A stretch of DNA of 64,000 nucleotides, from assembly GCA_017302455.1 (NCBI GenBank), contig JAFLDO010000023.1, forward strand, positions 1-64,000, read 5' to 3'. Numbering within the stretch: position 1 is the stretch's first letter; each line of letters starts with the position of its first letter. The translations under genes were made by a program, and so were the position numbers. Positions 1 through 64,000 of the stretch are shown here, piece by piece. The notes beneath the pieces are model-generated. The model saw only the letters and a program-made list of their open reading frames with translations, was not told the origin of the DNA and ran no database searches. The DNA is from Accumulibacter sp. (GTDB lineage: Bacteria; Pseudomonadota; Gammaproteobacteria; Burkholderiales; Rhodocyclaceae).

Positions 1-2604
1 GACGCCGGTCAACGGGTAGCGCCCGGAATCGTGGGCGAACAGGCTGGCCGCCTCGGCAATGCGGCGGGCAACGATGAAGTCGGCGTGCAGGGCCTGCTCG
101 GCGACGTTCGGCGGCGTCATTCCCTGCGCCGCTTCGACTTCCGGATAGAGCGTGTGCAGCAGCATGCCATCGCGAAGCAGTTCGATGCGCCGGCCGCGCT
201 CGGCTTTGTGCGGTGCTTCGGCGATCAGCGGGCTGCGGCTGGCAAAGAATTCCTCCTCCTGCAGCTTGATCCGTTCCCATGGCGGGTTACCGAGCAATAC
301 ATCGAAGCCACCCTTCGCCCGCACCTGCGGAAAGGCCTGCCACCAGTGAAAGGCCAGTGCCGTTTGCGCGGCACTGGCGGCCTCTGCCGCGACGCCTGGG
401 CGCGGAGCGCTCCCGTTGAGCACCAGCCAGAGATCCTGAGTGGTCGGCACGCTCGCCATCGTCTGTGGCGCCTTGGGCAGGACGAAGGCGGCGACGAAAA
501 GATCGGCGGCCAGCCGGACGCGCGAGGCGGCCCTCTTCGCTTCGGCCTCGACAAACGCTGCGCGCTTGGCTTCGAGCGCGGCCAACGTGTCGTCGGGCAG
601 GGCGTCGAGCGCTGCGGCCTCGGGCGCGGCGTCGAAGCCAAGGGCAAGGTTGAAGGCGGCGCGCGTTTTCGCCTTCTCGATCGCCTTCAGGGCGTCGCGA
701 TTGGCCTTCCTGAGCGCGGTGACGACGGCCTTGTCGTCGCCGGAGAGCGCGTTGAAGGCCTTGTCGGGGATGCCGGCTTCGAGAATCACCGGGTCGAGGA
801 TGCCGAGCAGCGCGTCGCCGCAGCGCAGGTGGTGGTCGAGGAAGGTCAACGGCCGGTCGGGAGTGTAGGCTTCGAGCCAGAGCGCGGTGCGGGCAAGTTC
901 GACGGCGAGCGGGTTCTTGTCCACACCGTAGATGCAGTGGGCGACGACGTCGCGCAGCGCGTGGCGGTAGTCGGCCGGCAGCGGGTTGCCGTCGGTGGCT
1001 GACAGGCGGGCGACTTCCTCGGCGATGCGGCGGGCGGCGGCAAGCAGGAAGTGGCCGGAACCGCAGGCCGGGTCGCAAACGCTCAGTTCGAGCAGCGCCT
1101 GCACCGGCCGCTGCGGGTGGGTGGCCAGCGCTTGCGCGATCACCGGGTCGAGCGCGCTCTTGATCAGCTCCTGCACCAGGCTGTCGGGCGTGTAATACGA
1201 GCCACTGAGCTTGCGGGCGTTGCCCTTGGTGCTGCCACCCGCGTGCTCCTCCGCGTCGCCGATGAAGCCAAAGCGGCGGACGCTGGCGCTCAGGCTCAGT
1301 TCGGGTACCAGTTCGAGCAGGCTTTCGTAGACGCTGCCGAGTTCCTCGGAATCCATGTCGCGGTAATTGACGCGCGACAGCGCGGCGCCGTCGCGGAAGA
1401 AGCAGAGGCCGAAGAGCGCGCTGAGCAGCGACTGGTTGTCGAGCTGGGCGGCGTCGAGGTCCGCGCATTGCGCGGCGTCGAAGAGGCCACCGAGCGCCGG
1501 CAGGCCAAGCGCTGGCTGGCCACCACCGAGGCCGGCGAAGGTGATCGAGAGCGCCTGCCAGAGGTCGGCATGGCGGTCGTAGCTGCGCCGCCGGGCGGCC
1601 AGGTGGCGCAGGCGGGCAAGGCTGTAGCCGGCCTGGTAGCGGGCGCGGGCCTCGGCGCCGGCGTCGGGCGCGAAGACGAGTTCGCGGTCTTCGATGGTGG
1701 CGAGAAAGATGAGGCGATAGACGAGGCGCAGGAGTTGCTCGAAGTAGATCTGGGTGCCCAGCTCGCCGCTTTCGATGCGGCGGCGCAACTCGCCGTTGGC
1801 CGGATGCGCGAGAAAGCCGCTGCCGAGCACGCGCAGGGCATTGGCGACGCCTTCGCGCAGGCGGTCGCGAACGCGGATGCCGTCTTCCTGCGCGGTGTTG
1901 CGCCAGTGTTCGAGCGGGCAGTCGGCGGGGTCGGCGCCGGCCTGGCCGAAACGCGTGGCGTGGGCGAGCAGCCAGAGCGCGGCGAAATCGGGGTAGAGGC
2001 CTTCGGCGAAGATCGCTTCGAGGTCGGCCTCGATGTAGGCCGGCCGGGTGAGGCTGGCGTTGTCGCGCAGGACGCGCAGCTTCAGGCCGTTGCTGACGAC
2101 GGCCCACAGCACGGCGTGGCTGGCGTTCAGATACTCCTGGGCGAGCAGGAAGGGCGAACGGCGGCGCGTACCGTCGCCGTGCCGGCTGCCCGGCTTGTCG
2201 AGCGGCTGGTCGTGCGCGGCGAAGACGAGCGGCACGCGCCCTTCGCCGGCGGCGCAGCCGATGGGGAAGCTGCGTTCGCCGACGGCGACCTGGCTGACAC
2301 GCTTGAGATCGGCAAAGCCGAGTACCTGGCGGCAGAAGGGTTCGACGAAGTCGCGGCTGTTGGCCCAGGGGTCGCGGTCGCTGCGTTCGCGGCGGGCGGC
2401 GAAATCCTGCCAGAGGTTCTGGGCGATCTTCCAGTAGCGGCCGATCTCTTCGCGCAGCTTGAGACCTCGCGGGATGTCGTAGTCGGCCTCGGACTGCGCG
2501 GCGGCTTCGAGGTGGGCGATCCGGTTGAGGAAATCGGGCGCCAGCAGGCCGCCTTCGATGGTCAGGGCGGTGAAGGCGAGTTCGGTGCTCGAGCGGCGGG
2601 CCAT
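1..2604 (-). CDS. Eco57I-type adenine DNA methyltransferase of a defence operon (partial, 3' end outside window)
   Basis: N6-adenine DNA methyltransferase expected to mark host DNA so that the neighbouring helicases spare it. The leftward frame is open for 868 codons from the ATG at 2604 and leaves the window without a stop. The SAM-binding motif I is DPACGSGHF (residues 511-519) and the catalytic motif IV is NPPW (773-776), preceded by VLLG; both lie in the same frame. A long N-terminal half precedes motif I, as in large Eco57I-like or DISARM DrmMI enzymes of roughly 1000-1300 aa. The start is 13 nt after the stop of the AAA ATPase gene, so the two are probably co-transcribed. Family assignment is solid. 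Its role as the modification arm of this cassette is inferred from context. The C-terminal target-recognition part is not visible, so a type IIG fusion cannot be excluded. Confidence 0.85.
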   Translation of the reverse strand, partial: MARRSSTELAFTALTIEGGLLAPDFLNRIAHLEAAAQSEADYDIPRGLKLREEIGRYWKIAQNLWQDFAARRERSDRDPWANSRDFVEPFCRQVLGFADLKRVSQVAVGERSFPIGCAAGEGRVPLVFAAHDQPLDKPGSRHGDGTRRRSPFLLAQEYLNASHAVLWAVVSNGLKLRVLRDNASLTRPAYIEADLEAIFAEGLYPDFAALWLLAHATRFGQAGADPADCPLEHWRNTAQEDGIRVRDRLREGVANALRVLGSGFLAHPANGELRRRIESGELGTQIYFEQLLRLVYRLIFLATIEDRELVFAPDAGAEARARYQAGYSLARLRHLAARRRSYDRHADLWQALSITFAGLGGGQPALGLPALGGLFDAAQCADLDAAQLDNQSLLSALFGLCFFRDGAALSRVNYRDMDSEELGSVYESLLELVPELSLSASVRRFGFIGDAEEHAGGSTKGNARKLSGSYYTPDSLVQELIKSALDPVIAQALATHPQRPVQALLELSVCDPACGSGHFLLAAARRIAEEVARLSATDGNPLPADYRHALRDVVAHCIYGVDKNPLAVELARTALWLEAYTPDRPLTFLDHHLRCGDALLGILDPVILEAGIPDKAFNALSGDDKAVVTALRKANRDALKAIEKAKTRAAFNLALGFDAAPEAAALDALPDDTLAALEAKRAAFVEAEAKRAASRVRLAADLFVAAFVLPKAPQTMASVPTTQDLWLVLNGSAPRPGVAAEAASAAQTALAFHWWQAFPQVRAKGGFDVLLGNPPWERIKLQEEEFFASRSPLIAEAPHKAERGRRIELLRDGMLLHTLYPEVEAAQGMTPPNVAEQALHADFIVARRIAEAASLFAHDSGRYPLTGV

Positions 2605-2617
2605 GGGGGTTCCCGGT

Positions 2618-4156
2618 TCAGTTGGTTCCTGGCGCGGCAAGCCAGCGCTGGTAGTCATTGAGGTCAACACAGACATAGCCGCGAGCCTGCAAGGCCTGCC
2701 GTTCAGCGACCGGAAAATCCGGGGCGTAGAGCGCACGTTCCGGCTGCCAGCCCTTGAAGCGACGCCCGGTCGCCGTCGCGAGGAAGTCGTCGACGTGCTG
2801 CCCGAAGGTGGTCAGCGCGGCCGGGGTGTGCTTCGCCGCAGCGCGCTTGCAACTGCCGAAGCGGACACGCCGGTCGTCTTCGTTGACGGCGACGATATCG
2901 ATCTCGACCAGACGCGCGGCATCTCGGGGACGGTTCCAGTAACCGTGGACCATGTCGGTCAGCGGGAAGTCGCCGGCCCCGCGCCGCGAGGCTTCGGCCA
3001 TCAGCTTGCGGACCATGCGCTCGAAGGTGGGGCCTTCGTGGTTTTCGAGACGAACCGCGCCGATCTTCAGCGCCTGCGCCAGCGGCTGCACGCGCGCGGC
3101 CTGTACCGCGGGTTCGATGGCGGCAAGCCAGGCGGCGAGGAAGTTGTCGCCGATCTGGTAGCGGGCCTGGCGGCTGCCGGCCTGGGCAAAGACCGGGCTG
3201 AGGCGCTCGACGAGACGGTAGCGGTCGACCAGCGTCGCCAGGTAGGTGGCGAAGGATCGGCTGTCGCCGAGGCTCTCGGCGTAGGCGGCCGAGAGCTGCT
3301 GCTGGGCGCAGGGCTGCTGACGGGCGAGCAGACGCAGCAGCGAGACGCCGGCGCCGCGCAGTTCGCGCAGGAACCAGGTACTGGCCTCCTCGACGAGCGG
3401 CGCGCGCGCCGACAGGAACAGGGTGTCGATGATACGGTCCGCTGCGCTGTGGTCATCGGCCGCGAAGGTGCCCTGGTAGGCGCAATCGCGGTAGAACTTG
3501 GGGACGCCCTCGAAGACCGACCAGAAGGTCAGCCAGTCGCGCGGGCTGTCCAGCCCCTGATCGGCGAAGACCTGGAAAAGGGTGGCGAAATCCCAGTGGT
3601 CGAGGTTCAGGCGATCGGTCACGCGGGCATAGAGCGGCGAGCCGCGATCTTCGAGGAGCGCTGTCATTTCAGTGTGGATCGAGCCGAGCACGAATATGCC
3701 GCCATGGGCCGATCCGGTGAGCGTATCGACTTCCGCCTGCAGCAGCGACGTGAAGGCGGACAGCGCCTTGCGGTTGAAATACTGGAACTCGTCGATGACG
3801 ACGATGATGCCGGCCCGGCAAAGCGCGCCAATGGCACGCACCATGTCGGAAAAGCGGCGCAGCTTGTCCGTCACGACGCTGTCCGGCAGGCGTCCCGGGC
3901 TGGCATCGGCAAACGCGGCGAGCGCATCCGTGAACACGGCGACGACATCGCGTTCGTCGCTGTCGGGAATCTGCACGTAAAGCGCGCCGGCCGCGCCGGT
4001 TCCGCCCTGCGTTTCAAGAAGCGCCTCGCGGATCAGCGAAGTCTTGCCGATGCGGCGGCGACCGCTGATCGCGCAGAAGAACCAGCGGCCCCGGGTCAGG
4101 AGCAGCTTGATCGCCGCCAGCTCGTCGCGACGACCGTAAAATTTCCAGGATGTCAT
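2618..4156 (-). CDS. AAA ATPase with DUF234-like (PD-(D/E)XK-type) C-terminal domain
   Basis: Predicted 512-aa STAND/archaeal-type ATPase whose biochemical role is unknown. The chosen ATG (4156) begins MTSWKFYGRRDEL, the usual FxGR-[DE]-EL opening of the family; an upstream in-frame ATG would add 32 residues from an AT-rich, promoter-like stretch. Walker A is GRRRIGKT (about 32-39) and Walker B is VVIDEFQ (about 119-125). Near residues 417-437 there is EIDIVA followed by FGSCK, the ExDxV...xCK signature of DUF234, which resembles a degenerate Holliday-resolvase-type nuclease core. The gene lies between the SNF2 helicase and the methylase genes, with a 213-bp gap upstream and 13 nt downstream. 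Members of this family also occur as stand-alone genes, so it may be an inserted accessory or a genuine regulatory or effector subunit. Confidence 0.8.
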   Translation of the reverse strand: MTSWKFYGRRDELAAIKLLLTRGRWFFCAISGRRRIGKTSLIREALLETQGGTGAAGALYVQIPDSDERDVVAVFTDALAAFADASPGRLPDSVVTDKLRRFSDMVRAIGALCRAGIIVVIDEFQYFNRKALSAFTSLLQAEVDTLTGSAHGGIFVLGSIHTEMTALLEDRGSPLYARVTDRLNLDHWDFATLFQVFADQGLDSPRDWLTFWSVFEGVPKFYRDCAYQGTFAADDHSAADRIIDTLFLSARAPLVEEASTWFLRELRGAGVSLLRLLARQQPCAQQQLSAAYAESLGDSRSFATYLATLVDRYRLVERLSPVFAQAGSRQARYQIGDNFLAAWLAAIEPAVQAARVQPLAQALKIGAVRLENHEGPTFERMVRKLMAEASRRGAGDFPLTDMVHGYWNRPRDAARLVEIDIVAVNEDDRRVRFGSCKRAAAKHTPAALTTFGQHVDDFLATATGRRFKGWQPERALYAPDFPVAERQALQARGYVCVDLNDYQRWLAAPGTN

Positions 4157-4369
4157 GAATTCGTTTTGTGTAACTTTTTTTACACTACAAAGTCTAGCGC
4201 GAAAATCTCTTATAAAACCGCTGGTTGCGCGAAAATTCCGGGACAGCGGCAAGCCCCCGGGGCGTGATCCTGGTCCGTCAAATTAAGGATGGCGATCAAT
4301 GCTTAACGCTACAGCGACCCGAAATCCCAATGAATTCATCATCTTGATGTGTCCGGATTGGCTGTCGCG
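4157..4369. promoter_or_regulatory. AT-rich gap with repeats upstream of the AAA ATPase gene
   Basis: This is the only sizeable gap inside the leftward defence operon. It contains an inverted repeat GTGTAA/TTACAC (4168-4173 and 4180-4185) directly in front of the ATPase start, and a direct repeat gcgcgaaaat at 4197-4206 and 4227-4236, exactly 30 bp or about three helical turns apart. The composition is clearly more AT-rich than the flanking genes. A separate promoter and operator for the ATPase-methylase pair is the simplest reading. No convincing -35/-10 pair could be fixed. Confidence 0.45.
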
Positions 4370-7210
4370 CTACGCCGGCACGAGCACCAAGACCCCCATC
4401 ACGTCGACCGGCAGGCTGGGCGTGACGCGGTATTCGCCGCTGCCGCGAGCGGCCTCGCGCACGCGGCGGTGGTCTGCGAGCAGCGCCTGGGCACGCTGGC
4501 GGGCCAGGTTTTCGAGAGCGGGCTGCCAGGCCGGCAACTGGTCGAGAAAATGCCGCAGGTGATGGTCGCGCAGCGGCGGCGGCATGTTGCGTGCGGGTTC
4601 GGCGTCCAGCAGCGCGCGCACGCTGTCGCCGGCAAGCAGTTCGCCACCTTCGGGGCCCGGCAGCGCGACGGTCACCGTTTCTTCGCACAGCAGCAGGCGC
4701 GACTGCTGGCGGTGGGTGACGTTGAGCTGGTGACGCAGGCGTAGCAGGAGGACGGCGGTGCGGGCCGGCACGGCTGCGGTGAAGATGGCGCCGGCGCGGG
4801 CGACCCTAGCGGCGTCGGCATCGGCCGCGTGATCGTCGAGCGCCTGTTCGAGCAGGTGGTCGGCCAGGCAACTGACCAGCGGATGCGTGCGGTGGATGAA
4901 CACTGCGCCGGGGGCCGGCGGCTGGTGGAAATCGATGCGCAATGTGCCTTCCAGGGCCTCCCCGCCCAGGCGCTCACGCAGGGCGGCGGCGTGCAGGCTG
5001 CCGATGTGCAGTTTCCAGTGGGCGGCCGTGGCCTTGGTCACGGCTTCGAGTGGCGCGCCAAGGCGAGTGGCGGCGCGGCGGACGAAGCGCTCGACATCGT
5101 CCTCGCCGCCGAGCACGGCGAGCGTCTTCCGCCATTCGGGCAGGACATCCTCGGGTTTGAGGCGGCGCTGCGCAAACAGGGTGCGGTTGCGCGATGCGCG
5201 CTCCCGCGCCGACTGCCAGGCGGTCTCGATCGCCAGCGCCGGCTCGCCGAAGTCGAGCGCGCGCTGCGGCGAGGTGGTGGCCAGGCGGCCCTGGCGCAGC
5301 AGCACGGCGCCGACCAACGCCTGGGTGAGCCGGCCTTCGTCGTCGGGCATCGGCACGAGGACGCCGAGTTCCTTGCGGATGCTCTCGGCCTTTCTGAGAA
5401 TGACATGCAGCACGGCGCCGTCGACCGGATTGTCGCGCCCGTACAGCATGGTGGTGCGGACTTCGCGCGCCTTCTGGCCGAAGCGGTCGACGCGGCCCTC
5501 GCGCTGCTCGTGGCGGGTCGGGTTCCACGACAGGTCGTAATGGACGACAGCGGTGAACAGGTTCTGCAGGTTGACACCTTCGGAAAGGCAGTCGGTGGCG
5601 ACGAGAATGCGCTTTTCGGCCTCGCCCATGGCGTCGACCGCAGCTTCACGCTCGGAGGCGGCAAACTCGCCGGTGATGGCCTGCACGAGGTGGCTCTTGT
5701 GGGCCTTGCGCAGCGCGTCGGCGACATAGTGCGCGGTGGCGATGTAGCGGCAGAAGACGACCGGCTGGAAGCCGGCGGCGGTCAGTTCTGCGAGATGTTC
5801 GAGCAGGCGCTTGAGCTTGGGGTCCTGGCCGGGGCCGGCGAGCGCCTCGGCTTTGGCGATGAGTTCGCTGAGGAGCTGACTGTCCTCGGTACAGGCGGCA
5901 GGTTCGATGTCCTGGGTGCTCAGGTCGTCGTCGGCACCGTCGAGGACGCGCTCGCGCCCCTGTGCCTCGGCTTCCTCGAGGCTTTGCCCCTGATCTTCGA
6001 GAGTATCGAGCGAGCCACCGGCGAGCCGCGTGCGCAGGGCATTGACCGCCGCCGCCGGCGACGAGGAAATGCAGCGCAGCAGCGCCAGCGCCGCCCACCA
6101 GCTCATGCGCTGGCGCATGGCGCCCTGGCCCTCGGCGCGCTCGACCAGCGTTCGGGCATAGGACAGAACCTCCTCGAACAGGCCGCCCCAGGCGCCGGTG
6201 AGCTGGTAGGTGATCTCGGCGGTGAGGCGCTCGGGGAAGACCTGGCGATCCTGCCATTCCTCGATGTCCGGCCGGCGGCGCTGGACGAAATGGCGGGCGA
6301 GCTGCTCGCGCAGAGGCTGGCGGCTGCCGGCCGCGGCGTCCTTGAGTTCACGGAACGATGGGTGCAGCAGGCCGAGCAGGTTGAAGAAGGCTTCCTCGTC
6401 GCCTGAGTGCGGGGTAGCGGTGAGCAGGATCAGGTGCCGGTCGGGATTCTCGGCGAGGCCCTTGAGCAGCGTGTAGCGCTGCTGGCGCCCCTGGCCGCTG
6501 AAGGTACAGGTGTGCGCCTCGTCGACGATGACGCACTCCGGGCAGGCGCGCTGGAACTCGTCACGGCGGCGGTCGGACTTGATGTAGTCGAGACTGACCA
6601 CGGTATGGGGGTAGGCCTCGAAAACCGACTGGTTGGCCGGCAGGCCGCGTTCGAGGCGGGCGGCGGTGCTGCTGCGCACGACCACGGCGTGGATGTGGAA
6701 GCGCTGCTGCAGTTCGCGCTGCCACTGCTCGCACAGGTGGGGTGGACAGAGGACCGTCAGCCGGGAAATCTCGCCACGGTCGATCAGTTCGCGAACGATG
6801 AGCGCCGCTTCGATGGTCTTGCCGATGCCGACGTCGTCGGCAATCAGCAGGCGCACGACTGCCTGCTTGAGTGCCATCAGCAGCGGCACGAGCTGGTAGG
6901 CGCGCGGCTCGACGGCGATGTTGCCGAAGCTGCGGAACGGGCCGGCGCCAGTGCGCAGCTTGAGTTGCAACGCGTCACGCAACAGTTGCCCGGCGGCGTG
7001 GTTGGAAGCCTCGGCGACGGTCGGCCAGGGAAAGCTCGCCGGCGTCACCGGCTGCGGCTCGATCGGCAGGTAGATCAGCGTCGCGTCGTCTTCGGCGGCA
7101 CCGAGCGCGCGCAGATGCAGGGTATCGCCGTCCGACTGCGGCAGGACGATCCACTCGCGGCCGCGGGCGGCGACGAGGCTGCCGGGTTGAAAGCTGACTT
7201 GGGAGTTCAT
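4370..7210 (-). CDS. SNF2/RapA-family helicase, DISARM DrmD-like
   Basis: 946-aa superfamily 2 ATPase expected to translocate on double-stranded DNA. Motif I is ADDVGIGKT (124-132), motif II is VDEAH (DEAH at 230-233), motif III is LLTATPHSG (262-270), and the second RecA lobe ends in HEQREGRVDRFGQ (567-579), the SNF2/RapA form of motif VI. About 360 residues follow the helicase core, as in DrmD proteins, which are long SNF2 proteins of class 1 DISARM. The start lies 9 nt after the stop of the giant helicase gene, so the two are certainly one transcription unit. Family membership follows directly from the motifs. The DrmD label rests on length, domain layout and the adjacent DUF1998 helicase and methylase, and a profile search should confirm it. 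Confidence 0.85.
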   Translation of the reverse strand: MNSQVSFQPGSLVAARGREWIVLPQSDGDTLHLRALGAAEDDATLIYLPIEPQPVTPASFPWPTVAEASNHAAGQLLRDALQLKLRTGAGPFRSFGNIAVEPRAYQLVPLLMALKQAVVRLLIADDVGIGKTIEAALIVRELIDRGEISRLTVLCPPHLCEQWQRELQQRFHIHAVVVRSSTAARLERGLPANQSVFEAYPHTVVSLDYIKSDRRRDEFQRACPECVIVDEAHTCTFSGQGRQQRYTLLKGLAENPDRHLILLTATPHSGDEEAFFNLLGLLHPSFRELKDAAAGSRQPLREQLARHFVQRRRPDIEEWQDRQVFPERLTAEITYQLTGAWGGLFEEVLSYARTLVERAEGQGAMRQRMSWWAALALLRCISSSPAAAVNALRTRLAGGSLDTLEDQGQSLEEAEAQGRERVLDGADDDLSTQDIEPAACTEDSQLLSELIAKAEALAGPGQDPKLKRLLEHLAELTAAGFQPVVFCRYIATAHYVADALRKAHKSHLVQAITGEFAASEREAAVDAMGEAEKRILVATDCLSEGVNLQNLFTAVVHYDLSWNPTRHEQREGRVDRFGQKAREVRTTMLYGRDNPVDGAVLHVILRKAESIRKELGVLVPMPDDEGRLTQALVGAVLLRQGRLATTSPQRALDFGEPALAIETAWQSARERASRNRTLFAQRRLKPEDVLPEWRKTLAVLGGEDDVERFVRRAATRLGAPLEAVTKATAAHWKLHIGSLHAAALRERLGGEALEGTLRIDFHQPPAPGAVFIHRTHPLVSCLADHLLEQALDDHAADADAARVARAGAIFTAAVPARTAVLLLRLRHQLNVTHRQQSRLLLCEETVTVALPGPEGGELLAGDSVRALLDAEPARNMPPPLRDHHLRHFLDQLPAWQPALENLARQRAQALLADHRRVREAARGSGEYRVTPSLPVDVMGVLVLVPA

Positions 7211-7219
7211 TGGTTGCGC

Positions 7220-10200
7220 TCAGTGATCGTTGCTGGGGCCGAAAAGACCCGCATGCGCAGTGAAGATTTCAGGCCAGCGCGCCTGTTCCTTGGGGAAGCG
7301 CACGACATAGTGGCCGGACGCCGCCAGCGCGCGGTTGATCGCTTCGTCCCGTTCGCGCTGCGCCGCTTCGTCATGCTGCGGGCCGTCGATGTAGATGGCG
7401 GCCTTCCAGTCGGCGTAGAAGAAATCGGCGCAGGTGTTGCAGTCGGGGATGCTCTCCTGGCCACGGTCCGGACGCCGATAGCCGTGGCGATCGACATGGG
7501 CAAGCCAGGCCTGCTCGAGGCTGCTGCCGGAGAGGCGGGCAAGTTCGTCCTCGTGCCGCTCCGGCGTGCGGCCGAAGGTCCCCAAGCGGCCCTGCGCGCG
7601 AGTCAGGCGGCAGAGGATGTCGAGCGCCTTGCCTTCGTTCGCTGCATCCTGGCGGTCGATGACGGTGTGATCGGGCTGGTTGTAGTACGAAAGCAGGCAT
7701 TTGTAGCAGCCCGCTTCACAAATCGGCTTGCCGGCCGCGTCGACATCCTGGACGAGAGTTTCCCGCTCCCAGAGGCCGTCAGCCGGGCGCTGGTAGTGCA
7801 TGATGCGTAGCGCCTCCTCGGCGACCCTGGCGAGGGCCGCCGGCTCCGAAGCGAGACGAGTGAGCACCCCCGCCCCGCCCTCGGCCGATTCGTAGAGCAG
7901 GATGGCCTGGCGGTTGTCGCGGCCGGGCAGCGGTTCGGCCATCAGCTCGCTCTCCTCGAGCTGGTAGACGGCCTCGATGCCGCGCTTGAGGGCGTATTGC
8001 AGCGTCGCCATCGTTGCCGCCTCGAACGTCTCCGGCGGACGGACGATCAGCACGTTGCGGCGATCTTCGACATAAGGAACGATTTGCTGCGGCGGCGTGC
8101 GGTCGGGCGGCGCGTCCGGTTCGGGTTCGCCGCTCTCCTCGGCACCGCCGACCCAGTGGCCGGTGACCGGGTTGATCATGAACCCGAGGATGCTTTTGTC
8201 CTTGCGCCGCCGCCAGCCGAAATTCATTCGCCAGACGGTGGCAGCCGGCCCGTATTGGAGAGTGAGTACGGTCTCGGCACCGTCGGCAAGATGACTGTCG
8301 AGACGCTGCAGCCGGCCATCCTGCTCGGCGAACTGGATGGTGGTCTGCATCTCGTAACCCTGCCGTACCCGCTCCTCCTCGTTGGCGGTGATTCGCTCCG
8401 CGCGCCGCGTCGAGACGTTTTCGATGCGGTAGAGGTCTTGCACTTCCCTGGCGTCGGCCAGCGGCGCATTGCACGACACGCAGCGGTCGGCGTCGCGCTG
8501 ACTGCGGAAGTGGCCATAGCCGCAGGCCGGGCAGATACGCGCGACTTCGGTGGTCAGACGGGCGCCCAGGGCGACCTGATCGTCGCCCGAGACGCCGAGC
8601 ATGGCACGCGTGACACGGTACTGGCTGCCTTCGTGATAGATGAGGCTGTAGGGACCGAATTCACCGAGGGCGAGGAAACGTGGGCGCGTCAGGAAGTTCT
8701 CGCGGCCGATCTTGCCCCGGCGCGCCGGGATGTAGGCCATCAGCGGCAGACGCGGGAAATTGTAGCCGGGGAGGAAACCCTGGCTGGCCAGGTAGCGATA
8801 CGTGTAGAAGTCGGAATTGGCGCTGCCCGATTCCTGCAGGAGCAGCGATTGCTGGCGGAAGGCTTCGTCGTGCCGCTGCTTGGCGTCCTTGCGCTCGCGC
8901 TCGCTGGCCGCGGGGTTGTTCATCACCCGCTGGTTGATCTCCATCTGCCGCTTGGTAGCCGTGAACAGATCGCGCCAGCGATCAAGCGCCGCGTTGAACG
9001 CGGCAAAGGCACGCGCAAATACGCGCTCGGCGAAGTGTTCGTCGTACCAGGGCGCTTTCTCGGCGGTGAGTTCGCCAGCCAGCACGGCGAGAATGCTGAG
9101 GCCACGTGCGTGGGCGCGGCGCTGTGGCGCATCGGCATCGAGGGACTGGCGCAGATGTTCGGCGAGCGGCGCCTGCTCGGCGTTCATGTCGAGCAGGCCG
9201 CGAATGCTCTTGTCGAGCTTGACGCCGGTTTCCGCCAGCCAGACAGCGTGCAGGTGGCTCTGGATCAGCTCGCGGTTGGCCAGGTCGAGAGTCGGCGGAT
9301 TGACCTGTCCATGGACCATGCGCACGGGATCGCGGAAGAAATACTGGTCGTGCGGCGACTGCGCGGCGCAGTAGGTAATGACCAGCGCCGGCTGGCCGGC
9401 GCGCCCTGCCCGGCCGCTGCGCTGGGCATAGTTGGCGGGTGTCGGCGGCACGTTGCGCAGATAGACGGTGTTCAGCGACGAGATATCGACGCCGAGTTCC
9501 ATGGTCGGCGAGCAGAACATTACCGGCAGCCATTCGAGCGGTTTGCCGGTCTTCTCCAGCCATTCGTCGCGGTCCTTGCGGGTGAAGCGGAAGCGGGCCT
9601 CACGTTCGAGGCGATCGTCCTGTTCGACCTGGGCCGTATGCTCGCGCGCCTCGAAGTCGAACAGGCGGTGGGCGGGGTTGGCGAGGAGGCCGGCGATGTT
9701 GGCGTAGAGTCCCCGGAAGAAGGCGTTGTCACTGGCACCGCGCGCACTCTGGCCATCGCCCAGTCGCCAGACGATGGCGCTGCCGTTGAGCTGGTAGCCG
9801 GTCATGCCGAACTCGGTCTCTTCGGCGACGACGAGGCCATAGGTCTTGGCCGCCTTGAGCAGCGCGGCGATGATGTCCTGGTAGTGCTCGTCCCTGATGC
9901 GGGCGGCGTGCGGGTTGTCCGCTTCGTCTTCTTCGCGCCAGGTGGCGGGCTGCTTGAGCAGGCGGCCGAGCCTGGAGCGAGCGCTGCCGGAAACGAGGTA
10001 TTCAACGTTGCGGCGATCTTCGTCGAGTGGCCGACTGACGGTGATGAACCAGCTCGCCGCCACCGGATGTTCATCCTCGGTGAAGCCCCAGGGCTCGCGC
10101 AGGTTGGCGTAGCTCGCGGTCTTGAGGCGATCGAGCTCGGCACGGTCGAGGTAGCGCGAGGCCAGGCAGAGCCCCTGACGCATCGACTCGAACACCATAT

Positions 10201-12526
10201 CGAGAATGCGCTGGCGCACCGTCGGCGAGGCGGCTTGCAGGACGAGCGGCGCCTCCTGCCACATTTCGGCGTCGTTCGACAGTTCTTCGAGGTCGCGGTA
10301 GGCGATCCGCAGCAGGCCGAGTTGTTCCAGGTTCGGGTTGTTGAAGCGCCAGCCGCGCCGCAGGTCGTAGTAGATTCGGTAGCCGAGAATGTTGCGCAGC
10401 GTGTCCTGGACCAGACGCCGGGCGTTGCCGCGCACGTCCGGATCCTGCATGAATTCGGCGCGCACTCCGGGGTCGTCGCGGTCGAAGCCGAGCGCAGCGA
10501 ACACGGCGCCGGCTATTGCACTTTCATCGAGTTCCTGTTGGGCGCTGGCCTGCACGGCTGCCAGCAACGCCGCCCGCTGCAGGAGGATCTGCAGGAAATC
10601 GTTGAAATGCCCGACCTGCAGCGCGGCATCCTGGCGGTTGTCTGAAAAGCCGAGCACCTTCTTGGCTTCGGCGCTCAACTGGGCGTCCTGCTCGTAGAGA
10701 TAGCGCAGGGAAGCGAGGGTCAGCATGGTGGTGGCCGAGCTACGACCTTCGCCGGAGAGTGCAGCCAAGCGCAGCGAATCGCGCCCGGCCGTGTGATGGA
10801 TCACTCCGCAGTTCAGGCAAAAGCCGAAGCTGCCAGGGATGTACCAACCAGGGACCCCGCCATTGTCCAGCGCACCCTCGCCGTTGAGCCGGACGTGGAC
10901 CGGCTGCCGACGCCGATAGGTCGATTTCAGGCGGTAGTTGTCCCCCGAACGCTCCAGCCAGGATTCCGGATAGCGGTCGAGAGTGTCCTCCCAGATCGCG
11001 GAGGTGTCCGGCATGAAGAAGCCGTTCCTGACCTCCTCATCCTCATGCGACCGGTCTTCGATGTTGCGCGGCGAGAACTGGCGGCCAAGGGGAGTATTCT
11101 CATCCCAGACCGGAAGGTATTCCTGACCGCAATCCCGGCAGAAATGCACCGAGTAGAGCTTGCGGCCCCGGTCGCCGGGAACGTACTGGCTGCCATCGAG
11201 CGTCAGGAAACGTTTGCCGGGTGCATCCAGCGTGGTGAACGCCTTGCCGCCGCCGGAAATGAACTGGTGCAGCTTGAAGGCAAACAGGCTGCGTCCGCCA
11301 TCCTCCGGCGGCTTGTCGGTAGTGTGATACGCCAGGAGCAGGAAGTCGGCGAGTATCTCGCGCGCCGTCCCTTCCGGAATGCCTGCATCAGAGGCGAGGC
11401 GGGTACCTGCAGCCTCGAGGGTCATTGGCCTGGCCCGGCGCCACTTGCCCTCCTCCCGCGCCAGACCGAGAGTGAGTTCGGTCCACACGGCCAGCGGGTG
11501 CGTCGCCAGGTCGGAGAATGCAGGATTCTCGGGCAGGCCAGTCCGAATTGCCGTCGTCAGGGAAGCACGGATGTGTTCAACGAGGAGCTTCTCCGGGGTA
11601 ATACGTTGCAGCGTTTCGGTGATCACATGCGCGGGCGAGATCGTGGTGCCGAACAGCCGCGTGGCGACTTCGGCAACGACGACATTGCGATCGGCCTCCG
11701 TGCCTTCCGTAGCCATCGTGGCTGAGGTGCCGATGCACTGCAGCCGATCGGTCAGTGCCTCACGAACCCGTCGCACCAGTAGGGCGACGTCGGCACCTTG
11801 GCGTCCGCGGTAGGTGTGCAACTCGTCGAGCACCAGAAAGCGCAAGCCTTTGGCGTTGCGGATGACGGCCTTGTCCTTTTCGTCCTGACGGGTCATCAGG
11901 AGTTCGAGCATCATGAAATTGGTGAGCAGGATGTCCGGCGGATGCGCCGCCAGGCGCTGGCGCTCCTCATCGTCCTCCTGGCCCGTGTAGCGGCCGAAAG
12001 TCACCGGTGGGTGATCCCCGTAGTCGCCCAGGAACTTGCCGAGTTCCTCGAGCTGGCTATTGGCCAGAGCGTTCATCGGGTAGATGACGATGGCGCGAGT
12101 CCGCGGCGCTGGGTCGGCTGCCTTTGCCTTGAGGATGGCATCAATGATCGGGATGAAGTAGGCGAGCGATTTGCCCGAGCCGGTACCGGTGGTCAGGACG
12201 TAGCTGGTACCCGTTTGAGCGAAACTGATCGCCTCCTCCTGATGCCTGAAGAGTTTCAGCGATACACCGGCCGAACTGACGCTCTTGCCCCCGCGGAAAA
12301 TTCGCGCGCACTCCGGGTGAAGACTGCCGGCCGTGACCAGTTCCTCGACGCTGTGGCCCGCCTTGAAGTTCGGATTGACCTGGACGAGCGGTGCAGGCCA
12401 GTAGCGTTGCGACTCGTAAGCAGCGGCAACGAAGGACGCAATGTCCTCGGACTTGATGCGCGTGAAACTGCGAGTGAACTGGCTGTATTCACCGACCAGT
12501 TTCTCCCTGAACTCGAAGACGTCCAT
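7220..12526 (-). CDS. Giant DEAD/DEAH-like helicase with DUF1998/MZB cluster and C-terminal nuclease-like domain (DrmA-DrmB fusion or DruE-like)
   Basis: 1768-aa protein, probably the core defence enzyme. The ATG at 12526 (MDVFEF) is preferred over one 48 nt upstream because the extra residues look non-coding. Motif I TGTGSGKS is at about 113-120, motif II DELH at 234-237, and motif VI QRSGRAGR at about 1035-1042, so some 750 residues separate the two RecA lobes. CxxC pairs occur at about 463 and 570 (CRDC, CLNC) and a CPAC/CVSC zinc ribbon at about 1332-1352. CEAGCYKC at about 1603-1610 is the DUF1998 hallmark found in DISARM DrmB and Druantia DruE. The tail (about 1660-1760) contains YIDGPQHD, RD and YVVRF, resembling DUF559/Vsr-type PD-(D/E)XK nucleases. 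It is the first gene of the leftward operon. The helicase-DUF1998 call is firm; nuclease activity is inferred. Confidence 0.85.
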   Translation of the reverse strand: MDVFEFREKLVGEYSQFTRSFTRIKSEDIASFVAAAYESQRYWPAPLVQVNPNFKAGHSVEELVTAGSLHPECARIFRGGKSVSSAGVSLKLFRHQEEAISFAQTGTSYVLTTGTGSGKSLAYFIPIIDAILKAKAADPAPRTRAIVIYPMNALANSQLEELGKFLGDYGDHPPVTFGRYTGQEDDEERQRLAAHPPDILLTNFMMLELLMTRQDEKDKAVIRNAKGLRFLVLDELHTYRGRQGADVALLVRRVREALTDRLQCIGTSATMATEGTEADRNVVVAEVATRLFGTTISPAHVITETLQRITPEKLLVEHIRASLTTAIRTGLPENPAFSDLATHPLAVWTELTLGLAREEGKWRRARPMTLEAAGTRLASDAGIPEGTAREILADFLLLAYHTTDKPPEDGGRSLFAFKLHQFISGGGKAFTTLDAPGKRFLTLDGSQYVPGDRGRKLYSVHFCRDCGQEYLPVWDENTPLGRQFSPRNIEDRSHEDEEVRNGFFMPDTSAIWEDTLDRYPESWLERSGDNYRLKSTYRRRQPVHVRLNGEGALDNGGVPGWYIPGSFGFCLNCGVIHHTAGRDSLRLAALSGEGRSSATTMLTLASLRYLYEQDAQLSAEAKKVLGFSDNRQDAALQVGHFNDFLQILLQRAALLAAVQASAQQELDESAIAGAVFAALGFDRDDPGVRAEFMQDPDVRGNARRLVQDTLRNILGYRIYYDLRRGWRFNNPNLEQLGLLRIAYRDLEELSNDAEMWQEAPLVLQAASPTVRQRILDMVFESMRQGLCLASRYLDRAELDRLKTASYANLREPWGFTEDEHPVAASWFITVSRPLDEDRRNVEYLVSGSARSRLGRLLKQPATWREEDEADNPHAARIRDEHYQDIIAALLKAAKTYGLVVAEETEFGMTGYQLNGSAIVWRLGDGQSARGASDNAFFRGLYANIAGLLANPAHRLFDFEAREHTAQVEQDDRLEREARFRFTRKDRDEWLEKTGKPLEWLPVMFCSPTMELGVDISSLNTVYLRNVPPTPANYAQRSGRAGRAGQPALVITYCAAQSPHDQYFFRDPVRMVHGQVNPPTLDLANRELIQSHLHAVWLAETGVKLDKSIRGLLDMNAEQAPLAEHLRQSLDADAPQRRAHARGLSILAVLAGELTAEKAPWYDEHFAERVFARAFAAFNAALDRWRDLFTATKRQMEINQRVMNNPAASERERKDAKQRHDEAFRQQSLLLQESGSANSDFYTYRYLASQGFLPGYNFPRLPLMAYIPARRGKIGRENFLTRPRFLALGEFGPYSLIYHEGSQYRVTRAMLGVSGDDQVALGARLTTEVARICPACGYGHFRSQRDADRCVSCNAPLADAREVQDLYRIENVSTRRAERITANEEERVRQGYEMQTTIQFAEQDGRLQRLDSHLADGAETVLTLQYGPAATVWRMNFGWRRRKDKSILGFMINPVTGHWVGGAEESGEPEPDAPPDRTPPQQIVPYVEDRRNVLIVRPPETFEAATMATLQYALKRGIEAVYQLEESELMAEPLPGRDNRQAILLYESAEGGAGVLTRLASEPAALARVAEEALRIMHYQRPADGLWERETLVQDVDAAGKPICEAGCYKCLLSYYNQPDHTVIDRQDAANEGKALDILCRLTRAQGRLGTFGRTPERHEDELARLSGSSLEQAWLAHVDRHGYRRPDRGQESIPDCNTCADFFYADWKAAIYIDGPQHDEAAQRERDEAINRALAASGHYVVRFPKEQARWPEIFTAHAGLFGPSNDH

Positions 12527-12793
12527 GTTTGCCTTGTTCTTGGTTATTTTCTCGGCGCAGCGGCAGCGACCCACTGCTTACACCAACCCAATCGCACGCT
12601 CTGGTCAACCCGCCGCAGCATACGGACACGACCCGCTCCCTGTTCGGCAGCCTCAAACTCCCCAAGTCGGCTCTTTTCGTGAGCGAGCCTTTGACCGCAA
12701 TCCTTCAATGGCGACGGCTTGCATGCCATGATACAACCTCGGGAGCTCACCTATCGAGCCTGTAAAGCCATACATCGTCCTCGGATGTCAGCC
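12527..12793. promoter_or_regulatory. Divergent regulatory region between the helicase operon and the WYL regulator gene
   Basis: This 267-bp gap separates two divergent starts and must hold the promoters of the defence operon and of the WYL gene. A weak AAGG Shine-Dalgarno precedes the leftward ATG at 12526. No strong inverted repeat was found, so the operator expected for the adjacent HTH-WYL regulator could not be placed. Confidence 0.45.
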
Positions 12794-13774
12794 ATGAGCA
12801 GCCTGCAACGTATCTACCAGATCGACCAGATTCTCGGCGCTCGCCACTCGGTCACGCGCGCGGAACTGCAGGAGCGCCTGGGCGTTTCCTGGGCGACGCT
12901 GAAGCGCGACATCGCCTACATGCGCGACCGCCTGAACGCCCCGCTGATCTTCGACCGCCACCTGGGCGGCTACCGTTTCGAGACGGCCGAGCAGCGGGTT
13001 GGCCCGCAGTATGAACTCCCCGGCCTGTGGTTCACCGCCGAGGAAATCCATGCGTTGCTGACCATGCAGCATCTGCTCTCGAACCTCGACACCGGCGGCC
13101 TGCTCGGACCGCAGATCCAGCCTCTGCTCGCTCGCCTCACCGGCCTGCTCGGCACGGCCGACAACCCGGTCGAGGAAATCCAGCGCCGCATCCGCATCCA
13201 GACGGTCGGCGCGCGGGATTTCCATCTCGACCACTTCCAGGCAGTAGGCTCGGCCCTGTTGCGGCGAAAGCGCCTTATCATCCGCTACCATGCACGCGGC
13301 ACCGACGCAGTGACCGAGCGGGAAATCTCGCCGCAACGCCTCAACCACTACCGCCACAACTGGTATCTCGATGCCTGGTGTCATCTACGCGATGGCTTGC
13401 GTGCCTTCTCGGTCGACGCCATCGAACACGCGGAAATCCTCGACAAACGCGCCAGGGATGTTGCCGACAAGCGCCTCGACGAGGTGCTCGGCTCCGGTTA
13501 CGGGATCTTCGCGGGCGACCGGGTCTCCTGGGCTGTGCTGCGCTTCACGCCGGAACGAGCGCGCTGGGTCGCCTCGGAGCGCTGGCACCCGAAGCAGGAA
13601 AGCAGGCTCCTCGACGACGGCAGCTACGAGCTGCGCGTGCCCTATGCCGATGATCGCGAATTGATCATGGACATCCTCAAGTACGGCAGCGACTGCGAGG
13701 TCGTCGAACCGGCGGCGCTGCAGGCAAGAGTGGCGAAGGAGTTGCGGCGCGCGCTGGAAAATTATCGCGGGTAG
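12794..13774 (+). CDS. HTH-WYL domain transcriptional regulator
   Basis: 326-aa regulator divergent from the helicase operon. The N-terminus from MSSLQRIYQIDQIL is a DeoR/HTH_11-like winged helix (RAELQERLGVSWATLKRD being the recognition region). The central WYL domain shows NWYLDAWCHLRDGLRAFSVD with the characteristic W-Y-L and RxFxxDxI features, followed by a C-terminal WCX-like segment. Two ATGs at 12785 and 12794 are possible; the second was chosen because it begins at the conserved helix. Regulators of this architecture (BrxR/CapW type) commonly repress phage-defence operons and sense nucleic acid. Repression of the neighbouring operon is therefore likely but unproven from sequence. Confidence 0.85.
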   Translation: MSSLQRIYQIDQILGARHSVTRAELQERLGVSWATLKRDIAYMRDRLNAPLIFDRHLGGYRFETAEQRVGPQYELPGLWFTAEEIHALLTMQHLLSNLDTGGLLGPQIQPLLARLTGLLGTADNPVEEIQRRIRIQTVGARDFHLDHFQAVGSALLRRKRLIIRYHARGTDAVTEREISPQRLNHYRHNWYLDAWCHLRDGLRAFSVDAIEHAEILDKRARDVADKRLDEVLGSGYGIFAGDRVSWAVLRFTPERARWVASERWHPKQESRLLDDGSYELRVPYADDRELIMDILKYGSDCEVVEPAALQARVAKELRRALENYRG

Positions 13775-13846
13775 CGGCTTGGCTGGCTCACTTGGTGAGC
13801 CCCGCGGGGATCACACTGGCTTCCGTCAACCCCACCGGAGCCCGCC

Positions 13847-14023
13847 ATGCCCTCTCGCGACCCCAGCTTCTTCGACCGCCTGCAGACGATGTTCAACCTG
13901 CTCATCGGCGTCACCGATACGCACGCCTTGCCGCACGCCTTTCGTGAGCCGGCACCCTGGGAAATCGACCCAGACGGTTTCCAGCGCCCGGCCGTCTGGC
14001 GACGTCGTCGCCAGGCCCGCTAA
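13847..14023 (+). CDS. Small hypothetical protein (58 aa)
   Basis: Open frame of 58 codons starting MPSRDPSFFDRLQTMF and ending in an arginine-rich tail (WRRRRQAR). A GGAG Shine-Dalgarno lies 7 nt before the ATG, which is the main reason for calling it. No signal peptide, membrane segment or known motif is visible. It stands alone between the WYL gene and hipB, in the same direction as both. It could be an accessory of the defence island or an unrelated small gene. Coding status is plausible rather than certain. Confidence 0.4.
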   Translation: MPSRDPSFFDRLQTMFNLLIGVTDTHALPHAFREPAPWEIDPDGFQRPAVWRRRRQAR

Positions 14024-14530
14024 GCGGACCGCACGATGTCCTCTCCGGCGGCAAACCGCCAGTCGCTGCGGGAGCGACGGCCCGATGGCACGCGCACAGG
14101 CTCACGCATGCGTGGCATCCTGCCCACGTGAAGCCTGCAAGGCATTTCCGGAACAAGGTTCGCTGTCGCATCCTGTGAGCCTGCGGCGGGCGATGCTTCA
14201 TTCACGGCACGAGATAACGTAGCCTGGCCGAAAGGCCGTCGCCGAGTCGACGACGAAAACAGTTTTGGGCAGGGGCGATCGAGGGCGGCGGTGCAATTCG
14301 AGCTCGAAGGATATGTGCCCTGACCGCGGGGGTGCTCAACGACGGAGTTCTTGACCCGGCGCCGTCGCGAGATCCCATGGGGTTTTCTCGCCTCTGCGAT
14401 CTCGCACGCCATGGAGGCCTCCCGTAAACACGGCATGATCACCGATGAGCTGATAGACTGACATCCTTAACGTGCCGCTTATGAGGACAAAGCGGCACTA
14501 ACCGGCACAACCTTACCGTATAAACTAGCA
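14024..14530. other. Intergenic region upstream of hipBA
   Basis: 507 bp without a convincing gene. The only open frames are biased in composition and lack ribosome sites. Short GC-rich palindromes are present (for example ggccgaaaggcc near 14226). The last 60 bp carry the hipBA promoter and operator described separately. Nothing else was recognised. Confidence 0.5.
14472..14498. promoter_or_regulatory. Probable HipB operator overlapping the hipBA promoter
   Basis: A perfect 9-bp inverted repeat, GTGCCGCTT (14472-14480) and AAGCGGCAC (14490-14498), is centred 46 nt before the hipB start. A CTGACA element at 14458-14463 and TATGAG at 14480-14485 (16-bp spacer) would place the -10 between the arms, so a dimeric HTH repressor bound here would block transcription. 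This matches autoregulation of hipBA modules by HipB. A further half-like copy (ccggcac) follows at 14502-14508. Confidence 0.6.
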
Positions 14531-14845
14531 ATGACTGCCTTGCTGTTCAGCACCCCGCACGAACTTCAGCACCAGCTCGGTGAGCGCCTGAAGCGCTTGC
14601 GTTTGAGTCGGAACCTGGATCAGCGCACCACGGCCGAGAAGGCCGGCATTTCGGAGAAGGCCCTGCGCAATCTCGAAACCGGCCGAGGATCGACCGTCGA
14701 GACGCTGCTACGCGTACTGAAGGCGCTCGATTCACTGCAAGGGATCGACCTGCTCGCGCCCGAAGCCACCGTCAATCCGCTCGACCTGCTGCGCCAGTCC
14801 AAGCCAGCGCAGCGCGCCCGCCGACGTCCGACGGCGAGCGGATGA
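14531..14845 (+). CDS. hipB: HipB-family antitoxin, XRE-type repressor
   Basis: 104-aa DNA-binding protein. An HTH_XRE domain covers about residues 10-70, with RLKRLRLSRNLDQRTTAEKA and GISEKALRNLETGR forming the helix-turn-helix, followed by a short basic tail (RARRRPTASG) that could contact HipA or DNA. Its last codons overlap the hipA start by 4 nt (ATGA), so the two are translationally coupled, which is the standard order of hipBA modules. It should bind and neutralise HipA and repress its own promoter through the inverted repeat at 14472-14498. The assignment is clear from the domain and its partner. Confidence 0.85.
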   Translation: MTALLFSTPHELQHQLGERLKRLRLSRNLDQRTTAEKAGISEKALRNLETGRGSTVETLLRVLKALDSLQGIDLLAPEATVNPLDLLRQSKPAQRARRRPTASG

Positions 14846-16131
14846 ACACCCCGGTCATCGAAATTCGTATCTGGGGCCAGCGCGTCGGCGCGGTCGCGCC
14901 CGATCCGCGCCTCGGCTGCTATGTGTTTGCCTATGACCCCGCCTGGCGACGCAGCGGCATCGACCTGGCGCCGCTGACCATGCCCGTGGGCGATCCACGC
15001 CCGAGTTTTGCCTTCCCCGAACTGTCCGAAGCCAGCTACAGACGCCTCCCCGGTCTGCTCGCCGATGCCTTGCCGGACGATTTCGGCAACGCCTTGATCG
15101 ACGCCTGGATGAGCGCGCGCGGCGTCGAGCGGCGCGCCGTCACCACCCTCGACCGCCTGGCCTACATGGGCCGGCGCGGCATGGGTGCGCTCGAGTTCAA
15201 GCCGGCGCGCGGCGCCCACCGCGAGAGCGCCGAACCGCTGGCGATGAAGAGTCTGGTCGAAGCCGCACGCCAGGTCATCCACGCCGACCTGTCCGGCGAC
15301 GTCCAGGCACAGGCCGCGCTCGCCAACATCATCCGCGTCGGCACGTCGGCCGGCGGCGCACGCGCCAAGGCGGTCGTTGCCTGGAATCCACTGAGCAAGG
15401 AAATCCGCAGCGGGCAGTTCGACGCCGCCCCCGGCTTCGAGCACTGGCTGCTCAAGTTCGATGGTGTCGGCCACGACTCGGAACTGGGCAGCAGCGCCGA
15501 CTACGGGCGCATCGAGTATGCCTACCACTTGATGGCGAGTGCCGCGGGTATTCGCATGTCGCCCTGCCGCCTGCTCGAAGAAAGCGGTAGGGCGCACTTC
15601 ATGACCCGCCGTTTCGACCGCGATGTCGTCGATGGCGCCACGGTCCGGCACCATGTGCAGACGCTCTGCGCCATGAGCCATCTGGACTACAAGCAGCGCG
15701 CCACGCACGCCTATGCACAGCTGTTCATGACCATCGCGCGGCTCCGGCTCGGCGACGAGGCACTCGGGCAGGCGTTCCGGCGTATGGCCTTCAATGTCTT
15801 GGCGAAAAACTGCGACGACCATACCAAGAACTTTGCCTTCCGCCTGAAGCAAGGCGGGAACTGGGAACTGGCGCCGGCGTACGACGTGACGCACGCGCAC
15901 AACCCAAGGGGCCAGTGGACCTACCAGCACCTGCTGAGCGTCAACGGCAAGTTCAGCGGCATCACCCGCAGCGACCTGCTCGTCGAGGCCGAGCGTTTCG
16001 GTGTCCGCCGCCCGCTCGAGGCCCTCGCCGACGTGGGCGCGGCGCTTGATGCCTGGCCCGAGTTCGCGCGCCAGGCCGGCCTCGCCGAGCAATCGACCAC
16101 TACTATCCGTAGCGACTTCGAGCCGTTATGA
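14842..16131 (+). CDS. hipA: HipA-family serine/threonine kinase toxin
   Basis: 429-aa protein kinase-like toxin. In E. coli HipA phosphorylates glutamyl-tRNA synthetase and triggers persistence; the target here is unknown. The N-terminal subdomain (about 1-110) is followed by the glycine-rich loop TSAGGARAKAVVAW (about 168-181), then the kinase core EYAYHLMASAAG and FMTRRFDRD. The catalytic segment CDDHTKNF has D326 and N330, and YDVT supplies the metal-binding D348. All expected kinase residues are present, so the toxin looks intact. It is coupled to hipB by an ATGA overlap. Placement beside a restriction-like operon suggests a defence or abortive-infection role, but this is context only. 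Confidence 0.85.
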   Translation: MNTPVIEIRIWGQRVGAVAPDPRLGCYVFAYDPAWRRSGIDLAPLTMPVGDPRPSFAFPELSEASYRRLPGLLADALPDDFGNALIDAWMSARGVERRAVTTLDRLAYMGRRGMGALEFKPARGAHRESAEPLAMKSLVEAARQVIHADLSGDVQAQAALANIIRVGTSAGGARAKAVVAWNPLSKEIRSGQFDAAPGFEHWLLKFDGVGHDSELGSSADYGRIEYAYHLMASAAGIRMSPCRLLEESGRAHFMTRRFDRDVVDGATVRHHVQTLCAMSHLDYKQRATHAYAQLFMTIARLRLGDEALGQAFRRMAFNVLAKNCDDHTKNFAFRLKQGGNWELAPAYDVTHAHNPRGQWTYQHLLSVNGKFSGITRSDLLVEAERFGVRRPLEALADVGAALDAWPEFARQAGLAEQSTTTIRSDFEPL

Positions 16132-16386
16132 AGGGCCACCCATGCGGCAAACGGTGCCGTGGCGTCGAAAGCAGGTCGCCCAGGCGCGTCTTGCCGCCGC
16201 CAGCGGAGCCCATCGGGCGTCGCGACGCCCTGGCTGTTGGGCGGGCTGATCCCCAGGCCGACGAACTGAAGCGGCAAACAGACGCGCTGGGTATCCGCAT
16301 GGCTCGATGTCTCGCCCGCCGAAGTGCACGGGTGTCGACTGCGCGGGACGCCGATGAGCGGCATTGCAGGGCATCCAAAAAAAAAA
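16132..16386. other. Intergenic region between hipA and the thiolase terminator
   Basis: About 250 bp between convergent genes. A leftward frame contains a fortuitous P-loop-like GSAGGGKT string but lacks a start signal, length and any second motif. Nothing else was recognised. Confidence 0.4.
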
Positions 16387-16409
16387 GCCCGACCGGAAAA
16401 CGGTCGGGC
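16387..16409 (-). terminator. Rho-independent terminator of the thiolase gene
   Basis: A perfect 9-bp stem, GCCCGACCG/CGGTCGGGC, with loop GAAAA lies 25 nt past the thiolase stop. Read on the minus strand it is followed by ten T residues (16377-16386). On the plus strand there is no T-run, so it serves the leftward gene. Confidence 0.9.
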
Positions 16410-16434
16410 TTCTGAAACACGAAGAGCCGCGGTC

Positions 16435-17616
16435 TCAGGCGCGCTCGAAGATCACCGCAATACCCTGCCCGCCACCGATGCACATCGTCACCAGCGCGTA
16501 CTTGCCGCCTGTGCGCTGCAACTCGTAGATCGCCTTGGTGGCGATGAAAGCGCCGGAGCAGCCGACCGGGTGGCCGAGGGCGATTGCGCCGCCGTTCGGG
16601 TTGGTCTTCACCGGGTCGAGGCCAAGGCCCTTGTTGACCGCAATCGCTTGTGCGGCAAAGGCTTCGTTGGCCTCGATGACGTCCATCTGGTCGAGCGTCA
16701 GGCCCGCCTTCTTGAGCACCAGCTTGCTTGCCGGGATCGGGCCTTCGCCCATGATCTCGTTCGGCACGCCGGCGATGGCGTAGGCTACCAGACGCGCAAT
16801 CGGCTTCTGACCCGCCTGGGCAGCAACGTCAGCCGCGGCGAGCATGAGGAAAGCGGCACCGTCATTGATGCCCGAAGCGTTACCGGCGGTTACCGTCCCA
16901 TCCTTGATGAAAGCGGGCTTCATCTTGGCCAGGGCTTCGATTGTCGTTCCCGCCTTGACGTGCTCGTCGGTGTCGAAGACGACATCGCCCTTGCGGGTCT
17001 TCATGACGATCGGCACGATCTGCGACTTGAAGCGGCCCTCGGCAATCGCGGCACCGGCACGGCGCTGCGATTCGACCGAAAACGCATCCTGCTCTTCGCG
17101 GCTGATGTTCCACTTCTTGGCCAGGTTCTCGGCGGTGACCCCCATGTGTCCGACACCGAACGGATCGCTGAGTGTGGCAACCATCATGTCGATGGCCTTG
17201 GCATCGCCCATGCGAGCGCCCGAGCGCATTGCCGGCAGCATGTAGGAACCGCGTGACATGACCTCGACACCGCCACCAATCCCATAGTCGGAGTCGCCGA
17301 GCATGATGTTCTGGGCAGCAGACACCACACCTTGCAGGCCCGACGCGCACAGACGGTTGACCGCCATGGCCACCGAGTCCATCGGCAGACCGGCCTGAAT
17401 GGACGCCACGCGGGCAACGTACGCGAAGCGCGAATCGGTTGGAATGACGTTGCCGACGGCAACGTAATTTACTTGCTGGGGATCGACGCCGGAACGGGCG
17501 ATCGACTCCTTCATCACCATGCCGGCCAGTTCATGCGGTTCCATGTTGGCGAGTGAACCACCAAAGGTACCAATGGCCGAACGGACCGCACTCAGAACGA
17601 CGACTTCTCTGCTCAT
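16435..17616 (-). CDS. Acetyl-CoA C-acetyltransferase (PhaA/BktB-type thiolase)
   Basis: 393-aa biosynthetic thiolase condensing two acetyl-CoA to acetoacetyl-CoA, or propionyl- with acetyl-CoA in BktB-like forms. This is the first step of polyhydroxyalkanoate synthesis and is reversible in fatty-acid breakdown. The nucleophile is C90 in NRLCASGLQ, the catalytic H349 lies in GGAIALGHPVGCSGA, and C379 in MCIGGGQG; the length is typical. It is followed by a strong terminator and preceded by the decayed cobD-like remnant. No phaB or phaC is adjacent, so participation in PHA synthesis is likely only from general knowledge of the family. Confidence 0.92.
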   Translation of the reverse strand: MSREVVVLSAVRSAIGTFGGSLANMEPHELAGMVMKESIARSGVDPQQVNYVAVGNVIPTDSRFAYVARVASIQAGLPMDSVAMAVNRLCASGLQGVVSAAQNIMLGDSDYGIGGGVEVMSRGSYMLPAMRSGARMGDAKAIDMMVATLSDPFGVGHMGVTAENLAKKWNISREEQDAFSVESQRRAGAAIAEGRFKSQIVPIVMKTRKGDVVFDTDEHVKAGTTIEALAKMKPAFIKDGTVTAGNASGINDGAAFLMLAAADVAAQAGQKPIARLVAYAIAGVPNEIMGEGPIPASKLVLKKAGLTLDQMDVIEANEAFAAQAIAVNKGLGLDPVKTNPNGGAIALGHPVGCSGAFIATKAIYELQRTGGKYALVTMCIGGGQGIAVIFERA

Positions 17617-17640
17617 GAAGAAACTCCTGTAATTAATCGA

Positions 17641-18200
17641 TCAACCGCCTACCAGACTGGCAAGCCCCAACAGCAGCAACAACAAGCACCACAACACCAG
17701 CGCACGCCATACCAGCCCGACGGCACTCTCCATGAAATCAACATCTGCTTCGTCGCCGGGGCCGATCTCCACTCGATCGACGCGGCTGCCGGCTGCCCGC
17801 TGCCCGCTGCCGGCACTCTGGAATGCCGAGACGAACGCCACGCGCACCGGAACCACTCGCCAGCACGATGCCCAAACCATCGCCTGGCCACCTGTCGGCT
17901 TGATTACGCCAGCAGTAGGCAGCATCCTCGAAATCACCAACGACAGCGAAACCGGGAGCAGTGAGCCACACAGGAAGCCAGTCAATGATAGCAAAGGTTT
18001 GCCGCGCTAAGCTTCCGAAGTCGCCATATTCTTCGTCGTTGTGCTTTCCCCACGCTTCGGCCAGCAGTGGGCGCGCATGTTCCACGTCGCCCGCACGAAG
18101 CGCCAGGCGAATCTCGTCCTAACGCCGGCTCGACTCCCCGAACCCCATGGTCATATAGGACAACGACCACTTTCCACAACCACCCCAGCAGCGGGTTGGT
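17641..18200 (-). pseudogene. Decayed cobD/cbiB-family membrane protein gene
   Basis: Fragments in more than one leftward frame match the CobD/CbiB-family protein of betaproteobacteria. In order they are NPLLGWLWKVVVVLY, a stop, DEIRLALRAGDVEHARPLL, then FARQ-like SLARQTFAIIDWLPVW, GFAVVGDFEDAAYCWRNQA and GIVLASGSGARGVRLG. A frameshift follows, then DFMESAVGLVWRALVLW and a leucine-rich end at 17641. The stretch between ARPLL and the next block is too short, indicating an internal deletion, and the N-terminal part is missing. The second shift coincides with a gctgccc-type tandem repeat near 17784-17813, a likely slippage site. The intact family member would be a polytopic protein related to cobalamin synthesis. 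Assignment is by recalled family pattern. Confidence 0.7.
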
Positions 18201-18251
18201 GCAAACGAGGAATAAGGTGGACCCGGGAGGGCTGAGGAAAGCCAGGAAGGG

Positions 18252-18893
18252 CTAGGGAGCTGAGGCCTCGAGTGCCCGGTAGAGAGACATGATCATCCCG
18301 GCCGTCGCACCCCAGATGAAATAGTCGCCGTAGGGCATCGCGTAGTAGTGGCGCAGTTTGCCGCGGTAGTGCAGCGAGTGCTGCTGGTGGTTCGCGGGAT
18401 CGAGAAGAAACGACAACGGCACTTCGAATGCCTCCTCCACCTCGAACGCATCGAGCCGCAACTCGAAGGGTGGCGTGATCATGGCCACCACTGGCGTCAC
18501 GCGGAAACCCGTACTGGTCAGGTACTCCGGGAGGTAGCCGGCGATCTCGATGTGAGCCGACGACAGGCCGATTTCCTCGTCAGCTTCGCGCAGTGCCGTG
18601 TCGGCAGGCGATCCGTCGGCCGATTCGCAACGCCCACCGGGGAAGCTGATCTGCCCGGGATGATCCTTCAGGTGCGCAGTGCGCTGTGTGAGCAAGACCG
18701 TCGGCTCGCGGCTCCTCCGAACAATAGGAAAGAGCACTGCCGCCGGAGTCAATTCCTCGTCGCCAACACCGTCCTCAAGCACGACCGGGCTGCGCGCCGG
18801 TTCGCGGTACAAGACCCGGCGCAAGCTGTCAAGATCGATGGCGCCCCGGTCCACTCGCGGCGCTGAACCAAGCAGGATCTCAGTCGCTGACAA
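18252..18893 (-). CDS. Nudix hydrolase, CoA pyrophosphatase (NudL/YeaB) type
   Basis: 213-aa Nudix enzyme predicted to cleave CoA and its derivatives to phosphopantetheine and 3',5'-ADP. The Nudix box ends in READEEIGL, and just before it LLTQRTAHLKDHPGQISFPG is the UPF0035 signature specific to CoA-type members. The start is a TTG at 18893: a GGAGG ribosome site lies about 10 nt upstream, and earlier in-frame sequence is low-complexity arginine-rich. The gene overlaps the end of the upstream 88-aa gene by 14 nt, so translation is probably coupled. The cobD remnant follows. Confidence 0.85.
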   Translation of the reverse strand: MSATEILLGSAPRVDRGAIDLDSLRRVLYREPARSPVVLEDGVGDEELTPAAVLFPIVRRSREPTVLLTQRTAHLKDHPGQISFPGGRCESADGSPADTALREADEEIGLSSAHIEIAGYLPEYLTSTGFRVTPVVAMITPPFELRLDAFEVEEAFEVPLSFLLDPANHQQHSLHYRGKLRHYYAMPYGDYFIWGATAGMIMSLYRALEASAP

Positions 18894-19146
18894 CCGGCTC
18901 GCCCTCCTCGATTTCCGCGTGTACGGCCGCAAGCGCCTCGCGCAGGGTTTCGTCGGGCAGCGTGTTGATCGCCGTCGCCACCAGATCCGCCGACTGTATC
19001 GCACCGGGCGGCAGCAGACGTGAGTCGAGAGAGGCGATGAAGGCTGCCGTCGCGCCGACGACCTTCAGCAAGGTCTGCCGCTCGCCCATCAGGATATCGA
19101 GTTCGTGGCCCAGCATGTTCAGTGACTTGGGGCGATGACGCGTCAT
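18880..19146 (-). CDS. Conserved small hypothetical protein (88 aa)
   Basis: Soluble, mainly helical 88-aa protein starting MTRHRPKSLNMLGHELDIL. AGGAG lies 6 nt before the ATG, supporting the full-length start. It has no cysteine cluster, signal peptide or recognised domain; the C-terminus is acidic (HAEIEEGEPVVSD). It lies 9 nt after the retropepsin-like gene and overlaps the Nudix gene, so all three are probably one operon. Function is not recognised. Confidence 0.7.
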   Translation of the reverse strand: MTRHRPKSLNMLGHELDILMGERQTLLKVVGATAAFIASLDSRLLPPGAIQSADLVATAINTLPDETLREALAAVHAEIEEGEPVVSD

Positions 19147-19155
19147 TTGCCTCTC

Positions 19156-19830
19156 CTAGTAGCGCTTCCTGAGGGTCATCGTCGGACCATCACGCTGCAT
19201 TTCCAAACGGTTCAAGAAACTCATGCCGAGCAGGGCGAGAGGCATGTCCTGTTCATGCACCAGACCATCGACGCTATTGACGACGATCTCGCCAACGCGC
19301 ACCGAATCGAGCTTGACGCGCATCACCCGCGCCTGACCATTCGCCGTAGTGACGCTAGCCGCCTGCCCGCTGCGGGTATCGATACCGATTCGCCGCGCGT
19401 CGCTGGCGCCAAGAGAGATCATCGTAGCGCCCGTGTCGACGAGAAAACGAACCGTCGCTCCGTTGATGCTGCCCGTCGTCACGAAGTGCCCGCCAGCATC
19501 GCCGGTAAGCACCGCTGTAGCACCGGCCTGACCTGAAGACTGCGACGCGACGTTCTGCCCGACTCGCAGGACGCGTTTCCTGCCATCCGCCTCGATGGTG
19601 GCCGAATCGCTGTCTACGGCCAGCACCCTGACTCCTTCGCTGGTTCTCGCGCCGACGGCAACAGTTCTCGCTGCGCCACCGTCGATGGTCAGCAGCGCTT
19701 TTCCTGGAAATACGCCGGCCAACCCGACATCCACGGCTTGCGTGGGTGAACACGCCGTGGCAAGCCACAGCGCGGCAGCCCTTAGAGGTGCTACCGAATT
19801 CTGCTCCCTACCGGACACTGGCGCGCGCAC
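19156..19830 (-). CDS. Retropepsin-like aspartic protease (clan AA, TIGR02281-like), exported
   Basis: 224-aa protein with an N-terminal hydrophobic segment (about 16-32, LRAAALWLATACS) that looks like a signal peptide or lipobox-like anchor. The single aspartate motif is FLVDTGATMISL, followed by the GIDTRSG and LLGMSFLNRLE segments typical of retroviral-type proteases that act as dimers. The middle region is a beta-rich domain. Bacterial members are thought to be periplasmic; substrates are unknown. It heads a leftward three-gene group with the 88-aa and Nudix genes. The family call is good; the exact start is less certain because no strong ribosome site is seen. Confidence 0.8.
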   Translation of the reverse strand: MRAPVSGREQNSVAPLRAAALWLATACSPTQAVDVGLAGVFPGKALLTIDGGAARTVAVGARTSEGVRVLAVDSDSATIEADGRKRVLRVGQNVASQSSGQAGATAVLTGDAGGHFVTTGSINGATVRFLVDTGATMISLGASDARRIGIDTRSGQAASVTTANGQARVMRVKLDSVRVGEIVVNSVDGLVHEQDMPLALLGMSFLNRLEMQRDGPTMTLRKRY

Positions 19831-20049
19831 TCCTGATCATTCTGCTTCCCTGTGTGGCAGTGCATTTGGCCACGGGAGGTCCCACTGGCCAAGGCATTTT
19901 GCCACAGTTCGACAGACGTGCTTTGCCGAATCGGACGAGGAACGGCTGCCGTCACTCGCTGAAGGCTCCGCGACTCAGCGGGTGGCCATGACAAGAGCGA
20001 CAAGCGCGCTGGCGGCCGCATGCGCGCGCACCGCCCCCCGCTGTGCCGA

Positions 20050-20493
20050 TCAGCGATAGACAAGCACGGGAATCTTCGAGTGTGTCAGCACTTTGTTGGT
20101 TTCGCTGCCGAGCAAGAGTGCCGTGAAGCCCCGGCGACCATGCGAAGCCATGAAGATCAGGTCGCAGCCAACCTGGGTGGCACCATCAATGATGGCCTGA
20201 TAGGGGACGTCGCTCGTAATCGCCAGGGTATCGACCGTGACGCCAGCGTTCCGGCACAGGTCAACGACGAAATCCAGCGTCTGCTGTGCCTGCTGCTCGG
20301 CCATTTCGGCGAACTTCTCGGGCGTCGTCGGGTCGATCAGTGCGCCCTCGCCATAGTAGGTCACCGGGTACTCCGGTTTGGCGTAGAACGCCGTGATGCG
20401 GGCACCGGCCTCCTTGGCAAACGAAACTGCCCGTCGAGCGGTTTCTTGTGACAGTTCGGAGCCGTCGGTAGGAACAAGGATGTGCTTGAACAT
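20050..20493 (-). CDS. Universal stress protein UspA family
   Basis: 147-aa single-domain Usp. It starts MFKHILVPTDGSELS, and the ATP-binding signature GRRGFTALLLGSETNKVL (G-x2-G-x9-G-S) precedes the C-terminal strand PVLVYR. A GGAGGAAG ribosome site lies upstream of the ATG. The promoter is divergent from the hemerythrin operon and carries a perfect FNR box at 20557-20570 with TATAGT at 20529-20534, so expression is probably induced by oxygen limitation, as is known for Usp genes in the Anr/Dnr regulons of pseudomonads. Confidence 0.9.
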   Translation of the reverse strand: MFKHILVPTDGSELSQETARRAVSFAKEAGARITAFYAKPEYPVTYYGEGALIDPTTPEKFAEMAEQQAQQTLDFVVDLCRNAGVTVDTLAITSDVPYQAIIDGATQVGCDLIFMASHGRRGFTALLLGSETNKVLTHSKIPVLVYR

Positions 20494-20556
20494 GACGCTT
20501 CCTCCAGAGTGGAATGGACCAACAGCCCACTATAGGCATGAAACGGTGCTTGAATC

Positions 20557-20570
20557 TTGATCGAAATCAA
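20557..20570 (-). promoter_or_regulatory. FNR/ANR box of the uspA promoter
   Basis: TTGAT-CGAA-ATCAA is a perfect match to the FNR consensus TTGAT-N4-ATCAA. On the minus strand a TATAGT -10 (20529-20534) is spaced so that the predicted transcript start at about 20522 puts the box centre at -41.5, the class II activator position. The uspA ATG is then 28 nt downstream. Confidence 0.85.
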
Positions 20571-20630
20571 ACGACCGCCCGCCTTGGCATGCAGGTGCGG
20601 CGTTTTGCCCCATCCCTCCGGGCGTATTGC

Positions 20631-20644
20631 TTGATGTCGGTCAA
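20631..20644 (+). promoter_or_regulatory. FNR/ANR box of the hemerythrin-operon promoter
   Basis: TTGAT-GTCG-GTCAA has one mismatch to the FNR consensus. A CACAAT -10-like hexamer at 20667-20672 sits at the same offset as in the uspA and hemN promoters, giving a predicted start near 20679 and a box centre at -41.5. The ATG at 20702 follows by 23 nt. Confidence 0.7.
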
Positions 20645-20701
20645 CGTTGGCGGCATCGCCGCACCGCACAATGCGACGAATCATTCAGCGGGGGTGTTTC
20701 G

Positions 20702-21166
20702 ATGCACGAGATCACGGACTTCATGACCAGGGACCATCGATCCTGCGATGCTTGCCTCGTCGCGGTCGAGGCGGCGGTCGAGGGTGGTGCCTGGGAAAGG
20801 GCCGGAACAGAGTTCGCTCGCTTTCGCGACGCGATGCTGAATCATTTCTCGGTCGAAGAGTCTGTTCTCTTTCCACGCTTCGAGGAGCGCACCGGCATGT
20901 ATCGAGGACCGACGCAAGTGATGCGTGGCGAACACGTGCAGATGCGGCAATTGCTGGCTGCCGCCGAAACGGCACTCGCCGAGCGGGACGCCGACGACTA
21001 CATGGGTAACGCCGAGACACTCCTGATCATGATGCAGCAGCATAACGTCAAGGAGGAGAACGTCCTCTATCCGATGTGTGATCAGCATCTGGCCGATCAA
21101 CTGGAGAATCTGCTGCCGGAACTACGGGCGCAGATCGATGAACACCTTACGTCACCGTCGAGGTAA
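20702..21166 (+). CDS. Hemerythrin HHE-domain protein
   Basis: 154-aa four-helix diiron protein. Metal ligands are visible as DHRSCD near the start, NHFSVEESVLFP, EHVQMRQLL and QHNVKEENVLYP, the H-(HxxxE)-(HxxxD/E) spacing of the HHE family. Such proteins bind O2 or NO or protect iron-sulfur clusters. The start at 20702 follows a G-rich ribosome site. It is the first gene of a rightward run with DUF2249, a polytopic membrane protein and SirB2, under a predicted FNR promoter, so a function in low-oxygen or nitric oxide physiology is likely. Confidence 0.85.
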   Translation: MHEITDFMTRDHRSCDACLVAVEAAVEGGAWERAGTEFARFRDAMLNHFSVEESVLFPRFEERTGMYRGPTQVMRGEHVQMRQLLAAAETALAERDADDYMGNAETLLIMMQQHNVKEENVLYPMCDQHLADQLENLLPELRAQIDEHLTSPSR

Positions 21167-21171
21167 AGCGG

Positions 21172-21399
21172 ATGGATGCCGACATAGTCATCGATGCGCG
21201 TGGCCTTGAGCCACCCGAGCCCATGGTCCGGACAATGGCGGCGCTCGAGCAACTCGGCGACGCGCAGAAGCTCCTGGTACTGCTGCCGCGCGAGCCCTAC
21301 CCGCTGTACAGGGCCCTCGAGATCAACGGTTTCAGCTGGCAGACCGAGTGTCGGCCGGATGGTACGGTGGAAGTCCTCATCCGACATCAGCCGCAGTAA
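21172..21399 (+). CDS. DUF2249 (TusA-like) small protein
   Basis: 75-aa protein matching the DUF2249 pattern: it opens DIVIDARGLEPPEPMVRTM, continues with LPREPYPLYRALEINGFSW, and ends with an IRH-type strand. The fold is related to TusA/SirA. The N-terminal RGLEPPEP corresponds to the TusA CPxP region but lacks the sulfur-carrying cysteine, so sulfur transfer is unlikely. DUF2249 genes are commonly found beside hemerythrin and denitrification genes. It starts 5 nt after the hemerythrin stop and its own stop overlaps the next start (TAATG). Confidence 0.8.
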   Translation: MDADIVIDARGLEPPEPMVRTMAALEQLGDAQKLLVLLPREPYPLYRALEINGFSWQTECRPDGTVEVLIRHQPQ

Positions 21400-22709
21400 T
21401 GCAGGCCCTGCTGTCCTTCGATCAGGCGCCGCCATTTTCAGCGCCCATCCGCTTCTTTGTTTCTGCTCCGCTGTTCGCCATCCTCGCCGGCCTGCTCATG
21501 CTGTGGAGCGGGCCCGATCTCTTTTCCTCGCGCTGGACGCCCGCCGCGCTGGCGCTGACGCATCTGATCACCGCCGGGTTCATGCTGCAGGTGATGCTCG
21601 GCGCGATGTTCCAGATTCTACCGGTGGTCGCGGGAGCGAACATCTCGCGGCCGCTTCTGATAGCGACTGTGGTGCATGCGGCGATTGCGCTTGGCGCCCT
21701 TTTGCTGGCAGCGGCTTTCCTCAGCCACCAGCCGCTGGCTTTCCGGCTGGCCGTGATCTCGCTCGGTAGCGGCCTTGCCCTCTTCGCTGGTGCTGCCGGC
21801 CATGCCCTGTATGGCGTGCCGTCCAGAAACCCGACGATTGTGGGCCTGAAACTGTCTTTGGTCGGTTTGAGCATGACGGTAGGCATCGGCGCGCTGCTGG
21901 CCATTGCCCTCGACGCGTCGCTGGCTTTGCCCCTGCTGCAGTTGACGTCGATTCACCTCGGCTGGGGCTTCGTCGGTTGGGGTATGGTGCTGCTCGCGGC
22001 CGTCGCTTTCGTCGTCGTACCGATGTTCCAGATGACCCCGCCCTACCCACCGGGCGTGGCCCGCCACTTCTGCTGGTCCGTGCTGGTACTGCTATCTCTC
22101 TGGAGTGTCGTCGAATTGGCCGACTGGCAATGGCCAGCGGCCCTGCTTGCGGGGGCGCTGGTGCTCGCGGCCGCCGTATTCGCCGCAGTCACGCTGCATG
22201 TCCAGCGCCGCAGCAAGCGTGCGCGTTTCGACGCTACCCAGCACTACTGGCGAGTCGCCATGCTTTGCGCACTGGCGGCGTGCCTGCTTTGGTTCTTGGC
22301 ATCGCTCCTGCCGACACTCGCCGAGCGTCCGGAGTGGCCTCTGCTGTGCGGTGTGCTGGTGCTGTCTGGCGGATTCATGTCGGTAATGATCGGTATGCTC
22401 TACAAGATCGTTCCATTCCTGGTCTGGCTGCACCTGCAGAACCTGGGCGGCGGGCGAGTGATGGCCCCGAACATGAACAAAGTGATCGCCGGCGAGCAGA
22501 TCGACCGGCAGATGCGCGCGCACTTCGTCTCGCTGGCTGTGCTGCTGGCTGCCGTCGCCTGGCCGGAGTGGTTCACCTATCCGGCAGGCATCGCGCTGGT
22601 AGTAGCCAATAGCTGGTTGCTGCGTAACCTGTTGGCTGCTGTTACTTTCTACCAGCAGCATCGGTCGACGATCCAGGGCCTGGCGCCAGCCGTGGCGACG
22701 GGCCGCTGA
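21399..22709 (+). CDS. Polytopic membrane protein of a micro-oxic cluster (NnrS/heme-copper oxidase subunit I-like)
   Basis: 436-aa protein with about 12 hydrophobic segments. The start at 21399 overlaps the DUF2249 stop in TAATG, so translation is coupled; an earlier in-frame ATG lies inside DUF2249. Conserved-looking histidines lie in membrane segments, for example LTHLITAGFMLQVMLGAMFQ (about residue 51), SIHLGWGFVGWGMVLL, and KIVPFLVWLHLQNLG. This resembles NnrS and other cytochrome-oxidase-I-like proteins found near denitrification genes, but it is not a canonical respiratory subunit. Linked hemerythrin, SirB2 and FNR genes point to NO or O2 handling. Function is not established. Confidence 0.7.
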   Translation: MQALLSFDQAPPFSAPIRFFVSAPLFAILAGLLMLWSGPDLFSSRWTPAALALTHLITAGFMLQVMLGAMFQILPVVAGANISRPLLIATVVHAAIALGALLLAAAFLSHQPLAFRLAVISLGSGLALFAGAAGHALYGVPSRNPTIVGLKLSLVGLSMTVGIGALLAIALDASLALPLLQLTSIHLGWGFVGWGMVLLAAVAFVVVPMFQMTPPYPPGVARHFCWSVLVLLSLWSVVELADWQWPAALLAGALVLAAAVFAAVTLHVQRRSKRARFDATQHYWRVAMLCALAACLLWFLASLLPTLAERPEWPLLCGVLVLSGGFMSVMIGMLYKIVPFLVWLHLQNLGGGRVMAPNMNKVIAGEQIDRQMRAHFVSLAVLLAAVAWPEWFTYPAGIALVVANSWLLRNLLAAVTFYQQHRSTIQGLAPAVATGR

Positions 22710-22749
22710 CCGCCATGCAGAACGCCCAAGCGGGCGTCCGAACCCGTCG

Positions 22750-23142
22750 ATGACCTACCTGATCCTGAAGCAAATCCATATCAGCTGCGTCGTCCTGAGC
22801 GGCAGCGGCTTCGTCCTGCGTGGCGTGTGGACGCTGCGACAATCGTCATGGCTGCGGCGCCCGGCGGTTCGCGTATGGCCGCACGTCATCGACACGGTCC
22901 TGCTGGCCAGCGCCGTTGCCATGGCAGTGATGAGCACCCAGTACCCCTTCTCGGCCAACTGGCTGACCGCCAAACTGATCGGGCTCCTGATTTACATCGG
23001 CTGTGGGACGATGGCGCTCAAGCGCGCGCGCCATAACGCCCAACGCGCGGCCTTCTTTGCCGCCGCACTGCTTGCCTTTGCCTACATCGTGTCGGTTGCA
23101 CTGACGCGCAACCCGCTGGGGCCGCTGGCCTGGATCGACTGA
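22750..23142 (+). CDS. SirB2-family membrane protein
   Basis: 130-aa inner-membrane protein with four hydrophobic segments. It starts MTYLILKQIHISCVVLSGSGF and contains the SirB2-type pattern with HVIDTVLLASAVAMAV and NWLTAKLIGLLIYIG, ending in a helix followed by NPLG. The family has no assigned biochemical role. It is the last gene of the rightward hemerythrin-DUF2249-membrane protein run and converges on fnr with only 29 bp between their ends. Confidence 0.8.
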   Translation: MTYLILKQIHISCVVLSGSGFVLRGVWTLRQSSWLRRPAVRVWPHVIDTVLLASAVAMAVMSTQYPFSANWLTAKLIGLLIYIGCGTMALKRARHNAQRAAFFAAALLAFAYIVSVALTRNPLGPLAWID

Positions 23143-23171
23143 CCTACCGGTGTCGGCCGGCGTCCGCTGGC

Positions 23172-23915
23172 TCAGTTGCGCTGGTGGGTCATCAGCTTCT
23201 TCAAGCCGTCAGTGCTGAGAATCCGGATCTTTCTTTGATGTACGGAAAGCAGACCATCTTCCTGGAAGCGCGAAAACGCCCGGCTGACCGTTTCGAGTTT
23301 GAGACCGAGATAGCTGCCGATCTCATCACGCGACATTCGCAGGTTGAACTCGGCCGGCGAGTAGCCGCGGGCCTTGAAGCGCTGCGAAAGGTTGAGCAGG
23401 AAGGCGGCCAGGCGTTCCTCGGCACGCATCGTGCCGAGCAGCATCATTACCCCATGATCACGAACGATCTCCCGGCTCATCACCTTGTGGAAGTGATGCT
23501 GCAGGGTATGGATCTCCCGCGACAGGCCCTCGAGATGCGAGAACGGGATCGCGCAAACTTCGCTGTCTTCGAGCGCGATGGCGTTGCAGGTGTGCACTTC
23601 GCTGCTGATCCCGTCGAGACCAAGCAACTCGCCGGTCATCTGGAAGCCGGTGACCTGATCGCGGCCGTCCTCGATCATCACGTCGGTCTTGAAAAAACCG
23701 CTGCGCACGGCGTAGATCGACTCGAAACCCTGCCCGGCACGGTACAGATAGTCGCCGCGGCGAAGACGCCGGCGTGTCGACACCAGTTCGTCCAGTTTCT
23801 TGAGATCCTCGGGCTCAATGCCGATGGGCAGGCACAGCTCGCGCAGGTTGCAGTTCGAGCAGGCGGTCTTCACGACCTCGAAGGCCAGTCTGGCAGCCGT
23901 GGCACTGGTGGACAT
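23172..23915 (-). CDS. fnr: FNR/ANR-type oxygen-sensing transcriptional regulator
   Basis: 247-aa CRP/FNR-family activator. The [4Fe-4S] ligands are C19, C22 and C28 in ACSNCNLRELC and C110 in EVHTC, matching FNR. After the cyclic-nucleotide-type beta-roll and dimer helix, the HTH has MSRDEIGSYLGLKLETVSR; the E208, S211 and R212 triad is the FNR-specific DNA contact set that reads TTGAT half-sites. The ATG at 23915 was preferred to one 15 nt upstream by comparison with typical FNR N-termini. It diverges from hemN, and predicted FNR boxes occur at hemN, uspA and hemerythrin, so this protein probably controls the surrounding cluster. Confidence 0.92.
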   Translation of the reverse strand: MSTSATAARLAFEVVKTACSNCNLRELCLPIGIEPEDLKKLDELVSTRRRLRRGDYLYRAGQGFESIYAVRSGFFKTDVMIEDGRDQVTGFQMTGELLGLDGISSEVHTCNAIALEDSEVCAIPFSHLEGLSREIHTLQHHFHKVMSREIVRDHGVMMLLGTMRAEERLAAFLLNLSQRFKARGYSPAEFNLRMSRDEIGSYLGLKLETVSRAFSRFQEDGLLSVHQRKIRILSTDGLKKLMTHQRN

Positions 23916-23942
23916 CCGTATCCTTTTCACTCAACCCCGGGT

Positions 23943-23956
23943 TTGATCCACGTCAA
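23943..23956 (+). promoter_or_regulatory. FNR/ANR box of the hemN promoter
   Basis: TTGAT-CCAC-GTCAA has one mismatch to the consensus. A GATAAT -10 at 23979-23984 predicts a start near 23991, placing the box centre at -41.5 (class II activation), 21 nt before the hemN ATG. The site also lies 28 bp from the divergent fnr start and could affect fnr itself. Confidence 0.8.
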
Positions 23957-24011
23957 CCCGCTGGATTCAGCGTGGTCCGATAATGCAACCAACAAAACCT
24001 GTCGTGGAAAC

Positions 24012-25409
24012 ATGAACTCCGTCGCTGGCAACCTTGTCTTTGATCCGCAGATCATCCGTCGCTTCGACATCAACGGCCCCCGCTACACTTCCTATCCAAC
24101 GGCGGATCGCTTCGTTGAAGCCTTCGGCTCGGACGCCTACAAACTCTGGCTTGGCAAGCGCAACATCGGCGCCATCAGCCGGCAGTTGTCATTGTACTTC
24201 CACATCCCGTTCTGTAACACCATCTGCTACTACTGCGCCTGCAACAAGATAATCACCAAGGATCACGGTCGATCGGCGAAATACCTGCGCTACCTGGCCA
24301 AGGAACTGACCCTGCAAAGCAGCTATCTCGAAGGTGGCGATCAGGAGGTCGCGCAGCTGCACTGGGGTGGCGGGACGCCCACCTTCCTGTCGCACGACGA
24401 AATGCGCCAGTTGATGGCGGCGACGCGCAAGCACTTCAGGCTGATCGAGGGTGGCGAGTATTCGATCGAAGTCGACCCACGCAAGGTCGATCGCGCGACC
24501 GTCGAATTGCTCGCCGAACTGGGCTTCAACCGGATGAGCGTCGGCGTGCAGGACTTCGACGCTGGCGTTCAGCAGGCTGTCAACCGGGTGCAGAGCGAGG
24601 CGGAGACCTGCGCCGTGATCGACGCCGCGCGTGCCGCGGGCTTCCGGTCGATCAGCGTGGACCTCATCTACGGCCTGCCGAAACAGTCGCTCGAAGGCTT
24701 CACCCGCACCCTGGAGCGGGTGATTGCCGTCAGCCCGGATCGCGTCTCGATCTACAACTATGCGCACCTGCCCAGTCTCTTCAAGCCACAGCGACGCATC
24801 CTCGAGGCGGACATGCCGAGCGCCGACGCGCGCCTGCAGATCCTTTCCCTGGCGATCCGCAAGATGACCGAAGCGGGCTACATCTACATCGGCATGGACC
24901 ACTTCGCCAAACCCGATGATGAACTGGCCACGGCGCAGCGACAGGGACGCCTGCACCGCAACTTCCAGGGTTACTCGACGCATTCCGACTGCGATCTTCT
25001 CGCCTTCGGCATCTCGTCGATCAGCAAGGTCGGACCGACCTACAGCCAGAACGTCAAGACGCTCGACGAGTACTACGATCTGCTCGACAGTGGCACGCTG
25101 CCTGTGTATCGCGGCATCGAACTGAACGCCGACGACCTGCTGCGGCGCTCGATCATTCAGTCATTGATGTGTCACTTCGAACTGTCGATCGAATCGATCG
25201 AAATCGCGCACCTGATCGACTTCCGGAAGTACTTCGCGACCGAACTCGACGACCTGCGCGAAATGGTCGACGCCGGCCTGGTGCGAGTCGACGACAAGTG
25301 GATCACTGTGATGCCGCGCGGACGCATCCTGGTGAGAGCAATTTCCATGGTCTTCGACCGCTACCTGCGCGCCGACCGGCAGCGCACCCGCTATTCGAAA
25401 GTGATCTGA
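24012..25409 (+). CDS. hemN: Oxygen-independent coproporphyrinogen III dehydrogenase (radical SAM)
   Basis: 465-aa enzyme converting coproporphyrinogen III to protoporphyrinogen IX without oxygen, the anaerobic step of heme synthesis. The start [15 protein letters not shown] at 24012 gives the usual HemN length; a longer upstream frame overlaps fnr on the other strand and is not coding. The radical-SAM cysteines are C68, C72 and C75 in FCNTICYYC, and the preceding [10 protein letters not shown] is the HemN-specific N-terminal motif. It is divergent from fnr with an FNR-dependent promoter, a common arrangement in proteobacteria. Confidence 0.95.
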
Positions 25410-25486
25410 CGCAGGCCGACGAACGGTCGATACGTGGGGAGGAGTAGAATCGTCGCACTTCCCGTCCGACGACCCCGCCTCTCCTG

Positions 25487-26158
25487 ATGCCCGAATCCAG
25501 TTATCTCGCCCTGCTGCTGATCGGTCTGCTCGGTGGCACGCACTGCATCAGCATGTGCGGCGGCATTGTCGGTGCCCTGGCGATGGGTACGCGGCCACGC
25601 TTGACGCTGCATCTGGCCTACAACCTCGGGAGGATCGTCAGCTATGCCGCTGCCGGCGCGATCGCCGGCGCCCTCGGTGGCGCGAGCGTCGCCCTGTCCG
25701 GGCAACTGCCCGTACGCAGTTTCCTTTACCTGCTCGCCAACCTGATGCTCATCGCACTCGGCCTCTACCTGATGGGTGTCACCCGAGCCCTGGCTTTCAG
25801 CGAGCGCTGCGGGCAGAGGCTATGGGTCCATCTGCAACCGCTGACCCGGCGTTTCCTGCCCGCGCACAGCTCGGCGCAGGCTTTCCCGCTTGGCCTGCTG
25901 TGGGGCTGGTTGCCCTGCGGCCTGGTCTACAGCGCGCTGGCAACCGCTCTGACCAGTGGTTCCGCCCTGAGCGGCGCGGCGCTGATGCTCGCCTTTGGCG
26001 CCGGCACCTTGCCGAACCTTCTCCTCGCCGGTCTGCTGGCCGCCCGTCTGCAGGCGTATGCACGCCAGCCGGCGATTCGCCGGGCGTCGGGCCTGCTCGT
26101 CCTCGGCTTTGGCGTCTGGGGACTGCTCGGGCTGGCTCATCTGGCGCTCTCGACCTAG
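25487..26158 (+). CDS. TauE/UreH-like (DsbD_2) membrane protein
   Basis: 223-aa six-helix membrane protein. The first helix carries [12 protein letters not shown] and the middle [13 protein letters not shown], the paired cysteine or proline signatures of the PF13386 (DsbD_2/UreH-like) family. In many proteobacteria this gene lies beside the copper ATPase of cbb3 oxidase assembly, and a role in copper or thiol handling for respiratory complexes is suspected. Here the copper ATPase gene begins 2 nt after its stop, indicating one operon. No ccoNOQP genes are in the window. Confidence 0.85.
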
Positions 26159-26160
26159 CC

Positions 26161-28377
26161 ATGCCCCAGACCTTGCGCACGGTCGAACTGGCCATCGAAG
26201 GCATGAGCTGTGCCGCCTGCTCGACGCGGATCGAGAAGCTCCTGAATCGCTTGCCCGACGTCGAAGCGGTCGTCAATCTGGCCACCGAGAGGGCGACCGT
26301 CCGCTACCTCCCGGGCGTCGTCGACCCGCCGCTGCTGATCGCTACCATCGAGCGGGCCGGCTTCGTCGGGCGACTCGCCGATGAGAATTCGCGGGCACAG
26401 GAGAGGGCCCGCAGACTGGCGACCCGGCAGGCAGACGTGCGCCGCTTCTGGATCGCCGCCGCGCTCACCCTGCCACTCGCCGCGCAGATGCTGAACATGT
26501 TCGATGTCAGCACACACCATCAGACGGACCTGCTGCCGCGCTGGCTGCAACTCCTGTTGGCCACGCCCGTCCAGTTCTGGATCGGTTGGCGCTTCTACGA
26601 TGGCGCCTGGAAGGCCTTGCGCGGTGGCGGGGCAAACATGGACGTACTCGTCGCGCTCGGCACTTCCATGGCCTACGTGTTCAGCGCCGTCGTCACGATC
26701 ACCGGCGCCGCAGACCTGCACGTCTATTTCGAAGCCTCGGCCGCGGTCATCACGCTCGTTCTGCTCGGCAAGTTGCTCGAGGCGCGCGCCAAGGCAAGAA
26801 CCACCGAGGCCATCGAGGCACTGCTTCGCCTGCAGCCCAGAACGGCGCGCGTCGAGCGCGACGGCCGCCTGATCGAACTCGACGCGGCGCTGCTGATACC
26901 GGGCGACGTCCTCATCGTCCGCCCCGGCGAAAGCCTGCCGGTCGATGGCGAGGTGCTCGATGGATCGTCGACCGTCAATGAAGCCATGCTGACCGGCGAG
27001 AGCATGCCGTTGGCCAAGCGCCCGGGCGACCGCGTCTTTGCCGCCACGGCCAACGGCGAGGGAATGTTGCGTTGCCGAGCAACCAGTGTCGGCGAGCACA
27101 CCCTGCTCGCTGGCATCATCCGTCTGGTCGCCGAGGCACAGGGCTCGAAAGCACCGGTGCAGCGACTCGCCGATCGCATCTCCGCAATCTTCGTGCCCAT
27201 CGTCTGCGTCATTGCCCTGTGCACCTTCGTCGCCTGGTGGACCCTCGGCGGTGTTTTCAGCGCGGCGCTGGTCAATGCCGTCGCCGTGCTGGTGATCGCC
27301 TGCCCCTGCGCGCTCGGCCTGGCCACCCCGACCGCCATCATGGTGGCGACCGGACGGGGTGCCACCGCCGGCATCCTGATCAAGAACGGCGAAGCACTCG
27401 AGCGCGCCGAGAAGGTCAGCGTACTGGCGGTCGACAAGACCGGTACGCTGACGCGGGGCGAACCGGTGCTGACCGACATCTTGCCGCTGGCGACGTCGGC
27501 CGACGCCGCCCTGGCCCTCGCGGCCGCTCTCGAACAGGCTTCCGAACATCCCCTGGCACGCGCGATTCTGCAGCAGGCGCAGGTCGCCGGCCTGGCCTTG
27601 CCGGGGCTCACCGAGTTTCGAGCGATTCCCGGGCGAGGCGTCGAAGGTTGCGTCGCCGGGCGCACGCTGCGCCTGGGCGCGCCCGACAGCTTCACCTGCG
27701 CCTTGCCCCGCGAGCTGATCGCAACCTTGCAAGGAGTCGGCAAGACGGTGGTGGTGCTGGTGGAAGGCGGCGATGCCGAGGCCGGGGATGGCGCGGCTCT
27801 GGCGCTGCTGGCGATCGCCGACCCGCTCCGCGAGACCTCGCGGCCTGCGGTGAGCAGGCTCAGAAGCATGGGCATACAAGTGGTGATGCTGACCGGCGAC
27901 CACGCGTCAACCGCCGCAGCCATAGCCGCCGAGGCCGGTATCGTCGACTTCCGCGCCGGCATCCTCCCCGGTGAAAAGGCAGACGCGATCAACGCGCTCA
28001 AGAGTGGCGAGGCGGTCGTGGCCATGGTTGGCGACGGTATCAACGACGCGCCGGCGCTGGCCGCGGCGAACGTGAGCTTCGCCATCGGCGCTGGATCGGA
28101 CGCCGCGATTGAAGCGGCGGACGTGACGCTGGTCCGCAGCGACCTCAATGGCATTGCCGATGCCATCCTGCTTTCGCGTGCGACGCTGAGGAAAATCAGG
28201 CAGAATCTGTTCTGCGCCTTCATCTACAACGTGCTTGGCATTCCCCTGGCGGCGCTGGGCATGCTGAATCCAGTGATCGCGGGTGCGGCAATGGCGATGA
28301 GTTCAGTCTCGGTGGTGTCCAACTCGCTGCTCCTCAAGCGTTGGCGCGCCGCAGAGCAAACGAAGCGGGCGCCCTGA
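26161..28377 (+). CDS. copA: Copper-translocating P1B-type ATPase (CopA/CcoI type)
   Basis: 738-aa copper pump. Order of elements: a heavy-metal-associated domain with C17-A-A-C20 (GMSCAAC), eight predicted membrane helices, the actuator TGES segment (LTGESMP), the transmembrane metal site C381-P-C383 ([11 protein letters not shown]), the phosphorylation site D425 in DKTGTLT, HP of the nucleotide domain (SEHPLA), and the hinge [10 protein letters not shown]. The CPC motif and single HMA fit Cu(I) export or delivery. The start follows the TauE-like stop closely. Context with a chaperone, FNR and hemN favours copper supply to high-affinity oxidases as much as detoxification. Confidence 0.93.
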
Positions 28378-28444
28378 TGACGCAACGTGAAGGATGCGCG
28401 TAATGGCTGCGGTCGACGCCGCAACAGAAGGAACGGAGCAGCGA

Positions 28445-28651
28445 ATGGAAAGAGTCGTGGTCACGATTGGCGGAATGAGCTGTCAGCGGTGTGTGCAGAC
28501 CGTCACCAGCGCCCTCACGGCGCTGCCTGGCGTTTTCCAGGTCGACGTCGCGCTTGAGGCCGGTGAAGCCAGCATTGCCTACGACCCTGAACTGGCCAAC
28601 GCCGGCCAGTTCAGGGACGCCATTGAAGCGGCGGGGTTTGACTCCCCCTGA
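28445..28651 (+). CDS. copZ: Copper chaperone, CopZ-like heavy-metal-associated domain
   Basis: 68-aa single HMA-domain protein starting MERVVVTIGGMSC, with the metal-binding pair GMSCQRC and a conserved hydrophobic ending (AIEAAGFDSP). The ATG at 28445 has a GGAG upstream; an in-frame ATG 51 nt earlier would add an unrelated N-terminus. It should carry Cu(I) to the neighbouring ATPase, 67 bp upstream in the same direction. Confidence 0.85.
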   Translation: MERVVVTIGGMSCQRCVQTVTSALTALPGVFQVDVALEAGEASIAYDPELANAGQFRDAIEAAGFDSP

Positions 28652-28735
28652 TCTGTCCCCGGCGATGGCATCCTGCCGCATCGCTGCGACGACCAGCCAG
28701 GTCTGGCTGCCAGCAAGAAGAAGAATCGGAAAACA

Positions 28736-29842
28736 ATGCCCAGAAAGAAATCCAGGATTGCCGAACTGCCTGTTTCGCAAGCCACATCGAGCGAGCCGGT
28801 CAGACTGACCCAGTTTTCACACGGCGGCGGCTGCGGATGCAAGATCGCACCCGCCGTGCTCGAGCAGATCCTCGGCAAGGTCTCGCCGGGTCTGGCGCCA
28901 AGTCAGTTGCTGGTCGGCATAGAGACCAGCGATGACGCTGCCGTCTACCAACTCAACGCCGATCAGGCGCTGGTGGCGACGACCGATTTCTTCATGCCGA
29001 TTGTCGATGACCCGTTCGATTTTGGCTGCATCGCGGCGACCAATGCCCTCTCCGACGTCTATGCGATGGGTGGCTGGCCGTTGCTGGCACTCGCCATCGT
29101 TGGCATGCCCGTGAGCAAGCTGCCGCTCGAGACGATCAAGCGCATACTGGAAGGAGGCGAATCGATTTGTGCGAAGGCGCGCATCCCGATTGCCGGCGGC
29201 CATACGATCGACTCGGTCGAGCCGATTTACGGTCTCGTCGCCATTGGACTGGTCCATCCTGACAACCTCAAGCGCAATTCGGGTGCACGCGCCGGCGACA
29301 AGCTGATTCTCGGCAAGCGACTGGGTGTTGGCTTCTACAGCGCGGCGCTGAAAAAGGGCCTTTTGTCTTCCCCCTGTTACGCCTCGATGATCGCCTCGAC
29401 AACCCAGCTCAACACGCCAGGACGAGCACTCGGTTGCCTTGCCGGCGTGCACGCGATGACCGACGTCACGGGTTTCGGCCTGCTCGGTCATCTGGTGGAA
29501 ATCTGCAAGGCCTCGAGCGTCGCGGCCGTGGTCGATTTCGCGGCGCTTCCGCTCCTGTCGAATGTTCTCGACTATGGGGCCAAAGGCTGCATCACAGGGG
29601 CTTCAGGGCGCAACTGGGCAAGCTACGGAGAGCACGTGGCGCTACCGAAGAAGAGCTTCAGCGACCTCGAACGAGCGCTCCTGACCGATCCGCAGACCAG
29701 CGGCGGACTGCTGGTCGCCTGTGCTCCGGAAGTGGTCACCGAAGTCCTGGCGATCTTCTTGCAAGAGGGTTTCGACCACGCGACGGTCATCGGCGAAGTC
29801 TCCGAGGGCAAGCCGCAAGTATCGGTGATCAGGAGCCACTGA
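28736..29842 (+). CDS. selD: Selenide, water dikinase
   Basis: 368-aa enzyme making selenophosphate from selenide and ATP. The catalytic loop is [10 protein letters not shown], with cysteine rather than selenocysteine at the active position, and is followed by ATP and metal motifs [25 protein letters not shown] and AGGHTID. Length and C-terminal AIRS-like domain ([12 protein letters not shown]) are typical. No selA, selB, selU or tRNA-Sec gene was recognised in the window, so the consumer (selenocysteine or selenouridine) is unknown. It is weakly linked to the copper genes by direction. Confidence 0.93.
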
Positions 29843-29857
29843 CCTCGGCGCCCCCGC

Positions 29858-31102
29858 TCAGTCGAGGAGGTGAGAGACCAGGCCGTCAGCCAGTTTGGGT
29901 TCGAACCAAGTTGATTTCGGTGGCATCACCTCGCCGGCGTCGGCAACCGCCATCAGCTCTGCCATCGGTGTCGGAAACATGGCGAAGGCGACGGCCATTT
30001 CGCCACCGTTCACGCGTCGTTCGAGTTCCGCCAGTCCACGCATGCCACCGACGAAATCAATGCGCGTGTCGCGGCGCAGATCGGTGATTCCCAGCAGCGG
30101 ACCAAGAATCTGCTCGGCAAGCAGCGAGACGTCGAGGCGACGCACCGGATCTGCCGACAGGATCAGTCCGGGCTTGATTTCCAGCCGATACCACCGGCCC
30201 GCCAGATACATTCCGCAAACGCCCGTCCGCTCGGGTCGCACCGCTGCAGCGGCCGGGGTGACGTCATAGCGTCCACCGACAGCTGTCAGAAAGGCCTCTT
30301 GACTCAGGCCGTTGAGGTCGCGCACCACCCGGTTGTAGTCCATGATCCGCATCTGCGACGCCGGGAAGATGACGGACAGAAAGAATTGCGAGCCACCCAA
30401 CGCGGCTGTCTGGCCGCGCCGGGCCGCTGCCACTCGCGAGGCAGCCGCCGACCGGTGATGACCATCGGCAATATAGAAACTCGGCATCGCGCCAAAGACC
30501 GTGTCAATCCGTGCAATGCGATCGGTGTCTGCGATCGTCCATAGGGTATGGCGGATACCATCCTCGGCCCGGACATCAGCGACGGGCGCTGTCTCGGCGG
30601 CCTGCGCAAGCAGGTCATCGGCCTCGGGACTCTCAGGGTGCGCGAGCAGCACAGGCCCGGTCTGCGCATTCAGGGCCTCGATCTGGCGAACCCGATCGTC
30701 TTCCTTGTCGGGCCGGGTGAACTCGTGTTTGCGGATCCGGTTGCTGTCATAGGCGGCGATCGACGCCACCGCCACCAGACCAGTCTGAACATGCCGGCCC
30801 ATCTGCAAGCGATAGGCGTAGTAACAGGGATGCGGGTCACGACGCAGCACCCCGGCATCGATCAAGCCCCGGAAATTGTCCGCCGACTTGGCGTAGACCT
30901 CGGGGGCATGATGATCAATGCCCGGCGGCAGATCGATCTCCGCTTTCGAGACATGCAGAAAGGACAAGGGTTTGCCGACCGCCGCCACACGCGCCTCTTC
31001 GCTGGAGAGGACATCATAGGGCGGCGCCGCTACTGCGGCGGCATCGGCACTGCGTGGTCGAAGACCGGCGAATGGTCGAATCAGGCAAGGCTCAACGGAC
31101 AA
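29858..31102 (-). CDS. DUF1015-family protein
   Basis: 414-aa soluble protein of the DUF1015 (COG4198) family, recognised by RPFAGLRP near the N-terminus, APPYDVLSSEE, FYIADGHHRSAAA and the DFVGG motif late in the protein. The family is widespread in anaerobes and facultative bacteria but has no established activity. The start is a TTG at 31102: GGAG lies 8 nt upstream, and upstream in-frame sequence overlaps glgA in a non-coding-like way. It follows glgA by 22 nt, so it is probably the last gene of the glycogen operon. Confidence 0.8.
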   Translation of the reverse strand: MSVEPCLIRPFAGLRPRSADAAAVAAPPYDVLSSEEARVAAVGKPLSFLHVSKAEIDLPPGIDHHAPEVYAKSADNFRGLIDAGVLRRDPHPCYYAYRLQMGRHVQTGLVAVASIAAYDSNRIRKHEFTRPDKEDDRVRQIEALNAQTGPVLLAHPESPEADDLLAQAAETAPVADVRAEDGIRHTLWTIADTDRIARIDTVFGAMPSFYIADGHHRSAAASRVAAARRGQTAALGGSQFFLSVIFPASQMRIMDYNRVVRDLNGLSQEAFLTAVGGRYDVTPAAAAVRPERTGVCGMYLAGRWYRLEIKPGLILSADPVRRLDVSLLAEQILGPLLGITDLRRDTRIDFVGGMRGLAELERRVNGGEMAVAFAMFPTPMAELMAVADAGEVMPPKSTWFEPKLADGLVSHLLD

Positions 31103-31124
31103 GGAGTTCTCCTGCAGGGGGATT

Positions 31125-32567
31125 TCAGATGCTCCGGTAGAGCGCCTCATAGCGCACTGCCGAATCAGCCCAGGAAAAATCCTGCGCCATGCCGCGCCGC
31201 TGCACCTGGAGCCAGGCCGAGGGATCGCGGTAGAGTGCCAACGCCTCACCGATGCGCGTAGCCAGCGCGCGGCTGCCGGCGTCGTCAAAGACGAAACCGT
31301 TAGCACTACCCGCCTTGAGATGTTCCGGAGTGGCATCGATGACCGTATCTGCCAGACCGCCGACCCGCCGTACCAACGGCAAGGTGCCGTAGCGCAAGGC
31401 ATAGAGTTGCGTCAGACCGCAGGGTTCGAAACGTGACGGGACGAGCAGAATGTCGGCGCCGGCGATGACGCGGTGCGACAGCGCGTCGTCATAGCCCAGA
31501 TGCACCGATACAGCCTGCGGGTGAGCGGTGGCGGCGGCCCTGAAAGCGGCTTCGATATCGGCTTCGCCACTGCCGACGACGACCAGCTGCCCTCCCCCCG
31601 CCAGCAGCGTCGGCAAAGCGCCGAGAACCAGATCCATGCCCTTCTGCGCGGTCAGACGGCTGACCACTGCGAAAAGCGGGGCGTTGGCGCGGCCGGAGAA
31701 ACCCAGCTCGGCCTGCAGGCTGGCCTTGCAGGCTTTCTTGCCCCCCAGATCCCCTGCCGTGTAGTTCGCATGAATCGCCCGGTCGCTGCCCGGATCCCAT
31801 ACCGAGTAATCTACACCGTTGAGAATGCCTGACAAGTCTGCTCCCCGGTCGCGAAGCAGACCGTCGAGACCCCAACCGAACTCCGGGGTGCAAATTTCAC
31901 GGGCGTACGTCGGGCTGACGGCGTTCACGCGCTTCGCATGCACGAGAGCCGCTTTCATGAACGACAACTGCCCGTGAAACTCGAGTGCGCTCTGGTTCGC
32001 CCCGGAGATGAGCAGACCAAGGTCGGTGTGGTGGTCGAGTGGAAAGAGGCCACGAAAGGCCAGATTATGGATCGTGAACACCGTCGCCGTGCTCAGCGCC
32101 GGATTTTGCGCGATGTAGGCCGGGGCCAGGCCGGCGTGCCAGTCATGTGCATGCACCACTTCCGGCTGCCAGTCACGATCGAGTTCGCCGGCAGCCAGAT
32201 GGGCGGCGATCCAGCCGAGGAGCGCAAAGCGCCGATGATTGTCTCGCCAGTCACGGCCGTCCGGAGCCAGATAGGGGTTACCGTCGCGTCGGTAAAGAAA
32301 CGGCGTATCAATGACATAAGCCAGCAGGCCGCTGTCCGGCAGACGTCCGAGTCGCAGCGTGATGACCGCCGCACCGAAGGCCGGACCCAGGCGGATCACC
32401 CGCTTGAGGTCGACGACGCCATCGAGAACGGCGGGCAAGCCCGGCAACAGCACACGGACATCCAGCCCGCGTTCGGCGAGCGCCACCGGCAGCGCGGCGA
32501 CGACATCGGCAAGGCCACCGGTCTTGACCAGCGGGTAGATCTCGACGGCAACGTGCAGAACGCGCAA
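31125..32567 (-). CDS. glgA: Glycogen synthase (ADP-glucose)
   Basis: 480-aa GT5 glycosyltransferase extending alpha-1,4-glucan chains from ADP-glucose. The N-terminal [22 protein letters not shown] contains the KTGGL nucleotide-sugar loop. [11 protein letters not shown] and the C-terminal [19 protein letters not shown] segment (catalytic E and the sugar-nucleotide site) are present. Length is typical. It follows glgC by 21 nt in the same direction, within a pgi-pgm-glgC-glgA run that takes fructose-6-phosphate to glycogen. Confidence 0.95.
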
Positions 32568-32588
32568 GTGGCGGCTTCCTCAGGCAGG

Positions 32589-33857
32589 TCAGGCGATCTG
32601 GTCAAGCATCTTGCGCGTGATCAGCGTCACACCGCTTTCGGTGCGCCGGAAACGACGCGCATCGTCATCCGGATCCTCGCCAACGACCATTCCCGGCGGA
32701 ATGTGGCAGTCGCTGTCGACGACGCAGCGAGTCAGGCGCGCTCGGGTGCCGACCGTGGTATCGGGGAGCAGGACCGACAGGTTCACGCGTGCATAGGAAT
32801 GAACGCGGCAACTGGAAAACAGCAGCGACCGGTTGACTTCGCCGGAAACGATACAACCGCTGGACACCGTGGACTCGATGGCAGTGCCTCGCCGGTCAAG
32901 ATGGTTGTGTACGAACTTGGCGGGCGGCAATTGCTGCTGATAGGTCCAGACCGGCCAGTTGCGGTCGTAGAGGTTCAGTGCAGGCACCGTGGCGGTCAGA
33001 TCGATGTTGGCGTCCCAATACGCATCGATCGTCCCCGCGTCACGCCAGTAGTGCTCCCGGAACTGCTCGTCCGGGGCGACGATGCAACTGCGTGAGAACG
33101 GATGTGCAACCGCCACACGGTTGGCCACGGCGCGCGGAATGATGTCCTTGCCGAAGTCATGGCTGGAAGTCGGATCCGTGATATCCCGAGCCAGCTCGGC
33201 ATAGAGATACTTCGCGTTGAAAACGTAGACCCCCATGCTGCACATGGCCATATCGGGATTGCCCGGCATGGCCGGAGGATCGGCAGGCTTTTCAATAAAG
33301 TCCGTGATCAGGCCATTCTCGTCGACTGCCATGACGCCAAAACCGCTCGCATCTCGCCGCGGCACCTCGATACAGGCGACGGTGCATTCGGCGCCGCTCT
33401 CGACATGGTCGACTAGCATTACCGCATAATTCATCTTGTAGACGTGATCACCCGCGAGAATGACCACGAACTCAGGTGCCGGCGTATACGTCTCGAGGAT
33501 GTCGATGTTCTGGTAAACCGCATCCGCCGTACCGCGATACCACGATTCCTCGTCTATCCGCTGCTGTGCCGGAAGCAGGTCGACGAACTCGTTGACTTCG
33601 CCATGCAGGAAGTTCCAGCCGCGCTGCAGGTGGCGCAACAAACTGTGCGACTTGTACTGGGTAACGACGCCAACGCGCCGGATCTGCGAATTGACGCAGT
33701 TCGACAAGGCAAAATCGATAATCCGGAACTTGCCGCCAAAATGGACTGCCGGCTTGGCACGACGATCCGTGAGTTCGTGCAGCCGGCTGCCACGCCCACC
33801 AGCAAGGACCAGGGCTATCGCCTTGCGTGGTAATTGGAATGTCTTCCTGTCAACCAT
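32589..33857 (-). CDS. glgC: Glucose-1-phosphate adenylyltransferase (ADP-glucose pyrophosphorylase)
   Basis: 422-aa committing enzyme of glycogen synthesis, making ADP-glucose from glucose-1-phosphate and ATP. The N-terminus has [20 protein letters not shown] (nucleotidyltransferase loop and allosteric basic residues) and [21 protein letters not shown] left-handed beta-helix domain follows from about residue 290. The enzyme is usually activated by fructose-1,6-bisphosphate in proteobacteria. It lies between pgm and glgA in one operon. Confidence 0.95.
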
Positions 33858-33920
33858 TTTCGTATCCTCTAGTTAGCATCATTCATCGCATCTGGCGGCG
33901 CCCACCGGTGTCACCAACTC

Positions 33921-35618
<1,698 letters not shown>

Positions 35619-37253
35619 TCATGCCAGATGCTGCCGGCTGAATGCCAGCAACTGCTGCGTCGAGACATCGAGCTTTTCCGCCAGAGCCGCATTCGTGATC
35701 GCCGGCAGGATGCTGTTGGCCACGGCCTTGCCCAACTCGACGCCCCACTGGTCGAAGGAATTGAGGCCCCAGATGACGCCTTGCACAAACACCTTGTGCT
35801 CGTAGAGTGCGACCAGCGCGCCAAGCGTGTGCGGGTCGAGTCGCGACAGCAGCAGCGTCGACGATGGCTGGTTGCCGGGAAACACCTTGTGCGGCAGGAG
35901 TTCGGCAAGCGCTGCCGGTTGCAGCGTGCGACTGAGTTCGCTACGTGCCTCATCGACCGTCTTGCCGAACGCCAGCGCCGCACTCTGCGCGAAGCAGTTG
36001 GCGAGCAGCGCCTCCTGATGCCCGGGCAAGGGGTAGTCGGAGCGTACGGCGGCAATGAAATCACAGGGCACGAGGCGCCCGCCCTGATGGAGAAGCTGGA
36101 AAAAGGCATGCTGGCCATTGTTGCCGAGTTCGCCCCAGACGATGGGGTTCGCCGCACAGGCCAGCGGCTGGCCGTCGATGCCGACCGACTTGCCGTTGCT
36201 CTCCATCTCGAGTTGTTGCAGGAAAGACGGGAAATACTTCAGTGATTCGTTGTAAGGCAGCACGGCGTTGCTGGTGGCGCCCAGGAAATTGGTGTTCCAG
36301 ATACCGATCAGCGCCATCACCACCGGCAGGTTGCGCTCGTAGGGAGTGCTCCGGAAATGCTCATCCATGCGCTGCGCGCCGGCGAGCAGATCGGCGAAAG
36401 CGTGCGGACCGATGGCAATCATCAGCGCCAGACCAACCGCCGACCACAGCGAAAAACGCCCGCCCACCCAGTCCCAGAGGGGAAAGACCGCATCCGGTCT
36501 GATGCCGAACTCGACTGCACGCTCCGGTTTGGCAGTCAGGGCAGCAAAGTGGTTGGCCACTGCTGCGGCATCGCCCAGGTTGGCCACCAGCCAGTCACGA
36601 GCCGTTTGCGCGTTGAGCATCGTCTCCTGGGTCGTAAACGTCTTGCTGGCCACGAGGAACAGGGTCGTGCGGGGATCCAGCGTCTGCAGAAGTGGTGCCA
36701 GTTGAGCGCCATCAAGATTGGAGACGTAGTGCACGCCAAGTGCCGGATGTGACATCGAGCGCAACGCGTAACCGACCATCTTCGGGCCGAGGTCTGAGCC
36801 ACCGATACCGATGTTGACGACGTTACGAATCGGCATGCCGGTGAAACCGAGGGCGTTGCCGGAACGAATAGTGTCGGCGAAGGCAGCCATTCGCTGGCGC
36901 GTGGCGAGAACCTCGGACATGACATCCAGATTACCGGCAGGGAAAGGCCCGGCCGATCGCCGCAAGGCCACATGGAGCACGGCGCGGTCTTCGCTGGCAT
37001 TGATCCTCTCGCCGGCGAACATGCGATCCGTCCATTCAGCCAGCCGCGCTTCGCGGGCGAGCGCGGTGAGCAGCGGCAGCGTTGTCGAGTCGATTCGCTG
37101 CTTCGAGAAGTCGAAAAGGATTCCATCGAAGCTCAGTGAGAGAGCGTTTGCTCGTCCTGGATCGCGGGCAAACATTTCTCTGAGATGCACAGGCGAAGAC
37201 GACAGCCGGTGCGCTTCAATAGCCTTCCAGGCAGTTGAGGCGGTGATGTTCAT
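35619..37253 (-). CDS. pgi: Glucose-6-phosphate isomerase
   Basis: 544-aa enzyme interconverting glucose-6-phosphate and fructose-6-phosphate. Signatures are VNIGIGGSDLGPKM and the later GQHAFFQLLHQG region carrying the catalytic histidine, with ATSNAVLPYNESLKYFP between them. Full length for the bacterial 545-550 aa type. It is the first gene of the leftward glycogen block, 54 nt before pgm, so it channels gluconeogenic fructose-6-phosphate into glycogen or returns glucose-phosphate to glycolysis. Confidence 0.95.
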   Translation of the reverse strand: MNITASTAWKAIEAHRLSSSPVHLREMFARDPGRANALSLSFDGILFDFSKQRIDSTTLPLLTALAREARLAEWTDRMFAGERINASEDRAVLHVALRRSAGPFPAGNLDVMSEVLATRQRMAAFADTIRSGNALGFTGMPIRNVVNIGIGGSDLGPKMVGYALRSMSHPALGVHYVSNLDGAQLAPLLQTLDPRTTLFLVASKTFTTQETMLNAQTARDWLVANLGDAAAVANHFAALTAKPERAVEFGIRPDAVFPLWDWVGGRFSLWSAVGLALMIAIGPHAFADLLAGAQRMDEHFRSTPYERNLPVVMALIGIWNTNFLGATSNAVLPYNESLKYFPSFLQQLEMESNGKSVGIDGQPLACAANPIVWGELGNNGQHAFFQLLHQGGRLVPCDFIAAVRSDYPLPGHQEALLANCFAQSAALAFGKTVDEARSELSRTLQPAALAELLPHKVFPGNQPSSTLLLSRLDPHTLGALVALYEHKVFVQGVIWGLNSFDQWGVELGKAVANSILPAITNAALAEKLDVSTQQLLAFSRQHLA

Positions 37254-37542
37254 GGTCGGTCAAAGCTCGTTTATGAAGGGTCTGACCGTCTGAAGACGGC
37301 CGAAGGAGAGGGCTTGGTGATGAATTATGACAAGATATGCTGTTCCGGTTATCAGCTTGCCAGAATGCTCCGAAGAACGCAAAAAAGAATGACCAACGGC
37401 CATCCCGGGCCAGTCTCGAGCAGTCGCCGGGGTGATGTGAGAGCCACGCAGATCACGTTTATCACTCTGTTGCCGAGGTAGGTACGCGCGGCCCGACGCT
37501 AATGATGGATGAGCCTGGAAAGCGCTGAAGCGGTCTGGCAGC
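37254..37542. other. Intergenic region upstream of pgi
   Basis: 289 bp between the pgi start and the end of the hemerythrin gene. The promoter of the glycogen operon should be here; CATAAT on the minus strand (37325-37330) is a possible -10, without a clear -35. No open frame with a ribosome site and no strong palindrome were seen. Confidence 0.4.
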
Positions 37543-37986
37543 TCAGGCTTGAAGGCTGACGACGAGCTGTGGAGCGGTAGATGACTTGAGCCGGCACGCT
37601 CGCACGCTGGCGGCGAAGGGCTTGTCCTCCTCGTTGATGTGGCGCTCGAACCAGTACTCGGCATAGCGCAGGAATGAATGCACATCACGCTTTCCGTGGC
37701 GAACCTCGCCCAACGCCCTGCGCAGCGCATGCAGATTTTCCCGGTGGACTTTGGCGTGATCGACGAAGTCTGCTGCGGCTTCCAGGGCCACCTGCTCTTC
37801 GGTGGCGAAATGGTGCTTGAGATAATCGAGCAGACTCTGGAAGCCTTCCAGAGGTGCGGGCCCGCTACCGAAACATGCTGCCTTGAGCGACTCGATACGC
37901 CGAAAAATCTCTTCGTGCTGGACATCAATCTCCGGCAGGTCGATCAGCAAAGCCTCCGGTAAGACTCCGGCAAGATTGATCTCCAT
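37543..37986 (-). CDS. Bacteriohemerythrin
   Basis: 147-aa single-domain hemerythrin of the oxygen-carrier type. Ligand motifs occur in order: DVQHEEIF, YLKHHFATEEQ, DHAKVHRENL and HINEEDKPF, giving the seven-ligand H-HxxxE-HxxxH-HxxxxD pattern. GGAG precedes the ATG. It stands alone, facing left between pgi and imuB, with a TATACT -10-like element at 38030-38035. It is a different subtype from the HHE protein at 20702 and probably binds O2 for delivery or sensing. Confidence 0.85.
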   Translation of the reverse strand: MEINLAGVLPEALLIDLPEIDVQHEEIFRRIESLKAACFGSGPAPLEGFQSLLDYLKHHFATEEQVALEAAADFVDHAKVHRENLHALRRALGEVRHGKRDVHSFLRYAEYWFERHINEEDKPFAASVRACRLKSSTAPQLVVSLQA

Positions 37987-38075
37987 GACAGGGCTCCACA
38001 GTAAAGCGTCGAATTCCTTCAGTCCATACAGTATAAAAAGAGGGAGCGGGAAATTCCAGCAAAATCAGCCTGTAC

Positions 38076-39569
38076 TCAGGAAAATACTCCATGCAGGAAC
38101 CATCCGGCCCGGCTACGGAAGACCCATAACCACTCCGCTCGCAAGGAAATGGCAACGAAGTAGTCGCGCCGCACATCGCCCACCGTCGCGGGCTCGGCGT
38201 CATCCCACCAACCGCTTTCAATGCGCTCGGGACCCGCGAGCAATCGCAGGGGACCGCCACACTGTGGCCGGCCGGCCACTTCACGCAGAATCTGCGGTCT
38301 GGCAAGTAACCATAAGGGACGCGGAGCGCAAGACGTATCCCGCAAGGCTGCCGCAGCAAGCAGACCGGCCGGAGACCTTTCTCTCGCCGGCACTCTGGGG
38401 GGGACTGGCCGCGAAGCATTCTCCGGGCGATGCTCGGCGACCGCGGACAGCGCATGCACACTGCCGCTGCCGAGTCGTGCCTGCAGACGTTCCACCAGTG
38501 CCGCCAGCGATTCGCCGCCAGCGCCCCCAGCGCCTCCGCCGTACTCGCCAAGGAGGTTCACGGTATGCCCGGGAAGCGCTTCCGGCGCCTCGGCTCGCAG
38601 ACTGATCAACTCGGCAGCCGCCGGCAGTTCGAGCCGTTGCAGGTGCTCTCCGAGTACGCGAGCGATCCGCTCCGCGTCGCGCGTCGCGCCGGCAAAACGA
38701 AGCACAAGAACGGTAGCCGATCGCTGCCGCGCACCACGCTCGTGGGCAAACTCGAAAAGGCATTCGCTGATGCCCCCCCTCCGGGCAGCAAGCCAGCCGC
38801 ACAGTGAGGTGATCAGACGACGCCCGGCAAAGCCGAGGGCCGTCGCATTCTCCACGCGCATCGGCAGTTCCAGTTGCTCGGAAAAACGTTCCGGAAAAAC
38901 AAAACGCGCCCTCGGATCCGGCAACTCTCCGAGCGCACGTGCCAGATCAGCAGCGAAGTCGGCACCGAGTCGACGCGCCAGGCCGGCGCGCGGCAGCCGC
39001 AGCAAGTCGGCGACCGAACGCACACCAAAGCTGGCAAGACGAGCCCGGCTCTGCGCCGACAGATCAAGAACTGCCAACGGCAGCCTACCGAGACGCTGCG
39101 GCAGTTGATCGGCGTCGAGACAAGGCTCCCGATCGCCGGCAAATGCCAGCCACTGTGCTGCAAGCGGTGTCGGTGCCAAGGCTGCCCACGACGTGAAGCC
39201 CTGTTCGCGGCAGCCGGTAACGATGCGCTCGAACAAGGGCGCGACGCCGCCGAAGAGGCGCAGAGAGCCAGCCACCTCGAGCAGCAACGTCTGCGGTGGC
39301 AGAACGCAGATTTCCGAAGTGAATCCGCCGGCCCAGCACGCGAGCCGGGTCAGGGCCGCGCGCTCACGTCCGGCGTCCCGCTCCTGAATGGCCAGGGCGG
39401 GTAGAAATGCCCATGCCTCGGCCACTCGCAGCCCCGGTAGCACGCCAGCCGAAACTGCGGCGGCGTCGGCGACGACGACACGCTCACGGCTGACGATGGC
39501 ACTAGGCGACGGCAGGCTGGGAAAGACTTCGAGCGGCAGCCGTGGCAGGTGCAGGGCAAGCCAGAGCAT
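38076..39569 (-). CDS. imuB: ImuB, Y-family polymerase-like subunit of the SOS mutasome
   Basis: 497-aa Y-family polymerase-like protein, expected to be catalytically inactive and to link the error-prone polymerase DnaE2 to the beta clamp. It begins MLWLALHLPRLPLEVFPSLP, the ImuB form in which the catalytic aspartates of true Y-polymerases are replaced, and has the little-finger region through about residue 350. It overlaps imuA by 68 nt on the same strand. No dnaE2 follows; the next gene is a hemerythrin, so the third partner must be elsewhere or missing. Confidence 0.88.
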   Translation of the reverse strand: MLWLALHLPRLPLEVFPSLPSPSAIVSRERVVVADAAAVSAGVLPGLRVAEAWAFLPALAIQERDAGRERAALTRLACWAGGFTSEICVLPPQTLLLEVAGSLRLFGGVAPLFERIVTGCREQGFTSWAALAPTPLAAQWLAFAGDREPCLDADQLPQRLGRLPLAVLDLSAQSRARLASFGVRSVADLLRLPRAGLARRLGADFAADLARALGELPDPRARFVFPERFSEQLELPMRVENATALGFAGRRLITSLCGWLAARRGGISECLFEFAHERGARQRSATVLVLRFAGATRDAERIARVLGEHLQRLELPAAAELISLRAEAPEALPGHTVNLLGEYGGGAGGAGGESLAALVERLQARLGSGSVHALSAVAEHRPENASRPVPPRVPARERSPAGLLAAAALRDTSCAPRPLWLLARPQILREVAGRPQCGGPLRLLAGPERIESGWWDDAEPATVGDVRRDYFVAISLRAEWLWVFRSRAGWFLHGVFS

Positions 39570-40209
39570 GACTCACACGCAGCGGACGGTGAATGGCGAT
39601 TGGCAGGGGCACGGGCTGGGCGCCGCCACGGCGTTTGAGCAGACGAACGACAAGTTGCTCCCCCTCTCCTTCGAGCAGCAGGCGCAGCGGCGCCGGCGAG
39701 GACTGTTCGGCACAGCCTGCCGGACGAAAAACGAACAGCAGCGTACGACTGGCCTCGGCAGCAAGCTGCAGGCGGCGAAGCGCCGTTGCCTGGGCGTCGG
39801 GCAGCCAGACAACGACGGCGCCGACGCCATCGGCGGCGAGTGAGCGTACGCAGGCCCAGACGGCATCTCGGCCGGGAGCACTGGCTACCAGCACACGCGA
39901 CAAGTCGACGCCGGCCGCGTGCAATGCCGGCGCATAGAGGGAATGCGGTGGGGCGACGCAAACCAGCCAGGCAAGTTCAGCACTCGACAGCCGCGCCAGT
40001 GCCGGCAGCAGCAGGCTCAGTTCGCCGACGCCGCGACGCACCGGCAGGAGCTCGATCAGGCCGCCACGCGGCCAGCCACCACCGGGCAACTCACGGTCAA
40101 GCTCGGCAAAACCCGTCGGTACGCCGGGCAGCGGCGCGCTGGCAAGATCATCAGCGCGCCAGACATCGGGGCGCTCGAGGATTTGCGAAAGAATTGGCGA
40201 CGCGCGCAT
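39502..40209 (-). CDS. imuA: ImuA, RecA-like subunit of the SOS mutasome
   Basis: 235-aa RecA/SulA-like protein of the ImuA-ImuB-DnaE2 damage-tolerance complex. The pattern VPTGFAELDRELPGGGWPRGGLIELL is the family N-terminus, with a RecA-like core but a degenerate Walker A. The C-terminus after about residue 200 is alanine- and proline-rich. It begins 19 nt after lexA ends and overlaps imuB, so the three form one transcript under a LexA box. Confidence 0.88.
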   Translation of the reverse strand: MRASPILSQILERPDVWRADDLASAPLPGVPTGFAELDRELPGGGWPRGGLIELLPVRRGVGELSLLLPALARLSSAELAWLVCVAPPHSLYAPALHAAGVDLSRVLVASAPGRDAVWACVRSLAADGVGAVVVWLPDAQATALRRLQLAAEASRTLLFVFRPAGCAEQSSPAPLRLLLEGEGEQLVVRLLKRRGGAQPVPLPIAIHRPLRVSHALACPAPATAAARSLSQPAVA

Positions 40210-40228
40210 GCTCGAAAACCGTTCACAC

Positions 40229-40831
40229 TCACATCGCCTCGCTGTCGCGGATCAATCCGACAGCGATGCCTTCGATGGCCAATATACGCGCACTCGTATC
40301 GACGACGATCGGCTCGAAATCGGGGTTCTCGGCGATCAGCTCGACAATGCCATTATGCTGACGGAAACGCTTGACCGTCACCTCGTCATCGAGCCTGGCA
40401 ACGACAATCTGGCCGTTACGCGCTTCGCTGCTGTGGTGCACGGCAAGCAGGTCACCGTCCAGAATGCCGGCGTTGATCATCGACAGACCGCGCACACGCA
40501 ACAGAAAATCGGCACGCGGCCTGAACAGGCTGCTATCGAGCGCATAACGGCGCTGGACGTTTTCCACCGCCAGGATCGGGCTCCCGGCAGCGACACTGCC
40601 GATCAGCGGCAGACCGAGTTGCTCGACCAGACGGATGCCGCGCGCCGATCCCGGTTCGAGCAGAATGATTCCTTTCCTGGCGAGCGCCTTGAGGTGCTCC
40701 TCAGCGGCGTTGTGCGAGGCAAAACCGAAGGCACTGGCAATTTCCGCCCGCGTTGGCGGCGCGCCGCGGAATTCCAGCGTGTTGCGGATGAAATCGAGTA
40801 TTTCCTGTTGTCGCGGCGTAAGTTTCAGCAT
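40229..40831 (-). CDS. lexA: LexA SOS repressor
   Basis: 200-aa self-cleaving repressor. The winged helix occupies about 1-65 ([40 protein letters not shown]). The scissile bond is A82-G83 in SVAAGSPIL, and the protease dyad is S117 (RVRGLSM) and K154 (VTVKRF). The ATG at 40831 has GGGAG upstream; a longer frame reading through the promoter is not coding. It heads the imuAB operon and its own promoter holds a perfect LexA box, so the whole unit is autoregulated and DNA-damage inducible. Confidence 0.95.
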
Positions 40832-40854
40832 GATGGCGGCTCCCTGTCTCAGAT

Positions 40855-40870
40855 CTGTATTTTCGTACAG
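40855..40870 (-). promoter_or_regulatory. LexA (SOS) box
   Basis: CTGT-N8-ACAG (CTGTATTTTCGTACAG) is a perfect SOS box, 23 nt upstream of the lexA ATG. It should silence lexA-imuA-imuB until LexA is cleaved after DNA damage. Confidence 0.9.
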
Positions 40871-41012
40871 TCTTCGGTAAAAAGGCAAGGGGTGTGAGGA
40901 GCGTGACCAATGCATCACCCCGAACGACCTGCTTCGGGGTATATTGGCGGCTGAACGACTCGACGCGATTCCCGGCAAATGCTCGCCGCCGGTCAATCGA
41001 TGATGAACAGCC

Positions 41013-41837
41013 ATGCCCCCTGACTTCACCCAGGAGAGAACCCAGATCCCGTCCACCGACCCCTTCCGGGTGCCGTGGACCAGCGCTTTCATCGAGGATG
41101 CGTTCGGTGTCTCGATCGTGCTCGGCGTAGACAACGCACGCCAGATCTTTCGCTGGGTGCCGCCCGGGCGGTTTCTCATGGGTTCGCCGCTCGCTGAACC
41201 CGAACGTGGCGGGGCCGAACTGCTGCATGAGGTGACGCTGAGCCGCGGTTTCTGGCTCGCCGACACGGCCTGTACGCAGGCGTTCTGGACGGGAGTCTGG
41301 CCGGTGAACCCGAGTCACTTTCAGGACAACGCGCAGAATCCGGTCGAGAATGTTGCCTGGCATGATGCACAACGCTTCATCGCCGAGTTGAACCGGCGAC
41401 TGCCCGGACTGGAAGCCCGCCTACCGAGTGAGGCCGAATGGGAATACGCCTGCCGGGCCGGCACGACGACACCTTTTTCCTTCGGCGACAAGGTCACCAC
41501 CGAGCAGGTCAACTACCACGGTGCCTACCCTTACGCCGGTGGACAAAAAGGCATCTATCGCGAGCGCACCGTACCCGCTGCCTCGCTGCCCGCCAACCCC
41601 TGGGGCCTGCGCGAAATGCATGGCAACGTCTGGGAATGGTGTGCCGATTGGTATGCCGATTACCGCGCTGAACCACAGCTTGATCCGCGCGGTCCGGGCT
41701 TCGGCAAAATGCGGGTATTGCGCGGCGGCACCTGGAGCGACCCCGCCCGCTACTCGCGCTCGGCGACCCGCAGCCGCATCGAACCCGCCTACCGACCGCG
41801 CAGCACGGGTTTCCGCCTGGCTCTGGGTTACCGCTGA
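41013..41837 (+). CDS. SUMF1/FGE-like domain protein without catalytic cysteines
   Basis: 274-aa protein of the formylglycine-generating-enzyme-like family. Typical motifs are [54 protein letters not shown] and [10 protein letters not shown], ending in GFRLAL. In true FGE the segment after RGGSW carries two copper-binding cysteines; here it reads DPARYSRS, so sulfatase activation is unlikely. Such non-catalytic members occur as ligand-binding or EgtB-like modules. It lies alone between the divergent lexA promoter and a large signalling gene. No signal peptide is evident. Confidence 0.85.
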
Positions 41838-41991
41838 CAGTGCTTGCCACCAGCCCCGCGCATCATTGCCGACGAGTTCACACGCGCTATCATCCCGGAC
41901 AGCAGGGAACCCGGCGCCGAGACCATGAGTCAACGTCTGGGCCTTTCATTGACCGCTGCCGGACGGCTACAGACAAATCGGAGACGCCGCG

Positions 41992-44900
41992 ATGAGCATC
42001 GCCAACGAAGAACAACCCAGGAAGAAGCGCACGAGCGCGAAGAAGGCGCCGGTTGCCGCCGAAGATGACGCGCACCTGGTGAGAGTCGATGAACGACCCT
42101 TCATCGTCGGCGTCGGCGCGTCGGCCGGTGGTCTCGAAGCGTTGAGCCTGCTGCTGCCGAGCCTGCCGAAGAACCTCGGGCTCACTTACGTCGTCGTCCA
42201 GCATTTGTCACCGACCTATCGCAGCATGATGTCGCAGTTGCTGGGGCGCGAGACGACGATGACCGTCCGGGACATCGAAGACGGGATGTTGCCCGAGCCG
42301 AACATGGTCTACATCACGCCGCCGAATCGCAACCTGACGCTCAAGGAAGGGCATTTCCGGCTGGTCGAACCAGCGCGCGAGTCGATGCCCAAGCCATCGG
42401 TCAATCGCTTCTTCGCCTCGCTCGCCGAAGAAGTCGGCGAATCGACGATCGGCATCATTCTCTCCGGCACCGGCTCCGACGGCGCCGCCGGGATCCACGC
42501 AATCAAGGCGGCGGGCGGTTTCACCTTCTCCCAGGATCCCGACACGGCCAAGTACAACGGCATGCCGCAGTCGGCAATCGACACCGGCAGCGTGGACTGG
42601 ATTCTACCGCCGGAGCAGATGGGTGCCGAAATCAGCCTGATCGTCCTCAACCGCGGGCTGATTCCGGTGGCGACCCAGGCGGCGAGCGCGCCGGCGACGC
42701 TCAAGACCCTGCTCGGCAAGGTGCGCAGCCGCACCAAGGTCGATTTCTCGCAGTACAAGGAACCGACCTTGTGGCGCCGCATCGAGCGGCGCATGGCCGC
42801 CAACCATGTCAGCACCCTGCATGACTACCTGCAGGTGGTCGACCAGACGCCAGTCGAACTCGACAAGCTGTGCAAGGACATCCTGATCTCGGTCACCGCC
42901 TTCTTCCGCGACACCGACGCGTTCTCGCGCCTCGACAAGGTGGTCGGCGAGATTCTCGCCGGCAAGCAGCCCGGTGACGACATCCGCGTCTGGGTCGCCG
43001 GCTGCGCGACCGGTGAGGAGGCGTATTCGCTGGCCATCCTGTTCGCCGAACGGCTGGGCGCCGCCTTCGACCAGTATCGCCTGCAAATCTTCGCCACCGA
43101 TATCGACCTCGACGCGATGGCTTTGGCGAGGCGCGGCGTGTTTGCCGCGTCCAACCTCGCGCACATGGAGCGCAACCGCATCCGCGCCCATTTCACGCCG
43201 CATGGCGACCGCTACGAGATCAACAAGAGCTTGCGCGATGCGGTGATCTTCGCGCGCCAGGATCTGGTGCAGGACCCGCCCTTCCTGCGCCTCGATCTGG
43301 TCAGTTGCCGCAACGTCCTGATCTACTTCCAGAGCGAGTTGCAGGCGCGCCTGCTGTCGGTGTTCCACTACGCGCTCAACCCGGGTGCCTTCCTGTTCCT
43401 CGGCAAATCGGAGGGTATCTTCCAGCAGGAAGCGCTGTTCGGGGTCGTCGACAAGGAGGCCCGACTCTATCGTCGGCACGGCACCAGCGCCCGACTGCCG
43501 CTGCTCCGTTCGGAAATGCAGCTCCCGGCCGCCGGCCTCAACCAGCATCAGCGACCGGGCAAGCCGATTACGCCGCAGGGCTTCGAAACGATCCTGCTCG
43601 AGGCGGCTGGCCGCCATTTCATCCCGACGACGATCCTGATCAACGGCAAGTTCGAGATCCGCCACATCCATGGTGACGCCAGCCGGCTGCTCAACGTGTC
43701 GCCAGGGCGACCGGCTTTCGACCTGATCTCTCTGATCCGTCGCGAGCTGCGTACCGAAGTCCAGGTGTTGATGCGCCAGGCGCAGGTCAAACAGACCGTC
43801 GTCAGCGGCCGTCCCCGGCACATCAAGGCACTCGACCCGACGCGCGGCGTTCGCCTCTCGGTTCACCCGGTCTCGGACACCGGCAACGAGGCCCTGTTCA
43901 TGCTCTGTATCGAGTGGCTTCTGCCACCGCCCGGCAAGACGACGGTCGAGGACAGCGGCGGCATCGACGAGAAGGAACTCGAGGACGAACTTGCCGCGAC
44001 GCGCGAGCATCTGCAGACGCTGGTCGAGGAACTGGAGACGTCGAACGAGGAAATGCAGGCACTGAATGAGGAGATTCAGGCCTCGAACGAGGAAATGCAG
44101 GCGTCGAATGAAGAACTCGAAGCGTCGAACGAGGAGCTTCAATCGACGAACGAGGAACTGGCAACGGTCAACGAAGAGCTGCAGATCAAGACCGCCGAGA
44201 CGCAGGAACTCAACACCGAACTGGAGAGCATCCAGAACAGTGTCGACTACCCGCTGCTGGTGCTCGACCGGAACGCTTCGCTGCAGCGTTTCAACAGCGC
44301 CGCCGCCCGCCTGTTCAAGCTCGGTGCGGCGCAGACGGGACGCCACCTGCGCGACCTGCCGCTACCACCCGACATGCCGGATCTCCTGGCCGACGTCCAG
44401 CACGTGATCGACACCCAGAACGCCCGCGATCGCCAGATTGTCAACGCCAACCGGCGCCATTACGCGCTGCACATCGCGCCGCTTTTGCGCGACACGCAGC
44501 GGATCGCCGGCGTCATTCTGCTGTTCGCCGACAACACCAGCCTCTACGAAGTCGAGCGCTCGGCGCGCGAAACGCAGGTCAGGTTGCAGGCCGTGATGAA
44601 CAACTCGGTGTCGCTGATGGCGGTGAAGGACGCTCCCGGGCGCTACCAGTTCGCCAACCCGAAGTTCGAACAGACTTTCGGTTTCGCTACTGGCGAGGTG
44701 ATCGGCAAAACGGATCTGCAACTTTTCCCGGAAGCCGTATCCGATCTCTTCCGCGAGAGTGAACTCGAGGCGATACGTCTGCGCAAGGGAATAGAGCGCG
44801 AAGAATCCCTGCCGCTGGCGGCTGGCGAACGCCACTTCCTGGTTGTCCGCTTTCCGCTTTTCGACGACGACGGAGCGATTACCGGCCTGTGCTTCCAGGC

Positions 44901-46620
44901 CACCGACATCACCGCCCGCAAGCGCGCCGAGGAGCAGTTGCGGCTGGCCGCACTGGTCTTCGACCGCGCTTCGGAAGGCGTCATGGTGACGGATACCGAG
45001 CAGCGTATCCTGACCATCAATGATTCGTTTTCGACCCTCACCGGCTACACGCGGCAGGAGGTGGTCGGCAAGACTCCCCGTCTGCTGCGCTCTGACAGGA
45101 TGCCGCGCGAGTTCTATGCCGAGATGTGGGACAAGGTCACTCGCCTCGGTGTCTGGCAGGGTGAGATCTGGAACCGCCGGAAAAACGGCGAGCCTTACCT
45201 CGAATGGCTGTCGATCAATACGGTCAAGGACAAGAACGGCAAGGTGGTCAACTATGTCGGCATGTTCAGCGACATCACCAAGGTGCGCGAGTCGCAGCAG
45301 CGCATCGAGTATCTCGCCACCCACGACGAATTGACCGGGCTACCCAACCGCGCGCTCTTCAATGATCGTCTGAACCTGGCGCTGGCCCATGCCGAGCGCT
45401 CGCGCGAGAGCGTCGGTGTGGTGTTCATCGACCTCGACAACTTCAAGGTGGTCAACGACACGCTTGGTCACGAGACCGGCGACAAGCTGCTCAAGCAGGC
45501 CGCCATGCGCCTGCTTGAATGCGTGCGTGCCGAAGACACCGTTGCCCGACTGGGCGGCGACGAATTCGTCGTCCTGCTGGTCAATGCCGACCGTCAGCAG
45601 GCAACGCTGACCGCCGAACGCCTGCTGACCGGGCTGAGCACCAGCTACCATTTCGGCGAGCACGAATGCTTCATCAGCGCCAGCATCGGCCTGAGCATGT
45701 TCCCCGAGGATGCCAGTGATGCCAATTCCCTGATGCGCAACGCCGACTCGGCAATGTATCGGGCGAAGGATCACGGCAAGAACGGTTTCCGCTTTTTCTC
45801 CGCCGATCTGGCCAGCCAGGCCAGCAAGCGCCTGGCCCTGGAGACTGGCCTGCGGCGGGCCATCGAGAACGGCGAGTTGTTTGTTCATTACCAGCCACAG
45901 GTCAGGCTCGAGTGCGATACGGTAGTCGGCGCCGAGGCGCTCGTGCGCTGGCGTTACAACGGTGAAGTGATCGACCCGGTAGTGTTCATTCCGATCGCGG
46001 AGCAAAGCCACCTGATCTTCGCCATCGACGACTGGGTACTTGGCGAGGCCTGTCGCCAGATCATCGAGTGGGACAGGGCCGGACTGCCGCCGCTGCGGAT
46101 CAGCGTCAACATCTCGGCGCGCCATTTCCGCAAGGACGGCATGGCGGCTGACCTGATGGACATTGTCAGCGCCCACGGAGTTTCGCCGCAGCGTCTGTGC
46201 ATCGAGATCACCGAGGGCGTGCTCATGGACGTCGATCGTGCGCAGCGCATGCTGGCCGAACTGGTCGAGTCCGGGTTGCGGATCAGCATCGATGACTTCG
46301 GCACCGGCTTCTCCTCGCTGTCCTACCTCAAGCGTTTTCCAATTCATGAACTAAAGATCGCCCGCAGCTTCGTCGACGGCATCTCGACGGATGCCGACGA
46401 CCGCGCGATCGCTTCGGTGATCATCTCGCTGGCGCGACAACTCGGGATGAGCGTGGTCGGCGAGGGAATCGAGAGGACTGGCCAGCACGCCGAGCTCGAA
46501 GCGTTTGGCTGCCATCGCGGCCAGGGCTTTCTCTATGCCCAGCCGCTGGCGCCAGACGCCTTCGCCGACTGGGTGCTCGCCCGCACTGCCAAGGCAGCCG
46601 ATGCCAAAAGCATCGGATGA
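41992..46620 (+). CDS. CheB-CheR-PAS-GGDEF-EAL hybrid signalling protein (1542 aa)
   Basis: Multidomain cytoplasmic regulator joining chemotaxis-type methylation to cyclic-di-GMP turnover. Order: CheB methylesterase (about 35-225, active S44 in GVGASAGGLEA), CheR methyltransferase (about 240-510, GCATGEEAYSLA and DLVSCRNVLIYF), a linker, a long coiled coil (about 658-745) of repeated ASNEELQ-like heptads, three PAS domains (about 745-1100), GGDEF (motif 1188-1192, intact GGDEF) and EAL (motif 1315-1317, with DDFGTGFSSLSYL and GEGIE). Both cyclase and phosphodiesterase signatures look intact, so the net activity cannot be predicted. Its stop lies inside the next gene, indicating coupling. Confidence 0.92.
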   Translation: MSIANEEQPRKKRTSAKKAPVAAEDDAHLVRVDERPFIVGVGASAGGLEALSLLLPSLPKNLGLTYVVVQHLSPTYRSMMSQLLGRETTMTVRDIEDGMLPEPNMVYITPPNRNLTLKEGHFRLVEPARESMPKPSVNRFFASLAEEVGESTIGIILSGTGSDGAAGIHAIKAAGGFTFSQDPDTAKYNGMPQSAIDTGSVDWILPPEQMGAEISLIVLNRGLIPVATQAASAPATLKTLLGKVRSRTKVDFSQYKEPTLWRRIERRMAANHVSTLHDYLQVVDQTPVELDKLCKDILISVTAFFRDTDAFSRLDKVVGEILAGKQPGDDIRVWVAGCATGEEAYSLAILFAERLGAAFDQYRLQIFATDIDLDAMALARRGVFAASNLAHMERNRIRAHFTPHGDRYEINKSLRDAVIFARQDLVQDPPFLRLDLVSCRNVLIYFQSELQARLLSVFHYALNPGAFLFLGKSEGIFQQEALFGVVDKEARLYRRHGTSARLPLLRSEMQLPAAGLNQHQRPGKPITPQGFETILLEAAGRHFIPTTILINGKFEIRHIHGDASRLLNVSPGRPAFDLISLIRRELRTEVQVLMRQAQVKQTVVSGRPRHIKALDPTRGVRLSVHPVSDTGNEALFMLCIEWLLPPPGKTTVEDSGGIDEKELEDELAATREHLQTLVEELETSNEEMQALNEEIQASNEEMQASNEELEASNEELQSTNEELATVNEELQIKTAETQELNTELESIQNSVDYPLLVLDRNASLQRFNSAAARLFKLGAAQTGRHLRDLPLPPDMPDLLADVQHVIDTQNARDRQIVNANRRHYALHIAPLLRDTQRIAGVILLFADNTSLYEVERSARETQVRLQAVMNNSVSLMAVKDAPGRYQFANPKFEQTFGFATGEVIGKTDLQLFPEAVSDLFRESELEAIRLRKGIEREESLPLAAGERHFLVVRFPLFDDDGAITGLCFQATDITARKRAEEQLRLAALVFDRASEGVMVTDTEQRILTINDSFSTLTGYTRQEVVGKTPRLLRSDRMPREFYAEMWDKVTRLGVWQGEIWNRRKNGEPYLEWLSINTVKDKNGKVVNYVGMFSDITKVRESQQRIEYLATHDELTGLPNRALFNDRLNLALAHAERSRESVGVVFIDLDNFKVVNDTLGHETGDKLLKQAAMRLLECVRAEDTVARLGGDEFVVLLVNADRQQATLTAERLLTGLSTSYHFGEHECFISASIGLSMFPEDASDANSLMRNADSAMYRAKDHGKNGFRFFSADLASQASKRLALETGLRRAIENGELFVHYQPQVRLECDTVVGAEALVRWRYNGEVIDPVVFIPIAEQSHLIFAIDDWVLGEACRQIIEWDRAGLPPLRISVNISARHFRKDGMAADLMDIVSAHGVSPQRLCIEITEGVLMDVDRAQRMLAELVESGLRISIDDFGTGFSSLSYLKRFPIHELKIARSFVDGISTDADDRAIASVIISLARQLGMSVVGEGIERTGQHAELEAFGCHRGQGFLYAQPLAPDAFADWVLARTAKAADAKSIG

Positions 46621-47221
46621 GACCAGCGGCAACGCCGACCCGACAGCGCTCGATCAGGCAAGCGAGAAGACGGCGACCACCACACTGAGCTACACACTGG
46701 ATTCCGACGACAGGATCGTTTCCGTCGGCGGCGACTGGGATGGCTTCGCCCGAGAAAACGACGGCAGCGAGATCCTGGCGAGAACGGTGATCGGCCGGCG
46801 GCTTGACGAATTCATTACCGGCGACGCCACGCGGATGTTCGTGCGCACGATGCTGATGTCGGCGCGAACGCTGAAACGCAGCATCAGGCGACCGTACCGA
46901 TGCGACTCACCGCAGTTCCGGCGCTTGATGGAAATGACCATCGTGCCGCTGGCTCAGGAGATGCTGGACGTCCGTCACCACCAGATTCGCGCCGAACCTC
47001 TACCCTACACGATCACGATTGCTGCCGTGACGTCAACGGCGGCGTCCGGCTTCGTCAAACGCTGCAGTATCTGCAACCGCATCCGGGCAGGAAAGGTGTG
47101 GAGCGAAGTGGATGCCGCGGTCATCGATGGCCGCCTGACGGTCGCGGCCACCGCAGCGCTCAAGGTGATCTATGGCGTCTGCCCCGACTGCCTGCTCTCC
47201 GCAGGACATCGGCACCCCTGA
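46601..47221 (+). CDS. PAS-like protein with two CxxC pairs, coupled to the c-di-GMP hybrid
   Basis: 206-aa protein of unknown function. The ATG at 46601 overlaps the upstream gene by 20 nt; a longer frame is only the shadow of the EAL end. The first half (about 30-130) resembles a small PAS-like sensor (YTLDSDDRIVSVGGDWDGFARENDG, then GRRLDEF). The second half has CSIC at about 150 and CPDC near the end, a likely four-cysteine zinc site. Coupling to the CheB-CheR-GGDEF-EAL gene suggests an accessory sensor. It meets the phosphatase gene tail to tail with no spacer. Confidence 0.7.
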   Translation: MPKASDETSGNADPTALDQASEKTATTTLSYTLDSDDRIVSVGGDWDGFARENDGSEILARTVIGRRLDEFITGDATRMFVRTMLMSARTLKRSIRRPYRCDSPQFRRLMEMTIVPLAQEMLDVRHHQIRAEPLPYTITIAAVTSTAASGFVKRCSICNRIRAGKVWSEVDAAVIDGRLTVAATAALKVIYGVCPDCLLSAGHRHP

Positions 47222-47761
47222 TCACTTCGCGCTGTTGCCGTACAGCGGCGACGCACTTTCCTCGACACCGACATCGGCTTCATCGCGGAGGCGCTGCTCC
47301 AGGCTCTCGAGCAGCCCGTTGGCCGCATCCTCGACCATGTCGAGCACCAGATCAAAGCCGTGGCCGAGACCATAGTAGGGGTCCGGAACCTCGTCGTCAT
47401 CGAAGTTCTTCGAGTAACTCATGAACAGCCCCAGACGATCGTGCTTGTCGGGCGGGCAGATGCGTCTGAGAACGTCCAGGTTGTTGTGGTCCATGGCCAG
47501 GACGAGATCAAAGTAGGCCAGATCCTGAGCCGCCACCTTGCGTGCCCGCATGCTCGAGAGATCGTAGTTGCGACTGGCTGCAGCACGCTGGGTGCGTTGA
47601 TCCGGTGCCTCACCAACGTGATAGCCATGGGTACCGGCCGAGTCGACCTCGATCTGACCATCGAGGTTCTTCTCGCGCAGGAAGTGGCGGAAGACACCCT
47701 CTGCCGTTGGCGAGCGGCATATGTTTCCCATGCAGACGAATAGAACCTTGATCACCTTCAA
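47222..47761 (-). CDS. Low-molecular-weight protein-tyrosine phosphatase
   Basis: 179-aa phosphatase. The P-loop C10-MGNIC-R16-S (CX5R) is near the N-terminus and the general-acid loop DPYYG is present, so all catalytic residues are intact. The C-terminal extension of about 20 residues after the usual end is acidic and probably disordered. Family members act on tyrosine kinases of capsule synthesis or on arsenate; no such partner is nearby. The stop abuts the stop of the PAS-like gene on the other strand. Confidence 0.9.
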   Translation of the reverse strand: MKVIKVLFVCMGNICRSPTAEGVFRHFLREKNLDGQIEVDSAGTHGYHVGEAPDQRTQRAAASRNYDLSSMRARKVAAQDLAYFDLVLAMDHNNLDVLRRICPPDKHDRLGLFMSYSKNFDDDEVPDPYYGLGHGFDLVLDMVEDAANGLLESLEQRLRDEADVGVEESASPLYGNSAK

Positions 47762-48037
47762 TCTTCCAGAAACGTTCCTTGCCCGGCTTCAGCCACAGCT
47801 TTCGCCCACCGACGCCGGCCCCCAGCCGTCAATGAGCCATCGCGCGCAGCAAGCTGGTGCTCCGCTGGCTGCAAAGCCATCATCATCGGCCGAAAACGCG
47901 GCCAGCGCAACTGCGGCAAGGACAGTGGCCAGCAAGGACAAGCATGGAAAAGCAGTCTCGAGATAGCGCGGCCACCGAAACAACCGGGTTGCGAGGACTC
48001 TCGGATCCTGGGGAGCTGAGGCATCGCGGACTACCGT
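47762..48037. other. Intergenic region between der and the phosphatase gene, with a doubtful small membrane ORF
   Basis: 276 bp. A leftward TTG-started frame (47789-47983, 64 codons) encodes a hydrophobic segment (LSLLATVLAAVALAAF) followed by a cysteine pair, which could be a small membrane protein, but it lacks a ribosome site. Otherwise nothing was recognised. The phosphatase promoter should lie here. Confidence 0.3.
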
Positions 48038-49516
48038 TCAGCGCCGGCCGGATGGCTGCCTGGGCTTGACCGCAGGCTTCGTCTTCCCACCCGGGACTGG
48101 CTTGCCGGCAGCCTTCGCCGGCCCTCCCCCTCTGGCGTCCTTCCTGACCGGCGCTTTCACCACGGGTTTGTGCCGCCGGTTCTGTTCGGGCGGCTTCCTA
48201 TCGGCAAAAGGGTTGCTGGAGACGTTGAACTGGATTCGCAACGGCGTCCCCTGGAGCTTGAACACCTCGCGGAAGGTGTGCTCGAGGTAGCGACGATACG
48301 ACTCGGGAACCTTGTCGAGCGCATTGCCGTGGATGACGATCAGCGGCGGGTTGCGCCCGCCCTGGTGAGCATAGCGCAGCTTTGGCCTGAACAAGCCGCT
48401 ACGCGGGGGCGCCTGTCTGGCGACCGCCTCGCTCAGGGTGCGCGTCAGTTGCGGCGTCGGCAGGTCGGCGATGGCCGCCCTGTACGCCGCATCCACCGAG
48501 CGGAACAAGGGTTCGAGGCCCTGCCCCCTGAGCGCCGAAACATAGTGGAAACGGGCGAAATCGATGAACCCCAGTTGGCCCTCGAGAGCGCCCTTGATCT
48601 GCTCGCGAACGTAGGAGTCGAGTCCGTCCCACTTGTTTACGGCCACCACCAGCGCCCGCCCGGATTCACGGATGAAAGCGGCAATGTGGGCATCCTGCTC
48701 GGCAATGTCCTGCCGCGCATCGAGCACCAGGATAACCACCTGCGCGTCCTCGACCGCCTGCAGCGTCTTGATCACCGAGAACTTCTCGATGGTTTCGAAG
48801 ACTCTGCCGCGGCGGCGCAGGCCGGCGGTGTCAATCAGCGTGTATTTCTTGCCGCCGCGCTCGAAATCGACTTCGATGGCATCGCGCGTCGTTCCCGGCT
48901 GGTCGAAAGCGATGACCCGGTCTTCGCCAAGCAGCGCGTTGATCAGCGTGCTCTTGCCGACGTTTGGCCGGCCGACGATGGCGACCTTGACCACGTCGCT
49001 CTCGGGCTCGCTTTCCACCGCTTCGGCACACGGTTCGAGCGCCAGGTCGATGAGTGCGCGCACTCCCTCGCCGTGAGCTGCGGAAATCGCCAGCGGCTCA
49101 CCGAGCCCCAGTTCGTGGAAATCCGAGACGACGACACCGACGCTCATCCCTTCCGACTTGTTGACGGCCACCAGAACCGGCCGGTCGACCTTGCGCAGAC
49201 GGTTGGCGATCTCCTTGTCCAGCGCGGTGAGGCCGCTGCGTCCATCGACGACGAGAATCACGACATCGGCCTCGTCGATCGCCTGCTCGGTCTGGCGTGC
49301 CATGTGGTACATGATGCCATCCTTGGCGAGCGGTTCGAAGCCGCCGGTGTCGATCACCAGATACGGTTTGCTGCCGAGTTTCCCGTGTCCGTAATGGCGG
49401 TCGCGCGTCAGCCCGGGGAGATCGGCGACGAGTGCATCGCGGGTCCTGGTCAAGCGGTTGAAGAGGGTTGACTTGCCAACGTTCGGCCGCCCGACGAGGA
49501 CGATGCTTGTCTTCAT
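48038..49516 (-). CDS. der: Ribosome-assembly GTPase Der (EngA)
   Basis: 492-aa protein with two tandem GTPase domains needed for 50S assembly. G1 motifs are [14 protein letters not shown] (first, about 8-21) and [14 protein letters not shown] (second, about 184-197), with DTGG and DTAG switch motifs and NKSE and NKWD base-specificity motifs. A KH-like domain follows, then a lysine- and arginine-rich tail of about 45 residues. It is the last gene of the ndk-to-der operon, overlapping bamB by 4 nt (ATGA). The hfq gene that often follows der in this group is not here. Confidence 0.95.
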
Positions 49517-50655
49517 TGGGCCTCGATCGCCAGCACGCGACCACTGCGCGTCTGCGCGACGAGATTGTTGTTGCCCAGGGGCTGCAGCGGCGCCTGAATC
49601 GCACTGCCATCGGTGCTCAGTCGTCCGACGAAGGATCCATCATCGCGACTCAGAAAGTGCACCACGCCCTGCACGTCGCCAACAACGACGAGATTGCGAC
49701 GCACCAGCGGCGCAGTCAGCTTGCGCAGGAACAGCTTGTCCTGTTTCCAGATGCTTGCACCGCTTGCCTTGTCGAGGGCATGCACGGCCCCCTTGTCGTC
49801 GGCGACATACACGTAGCGGCTGTCGATCGTCAGCCCGGCCGCACTCGATATGTCACGTCCCCACATGAGGTTGCCGTTGCCAAGGTCGAAGCACGAGACG
49901 CGCCCCTGGAAAGCAGCAGCGCAGATCATCCGCCCATCGATGACCGGGGCGCTGGTCACATCGGCGACGCGGTCGAGTTCCGTGGCGCCTTTCGGCAAGG
50001 CGACGGTCCCCTCCCAGAGCGGCGCGCCGTTGTCTACGCTTACGGCAATCAGCTTGCCGCCCGGGAAACCGACGAAGACGTACCTATCGACCACCAGCGG
50101 ACTCGCCGTCACACGCAGTGACAACGGCGGACTCGGGCGCTGATAGACCCACTTGCGCTTGCCGTCGCTGGTGTCGTACGCGGCGACGCGGTGGTCGCCA
50201 CTGCGCACGACAACGATGCCCTGCCCCACCGCTGGCGGCGAAATGACTTCGCTGCTCGCCTTCGCTTTCCACACCAGTTTGCCGTCCGCCGCATCAAAGG
50301 CGAATACGTCACCCTTGGCGGTACCCACCGCGACGATCCGAGCATCCGCGCCGACGCCGCCGGAAAGCGCCTGTTCGGCCTTGATTCGCCAGACCGGCTG
50401 ACCATCGTCGAGACGAACGATGGTGCCGTCTCGGGAAGCCGAGTAGACCGACGATCCGACCACGGCAGGAGTGAACGCATAGTCGTCGCTCTTGCCGACG
50501 CCTTCCTGCCAGATGGCCCGCGCCTGGACAGTGGCGTCGATCGGGCGCAGTTCCGCCATCTTCGGTCCGCTACTGGCAAAGGGATTGAGGGCGTCGAGCG
50601 TCGAACAGCCGGCCACCAGGAACGGGACCAGGACGACGACCAGGGAAGGCTTCAT
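49513..50655 (-). CDS. bamB: Outer membrane assembly lipoprotein BamB
   Basis: 380-aa beta-propeller subunit of the BAM complex inserting beta-barrel proteins in the outer membrane. The signal peptide ends in the lipobox VAGC ([16 protein letters not shown]), and PQQ-like blades repeat in the body, for example [30 protein letters not shown] and [14 protein letters not shown]. It overlaps yfgM by 1 nt and der by 4 nt, the gene order common to many beta- and gammaproteobacteria. Confidence 0.93.
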
Positions 50656-51338
50656 CAGCTGCTCTCCCCGAGCGCGTCCAGCTTCAACTCCAGCATTTCA
50701 CGAAAGGCGGCATTCGCCTGCCGATCCTGCAGGGTGTTCTTGCCCTTGCCGGTCTTGTCGCCCTCATCGAGCCTGACCAGCGCCTCCTGGTACGCGGCGC
50801 GCGCCTCGGCCGTCTTGCCCTGGGCACTGAGAACGTCGCCACGGCTACCAAGAAAACGAACCGCGAAGCCACCGGTGGTGTTGCCCGCGAGTTGTTTCAG
50901 CGCCTCATCGTAAGCTTTCTCGTCGAGGAGAACGGCCGCCAGACGCAAGCGAGCCAGATCGCGCAGCTCGTCCTTGCCGTGCTCGACGACCCAGACAAGC
51001 TGCAAGCTCGCCGTCTTGGTGTCGCCGGCGGCGAACATGGCTTTCGCCGCGCTCAGGGCAGCCATCGGCGCATAGGCCGTGCTGCCGTATTTCTCGAGCA
51101 ACTCGCCCGCCGCCGTCTTGATCCGCTGCGCATCATTCTCGCGCACGGCCTTCTGCAGCACGCCATACACCATCGAAGCCTGCGCCGCCTGATTGCGCTG
51201 GTACCAGTTCCAGCCCTGCCACGCAATGACGCCGATCGAGGCCGCGGTAACGATGCCGAGCAGAAGGTTGCCGTACTGCTTCCACCACGCCTTGATTTCG
51301 GCGATCTGTTCCTGTTCCTCGAGGTCGTAGGTAGCCAT
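50655..51338 (-). CDS. yfgM: YfgM-like tetratricopeptide membrane protein (ancillary SecYEG chaperone)
   Basis: 227-aa protein with a cytoplasmic N-terminus (MATYDLEEQEQIAEIKAWWK), one transmembrane helix (about 21-40, GNLLLGIVTAASIGVIAWQG) and a periplasmic TPR-like helical domain. In E. coli YfgM works with PpiD at the SecYEG translocon. The ATG at 51338 starts 2 nt after the hisS stop, with GGAAGAG upstream. It lies between hisS and bamB as in E. coli. Confidence 0.9.
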   Translation of the reverse strand: MATYDLEEQEQIAEIKAWWKQYGNLLLGIVTAASIGVIAWQGWNWYQRNQAAQASMVYGVLQKAVRENDAQRIKTAAGELLEKYGSTAYAPMAALSAAKAMFAAGDTKTASLQLVWVVEHGKDELRDLARLRLAAVLLDEKAYDEALKQLAGNTTGGFAVRFLGSRGDVLSAQGKTAEARAAYQEALVRLDEGDKTGKGKNTLQDRQANAAFREMLELKLDALGESS

Positions 51339-51340
51339 GC

Positions 51341-52636
51341 TTACTCTTCCCAATCCAGAATGTGACTCATGATGGCGTCGGCGACGCCATCGACGCTGAC
51401 CCGCTGCTGCTCGTTCGCCTGTTTATCCGTCGCACGCAGGAGCTTCAGCGTCACCTCACCGGCATCCGCTTCGTCGTCGCCGATGATCACGGCGAAACTG
51501 GCTCCCGAGGCATCGGCCTTCTTCATCTGCGCCTTGAAGCCACCGCCGCCGCAATGGAAGAGGACATCGATACCCTGGTCGCGCAGCGCCTCGGCGACGC
51601 GGACGGCCAGGCGCGACGCCGCCGTTCCCTGATGAACGAGATAGACATCGACGGCCGCCGCCTTCGCCTCGCCGCCGGCCTCGCGAATCAGTGCAATCAG
51701 CCGCTCGACCCCCATCGCGAAGCCGCAGGCGGGTGTCGGCTTGCCGCCAAGCTGCTGCACCAGTCCGTCGTACCGACCCCCGGCACAAACTGTCCCCTGC
51801 GCGCCGAGGCGATCGGTGACCCATTCGAAAACGGTCAGGTTGTAGTAGTCGAGGCCGCGCACCAGCCGCGGGTTGATGGTGAACGGCTGGCCGGCATCGC
51901 GCAGCACCTGCTGGACCCCCTCGAAATGCGCCAGCGACTCGGCGCCGAGGTGGTCGATCAGCTTTGGCGCGCCGAGAATCAGATCCTCGAGCGCCGGATT
52001 CTTGCTGTCGAGGATGCGCAGCGGGTTGGTGTGGAGACGCCGCCGGCCATCGTCGTCGAGCCGGTCGCCGTTGTGCTCGAAATACCGGATCAACTCGGCA
52101 CGGTGGCGCGCACGTTCCGCAGGCTCACCCAGCGTGTTGATCTGCAGGGCGATACCGTCGAGCCCAAGGTCGTTCCACAGGCGGGCTCCCATCAGGATCT
52201 GCTCGGCATCGATGTCCGGGCCGGTAAAGCCGAGTGATTCGACACCGACCTGATGGAACTGCCGGTAACGCCCCTTCTGCGGCCGCTCGTGCCGGAACAT
52301 CTGGCCAAGGTAGTAGAGTCGTTGCGTCTGCTGGGCAACCAGATTGTGCTGGATCGCGGCGCGTACGCAACCGGCCGTGCCTTCCGGACGCAGCGTCAGC
52401 GGCTCGCCGTTCAGGGTATCGACGAAGGAGTACATCTCCTTCTCGACAATATCCGTGACCTCGCCGATAGCCCGCTTGAACAGTGGCGTCGGCTCGACGA
52501 CCGGCAGGCGGATCGGGCGATACCCATAGCTCTTGAGCCACGACCGGATGGTGTCCTCGAACATCTCCCAGAACTCCGCCTCGTCCGGCAGAATGTCGTT
52601 CATGCCGCGAACGGACTGGATCTTTACTGCACTCAT
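51341..52636 (-). CDS. hisS: Histidyl-tRNA synthetase
   Basis: 431-aa class II synthetase. The start [19 protein letters not shown] at 52636 overlaps the ispG stop (ATGA); a longer open frame upstream lies within ispG. Motif 2 region is [17 protein letters not shown], and the histidine-specific motifs are [15 protein letters not shown] and GGRYDGLV. The C-terminal anticodon-binding domain ends in DWEE. Standard length and intact. Confidence 0.95.
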
Positions 52637-53898
52637 CGGCCGGTCGGCTTTCGCTGGTAGGTCCGCGCCACATAAGCATCGACGATGGCGGTGAAATCCT
52701 CGGCGATCCGGTCGCCACGCAGGGTGACGGTCTTCGCACCGTCCTCGAACACAGGCGCTGCCGGTACTTCGCCGGTGCCCGGCAAGCTGATGCCGATATT
52801 CGCGTGCTTGCTCTCGCCCGGTCCATTGACCACGCAACCCATCACTGCCAGCGTCATGTTCTCGACCCCGTCGTGGTCCAGCCGCCACTGCGGCATCCGG
52901 CTGCGCACATGCTCCTGGATGGACTGCGCCAGTTCTTGAAAGAAGGTGCTGGTCGTTCGCCCACAGCCCGGACAGGCGACGACCATCGGCGTAAAGGCGC
53001 GCAGTCCCATCGTCTGCAACATCTCCTGCGCGACGATCACCTCCTGCGTGCGCTCGCCACCGGGTTGCGGCGTCAGCGAGACCCGGATCGTATCGCCGAT
53101 ACCCTCCTGCAGCAGGACCGCCATTGCCGCCGTGGAAGCGACGATTCCCTTCGAGCCCATGCCTGCCTCGGTCAGGCCCAGGTGCAGGGGATAGTCACAG
53201 GCGCGTGACAACTCGCGGTAGATGGCGATCAGATCCTGCACGCCGGACACCTTGCACGAGAGAACGATCCGGTCGCCGGGCAGGCCGATTTCCTCGGCCC
53301 GGGCTGCCGACTCGAGCGCCGAGGCGACCATCGCTTCGCGCATCACCTCGATCGCATCGCGCGGCTCGGCCCGATGAGCGTTTTCATCCATGATGCGCGC
53401 CAGCAAATCCTGGTCCAGGCTACCCCAGTTGACGCCGATGCGCACCGGTTTGTCGTACTGGCACGCGATCTCGATCATCTGTACGAACTGCTCGTCGCGC
53501 TTGCGGCCATGGCCGACGTTGCCGGGGTTGATCCGGTACTTGGCGAGCGCCAGCGCACATGCCGGATGCTCGGCCAGCAAGCGATGGCCGTTGTAGTGGA
53601 AGTCGCCGATCAGCGGCACGTCGACGCCCATGCGGTCGAGGTGGGCGCGAATCGGCGCCACTGCCGCCGCGGCTTCCGACGTGTTGACGGTGATCCGTAC
53701 CAGTTCCGATCCCGCGCGCGCCAACTCGGCACACTGAATCGCCGTCCTGACCACATCAACGGTATCGGTATTCGTCATCGACTGGACGACCACCGGCGCA
53801 TCACCGCCAATCCGGACATGGCCGACACTGACCGTTCGCGTTGGCCGCCGCGCGGCAGCAGACAGGAGATGGCTCACAGCGTGCTCACGACCGGACAT
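52633..53898 (-). CDS. ispG: 4-hydroxy-3-methylbut-2-enyl diphosphate synthase (IspG/GcpE)
   Basis: 421-aa [4Fe-4S] enzyme of the MEP isoprenoid pathway, converting MEcPP to HMBPP. The TIM-barrel N-terminus contains [12 protein letters not shown], and the cluster-binding cysteines are in CPGCGRT (near 310) and [21 protein letters not shown]. It overlaps hisS by 4 nt downstream and follows rodZ by 4 nt, so the three are tightly coupled. Confidence 0.95.
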
Positions 53899-53902
53899 TT
53901 CC

Positions 53903-54829
53903 TCATTCGACGGTCAGCCGCGCGACGTCGCCGTTGATGTGCGGGGCCAGATCGACCACCTTCCCCTGGTACTCGACGCTCACCTGCGTCGCGTTCCCCA
54001 GCACCAGCGAAAAAGGCGGCTGCCCGGCGACGTCGCGCCGGCTGCCCGCCGGGCTCACTCCCGAGAACACGATCTGCCCACGCCCGTCACGCACCTCCGC
54101 CCAAGCGGGTTGCGCAAAGCCGAGTTTCAGTCCACCCGCCGTCGCCGGCGAAGCCCCTGCCGGTGAGCGCACCCCTGGCGCTTCCGACAACACGGTCGCG
54201 TTCGGTGCCGTCAGCACGGTCACCGACTCGCCCGCTGCCCCTTTGGGCGCGACCACGTCGGCCGGCGCCCGCACGGGCGGCACGACGGGAGCCGGCGGTG
54301 CGCTGCGGCTGCCGATCCAGGTTGCCATCTGTGACTGCCAGAAGTCGGCGGGCACATAATAATAGGCCAGCCCGGCGAGCACGAGCAGGATCAGCCCGGC
54401 GCTGATCGCGAGATAATCGCGACGTTCCACCCGCCTGACCGTCGGAGGCAGAGTCGCCGTCGTTCCAGCCGACACATCGAGCTCTACGGTACGCTGCAGG
54501 TGCGCAGCATCCAGCTCGCGCATCAGTTCATCGGGGTCCAGGCTGAGCAGGCGTGCGTAGTTGCGGACGAACCCCCGGATCATCGTGTTGCCGGGCAAGG
54601 ACAACCAGTCCTCGGCCTCCAGCGCCTCGACCTGACGGGGACCGAGCTTGAGCGATTGGGCGGCGTCGGCCACCGTCATGCCCCTCGCCTCACGCGCGGC
54701 ACGCAAGCGCCGCCCGACCCGTCTCGTCTCAGGCGTCAGATCTTCTGCAGGTGCTGACCCGGGGCCGGAAAGGTTTCCCACGGAAACCCCTGCTCCCGCC
54801 GAATCGGCCGTTTGGGAGTGTTCGCTCAT
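53903..54829 (-). CDS. rodZ: Cytoskeletal protein RodZ
   Basis: 308-aa bitopic protein linking MreB filaments to the membrane for rod shape. Order: N-terminal HTH domain (about 38-110, [19 protein letters not shown] and [19 protein letters not shown]), a basic juxtamembrane stretch ([13 protein letters not shown]), one transmembrane helix (about 145-160), a proline-rich linker and a periplasmic DUF4115 domain ([16 protein letters not shown]). It begins 7 nt after the pilW stop. Confidence 0.92.
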
Positions 54830-54836
54830 TCTTCAA

Positions 54837-55640
54837 TCATTCGAAATTGCCTTTCAGCAGTTCCTCGGCCTCCGGCGAAAGCGGGAATTTCCGCCGCAAC
54901 TGGGCACTGTAGCGGGCCTCGGCCTGACGGTTGCCCAGGCTGCGCTCGACCCTCACCATCAACCATAGCGCCTCTGCGTTCGGCTCGGTCTTGCGCACCA
55001 GCGACGCGAGCTGTTCGTTTGCCAGTTGCAGATCACCGCGCCGGTAGTAGATGTTTGCCAGCTGCAACTCCGCCTGCGGGTTCCCCGGCGCGAGACGCAG
55101 GCTCTGCTGAACAAAAGTCTCGGCCCTGTCCAGATCGCCCAGCGTCGCGTAACAGCCACCAGCATTGAGATAGGCTCTTTCCGGGGTTTCATAGAGGGGA
55201 TCCTTCAGCGCACGCTGGAGGTAGGTAATTCCTTCCTTTCCTCTACCGATCTGGCAGAGAAACCAGCCGTAATTGTTGCTGATGTCGGGATCGTTGCGGT
55301 CGATGCTGAGTGCTCGCTGAAAGTCCCGATCGGCGAGCTCCAGCTCGCGGATGCCGAAGTGGGCGAGCGCACGCGTGCCATAGGCCTTGCCGTAATCGGG
55401 GTCGATGTCGATGGCAATCAGCAATTCCTGAAGCGCCACGGCGAGGTTGCCGCTCTGCAGATACAAGGAGCCCAGTTCGGTATGGAGCTTGGCGCGCGTC
55501 CGCGCGTCGCGCGGCGGAGTCGGTCGGCGCGAGTCGACCTCGTCCTCGGCGGCCTTCGCCTTGGCGGTCGGCGCAACGGTCGTCGATGAACAGGCACCGA
55601 GACATAGCAAGGCAACAGTCGCCAGCGCGGCTCGTCTCAT
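54837..55640 (-). CDS. pilW: Type IV pilus biogenesis/stability protein PilW (PilF)
   Basis: 267-aa lipoprotein with tetratricopeptide repeats that helps the PilQ secretin assemble in the outer membrane. The ATG at 55640 gives a signal peptide with lipobox LGAC ([19 protein letters not shown]) and overlaps the rlmN stop by 4 nt; the longer open frame is not coding. TPR units start with [14 protein letters not shown] and continue to [17 protein letters not shown]. Position between rlmN and rodZ is conserved in beta- and gammaproteobacteria. Confidence 0.92.
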
Positions 55641-56758
55641 CCGGAGACCCGCTGAAGATCGAGGCGAAGAGGAAACACCCGACGCCCGGTACGCTGTGTA
55701 CGATCGAGAACCTGCCCCGCGAGTTGTCCACAGGCGGCGTCGATGTCGTCGCCGCGCGTCTTGCGGGTCGTCGTCACCACACCGGCGTCGATCAGGGTCT
55801 CGGCGAACTGCCGAATGCGCGGCGCCGACGAACGGTGATAGGGCGAGCCAGGAAAGGGGTTGAAAGGTATCAGGTTGAACTTGCACGGCACATCGCGGGT
55901 AAGGGCAAGCAACTCGTGCGCCTGGGCGTCCGAGTCATTCACGCCAGCGAGCATCACGTACTCGAAGGTCACGAAATCGCGCGGCGCCTTTTCGAGGTAG
56001 CGCAGACAGGCGGACATCAATTCGTGCAAGGGATACTTGCGGTTGATCGGCACCAGTTCATCGCGCAGGCGATCGTTGGGTGCGTGCAGGGAAACCGCCA
56101 AGGCGACCGGGCATTCGTTGCGCAGACGATCCATCGCCGGCACCAGACCCGAAGTCGACACGGTCACCCGGCGGCGCGACAAACCGTAGGCATTGTCGTC
56201 GAGCATCAGCCGTAAGGCCGTCACCGTGTTGTCGAGGTTGGCCAGCGGCTCGCCCATCCCCATAAGCACCACATTGCTGATCACGCGTTCGCCGCCAGCA
56301 GTTTCCCCCGCGGCGTATGCACCCAGTGAATGCCGAGCCTGCCACAGTTGGCCGACAATCTCGGCCACCGTCAGGTTGCGGTTGAAGCCCTGCTTACCGG
56401 TCGAGCAGAAGGAACAGTCCAGCGCGCAACCCGCCTGCGTCGATATACAGAGCGTTCCGCGCTCGGCCTCGGGAATGAAGACGGCTTCCACCGCATTGCC
56501 ACCGCCGACATCGAAGAGAAACTTGCGCGTGCCGTCGTCCGACAGTCTGTCGGCGATTACCACCGGCGGCAGCACTTGTGCCGTCGCCCGCAGCTTTTCG
56601 CGCAGACTTCTGGCAATGTCGGTCATGGCATCGAAGTCAAGCTGCCCGAAACGATGCAGCCAGCGCAACACCTGTCGGGCGCGAAAAGGCTTTTCGCCAC
56701 ATTCGGCGAAAAACGCCGTCAGGCCGGCAGCATCGAGATCGAGCAGATTGACCGTCAT
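55637..56758 (-). CDS. rlmN: Dual-specificity rRNA/tRNA adenine-C2 methyltransferase RlmN
   Basis: 373-aa radical-SAM enzyme methylating A2503 of 23S rRNA and A37 of some tRNAs. The cluster cysteines are C111, C115 and C118 (CALDCSFC), and the methyl-carrying cysteine lies near the C-terminus in [11 protein letters not shown]. Both are intact. It follows ndk by 19 nt and overlaps pilW. Confidence 0.95.
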
Positions 56759-56777
56759 GTGCAGCGTAAGCCCCGAC

Positions 56778-57206
56778 TCAGCGGCCGGAGTAGACGCTCA
56801 TCGCCGGGAAGAAGAAGGCGATCTCGACCTTGGCCGTGTCCTCGCCGTCGGAACCATGGACGGCGTTGGCATCGATCGACTCGGCGAAGTCGGCGCGAAT
56901 CGTTCCCGGCTCGGCCTTCTTCGGGTCGGTCGCGCCCATCAGCTCGCGGTTCTTGGCAATCGCGCCCTCGCCTTCGAGCACCTGGATCATCACCGGACCG
57001 GAAATCATGAAGGAAACCAGATCCTTGAAGAAGGGACGCTCCTTGTGCACGGCGTAAAAGGCACCGGCTTCCTGCGGCGACAGCCAAGCCAGCTTGGCGG
57101 CGATGACTTTCAGACCGTTCGTCTCAAAGCGCGAGTAGATCTTGCCGATGACGTTCTTGGCAACGGCATCAGGCTTGATGATGGAAAGGGTACGTTCGAT
57201 GGCCAT
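56778..57206 (-). CDS. ndk: Nucleoside diphosphate kinase
   Basis: 142-aa kinase balancing NTP pools. The phospho-histidine H117 lies in NAVHGSDGE and the N-terminus [15 protein letters not shown] is canonical. First gene of the leftward operon running to der; a TATAAT -10 sits about 70 bp upstream. Confidence 0.96.
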
Positions 57207-57275
57207 GACTCATTCTCCACAGGCAGGTTGGTCAGAAAAAACAGGACGATCAAATTGCTCGAAACATAACCTTAT

Positions 57276-57281
57276 ATTATA
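57276..57281 (-). promoter_or_regulatory. -10 element of the ndk-to-der operon
   Basis: A perfect TATAAT on the minus strand inside an unusually AT-rich stretch (57262-57286), predicting a transcript start near 57269 and a leader of about 60 nt before ndk. No good -35 was found at 16-18 bp, so activation or an extended -10 is possible (TGG precedes it). Confidence 0.55.
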
Positions 57282-57322
57282 CCAACACTCGTCCGCGAAT
57301 GCCCGCGACGCTTGAAAATGCT

Positions 57323-57356
57323 GAGCGCGCGTACGGGTTCCCCCGTACGCGCGCTC
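57323..57356 (-). terminator. Strong hairpin after dctM
   Basis: A perfect 15-bp stem (57323-57337 with 57342-57356, core CGCGTACGGG) and a 4-nt loop lie 27 nt past the dctM stop, ahead of the ndk promoter. No T-run follows on the minus strand, so it may act as an RNA stabiliser or an imperfect terminator. Confidence 0.6.
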
Positions 57357-57383
57357 AGGCGACACAGGAACGGCAGGTCTTCG

Positions 57384-58667
57384 CTACATCATGCCCAACT
57401 TCTGCGGCAGCCAGGTCGACATGATCGGCAGATAGGTCACGACGACCAGGAAGGCGAGCATCGATAGCAGCCACGGCCAGACGGCGACCGTCAGTTCGGT
57501 GATCCCCATCTTGGTAATCCCCGAAGCGACGTAGAGGTTCAGTCCGACCGGCGGATGGCACATGCCGACTTCCATGTTCACCACCATCAGGATGCCGAAG
57601 TGCACCGGATCGATTCCCAGTTTCATCGCCACCGGGAAAAGGATGGGTGCGAAGATCAGTACGATCGACGACGGCTCCATGAAATTGCCGGCGAGCAGCA
57701 GGATGATGTTGACCGCCAGCAGGAAGGCAATCATCCCCAGACCATGCCCCAACATCCAGTCGGCCAGCGCCTGCGGGATGTTCTCGTTCGTCATGATGAA
57801 CGAGAAGAGCACGGCGTTGGTGATGATGTACAGCAGCATCGCCGACATGTTGGCCGAGTTGAGAAGAACCCGCGCCACGTCCTTCATGGTCAGGTCCTTG
57901 TACACGAAGACGGCGACGAAGAAGGCATAGACCGCACTCATCGCAGCGGCTTCGGTCGGCGTGAACATGCCGCTGTAGATACCGCCCATGACGACGACGA
58001 TGAGCAGCAGACCCCAGACCGATTCGCGGAACGCCGTCCACTTCTCGCCCAGTGACGCTTTCGGCATGCGCGGATAGTCGAACTTTCTGGCCCGGTACCA
58101 GGTGACGCCGCCGAGCACGCAGGCCAGGCCGATGCCCGGAATCACACCGGCCATGAACAACGCGCCGACCGAAGTGTTGGTCGCCACCGAATACATGACC
58201 ATGACGATCGACGGCGGGATCAAGATGCCGAGGGCGCCGGAAGTGGTGATGACGCCCGCGCCGAAACTCCGCGGATACCCTGCCTTGACCATCGCCGGCA
58301 GCAGGATCGAGCCGATCGCCACGACGGTTGCCGGTGACGACCCGGAGACGGCGGCAAACAGGGCGCAGGCTACCACTGCCGACAGGCCGAGACCACCGTA
58401 CAGGTGGCCGACCATCGTCGTCGCGAAGCGGATCATGCGTCGCGCCACCCCACCGTGGGTCAGGAAGTTCCCGGCCAGGATGAAGAACGGAATGGCCATG
58501 ATCTCGAACTTCTCGATGCCGGTAAACAGCTTGAGGGCAACCGACTCGAGGGGCACCTGCGTGAACATGAACAGGAAGCTGAGGACCGTAAGGCCGAGCG
58601 AGATCGAGATCGGCATGCCGGTCAGCATCAGCACCAGCAGCAGCGTGAAAATGATGGCGGCGTTCAT
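57384..58667 (-). CDS. dctM: TRAP transporter large permease subunit (DctM)
   Basis: 427-aa polytopic protein with about 12 helices, the translocating subunit of a Na+-driven C4-dicarboxylate TRAP transporter. Family features: FFILAGNFLTHGGVARRM, ATVVAIGSILLPAM, and the later GNFMEPSSIVLIFAPILFP and GMCHPPVGLNLYVASG. It overlaps the small-permease gene by 4 nt (ATGA). Together with dctP and dctQ it forms a complete importer for succinate, malate or related acids. Confidence 0.93.
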   Translation of the reverse strand: MNAAIIFTLLLVLMLTGMPISISLGLTVLSFLFMFTQVPLESVALKLFTGIEKFEIMAIPFFILAGNFLTHGGVARRMIRFATTMVGHLYGGLGLSAVVACALFAAVSGSSPATVVAIGSILLPAMVKAGYPRSFGAGVITTSGALGILIPPSIVMVMYSVATNTSVGALFMAGVIPGIGLACVLGGVTWYRARKFDYPRMPKASLGEKWTAFRESVWGLLLIVVVMGGIYSGMFTPTEAAAMSAVYAFFVAVFVYKDLTMKDVARVLLNSANMSAMLLYIITNAVLFSFIMTNENIPQALADWMLGHGLGMIAFLLAVNIILLLAGNFMEPSSIVLIFAPILFPVAMKLGIDPVHFGILMVVNMEVGMCHPPVGLNLYVASGITKMGITELTVAVWPWLLSMLAFLVVVTYLPIMSTWLPQKLGMM

Positions 58668-59380
58668 GGCTGTTTTCCTCCCTTGTCAGACGGGTCGCCC
58701 GACGGATCTTCGGGATGGCGTTTCTTGTAGGTCAGGTCATGCGGATGCAGGTTGTCCTCCATCGCGAAGACGCTGACCTCGTCCACCACCGGTTCTTCCT
58801 CGATTCCATCCACATGGCCGTGATCGTGATGTGGCAACTCGCCGGTCCTGATGAAGCTGACCGTCACCTGCAGGAAGCGGAAACACATCAGTGAGGAGCC
58901 GAGCGGGATGGCGCTATAGACGATCCAGGTCGGCCATTCGAGATCGGGCGTCGTCGGCCCCTCGGGAACATCGACCATTTCCCAGCCGACAAAGGAGTAG
59001 AAGGCGTAATGAAAGCCGTTTTCCCACACGAAGTGCGCGCCGAGCGTACCGACGACGCCGGTGAACAGCGCGCCGGCGAGCAGCCCGAAAACGACGAACT
59101 TGGAACGTGTGCGGCCGCTCATCCGGTTGATCAGCACGTCAACGCCGACGTGGATGCCGGTACGAACGCCATAGGCCGCGCCGAACTTGGCCATCCAGAC
59201 GAACATGATGATGCACAGTTCCTGCGTCCAGCCAAAATTCAGCGACAGCAGCCAGTCCTGCACACCGGGAATCGCGTATCCCGACGCGTAGCGATGAACG
59301 ACGGACACGAAAATGATCGATGTCGCCGCCGCCATCAGGAAGGTAATCAGCCATTCCTCGAGGTGATCCAGTATCTTCAT
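58664..59380 (-). CDS. dctQ: TRAP transporter small permease subunit (DctQ) with long His-rich tail
   Basis: 238-aa protein with four transmembrane helices in about the first 185 residues, the usual DctQ core (MKILDHLEEWLITFLMAAAT, QELCIIMFVWMAKFGAAYGV). The ATG at 59380 follows a GGAG. About 55 residues beyond the core are unusual: HHDHGHVDGIEEE and an acidic, then lysine-rich end. That tail could bind metal or contact a partner. It is separated from dctP by a terminator-like hairpin and overlaps dctM. Confidence 0.88.
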   Translation of the reverse strand: MKILDHLEEWLITFLMAAATSIIFVSVVHRYASGYAIPGVQDWLLSLNFGWTQELCIIMFVWMAKFGAAYGVRTGIHVGVDVLINRMSGRTRSKFVVFGLLAGALFTGVVGTLGAHFVWENGFHYAFYSFVGWEMVDVPEGPTTPDLEWPTWIVYSAIPLGSSLMCFRFLQVTVSFIRTGELPHHDHGHVDGIEEEPVVDEVSVFAMEDNLHPHDLTYKKRHPEDPSGDPSDKGGKQP

Positions 59381-59410
59381 ATCAGCAACTCCCCCGCCTG
59401 CTTGAAAAAA

Positions 59411-59440
59411 GGCCCGTTGGTTCAGGCGTCCCAACGGGCC
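59411..59440 (-). terminator. Intra-operon hairpin with T-run between dctP and dctQ
   Basis: GGCCCGTTGG (59411-59420) pairs perfectly with CCAACGGGCC (59431-59440) around a 10-nt loop. On the minus strand the stem is followed by TTTTTT (59405-59410). Located 22 nt after the dctP stop, it should partly terminate or protect the transcript so that the binding protein is made in excess over the permease. Confidence 0.8.
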
Positions 59441-59462
59441 ATTTTCTCCTCCTCCTGCGTGC

Positions 59463-60476
59463 TCAGAGCTTGTTCGGATCGAAGCCGGTTTCCTTGTAGA
59501 CCGCCTGCAGCAGATCCTTGCCGATCCGCGATTCCATCTTCACATGCACGGGTGCCAGCGCCTTCTTGAAAGCCAGGCGTTCCTCGGCGGTCGGCACGGT
59601 GACCTGCGTCTTGCCAGACTTCTTGACCGACTCCAGGTCCTTGTCGTTGTCCTCCTTGGCAACCTTGTTGGCATAGACAGTCGCTTCCTTCATCGCTGTT
59701 TCCAGTTGCCCACGGACGTCACCCGGCAAACCCTCCCAGAACTTCTTGTTCACGATCACCGCGTAACCGAGATAACCATGTTCGGTCAGCGTCAGATACT
59801 TCTGCACTTCGTACATCTTCTGCGTGTAGAGGTTGGAAATCGGGTTTTCCGTGCCATCGACGACGCCGGTCTGCAGCGCCTGATAGACCTCGGAGAAGGC
59901 CATCACCTGCGGCAGGGCGCCAAGCGAACGCATTTGCTCTTCCAGCACCTTCGACGACTGGATGCGCATCTTCTTGCCCTTCAGGTCAGCCGGCATCTTG
60001 ATCGCCGTGTTCGCCGAAAACGACTTGAAGCCGTTGTCCCAGAATGCCAGACCGACGATGCCCTTCGGTTCGAGCTTCTTGAGCAGACTTTGCCCGACCG
60101 CACCTTGCGTCACCTTGTGCAGTTCCGCGTAGTTGTCGAAGATGTACGGCAGGTCGAAGAGTTCGAACTCCTTGACGCCGAGCGGACCGAACTTGGCCAG
60201 CGAGGGGGCGAGCATCTGCACGGCGCCGAGTTGCAGCGCCTCCATCTCTTCCTTGTCCTTGTACAGCGTCGAGTTGGCGTAGACCTCGACCTTGACCTTA
60301 CCCTTGGTCAGTTCAGCGGCGCGCTTGGCAAAGAACTCGGCGGCCTGACCCTTGGGCGTGTTGAGCGCCACGACATGGCTGAACTTGATGACGATCGGCT
60401 GCTGCGCGATAGCCGCCAGCGGTACGACGGTCAGGGCGCCGGCGACGAGGCCGAAAAGCAGGGTGGAAATCTTCAT
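59463..60476 (-). CDS. dctP: TRAP transporter substrate-binding protein (DctP)
   Basis: 337-aa periplasmic solute receptor. A signal peptide (MKISTLLFGLVAGALTVVPLAAIA, cleaved near AIAQQ) precedes the mature protein. The conserved arginine that binds the carboxylate is in GKKMRIQSSKV, and FSEVYQALQTGVVDGTENP is a family hallmark. GGAGGAG lies 7 nt before the ATG. It is first in the leftward transporter operon and divergent from the sensor kinase gene, which probably controls it. Confidence 0.94.
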   Translation of the reverse strand: MKISTLLFGLVAGALTVVPLAAIAQQPIVIKFSHVVALNTPKGQAAEFFAKRAAELTKGKVKVEVYANSTLYKDKEEMEALQLGAVQMLAPSLAKFGPLGVKEFELFDLPYIFDNYAELHKVTQGAVGQSLLKKLEPKGIVGLAFWDNGFKSFSANTAIKMPADLKGKKMRIQSSKVLEEQMRSLGALPQVMAFSEVYQALQTGVVDGTENPISNLYTQKMYEVQKYLTLTEHGYLGYAVIVNKKFWEGLPGDVRGQLETAMKEATVYANKVAKEDNDKDLESVKKSGKTQVTVPTAEERLAFKKALAPVHVKMESRIGKDLLQAVYKETGFDPNKL

Positions 60477-60686
60477 GAATTGTCTCCTCCGTTGAGCACT
60501 TTGGTTTGAAATCGGGCGACGCCCGTACTGCGGCCGCCAATATCACAAAAAAAACGCGCGGCGCATATTGTGGAAACCCGCAACCCTCGGCGAGTCGCCC
60601 GACCCGCAGGCGGCGCCGTCGACCATGACGCACCGACGCCGAGCCGGCTACCCGCTGCCGCAGGAAGTTCGGTAAGATGATCCGCC

Positions 60687-62702
60687 ATGCGAGCGCTCTC
60701 CCCTCCTTACCCGCACCAGCACCAGCACCAGCACCAGCGCGAGCGCCGGCGACCGGCGTCACTGAGGTGGTCGAACTGGTACCTGTCGATCCTCAAGGTG
60801 GCGGTGGGTCTGCTGCTGGTGCTGCTGATCACGCTGCTCTGGCTGTTGCACCGGAATGAAATCGACGAACAGCGTTCGACGCTGATTGCCGATGTCCTGT
60901 GGCTCGAGCAGAACATCCGCTTTCACATCGAAGGAAACTCCGAACAGTTGCAGCAGCTCGCCCTCGATCTGAGCCGAGCCAGGCGCCAGGGCGAACTCTT
61001 CGATCTGCGCGCCCGTCACATCCTCAAGAACAATCCCGAGATCCGGCAATTGCTGTGGTTGGACACCGCGGCCAGGGCAGTCCAAGGTATGCCGACGGCC
61101 AGCCTGCCGCGGCCCGGCCCGGAGGCGCTTGGCGAGAATCCGGTCAACCGGTCGATCGAACTCACCCGGCTCGGCAAGCCGATCTACAGCGATGCCTATC
61201 GCGCCGCCGAAGCGGCACAATTCGACGTCTACGTGCCGATCTTCGATGGCGGGAGGTATCGTGGCACTCTGCTCGGTGTGTATTCGCTCAATGGCTTGCT
61301 CAAGCAACACGTCCCGTGGTGGTTCGCCGAGAAGTACCAGGTGCGCATCGTCGACGGCAACGGCACCCTGCTGGCCAGCAAGTCCAAGGTCGACGCCTCG
61401 CCGACGACGCTCAGCTACCCGGTCAGCATCGACCCTCCCGGCTACGGCATCGTCCTGCAGGTAACGGCCTACCGCGGCAGCGGCAATCTGGCGCAGACGC
61501 TGATTGCGACGCTGATCGTCGTTCTCGCCGCCGCCGTCTTCTGGAGCCTGTGGGCGGTCCGCGGACTGATCCAGAGACGCCTTTCCGCGGAGCAGGCACT
61601 GCGCTCGGAGTATGCTTTTCGCAAAGCCATGGAAGACTCACTGATGGTCGGCATGCGCGCGCGCGATCTCGATGGGCGGGTGACCTACGTCAACCCGGCC
61701 TTCCTGCAGATGGTCGGCTTCCGAGCCGACGAGCTGATCGGCAAGGAACCGCCGATGCCGTACTGGGCGCCGGAGGAAATGGAGAAGACCCTGCTCCTGC
61801 ACAACAAGGTGCTCGAGGGCAACGCCCCGCACGAGGGCTTCGAGATCCGGCTGATGCGCAAGGATGGCACTCGCTTCGACGCACTGGTTTACGAGGCGCC
61901 GCTGATCGACGCCGACGGCCGGCAGACCGGCTGGATGGGGTCGATCATCGACGTCACCGCGCGCAAGCACGCCGAGGAGCTCGCCCGCCAGCAGCAGGAG
62001 AAGCTGCAAGTCACCGCCCGCCTGGTCACCATGGGCGAGATGGCCTCGACGCTGGCGCATGAACTCAACCAGCCCCTCGCCGCGATCACCAGTTACAACG
62101 CCGGCTGCCTGAACAAGCTCGAGTCCGGCAATTTCAACGCCGGGCAGTTCAAGGAAGCGCTCGGCAAACTGGCGGTGCAGGCACAGCGAGCCGGCCACAT
62201 CATCCGCCGCGTGCATGACTTCGTGCGCAAAAGCGAACCCAAGCTCGCGCCTTGCGACCTCGCCGAAGTCATCGACGACAGCATCGGTTTCATCGAAGGC
62301 GCCGCCAAGAGCCGCGGCGTGCGCATCGTCCGCGAGATCCAGGGAATGCGGCCGGAACTGATGGCCGACCAGGTGATGCTCGAGCAGGTACTGCTCAACC
62401 TGATGCGCAACGGCATCGAGGCAATGAGCGACGTCCCCGCCGACCGCAGGCGACTGACGATAAAGCTTAGCCAGACCGACAATCAGATGGAGGTGCGGGT
62501 CGTTGACCGCGGCCCGGGAATATCGCCCGAGGTGGCCGAGAAACTGTTCACCCCCCTCTTCTCGACCAAGGCCGACGGCATGGGCATGGGACTGAACATC
62601 TGCCGCTCGATCATCGAGTTTCACCACGGCCGCCTGTGGGTCGAAGCCAACCCCGAAGGCGGCTCGATCTTTGTCATCACCCTGCCGATTGACCGACAAT
62701 GA
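60687..62702 (+). CDS. DctB/DctS-type sensor histidine kinase
   Basis: 671-aa membrane kinase probably sensing dicarboxylates. Order: a His-Gln repeat and basic N-terminus, a first membrane helix (about 35-55), a periplasmic double-PAS-like sensor (about 56-270), a second helix (about 272-292), a cytoplasmic PAS (about 310-430), HisKA with H458 in LAHELNQPL, and HATPase_c (N-box LLNLMRNGIEAM, DRGPGIS, GMGMGLNICRS). It overlaps the response-regulator gene by 4 nt. The pair is divergent from dctP. The start is uncertain because the ribosome site is weak; the HQ repeat might be partly untranslated. Confidence 0.88.
   Translation: MRALSPPYPHQHQHQHQRERRRPASLRWSNWYLSILKVAVGLLLVLLITLLWLLHRNEIDEQRSTLIADVLWLEQNIRFHIEGNSEQLQQLALDLSRARRQGELFDLRARHILKNNPEIRQLLWLDTAARAVQGMPTASLPRPGPEALGENPVNRSIELTRLGKPIYSDAYRAAEAAQFDVYVPIFDGGRYRGTLLGVYSLNGLLKQHVPWWFAEKYQVRIVDGNGTLLASKSKVDASPTTLSYPVSIDPPGYGIVLQVTAYRGSGNLAQTLIATLIVVLAAAVFWSLWAVRGLIQRRLSAEQALRSEYAFRKAMEDSLMVGMRARDLDGRVTYVNPAFLQMVGFRADELIGKEPPMPYWAPEEMEKTLLLHNKVLEGNAPHEGFEIRLMRKDGTRFDALVYEAPLIDADGRQTGWMGSIIDVTARKHAEELARQQQEKLQVTARLVTMGEMASTLAHELNQPLAAITSYNAGCLNKLESGNFNAGQFKEALGKLAVQAQRAGHIIRRVHDFVRKSEPKLAPCDLAEVIDDSIGFIEGAAKSRGVRIVREIQGMRPELMADQVMLEQVLLNLMRNGIEAMSDVPADRRRLTIKLSQTDNQMEVRVVDRGPGISPEVAEKLFTPLFSTKADGMGMGLNICRSIIEFHHGRLWVEANPEGGSIFVITLPIDRQ
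60714..60737 (+). repeat. Four tandem CACCAG hexamers within the kinase gene
   Basis: Four exact CACCAG copies encode HQHQHQHQ at residues 10-17 of the sensor kinase. The unit is a multiple of three, so copy-number change would alter tail length without shifting the frame. Confidence 0.9.
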
Positions 62703-63298
62703 CCCCGCACGCCTACCTTGTCGACGACGACGACGCCATTCGCGACTCGCTGAGCTGGCTGCTCGAGTCACGTGGTCTTCACTGCCTGAGCTACCCTTCC
62801 GCCGAAGACTTCCTGGCGGCCTGGGACCCGTCGCTCGCCGGCTGCCTCGTCCTCGACATCCGCATGGACGGCATGAGCGGACCGGAGCTTTTCGATATTC
62901 TGTGCGAGCGCGGCAGCACGCTACCGGTGATCTTTCTCACCGGTCACGGCGACGTGCCGATGGCCGTGTCGGCATTGAAGAAAGGCGCTTTCGATTTCGT
63001 TGAAAAACCCTGCAACGACAACGAACTGGTCGATCGGGTCATCGAGGCGCTGAAGCTCGACGAAAACCGGCGCGTCGCCGCGTCGGATGCCGATTCGGTC
63101 AATACCCTGATCGCCAGACTCACCTGCCGCGAACGCGAGGTCATGGAACTGGTCCTCGCCGGCAAGCTCAACAAGGTCATTGCCGACGAACTGCAGATCA
63201 GCATGCGCACCGTCGAAGTCCATCGCGCCAACCTCTTCGAAAAGATGGGCGTCCGCACCGCCGTTGAGCTGGCACAACTGCTCGCCGGCAAACGCTGA
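62699..63298 (+). CDS. FixJ/NarL-family response regulator (DctR-like)
   Basis: 199-aa regulator with a receiver domain (acidic pocket DDDD at 9-12, phospho-acceptor D53 in VLDIRMDG, K103 in VEKPCND) and a C-terminal LuxR-type HTH (LTCREREVMELVLAGKLNK, ISMRTVEVHRANLFEKM). It is coupled to the kinase gene by an ATGA overlap. By analogy with DctS-DctR of Rhodobacter it should activate the divergent dctPQM operon in response to dicarboxylates; the binding site was not found. Confidence 0.9.
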   Translation: MTPHAYLVDDDDAIRDSLSWLLESRGLHCLSYPSAEDFLAAWDPSLAGCLVLDIRMDGMSGPELFDILCERGSTLPVIFLTGHGDVPMAVSALKKGAFDFVEKPCNDNELVDRVIEALKLDENRRVAASDADSVNTLIARLTCREREVMELVLAGKLNKVIADELQISMRTVEVHRANLFEKMGVRTAVELAQLLAGKR

Positions 63299-63362
63299 AC
63301 CCCACATCGCGCGGCGGGCCGCCGCCGATCACGGCCTCGGCACCGTCGGCAACCGGCGCGTG

Positions 63363-64000
63363 CTAGCGACCCAGGAAACGCGGCTTGCGCTTCTCGCTGA
63401 AGGCGGCGATCCCCTCCTGATAGTCCTGGCTGTCGTAGACGATCCGCCGCAGCCCCTGGATCCGTTCGAACAGTTCCGGCGTGATCGAGCGCGCGCTCGA
63501 CAGCAGCCGCAACTCCTCCTTCATGACCGAGATGCTCAGCGGCGAATTGGCGACGATGCTCTCGGCGAGGCCATGAACGAAGGATTCGATTTCATCCGCC
63601 GGCCGGACATAATTGACGACACCCAGGTTCAAGGCCTGCGAGACGGGAATTGGTTGTGCGGTGAAGAGCATCTCCTTGGCCACCGGCAGCGGGATCATGT
63701 TCATCACGGTCAGCAGCCCGCCAAGGTTGTAAGGAACGCCGAGCTTGGCCGGGGTGATGGCAAACGTCGCCTCCGGCGTCGCCACCAGGATGTCGCAGCC
63801 CATGGCGACTTCGCAGGCACCGCCCCAGACTCCGCCTTCGATCAGGGCAAGCACCGGCGCCGGGAACTCCTGAATGGCGCGGATCAGCACGCGCAGGGGG
63901 TCGCTCCAGCCAAGCGGGTCGCGACCGCCGCTGGGTAGCTCGCTGACGTCGTGGCCGGCCGACCAGACCTTGGTTCCGGCAGGCGCGCGCAGCACCACGG
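63363..64000 (-). CDS. scpB: Methylmalonyl-CoA decarboxylase-like crotonase (partial, 5' end outside window)
   Basis: Enoyl-CoA hydratase-fold protein, 212 codons visible to the stop at 63363, continuing past the right edge. SAGHDVSELP and LGVPYNLGG contain the histidine and tyrosine that mark methylmalonyl-CoA decarboxylase (H66 and Y140 of the E. coli enzyme), and IEGGVWGGACEVAM is the oxyanion-hole region. Such an enzyme makes propionyl-CoA from methylmalonyl-CoA in succinate-propionate metabolism, which suits the adjacent dicarboxylate importer. The N-terminus is missing, and a general enoyl-CoA hydratase cannot be fully excluded. Confidence 0.8.
   Translation of the reverse strand, partial: VVLRAPAGTKVWSAGHDVSELPSGGRDPLGWSDPLRVLIRAIQEFPAPVLALIEGGVWGGACEVAMGCDILVATPEATFAITPAKLGVPYNLGGLLTVMNMIPLPVAKEMLFTAQPIPVSQALNLGVVNYVRPADEIESFVHGLAESIVANSPLSISVMKEELRLLSSARSITPELFERIQGLRRIVYDSQDYQEGIAAFSEKRKPRFLGR

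Follow-up and report, generated by a model that had tools for sequence, protein, structure and literature searches.

An additional DUF234 ATPase gene at a putative exchangeable slot of an ARMADA Type I operon

Results

The window analysed here is a stretch of 64,000 nucleotides whose position 1 is the end of an assembly contig (C43). Genes for a helicase, a SNF2 helicase, an AAA/DUF234 ATPase and a methyltransferase of Eco57I type run leftward to this end, and a WYL gene diverges from them; an initial annotation described this arrangement, and the ORF list and Pfam confirm it. Proteins were labelled through profile scans with Pfam, PADLOC-DB 2.0.0 (2023) and NCBIfam.

The YprA-family helicase (ArmC-like), recognized from ORFs, PADLOC, Pfam and a tree, is encoded at 7220..12526 on the minus strand (1768 aa when read from its ATG at 12526, the length given in the initial annotation), and its frame remains open to 12574, giving 1784 aa from a GTG (12574-7220). 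This single 1784-aa ORF holds DEAD, Helicase_C and MZB domains, the last of these (the DUF1998 zinc domain) at 38.5 bits against a Pfam cut-off of 24.2. Two CxxC pairs are conserved in the aligned helicase region, zinc-binding CxxC modules inserted in RecA2 being an ARMADA trait. A BrxA-like helical domain is a further common trait of ARMADA helicases according to the text of PMC12458937; here a helical segment is modelled following RecA1 (pLDDT 74), with no Foldseek match to a BrxA-like domain at E ≤ 0.001. The C-terminal 130 residues (7223..7612, minus strand) are predicted from alignment, Pfam and a PDB profile to form a PD-(D/E)xK (Vsr/DUF559-like) nuclease domain. The Pfam DUF559 match is borderline (20.8 against a cut-off of 20.6) and profiles of solved structures gave a single weak match (3hrl, E 0.027); Glu, Pro, Gln, Asp, Asp-Gly and His positions are invariant in 39 aligned rows, a pattern by which the C terminus is likely a nuclease domain of Vsr type.

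Next in the run, a 946-aa SNF2/RapA-type helicase (ArmA-like, a BrxHII/DrmD relative; 4370..7210, minus strand) was identified by ORF and PADLOC, with its SNF2 domain found by Pfam. It is followed by what we call the slot gene (2618..4156, minus strand; 512 aa from the ATG at 4156, or 544 aa from a TTG in the open reading 4252-2618), which encodes a predicted STAND-type AAA+ ATPase with a DUF234 C-terminal domain. Pfam assigns it ATPase_2 and DUF234, and PADLOC matches it to PDC-S27 over essentially the whole model (682 bits, residues 33-538 on profile positions 1-483 of 484). Last comes the N-terminal part of an Eco57I/PglX-type adenine DNA methyltransferase (ArmB-like; 1..2604, minus strand, from the ATG at 2604), which is cut at the contig end; its open reading (2736-1) runs off the window edge. 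The Pfam Eco57I domain and the DPACGSG and NPPW motifs are present. Searches of the genome with the window's part and with a relative's C-terminal part did not recover the rest of this protein and returned only other proteins, one of them 31% identical on contig C50.

The divergent gene (12719..13774, plus strand), defined by its ORF and Pfam, encodes an HTH-WYL-WCX regulator. Of 58 loci, four have a WYL gene in the 5 kb upstream: L034, L028 (where it shares the strand), L008 (a fragment) and the decayed L112. Many loci contribute less than 5 kb of upstream sequence to this count, and L025 has a fifth, more distant copy. Because it adjoins ARMADA in few relatives, we rejected the WYL gene as a part of the ARMADA core; it is a local partner.

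ARMADA Type I was described by Bell et al. (bioRxiv 2025, PMC12458937), whose text gives the order YprA helicase, BrxHII-like helicase and PglX-like methyltransferase and presents ARMADA as a ‘missing link’ between DISARM and Druantia. The window has this order, with the methyltransferase cut by the contig end, and it shares the single gene for helicase and OB-CON-DUF1998 part, the Vsr-like C terminus and the helicase clade. In the helicase tree the window protein sits in a 20-row ARMADA Type I clade (SH-aLRT 97, with long-branch warnings); the references were ARMADA II, Druantia III and Dpd, the type labels were assigned here from gene order, and the tree was built without WP_108720193.1, the ARMADA paper's own reference. 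Judged by gene order, this tree and the Vsr/DUF559-like C-terminal domain, the operon is ARMADA Type I, a known kind, plus an extra DUF234 ATPase gene. The AAA+ ATPase between SNF2 helicase and methyltransferase and the divergent WYL gene set it apart; the parts of PMC12458937 consulted here mention neither, and we found no description of a DUF234 ATPase in ARMADA in the literature searched. The initial annotation had seen DISARM-like and Druantia-like parts in something distinct from both, which holds in the ‘missing link’ sense, but the system already has a name. Its unnamed subtype thus gives way to a named system of the same gene order, bar the DUF234 ATPase, and the helicase–DUF1998 protein that it described as a fusion is the single-gene form usual in the ARMADA Type I family.

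Other known systems resemble the window in part. ARMADA Type II shares the three core families but has the order SNF2, methyltransferase and helicase, then a UvrD helicase with a RelE-like domain, and the Type II helicases (L122 and L127-L129) form a separate clade. DISARM class 1 shares the DrmD-like helicase and DrmMI-like methyltransferase labelled by PADLOC, but in that system the helicase and DUF1998 part are split into drmA and drmB, which Pfam does not find as separate genes in the window, and a PLD nuclease, drmC, is usual. We saw no drmC in the window up to the contig end, as initially noted, nor among the few downstream ORFs scanned in L007 and L118; what had been overlooked is the likely nuclease domain at the helicase C terminus, so absence of a PLD nuclease is not absence of a nuclease. 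Druantia likewise has a large YprA helicase of DruE size, and its helicases are reportedly the nearest to those of ARMADA, but the match of the window helicase to DruE models is partial and no DruH or DruA-D partner occurs among the five window proteins scanned.

To see how the slot varies, we compared 49 ARMADA Type I loci with readable junctions, collected through helicase similarity and not fully independent (L011 and L029, for example, share one MAG). The core order recurs in these loci, the SNF2 helicase following the YprA helicase in 49 of 49 by selection of loci; the DUF234 ATPase is present in 2 of 49. Core junctions are mostly tight, and 17 of the 49 loci have an extra ORF in one of the two junctions (one broken, one fused), the 16 unbroken ORFs making up 10 mutually dissimilar groups. 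This count excludes a 3.5-kb gap in L085 that consists of a transposase and a methyltransferase piece, as well as gaps of 324-365 bp (L089, L091 and L108) where helicase matches end early. Since the ATPase occupies a spot where related bacteria have other, unrelated genes, the operon is likely to serve as a chassis on which backup weapons can be exchanged.

Another occupant of the window's slot position is a different ATPase, of AAA_14/DUF4143 type, which matches PDC-S01 at 176 bits (PADLOC). In a profile comparison of the two, the ATP-binding part alone aligns (83 columns, probability 74), and the DUF234 profile matches the AAA_14 protein weakly (E 0.007); with alignment limited to that part, a common origin of their C-terminal nuclease domains is unsupported.

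Discussion

We favour, with moderate confidence, a reading in which an ARMADA Type I core spares methylated host DNA and cuts unmarked phage DNA, with the ATPase as an exchangeable backup effector. The methyltransferase would mark the host chromosome, the two helicases would load on unmarked phage DNA and the helicase C-terminal domain would cut it. Less surely, the predicted STAND-type switch ATPase would stay off in healthy cells, fire when a phage disarms or overruns the core and then harm a component of the cell through its PD-(D/E)xK-like C-terminal domain. In 85, 5 and 1 of 91 rows this domain has Ser, Thr and Ala, respectively, at the usual Glu position, so it may not cut. A backup role is probable by analogy. 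PrrC, beside EcoprrI, is silenced by its core restriction system, and nucleases embedded in BREX operons have been proposed to be backup effectors; in both, a toxic or nuclease gene lies inside or beside a restriction operon, although the protein families differ from the slot ATPase. Phage testing in the text of PMC12458937 concerned only ARMADA Type II, in E. coli, and we found no phage test of Type I in the portion of the literature searched. A slot that takes unrelated genes in a conserved operon lets one ask directly whether a defence operon has insurance of its own, and it yields leads for PDC-S27 and PDC-S01, two common and mostly untested candidates.

A possible, though less probable, alternative is an independent role for the slot gene, as a defence or toxin gene that gains expression and spread from its place in the operon but has no link to ARMADA in function. 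Nine DUF234 relatives (43-47% identity) lie away from ARMADA, several adjoining housekeeping genes, so this family can live alone, and four AAA_14 relatives (68-81%) also occur alone, although one of their four contigs is just 5.8 kb. PMC12988326 treats PDC-S27 and PDC-S01 as candidates of one gene each and traces them to the ‘guilt-by-embedding’ candidates of Payne et al. 2024. The slot gene also has a 213-bp leader containing an inverted repeat of its own, whereas the core junctions are tight. On the other side, members of the high-identity DUF234 clade were seen nowhere but in the SNF2–methyltransferase junction (5 of 5 loci, a small and partly selected set).

Backup function could be taken further, to dedicated fail-safe slots in which the ATPase acts as the operon's guard, killing or stalling the cell once a phage disables ARMADA; guards would be swapped in place, each old promoter left as a scar, and scar order would record the phage counter-defences met. 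We regard this extension as speculative and rather doubtful. 

Swapped leader blocks are among the observations behind the favoured reading. Block X (4157..4239, minus strand), delimited by locus comparison, directly precedes the slot gene ATG and contains the inverted repeat GTGTAA-N6-TTACAC at 4185-4168. Block Y (4283..4306, minus strand), found in the same way, is a palindrome resembling TTAAGCA-N10-TGCTTAA, with one mismatch in the window; it immediately precedes the AAA_14 ATPase in L007, L012 and L081, and in the window is probably a relic leader. Both blocks occur in one order in the window, L034 and L006 and in the opposite order in L007 and L012, with a block resembling X standing before Y in L007. 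Window-type and AAA_14-type loci each appear to retain the leader of the other's gene, as if the slot had been replaced in both directions. That the blocks are instead ordinary remnants of intergenic rearrangement, with no record of gene replacement, seems unlikely to us: the matches far exceed those of shuffled sequences, and the gene-adjacent block is the gene's own where visible (X in the window and L034; Y in L007, L012 and L081). The remnant reading gains from the few loci that hold both blocks and from the lack of a detectable X match in the other DUF234 loci tested (for L118, 500 of 500 shuffles were as good).

We consider it improbable that the ATPase is a working subunit, for example one loading helicase or methyltransferase, such that the four genes form one machine. 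Slot genes of such differing kinds are probably not core subunits; most ARMADA Type I loci do without the DUF234 ATPase, and the close relatives L007 and L012 have the AAA_14 ATPase instead. In L006, 416 bp of the ATPase gene are gone, the Walker motifs among them, and the core genes are still open; this may mean that the gene is dispensable or harmful or that the MAG is misassembled. Speaking for a subunit, the same place is kept in five loci (the window, L034, L118, L119 and the broken L006), and L118 and L119 diverge from the window alike in helicase (65%), SNF2 protein (69%) and ATPase (68-69% identity), as if co-inherited; ORC/STAND-type ATPases are, moreover, core BREX parts according to PMC12839542.

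The new DISARM/Druantia hybrid proposed in the initial annotation can be set aside almost entirely: PADLOC labels do come from both systems, but those of the helicase are partial matches (DruE1, 299 bits; DruE3, 286 bits, where a true DruE3 protein scores 2180), none of the five window proteins reaches an NCBIfam cut-off, and gene order and helicase tree fit ARMADA Type I. The Dpd system was rejected as well. The SNF2 protein scores 710 bits against the PADLOC model named DpdE and 200 against NCBIfam DpdE (cut-off 500), and with no other Dpd protein among those scanned we take the PADLOC model to be misnamed. Models from 2023 therefore warrant caution, as PADLOC-DB 2.0.0 scatters this one ARMADA operon over Druantia (DruE), Dpd or DISARM (DpdE/DrmD, DrmMI) and candidate (PDC-S27) labels, with no ARMADA name among the matches.

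A known ARMADA Type I core

The defence core of the window operon is already known; new here are a DUF234 ATPase within ARMADA Type I, two junctions that accommodate diverse extra genes, and leader blocks in swapped order, none of which we found in the literature searched, the supplements of PMC12458937 and the Payne preprint lying outside its scope. The initial annotation proposed a DISARM/Druantia-like hybrid cassette, and we confirmed all five of its genes in place by ORF listing and Pfam. The YprA helicase has GTGSGKS and a DEAD-type box (sequence and Pfam), and direct sequence inspection revealed GIGKT in the SNF2 protein, GRRRIGKT in the ATPase, and DPACGSG and NPPW in the methyltransferase, which is incomplete because the window starts at the end of contig C43 (the assembly comprises 126 contigs). 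Adjoining the divergent WYL gene are a HipB-like HTH gene and then a HipA-like kinase gene (14531-16131, plus strand), with thiolase and other metabolic genes beyond.

In the part of PMC12458937 covered, ARMADA Type I has the order YprA-family helicase, BrxHII-like helicase, PglX-like methyltransferase, the helicase and DUF1998 part forming one protein with a C-terminal, predicted active Vsr-type nuclease. By its sequence, the window operon matches each of these traits that could be checked. Scanning contigs with the window helicase yielded 31 loci, and whole-genome searches matched 9 of the 369 genomes searched in the class and 24 of 297 in the family; these counts take in the genome that carries the window, as well as YprA proteins that are incomplete or of another kind. 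The relatives so found point to Candidatus Accumulibacter, several of them being rated 'same genus' by whole-genome search. All three core genes, in ARMADA I order and with both junctions readable, were present in 49 of 52 tabulated loci with a helicase match; outside the 49 are two loci cut by contig ends (L008, L109) and one without an SNF2 match (L097).

In a 27-row helicase tree, for which the tree tool gave a long-branch warning, the window falls within a 20-row clade (SH-aLRT 97) that also takes in operons carried on plasmids, from Roseomonas mucosa and Caballeronia (helicase, helicase, large third protein) and Deinococcus radiodurans MP1 (methyltransferase split over two ORFs); Hydrogenimonas has helicase and SNF2 only up to the end of its record. 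A separate clade (100) unites four helicases whose operons have ARMADA II order. E. coli DruE stands apart, its neighbour scoring 2457 bits against DruH; the other Druantia-type row, L130, is matched by DruE models, its neighbour by none. On an E. coli IncY plasmid (CP057056), genes of Druantia III, assigned by PADLOC to DruH and DruE, are directly followed by helicase and methyltransferase genes annotated in ARMADA II-like order. The PADLOC model PDLC02853, named DpdE, matches ARMADA SNF2 helicases nearly full length (710 bits in the window and L118), a name that is probably the wrong label for them.

Two junctions with variable contents

The 49 loci are mutually related and drawn from pattern-based scans, so that what follows are counts, not rates. 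The helicase/SNF2 junction measures 6-84 bp in 39 loci and at least 571 bp in 7; the other 3, whose helicase matches stop short, read 324-365 bp. The SNF2/methyltransferase junction measures -55 to 49 bp in 38 loci; in the remaining 11 it is 577 bp or longer, in L085 through a transposon insertion. An extra ORF is present in 17 of the 49, and none has both junctions filled.

In the first junction, L017, L019 and L025 encode a protein whose Peptidase_M78 match is borderline, L080, L083 and L084 have ORFs without a Pfam match, and in L026 the helicase ORF is extended by an alpha/beta-hydrolase part. The protein with the borderline match is 287 aa long, has an HELGH motif and is 88-89% conserved across its three loci; the extended L026 ORF (6456-12848, 2130 aa) has the hydrolase where a slot gene would be. 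The second junction holds DUF234 genes (L006, L034), AAA_14/DUF4143 genes (L007, L012, L021, L081), a PIN gene (L093), a PD-(D/E)xK gene by PADLOC (L095) and related 200-aa proteins in L092, without a Pfam match, and L111. The 16 unbroken extra ORFs form 10 groups without a blastp link at E < 1e-3.

The DUF234 gene is found in 2 of the 49 loci, intact in L034 and damaged in L006, where a 416-bp loss has removed the ATP-binding motifs. A protein search found metagenome relatives of the window ATPase at 63-99% identity. Among 399 genomes of another family there were three matches, two of which (68-70%) occupy the same ARMADA I junction (L118 and L119, the latter reported with one in-frame TAA) and the third (47%) lies elsewhere. 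In the window's family, relatives at 43-46% occur in 8 further genomes of 297, and the ARMADA core is absent around them (20-kb stretches, one of 7 kb) except for a weak 28% SNF2-type match at L100. Both L118 and L119 also have a 240-aa gene after the methyltransferase; in L118 Pfam identifies it as an HNH endonuclease, and a protein of 675 aa that weakly matches LmuB comes before it.

The AAA_14 gene has six full-length matches (68-99%) in the 297 family genomes, two within ARMADA operons (G578, G544); no ARMADA core was found in the stretches fetched around the other four, one just 5.8 kb. Across 42 rows, Asp398 and Glu414-x-Lys416 are invariant in the AAA_14 protein, which therefore retains a nuclease-like triad partly missing in the DUF234 family.

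A possible backup role for the slot gene

In the core, the methyltransferase would mark self DNA, the helicases would load onto unmarked DNA and the Vsr-like domain would cut it. In ARMADA II, protection is lost when any of the four genes is deleted, and the defence is non-abortive (PMC12458937, part covered). The slot protein may be a switch ATPase that is held off and set free when the core is inhibited, by analogy with PrrC, which EcoprrI keeps silent until the phage peptide Stp releases it (PMC2610378, in part), and with the PD-(D/E)xK, PIN and other nucleases described as auxiliary or backup effectors within BREX loci (PMC12839542, in part). That the slot gene is a plain passenger is nearly as likely as this backup role. 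Both ATPase families, as PDC-S27 (DUF234) and PDC-S01 (AAA_14), come from a 'guilt-by-embedding' study and are mostly unvalidated (PMC12988326, in part); the idea that such genes are embedded is therefore not new.

Probable slot turnover and swapped leader blocks

The 213-bp leader of the window slot gene consists of two blocks, X and Y. Block X adjoins the ATPase and contains GTGTAA-N6-TTACAC, as in L034; block Y contains a palindrome close to TTAAGCA-N10-TGCTTAA. L007 has an X-like block first, then Y, then the AAA_14 gene. Window X against the first L007 block and Y against the second each beat all 2000 shuffles, and the crossed pairs fared no better than chance (438 and 430 of 500 shuffles equally good). 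The L021 leader matches well (1 of 500 shuffles) and that of L012, with one palindrome mismatch, more weakly overall (9 of 500); L081 gave no match by alignment (53 of 500) and has a perfect palindrome directly before its AAA_14 gene. With at most one mismatch, the palindrome occurs four times in 1,146,464 bases, in L006, L007, L012 and L081, always in the SNF2/methyltransferase junction; the L034 copy has two mismatches. We read this arrangement as suggesting that AAA_14 was formerly present in the window lineage and DUF234 in that of L007.

By helicase, the nearest loci to the window are L006 and L034 (DUF234), then L007 and L012 (AAA_14), and a helicase tree of 53 rows, 50 of them scored, calls for at least five changes among the states DUF234, AAA_14 and neither. 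In a comparison by 300-bp bins, both window helicase genes share 79-92% identity with those of L007 (Ca. Accumulibacter conexus UW7), the slots are unrelated, and the methyltransferase DNA agrees at 100% throughout the last five bins, approximately window positions 1-1400, to the contig end. Judged from these alignments, the pattern is a recent recombination mosaic, unless the MAG assemblies have a mixed stretch in common. Two same-genus genomes hold operon ruins: L159 (G526:C1) has SNF2 and methyltransferase genes in pieces and an interrupted AAA_14 gene, with no helicase match found in the ruin, and L112 (G641:C4) keeps a WYL gene alongside a piece of the helicase and pieces of AAA_14.
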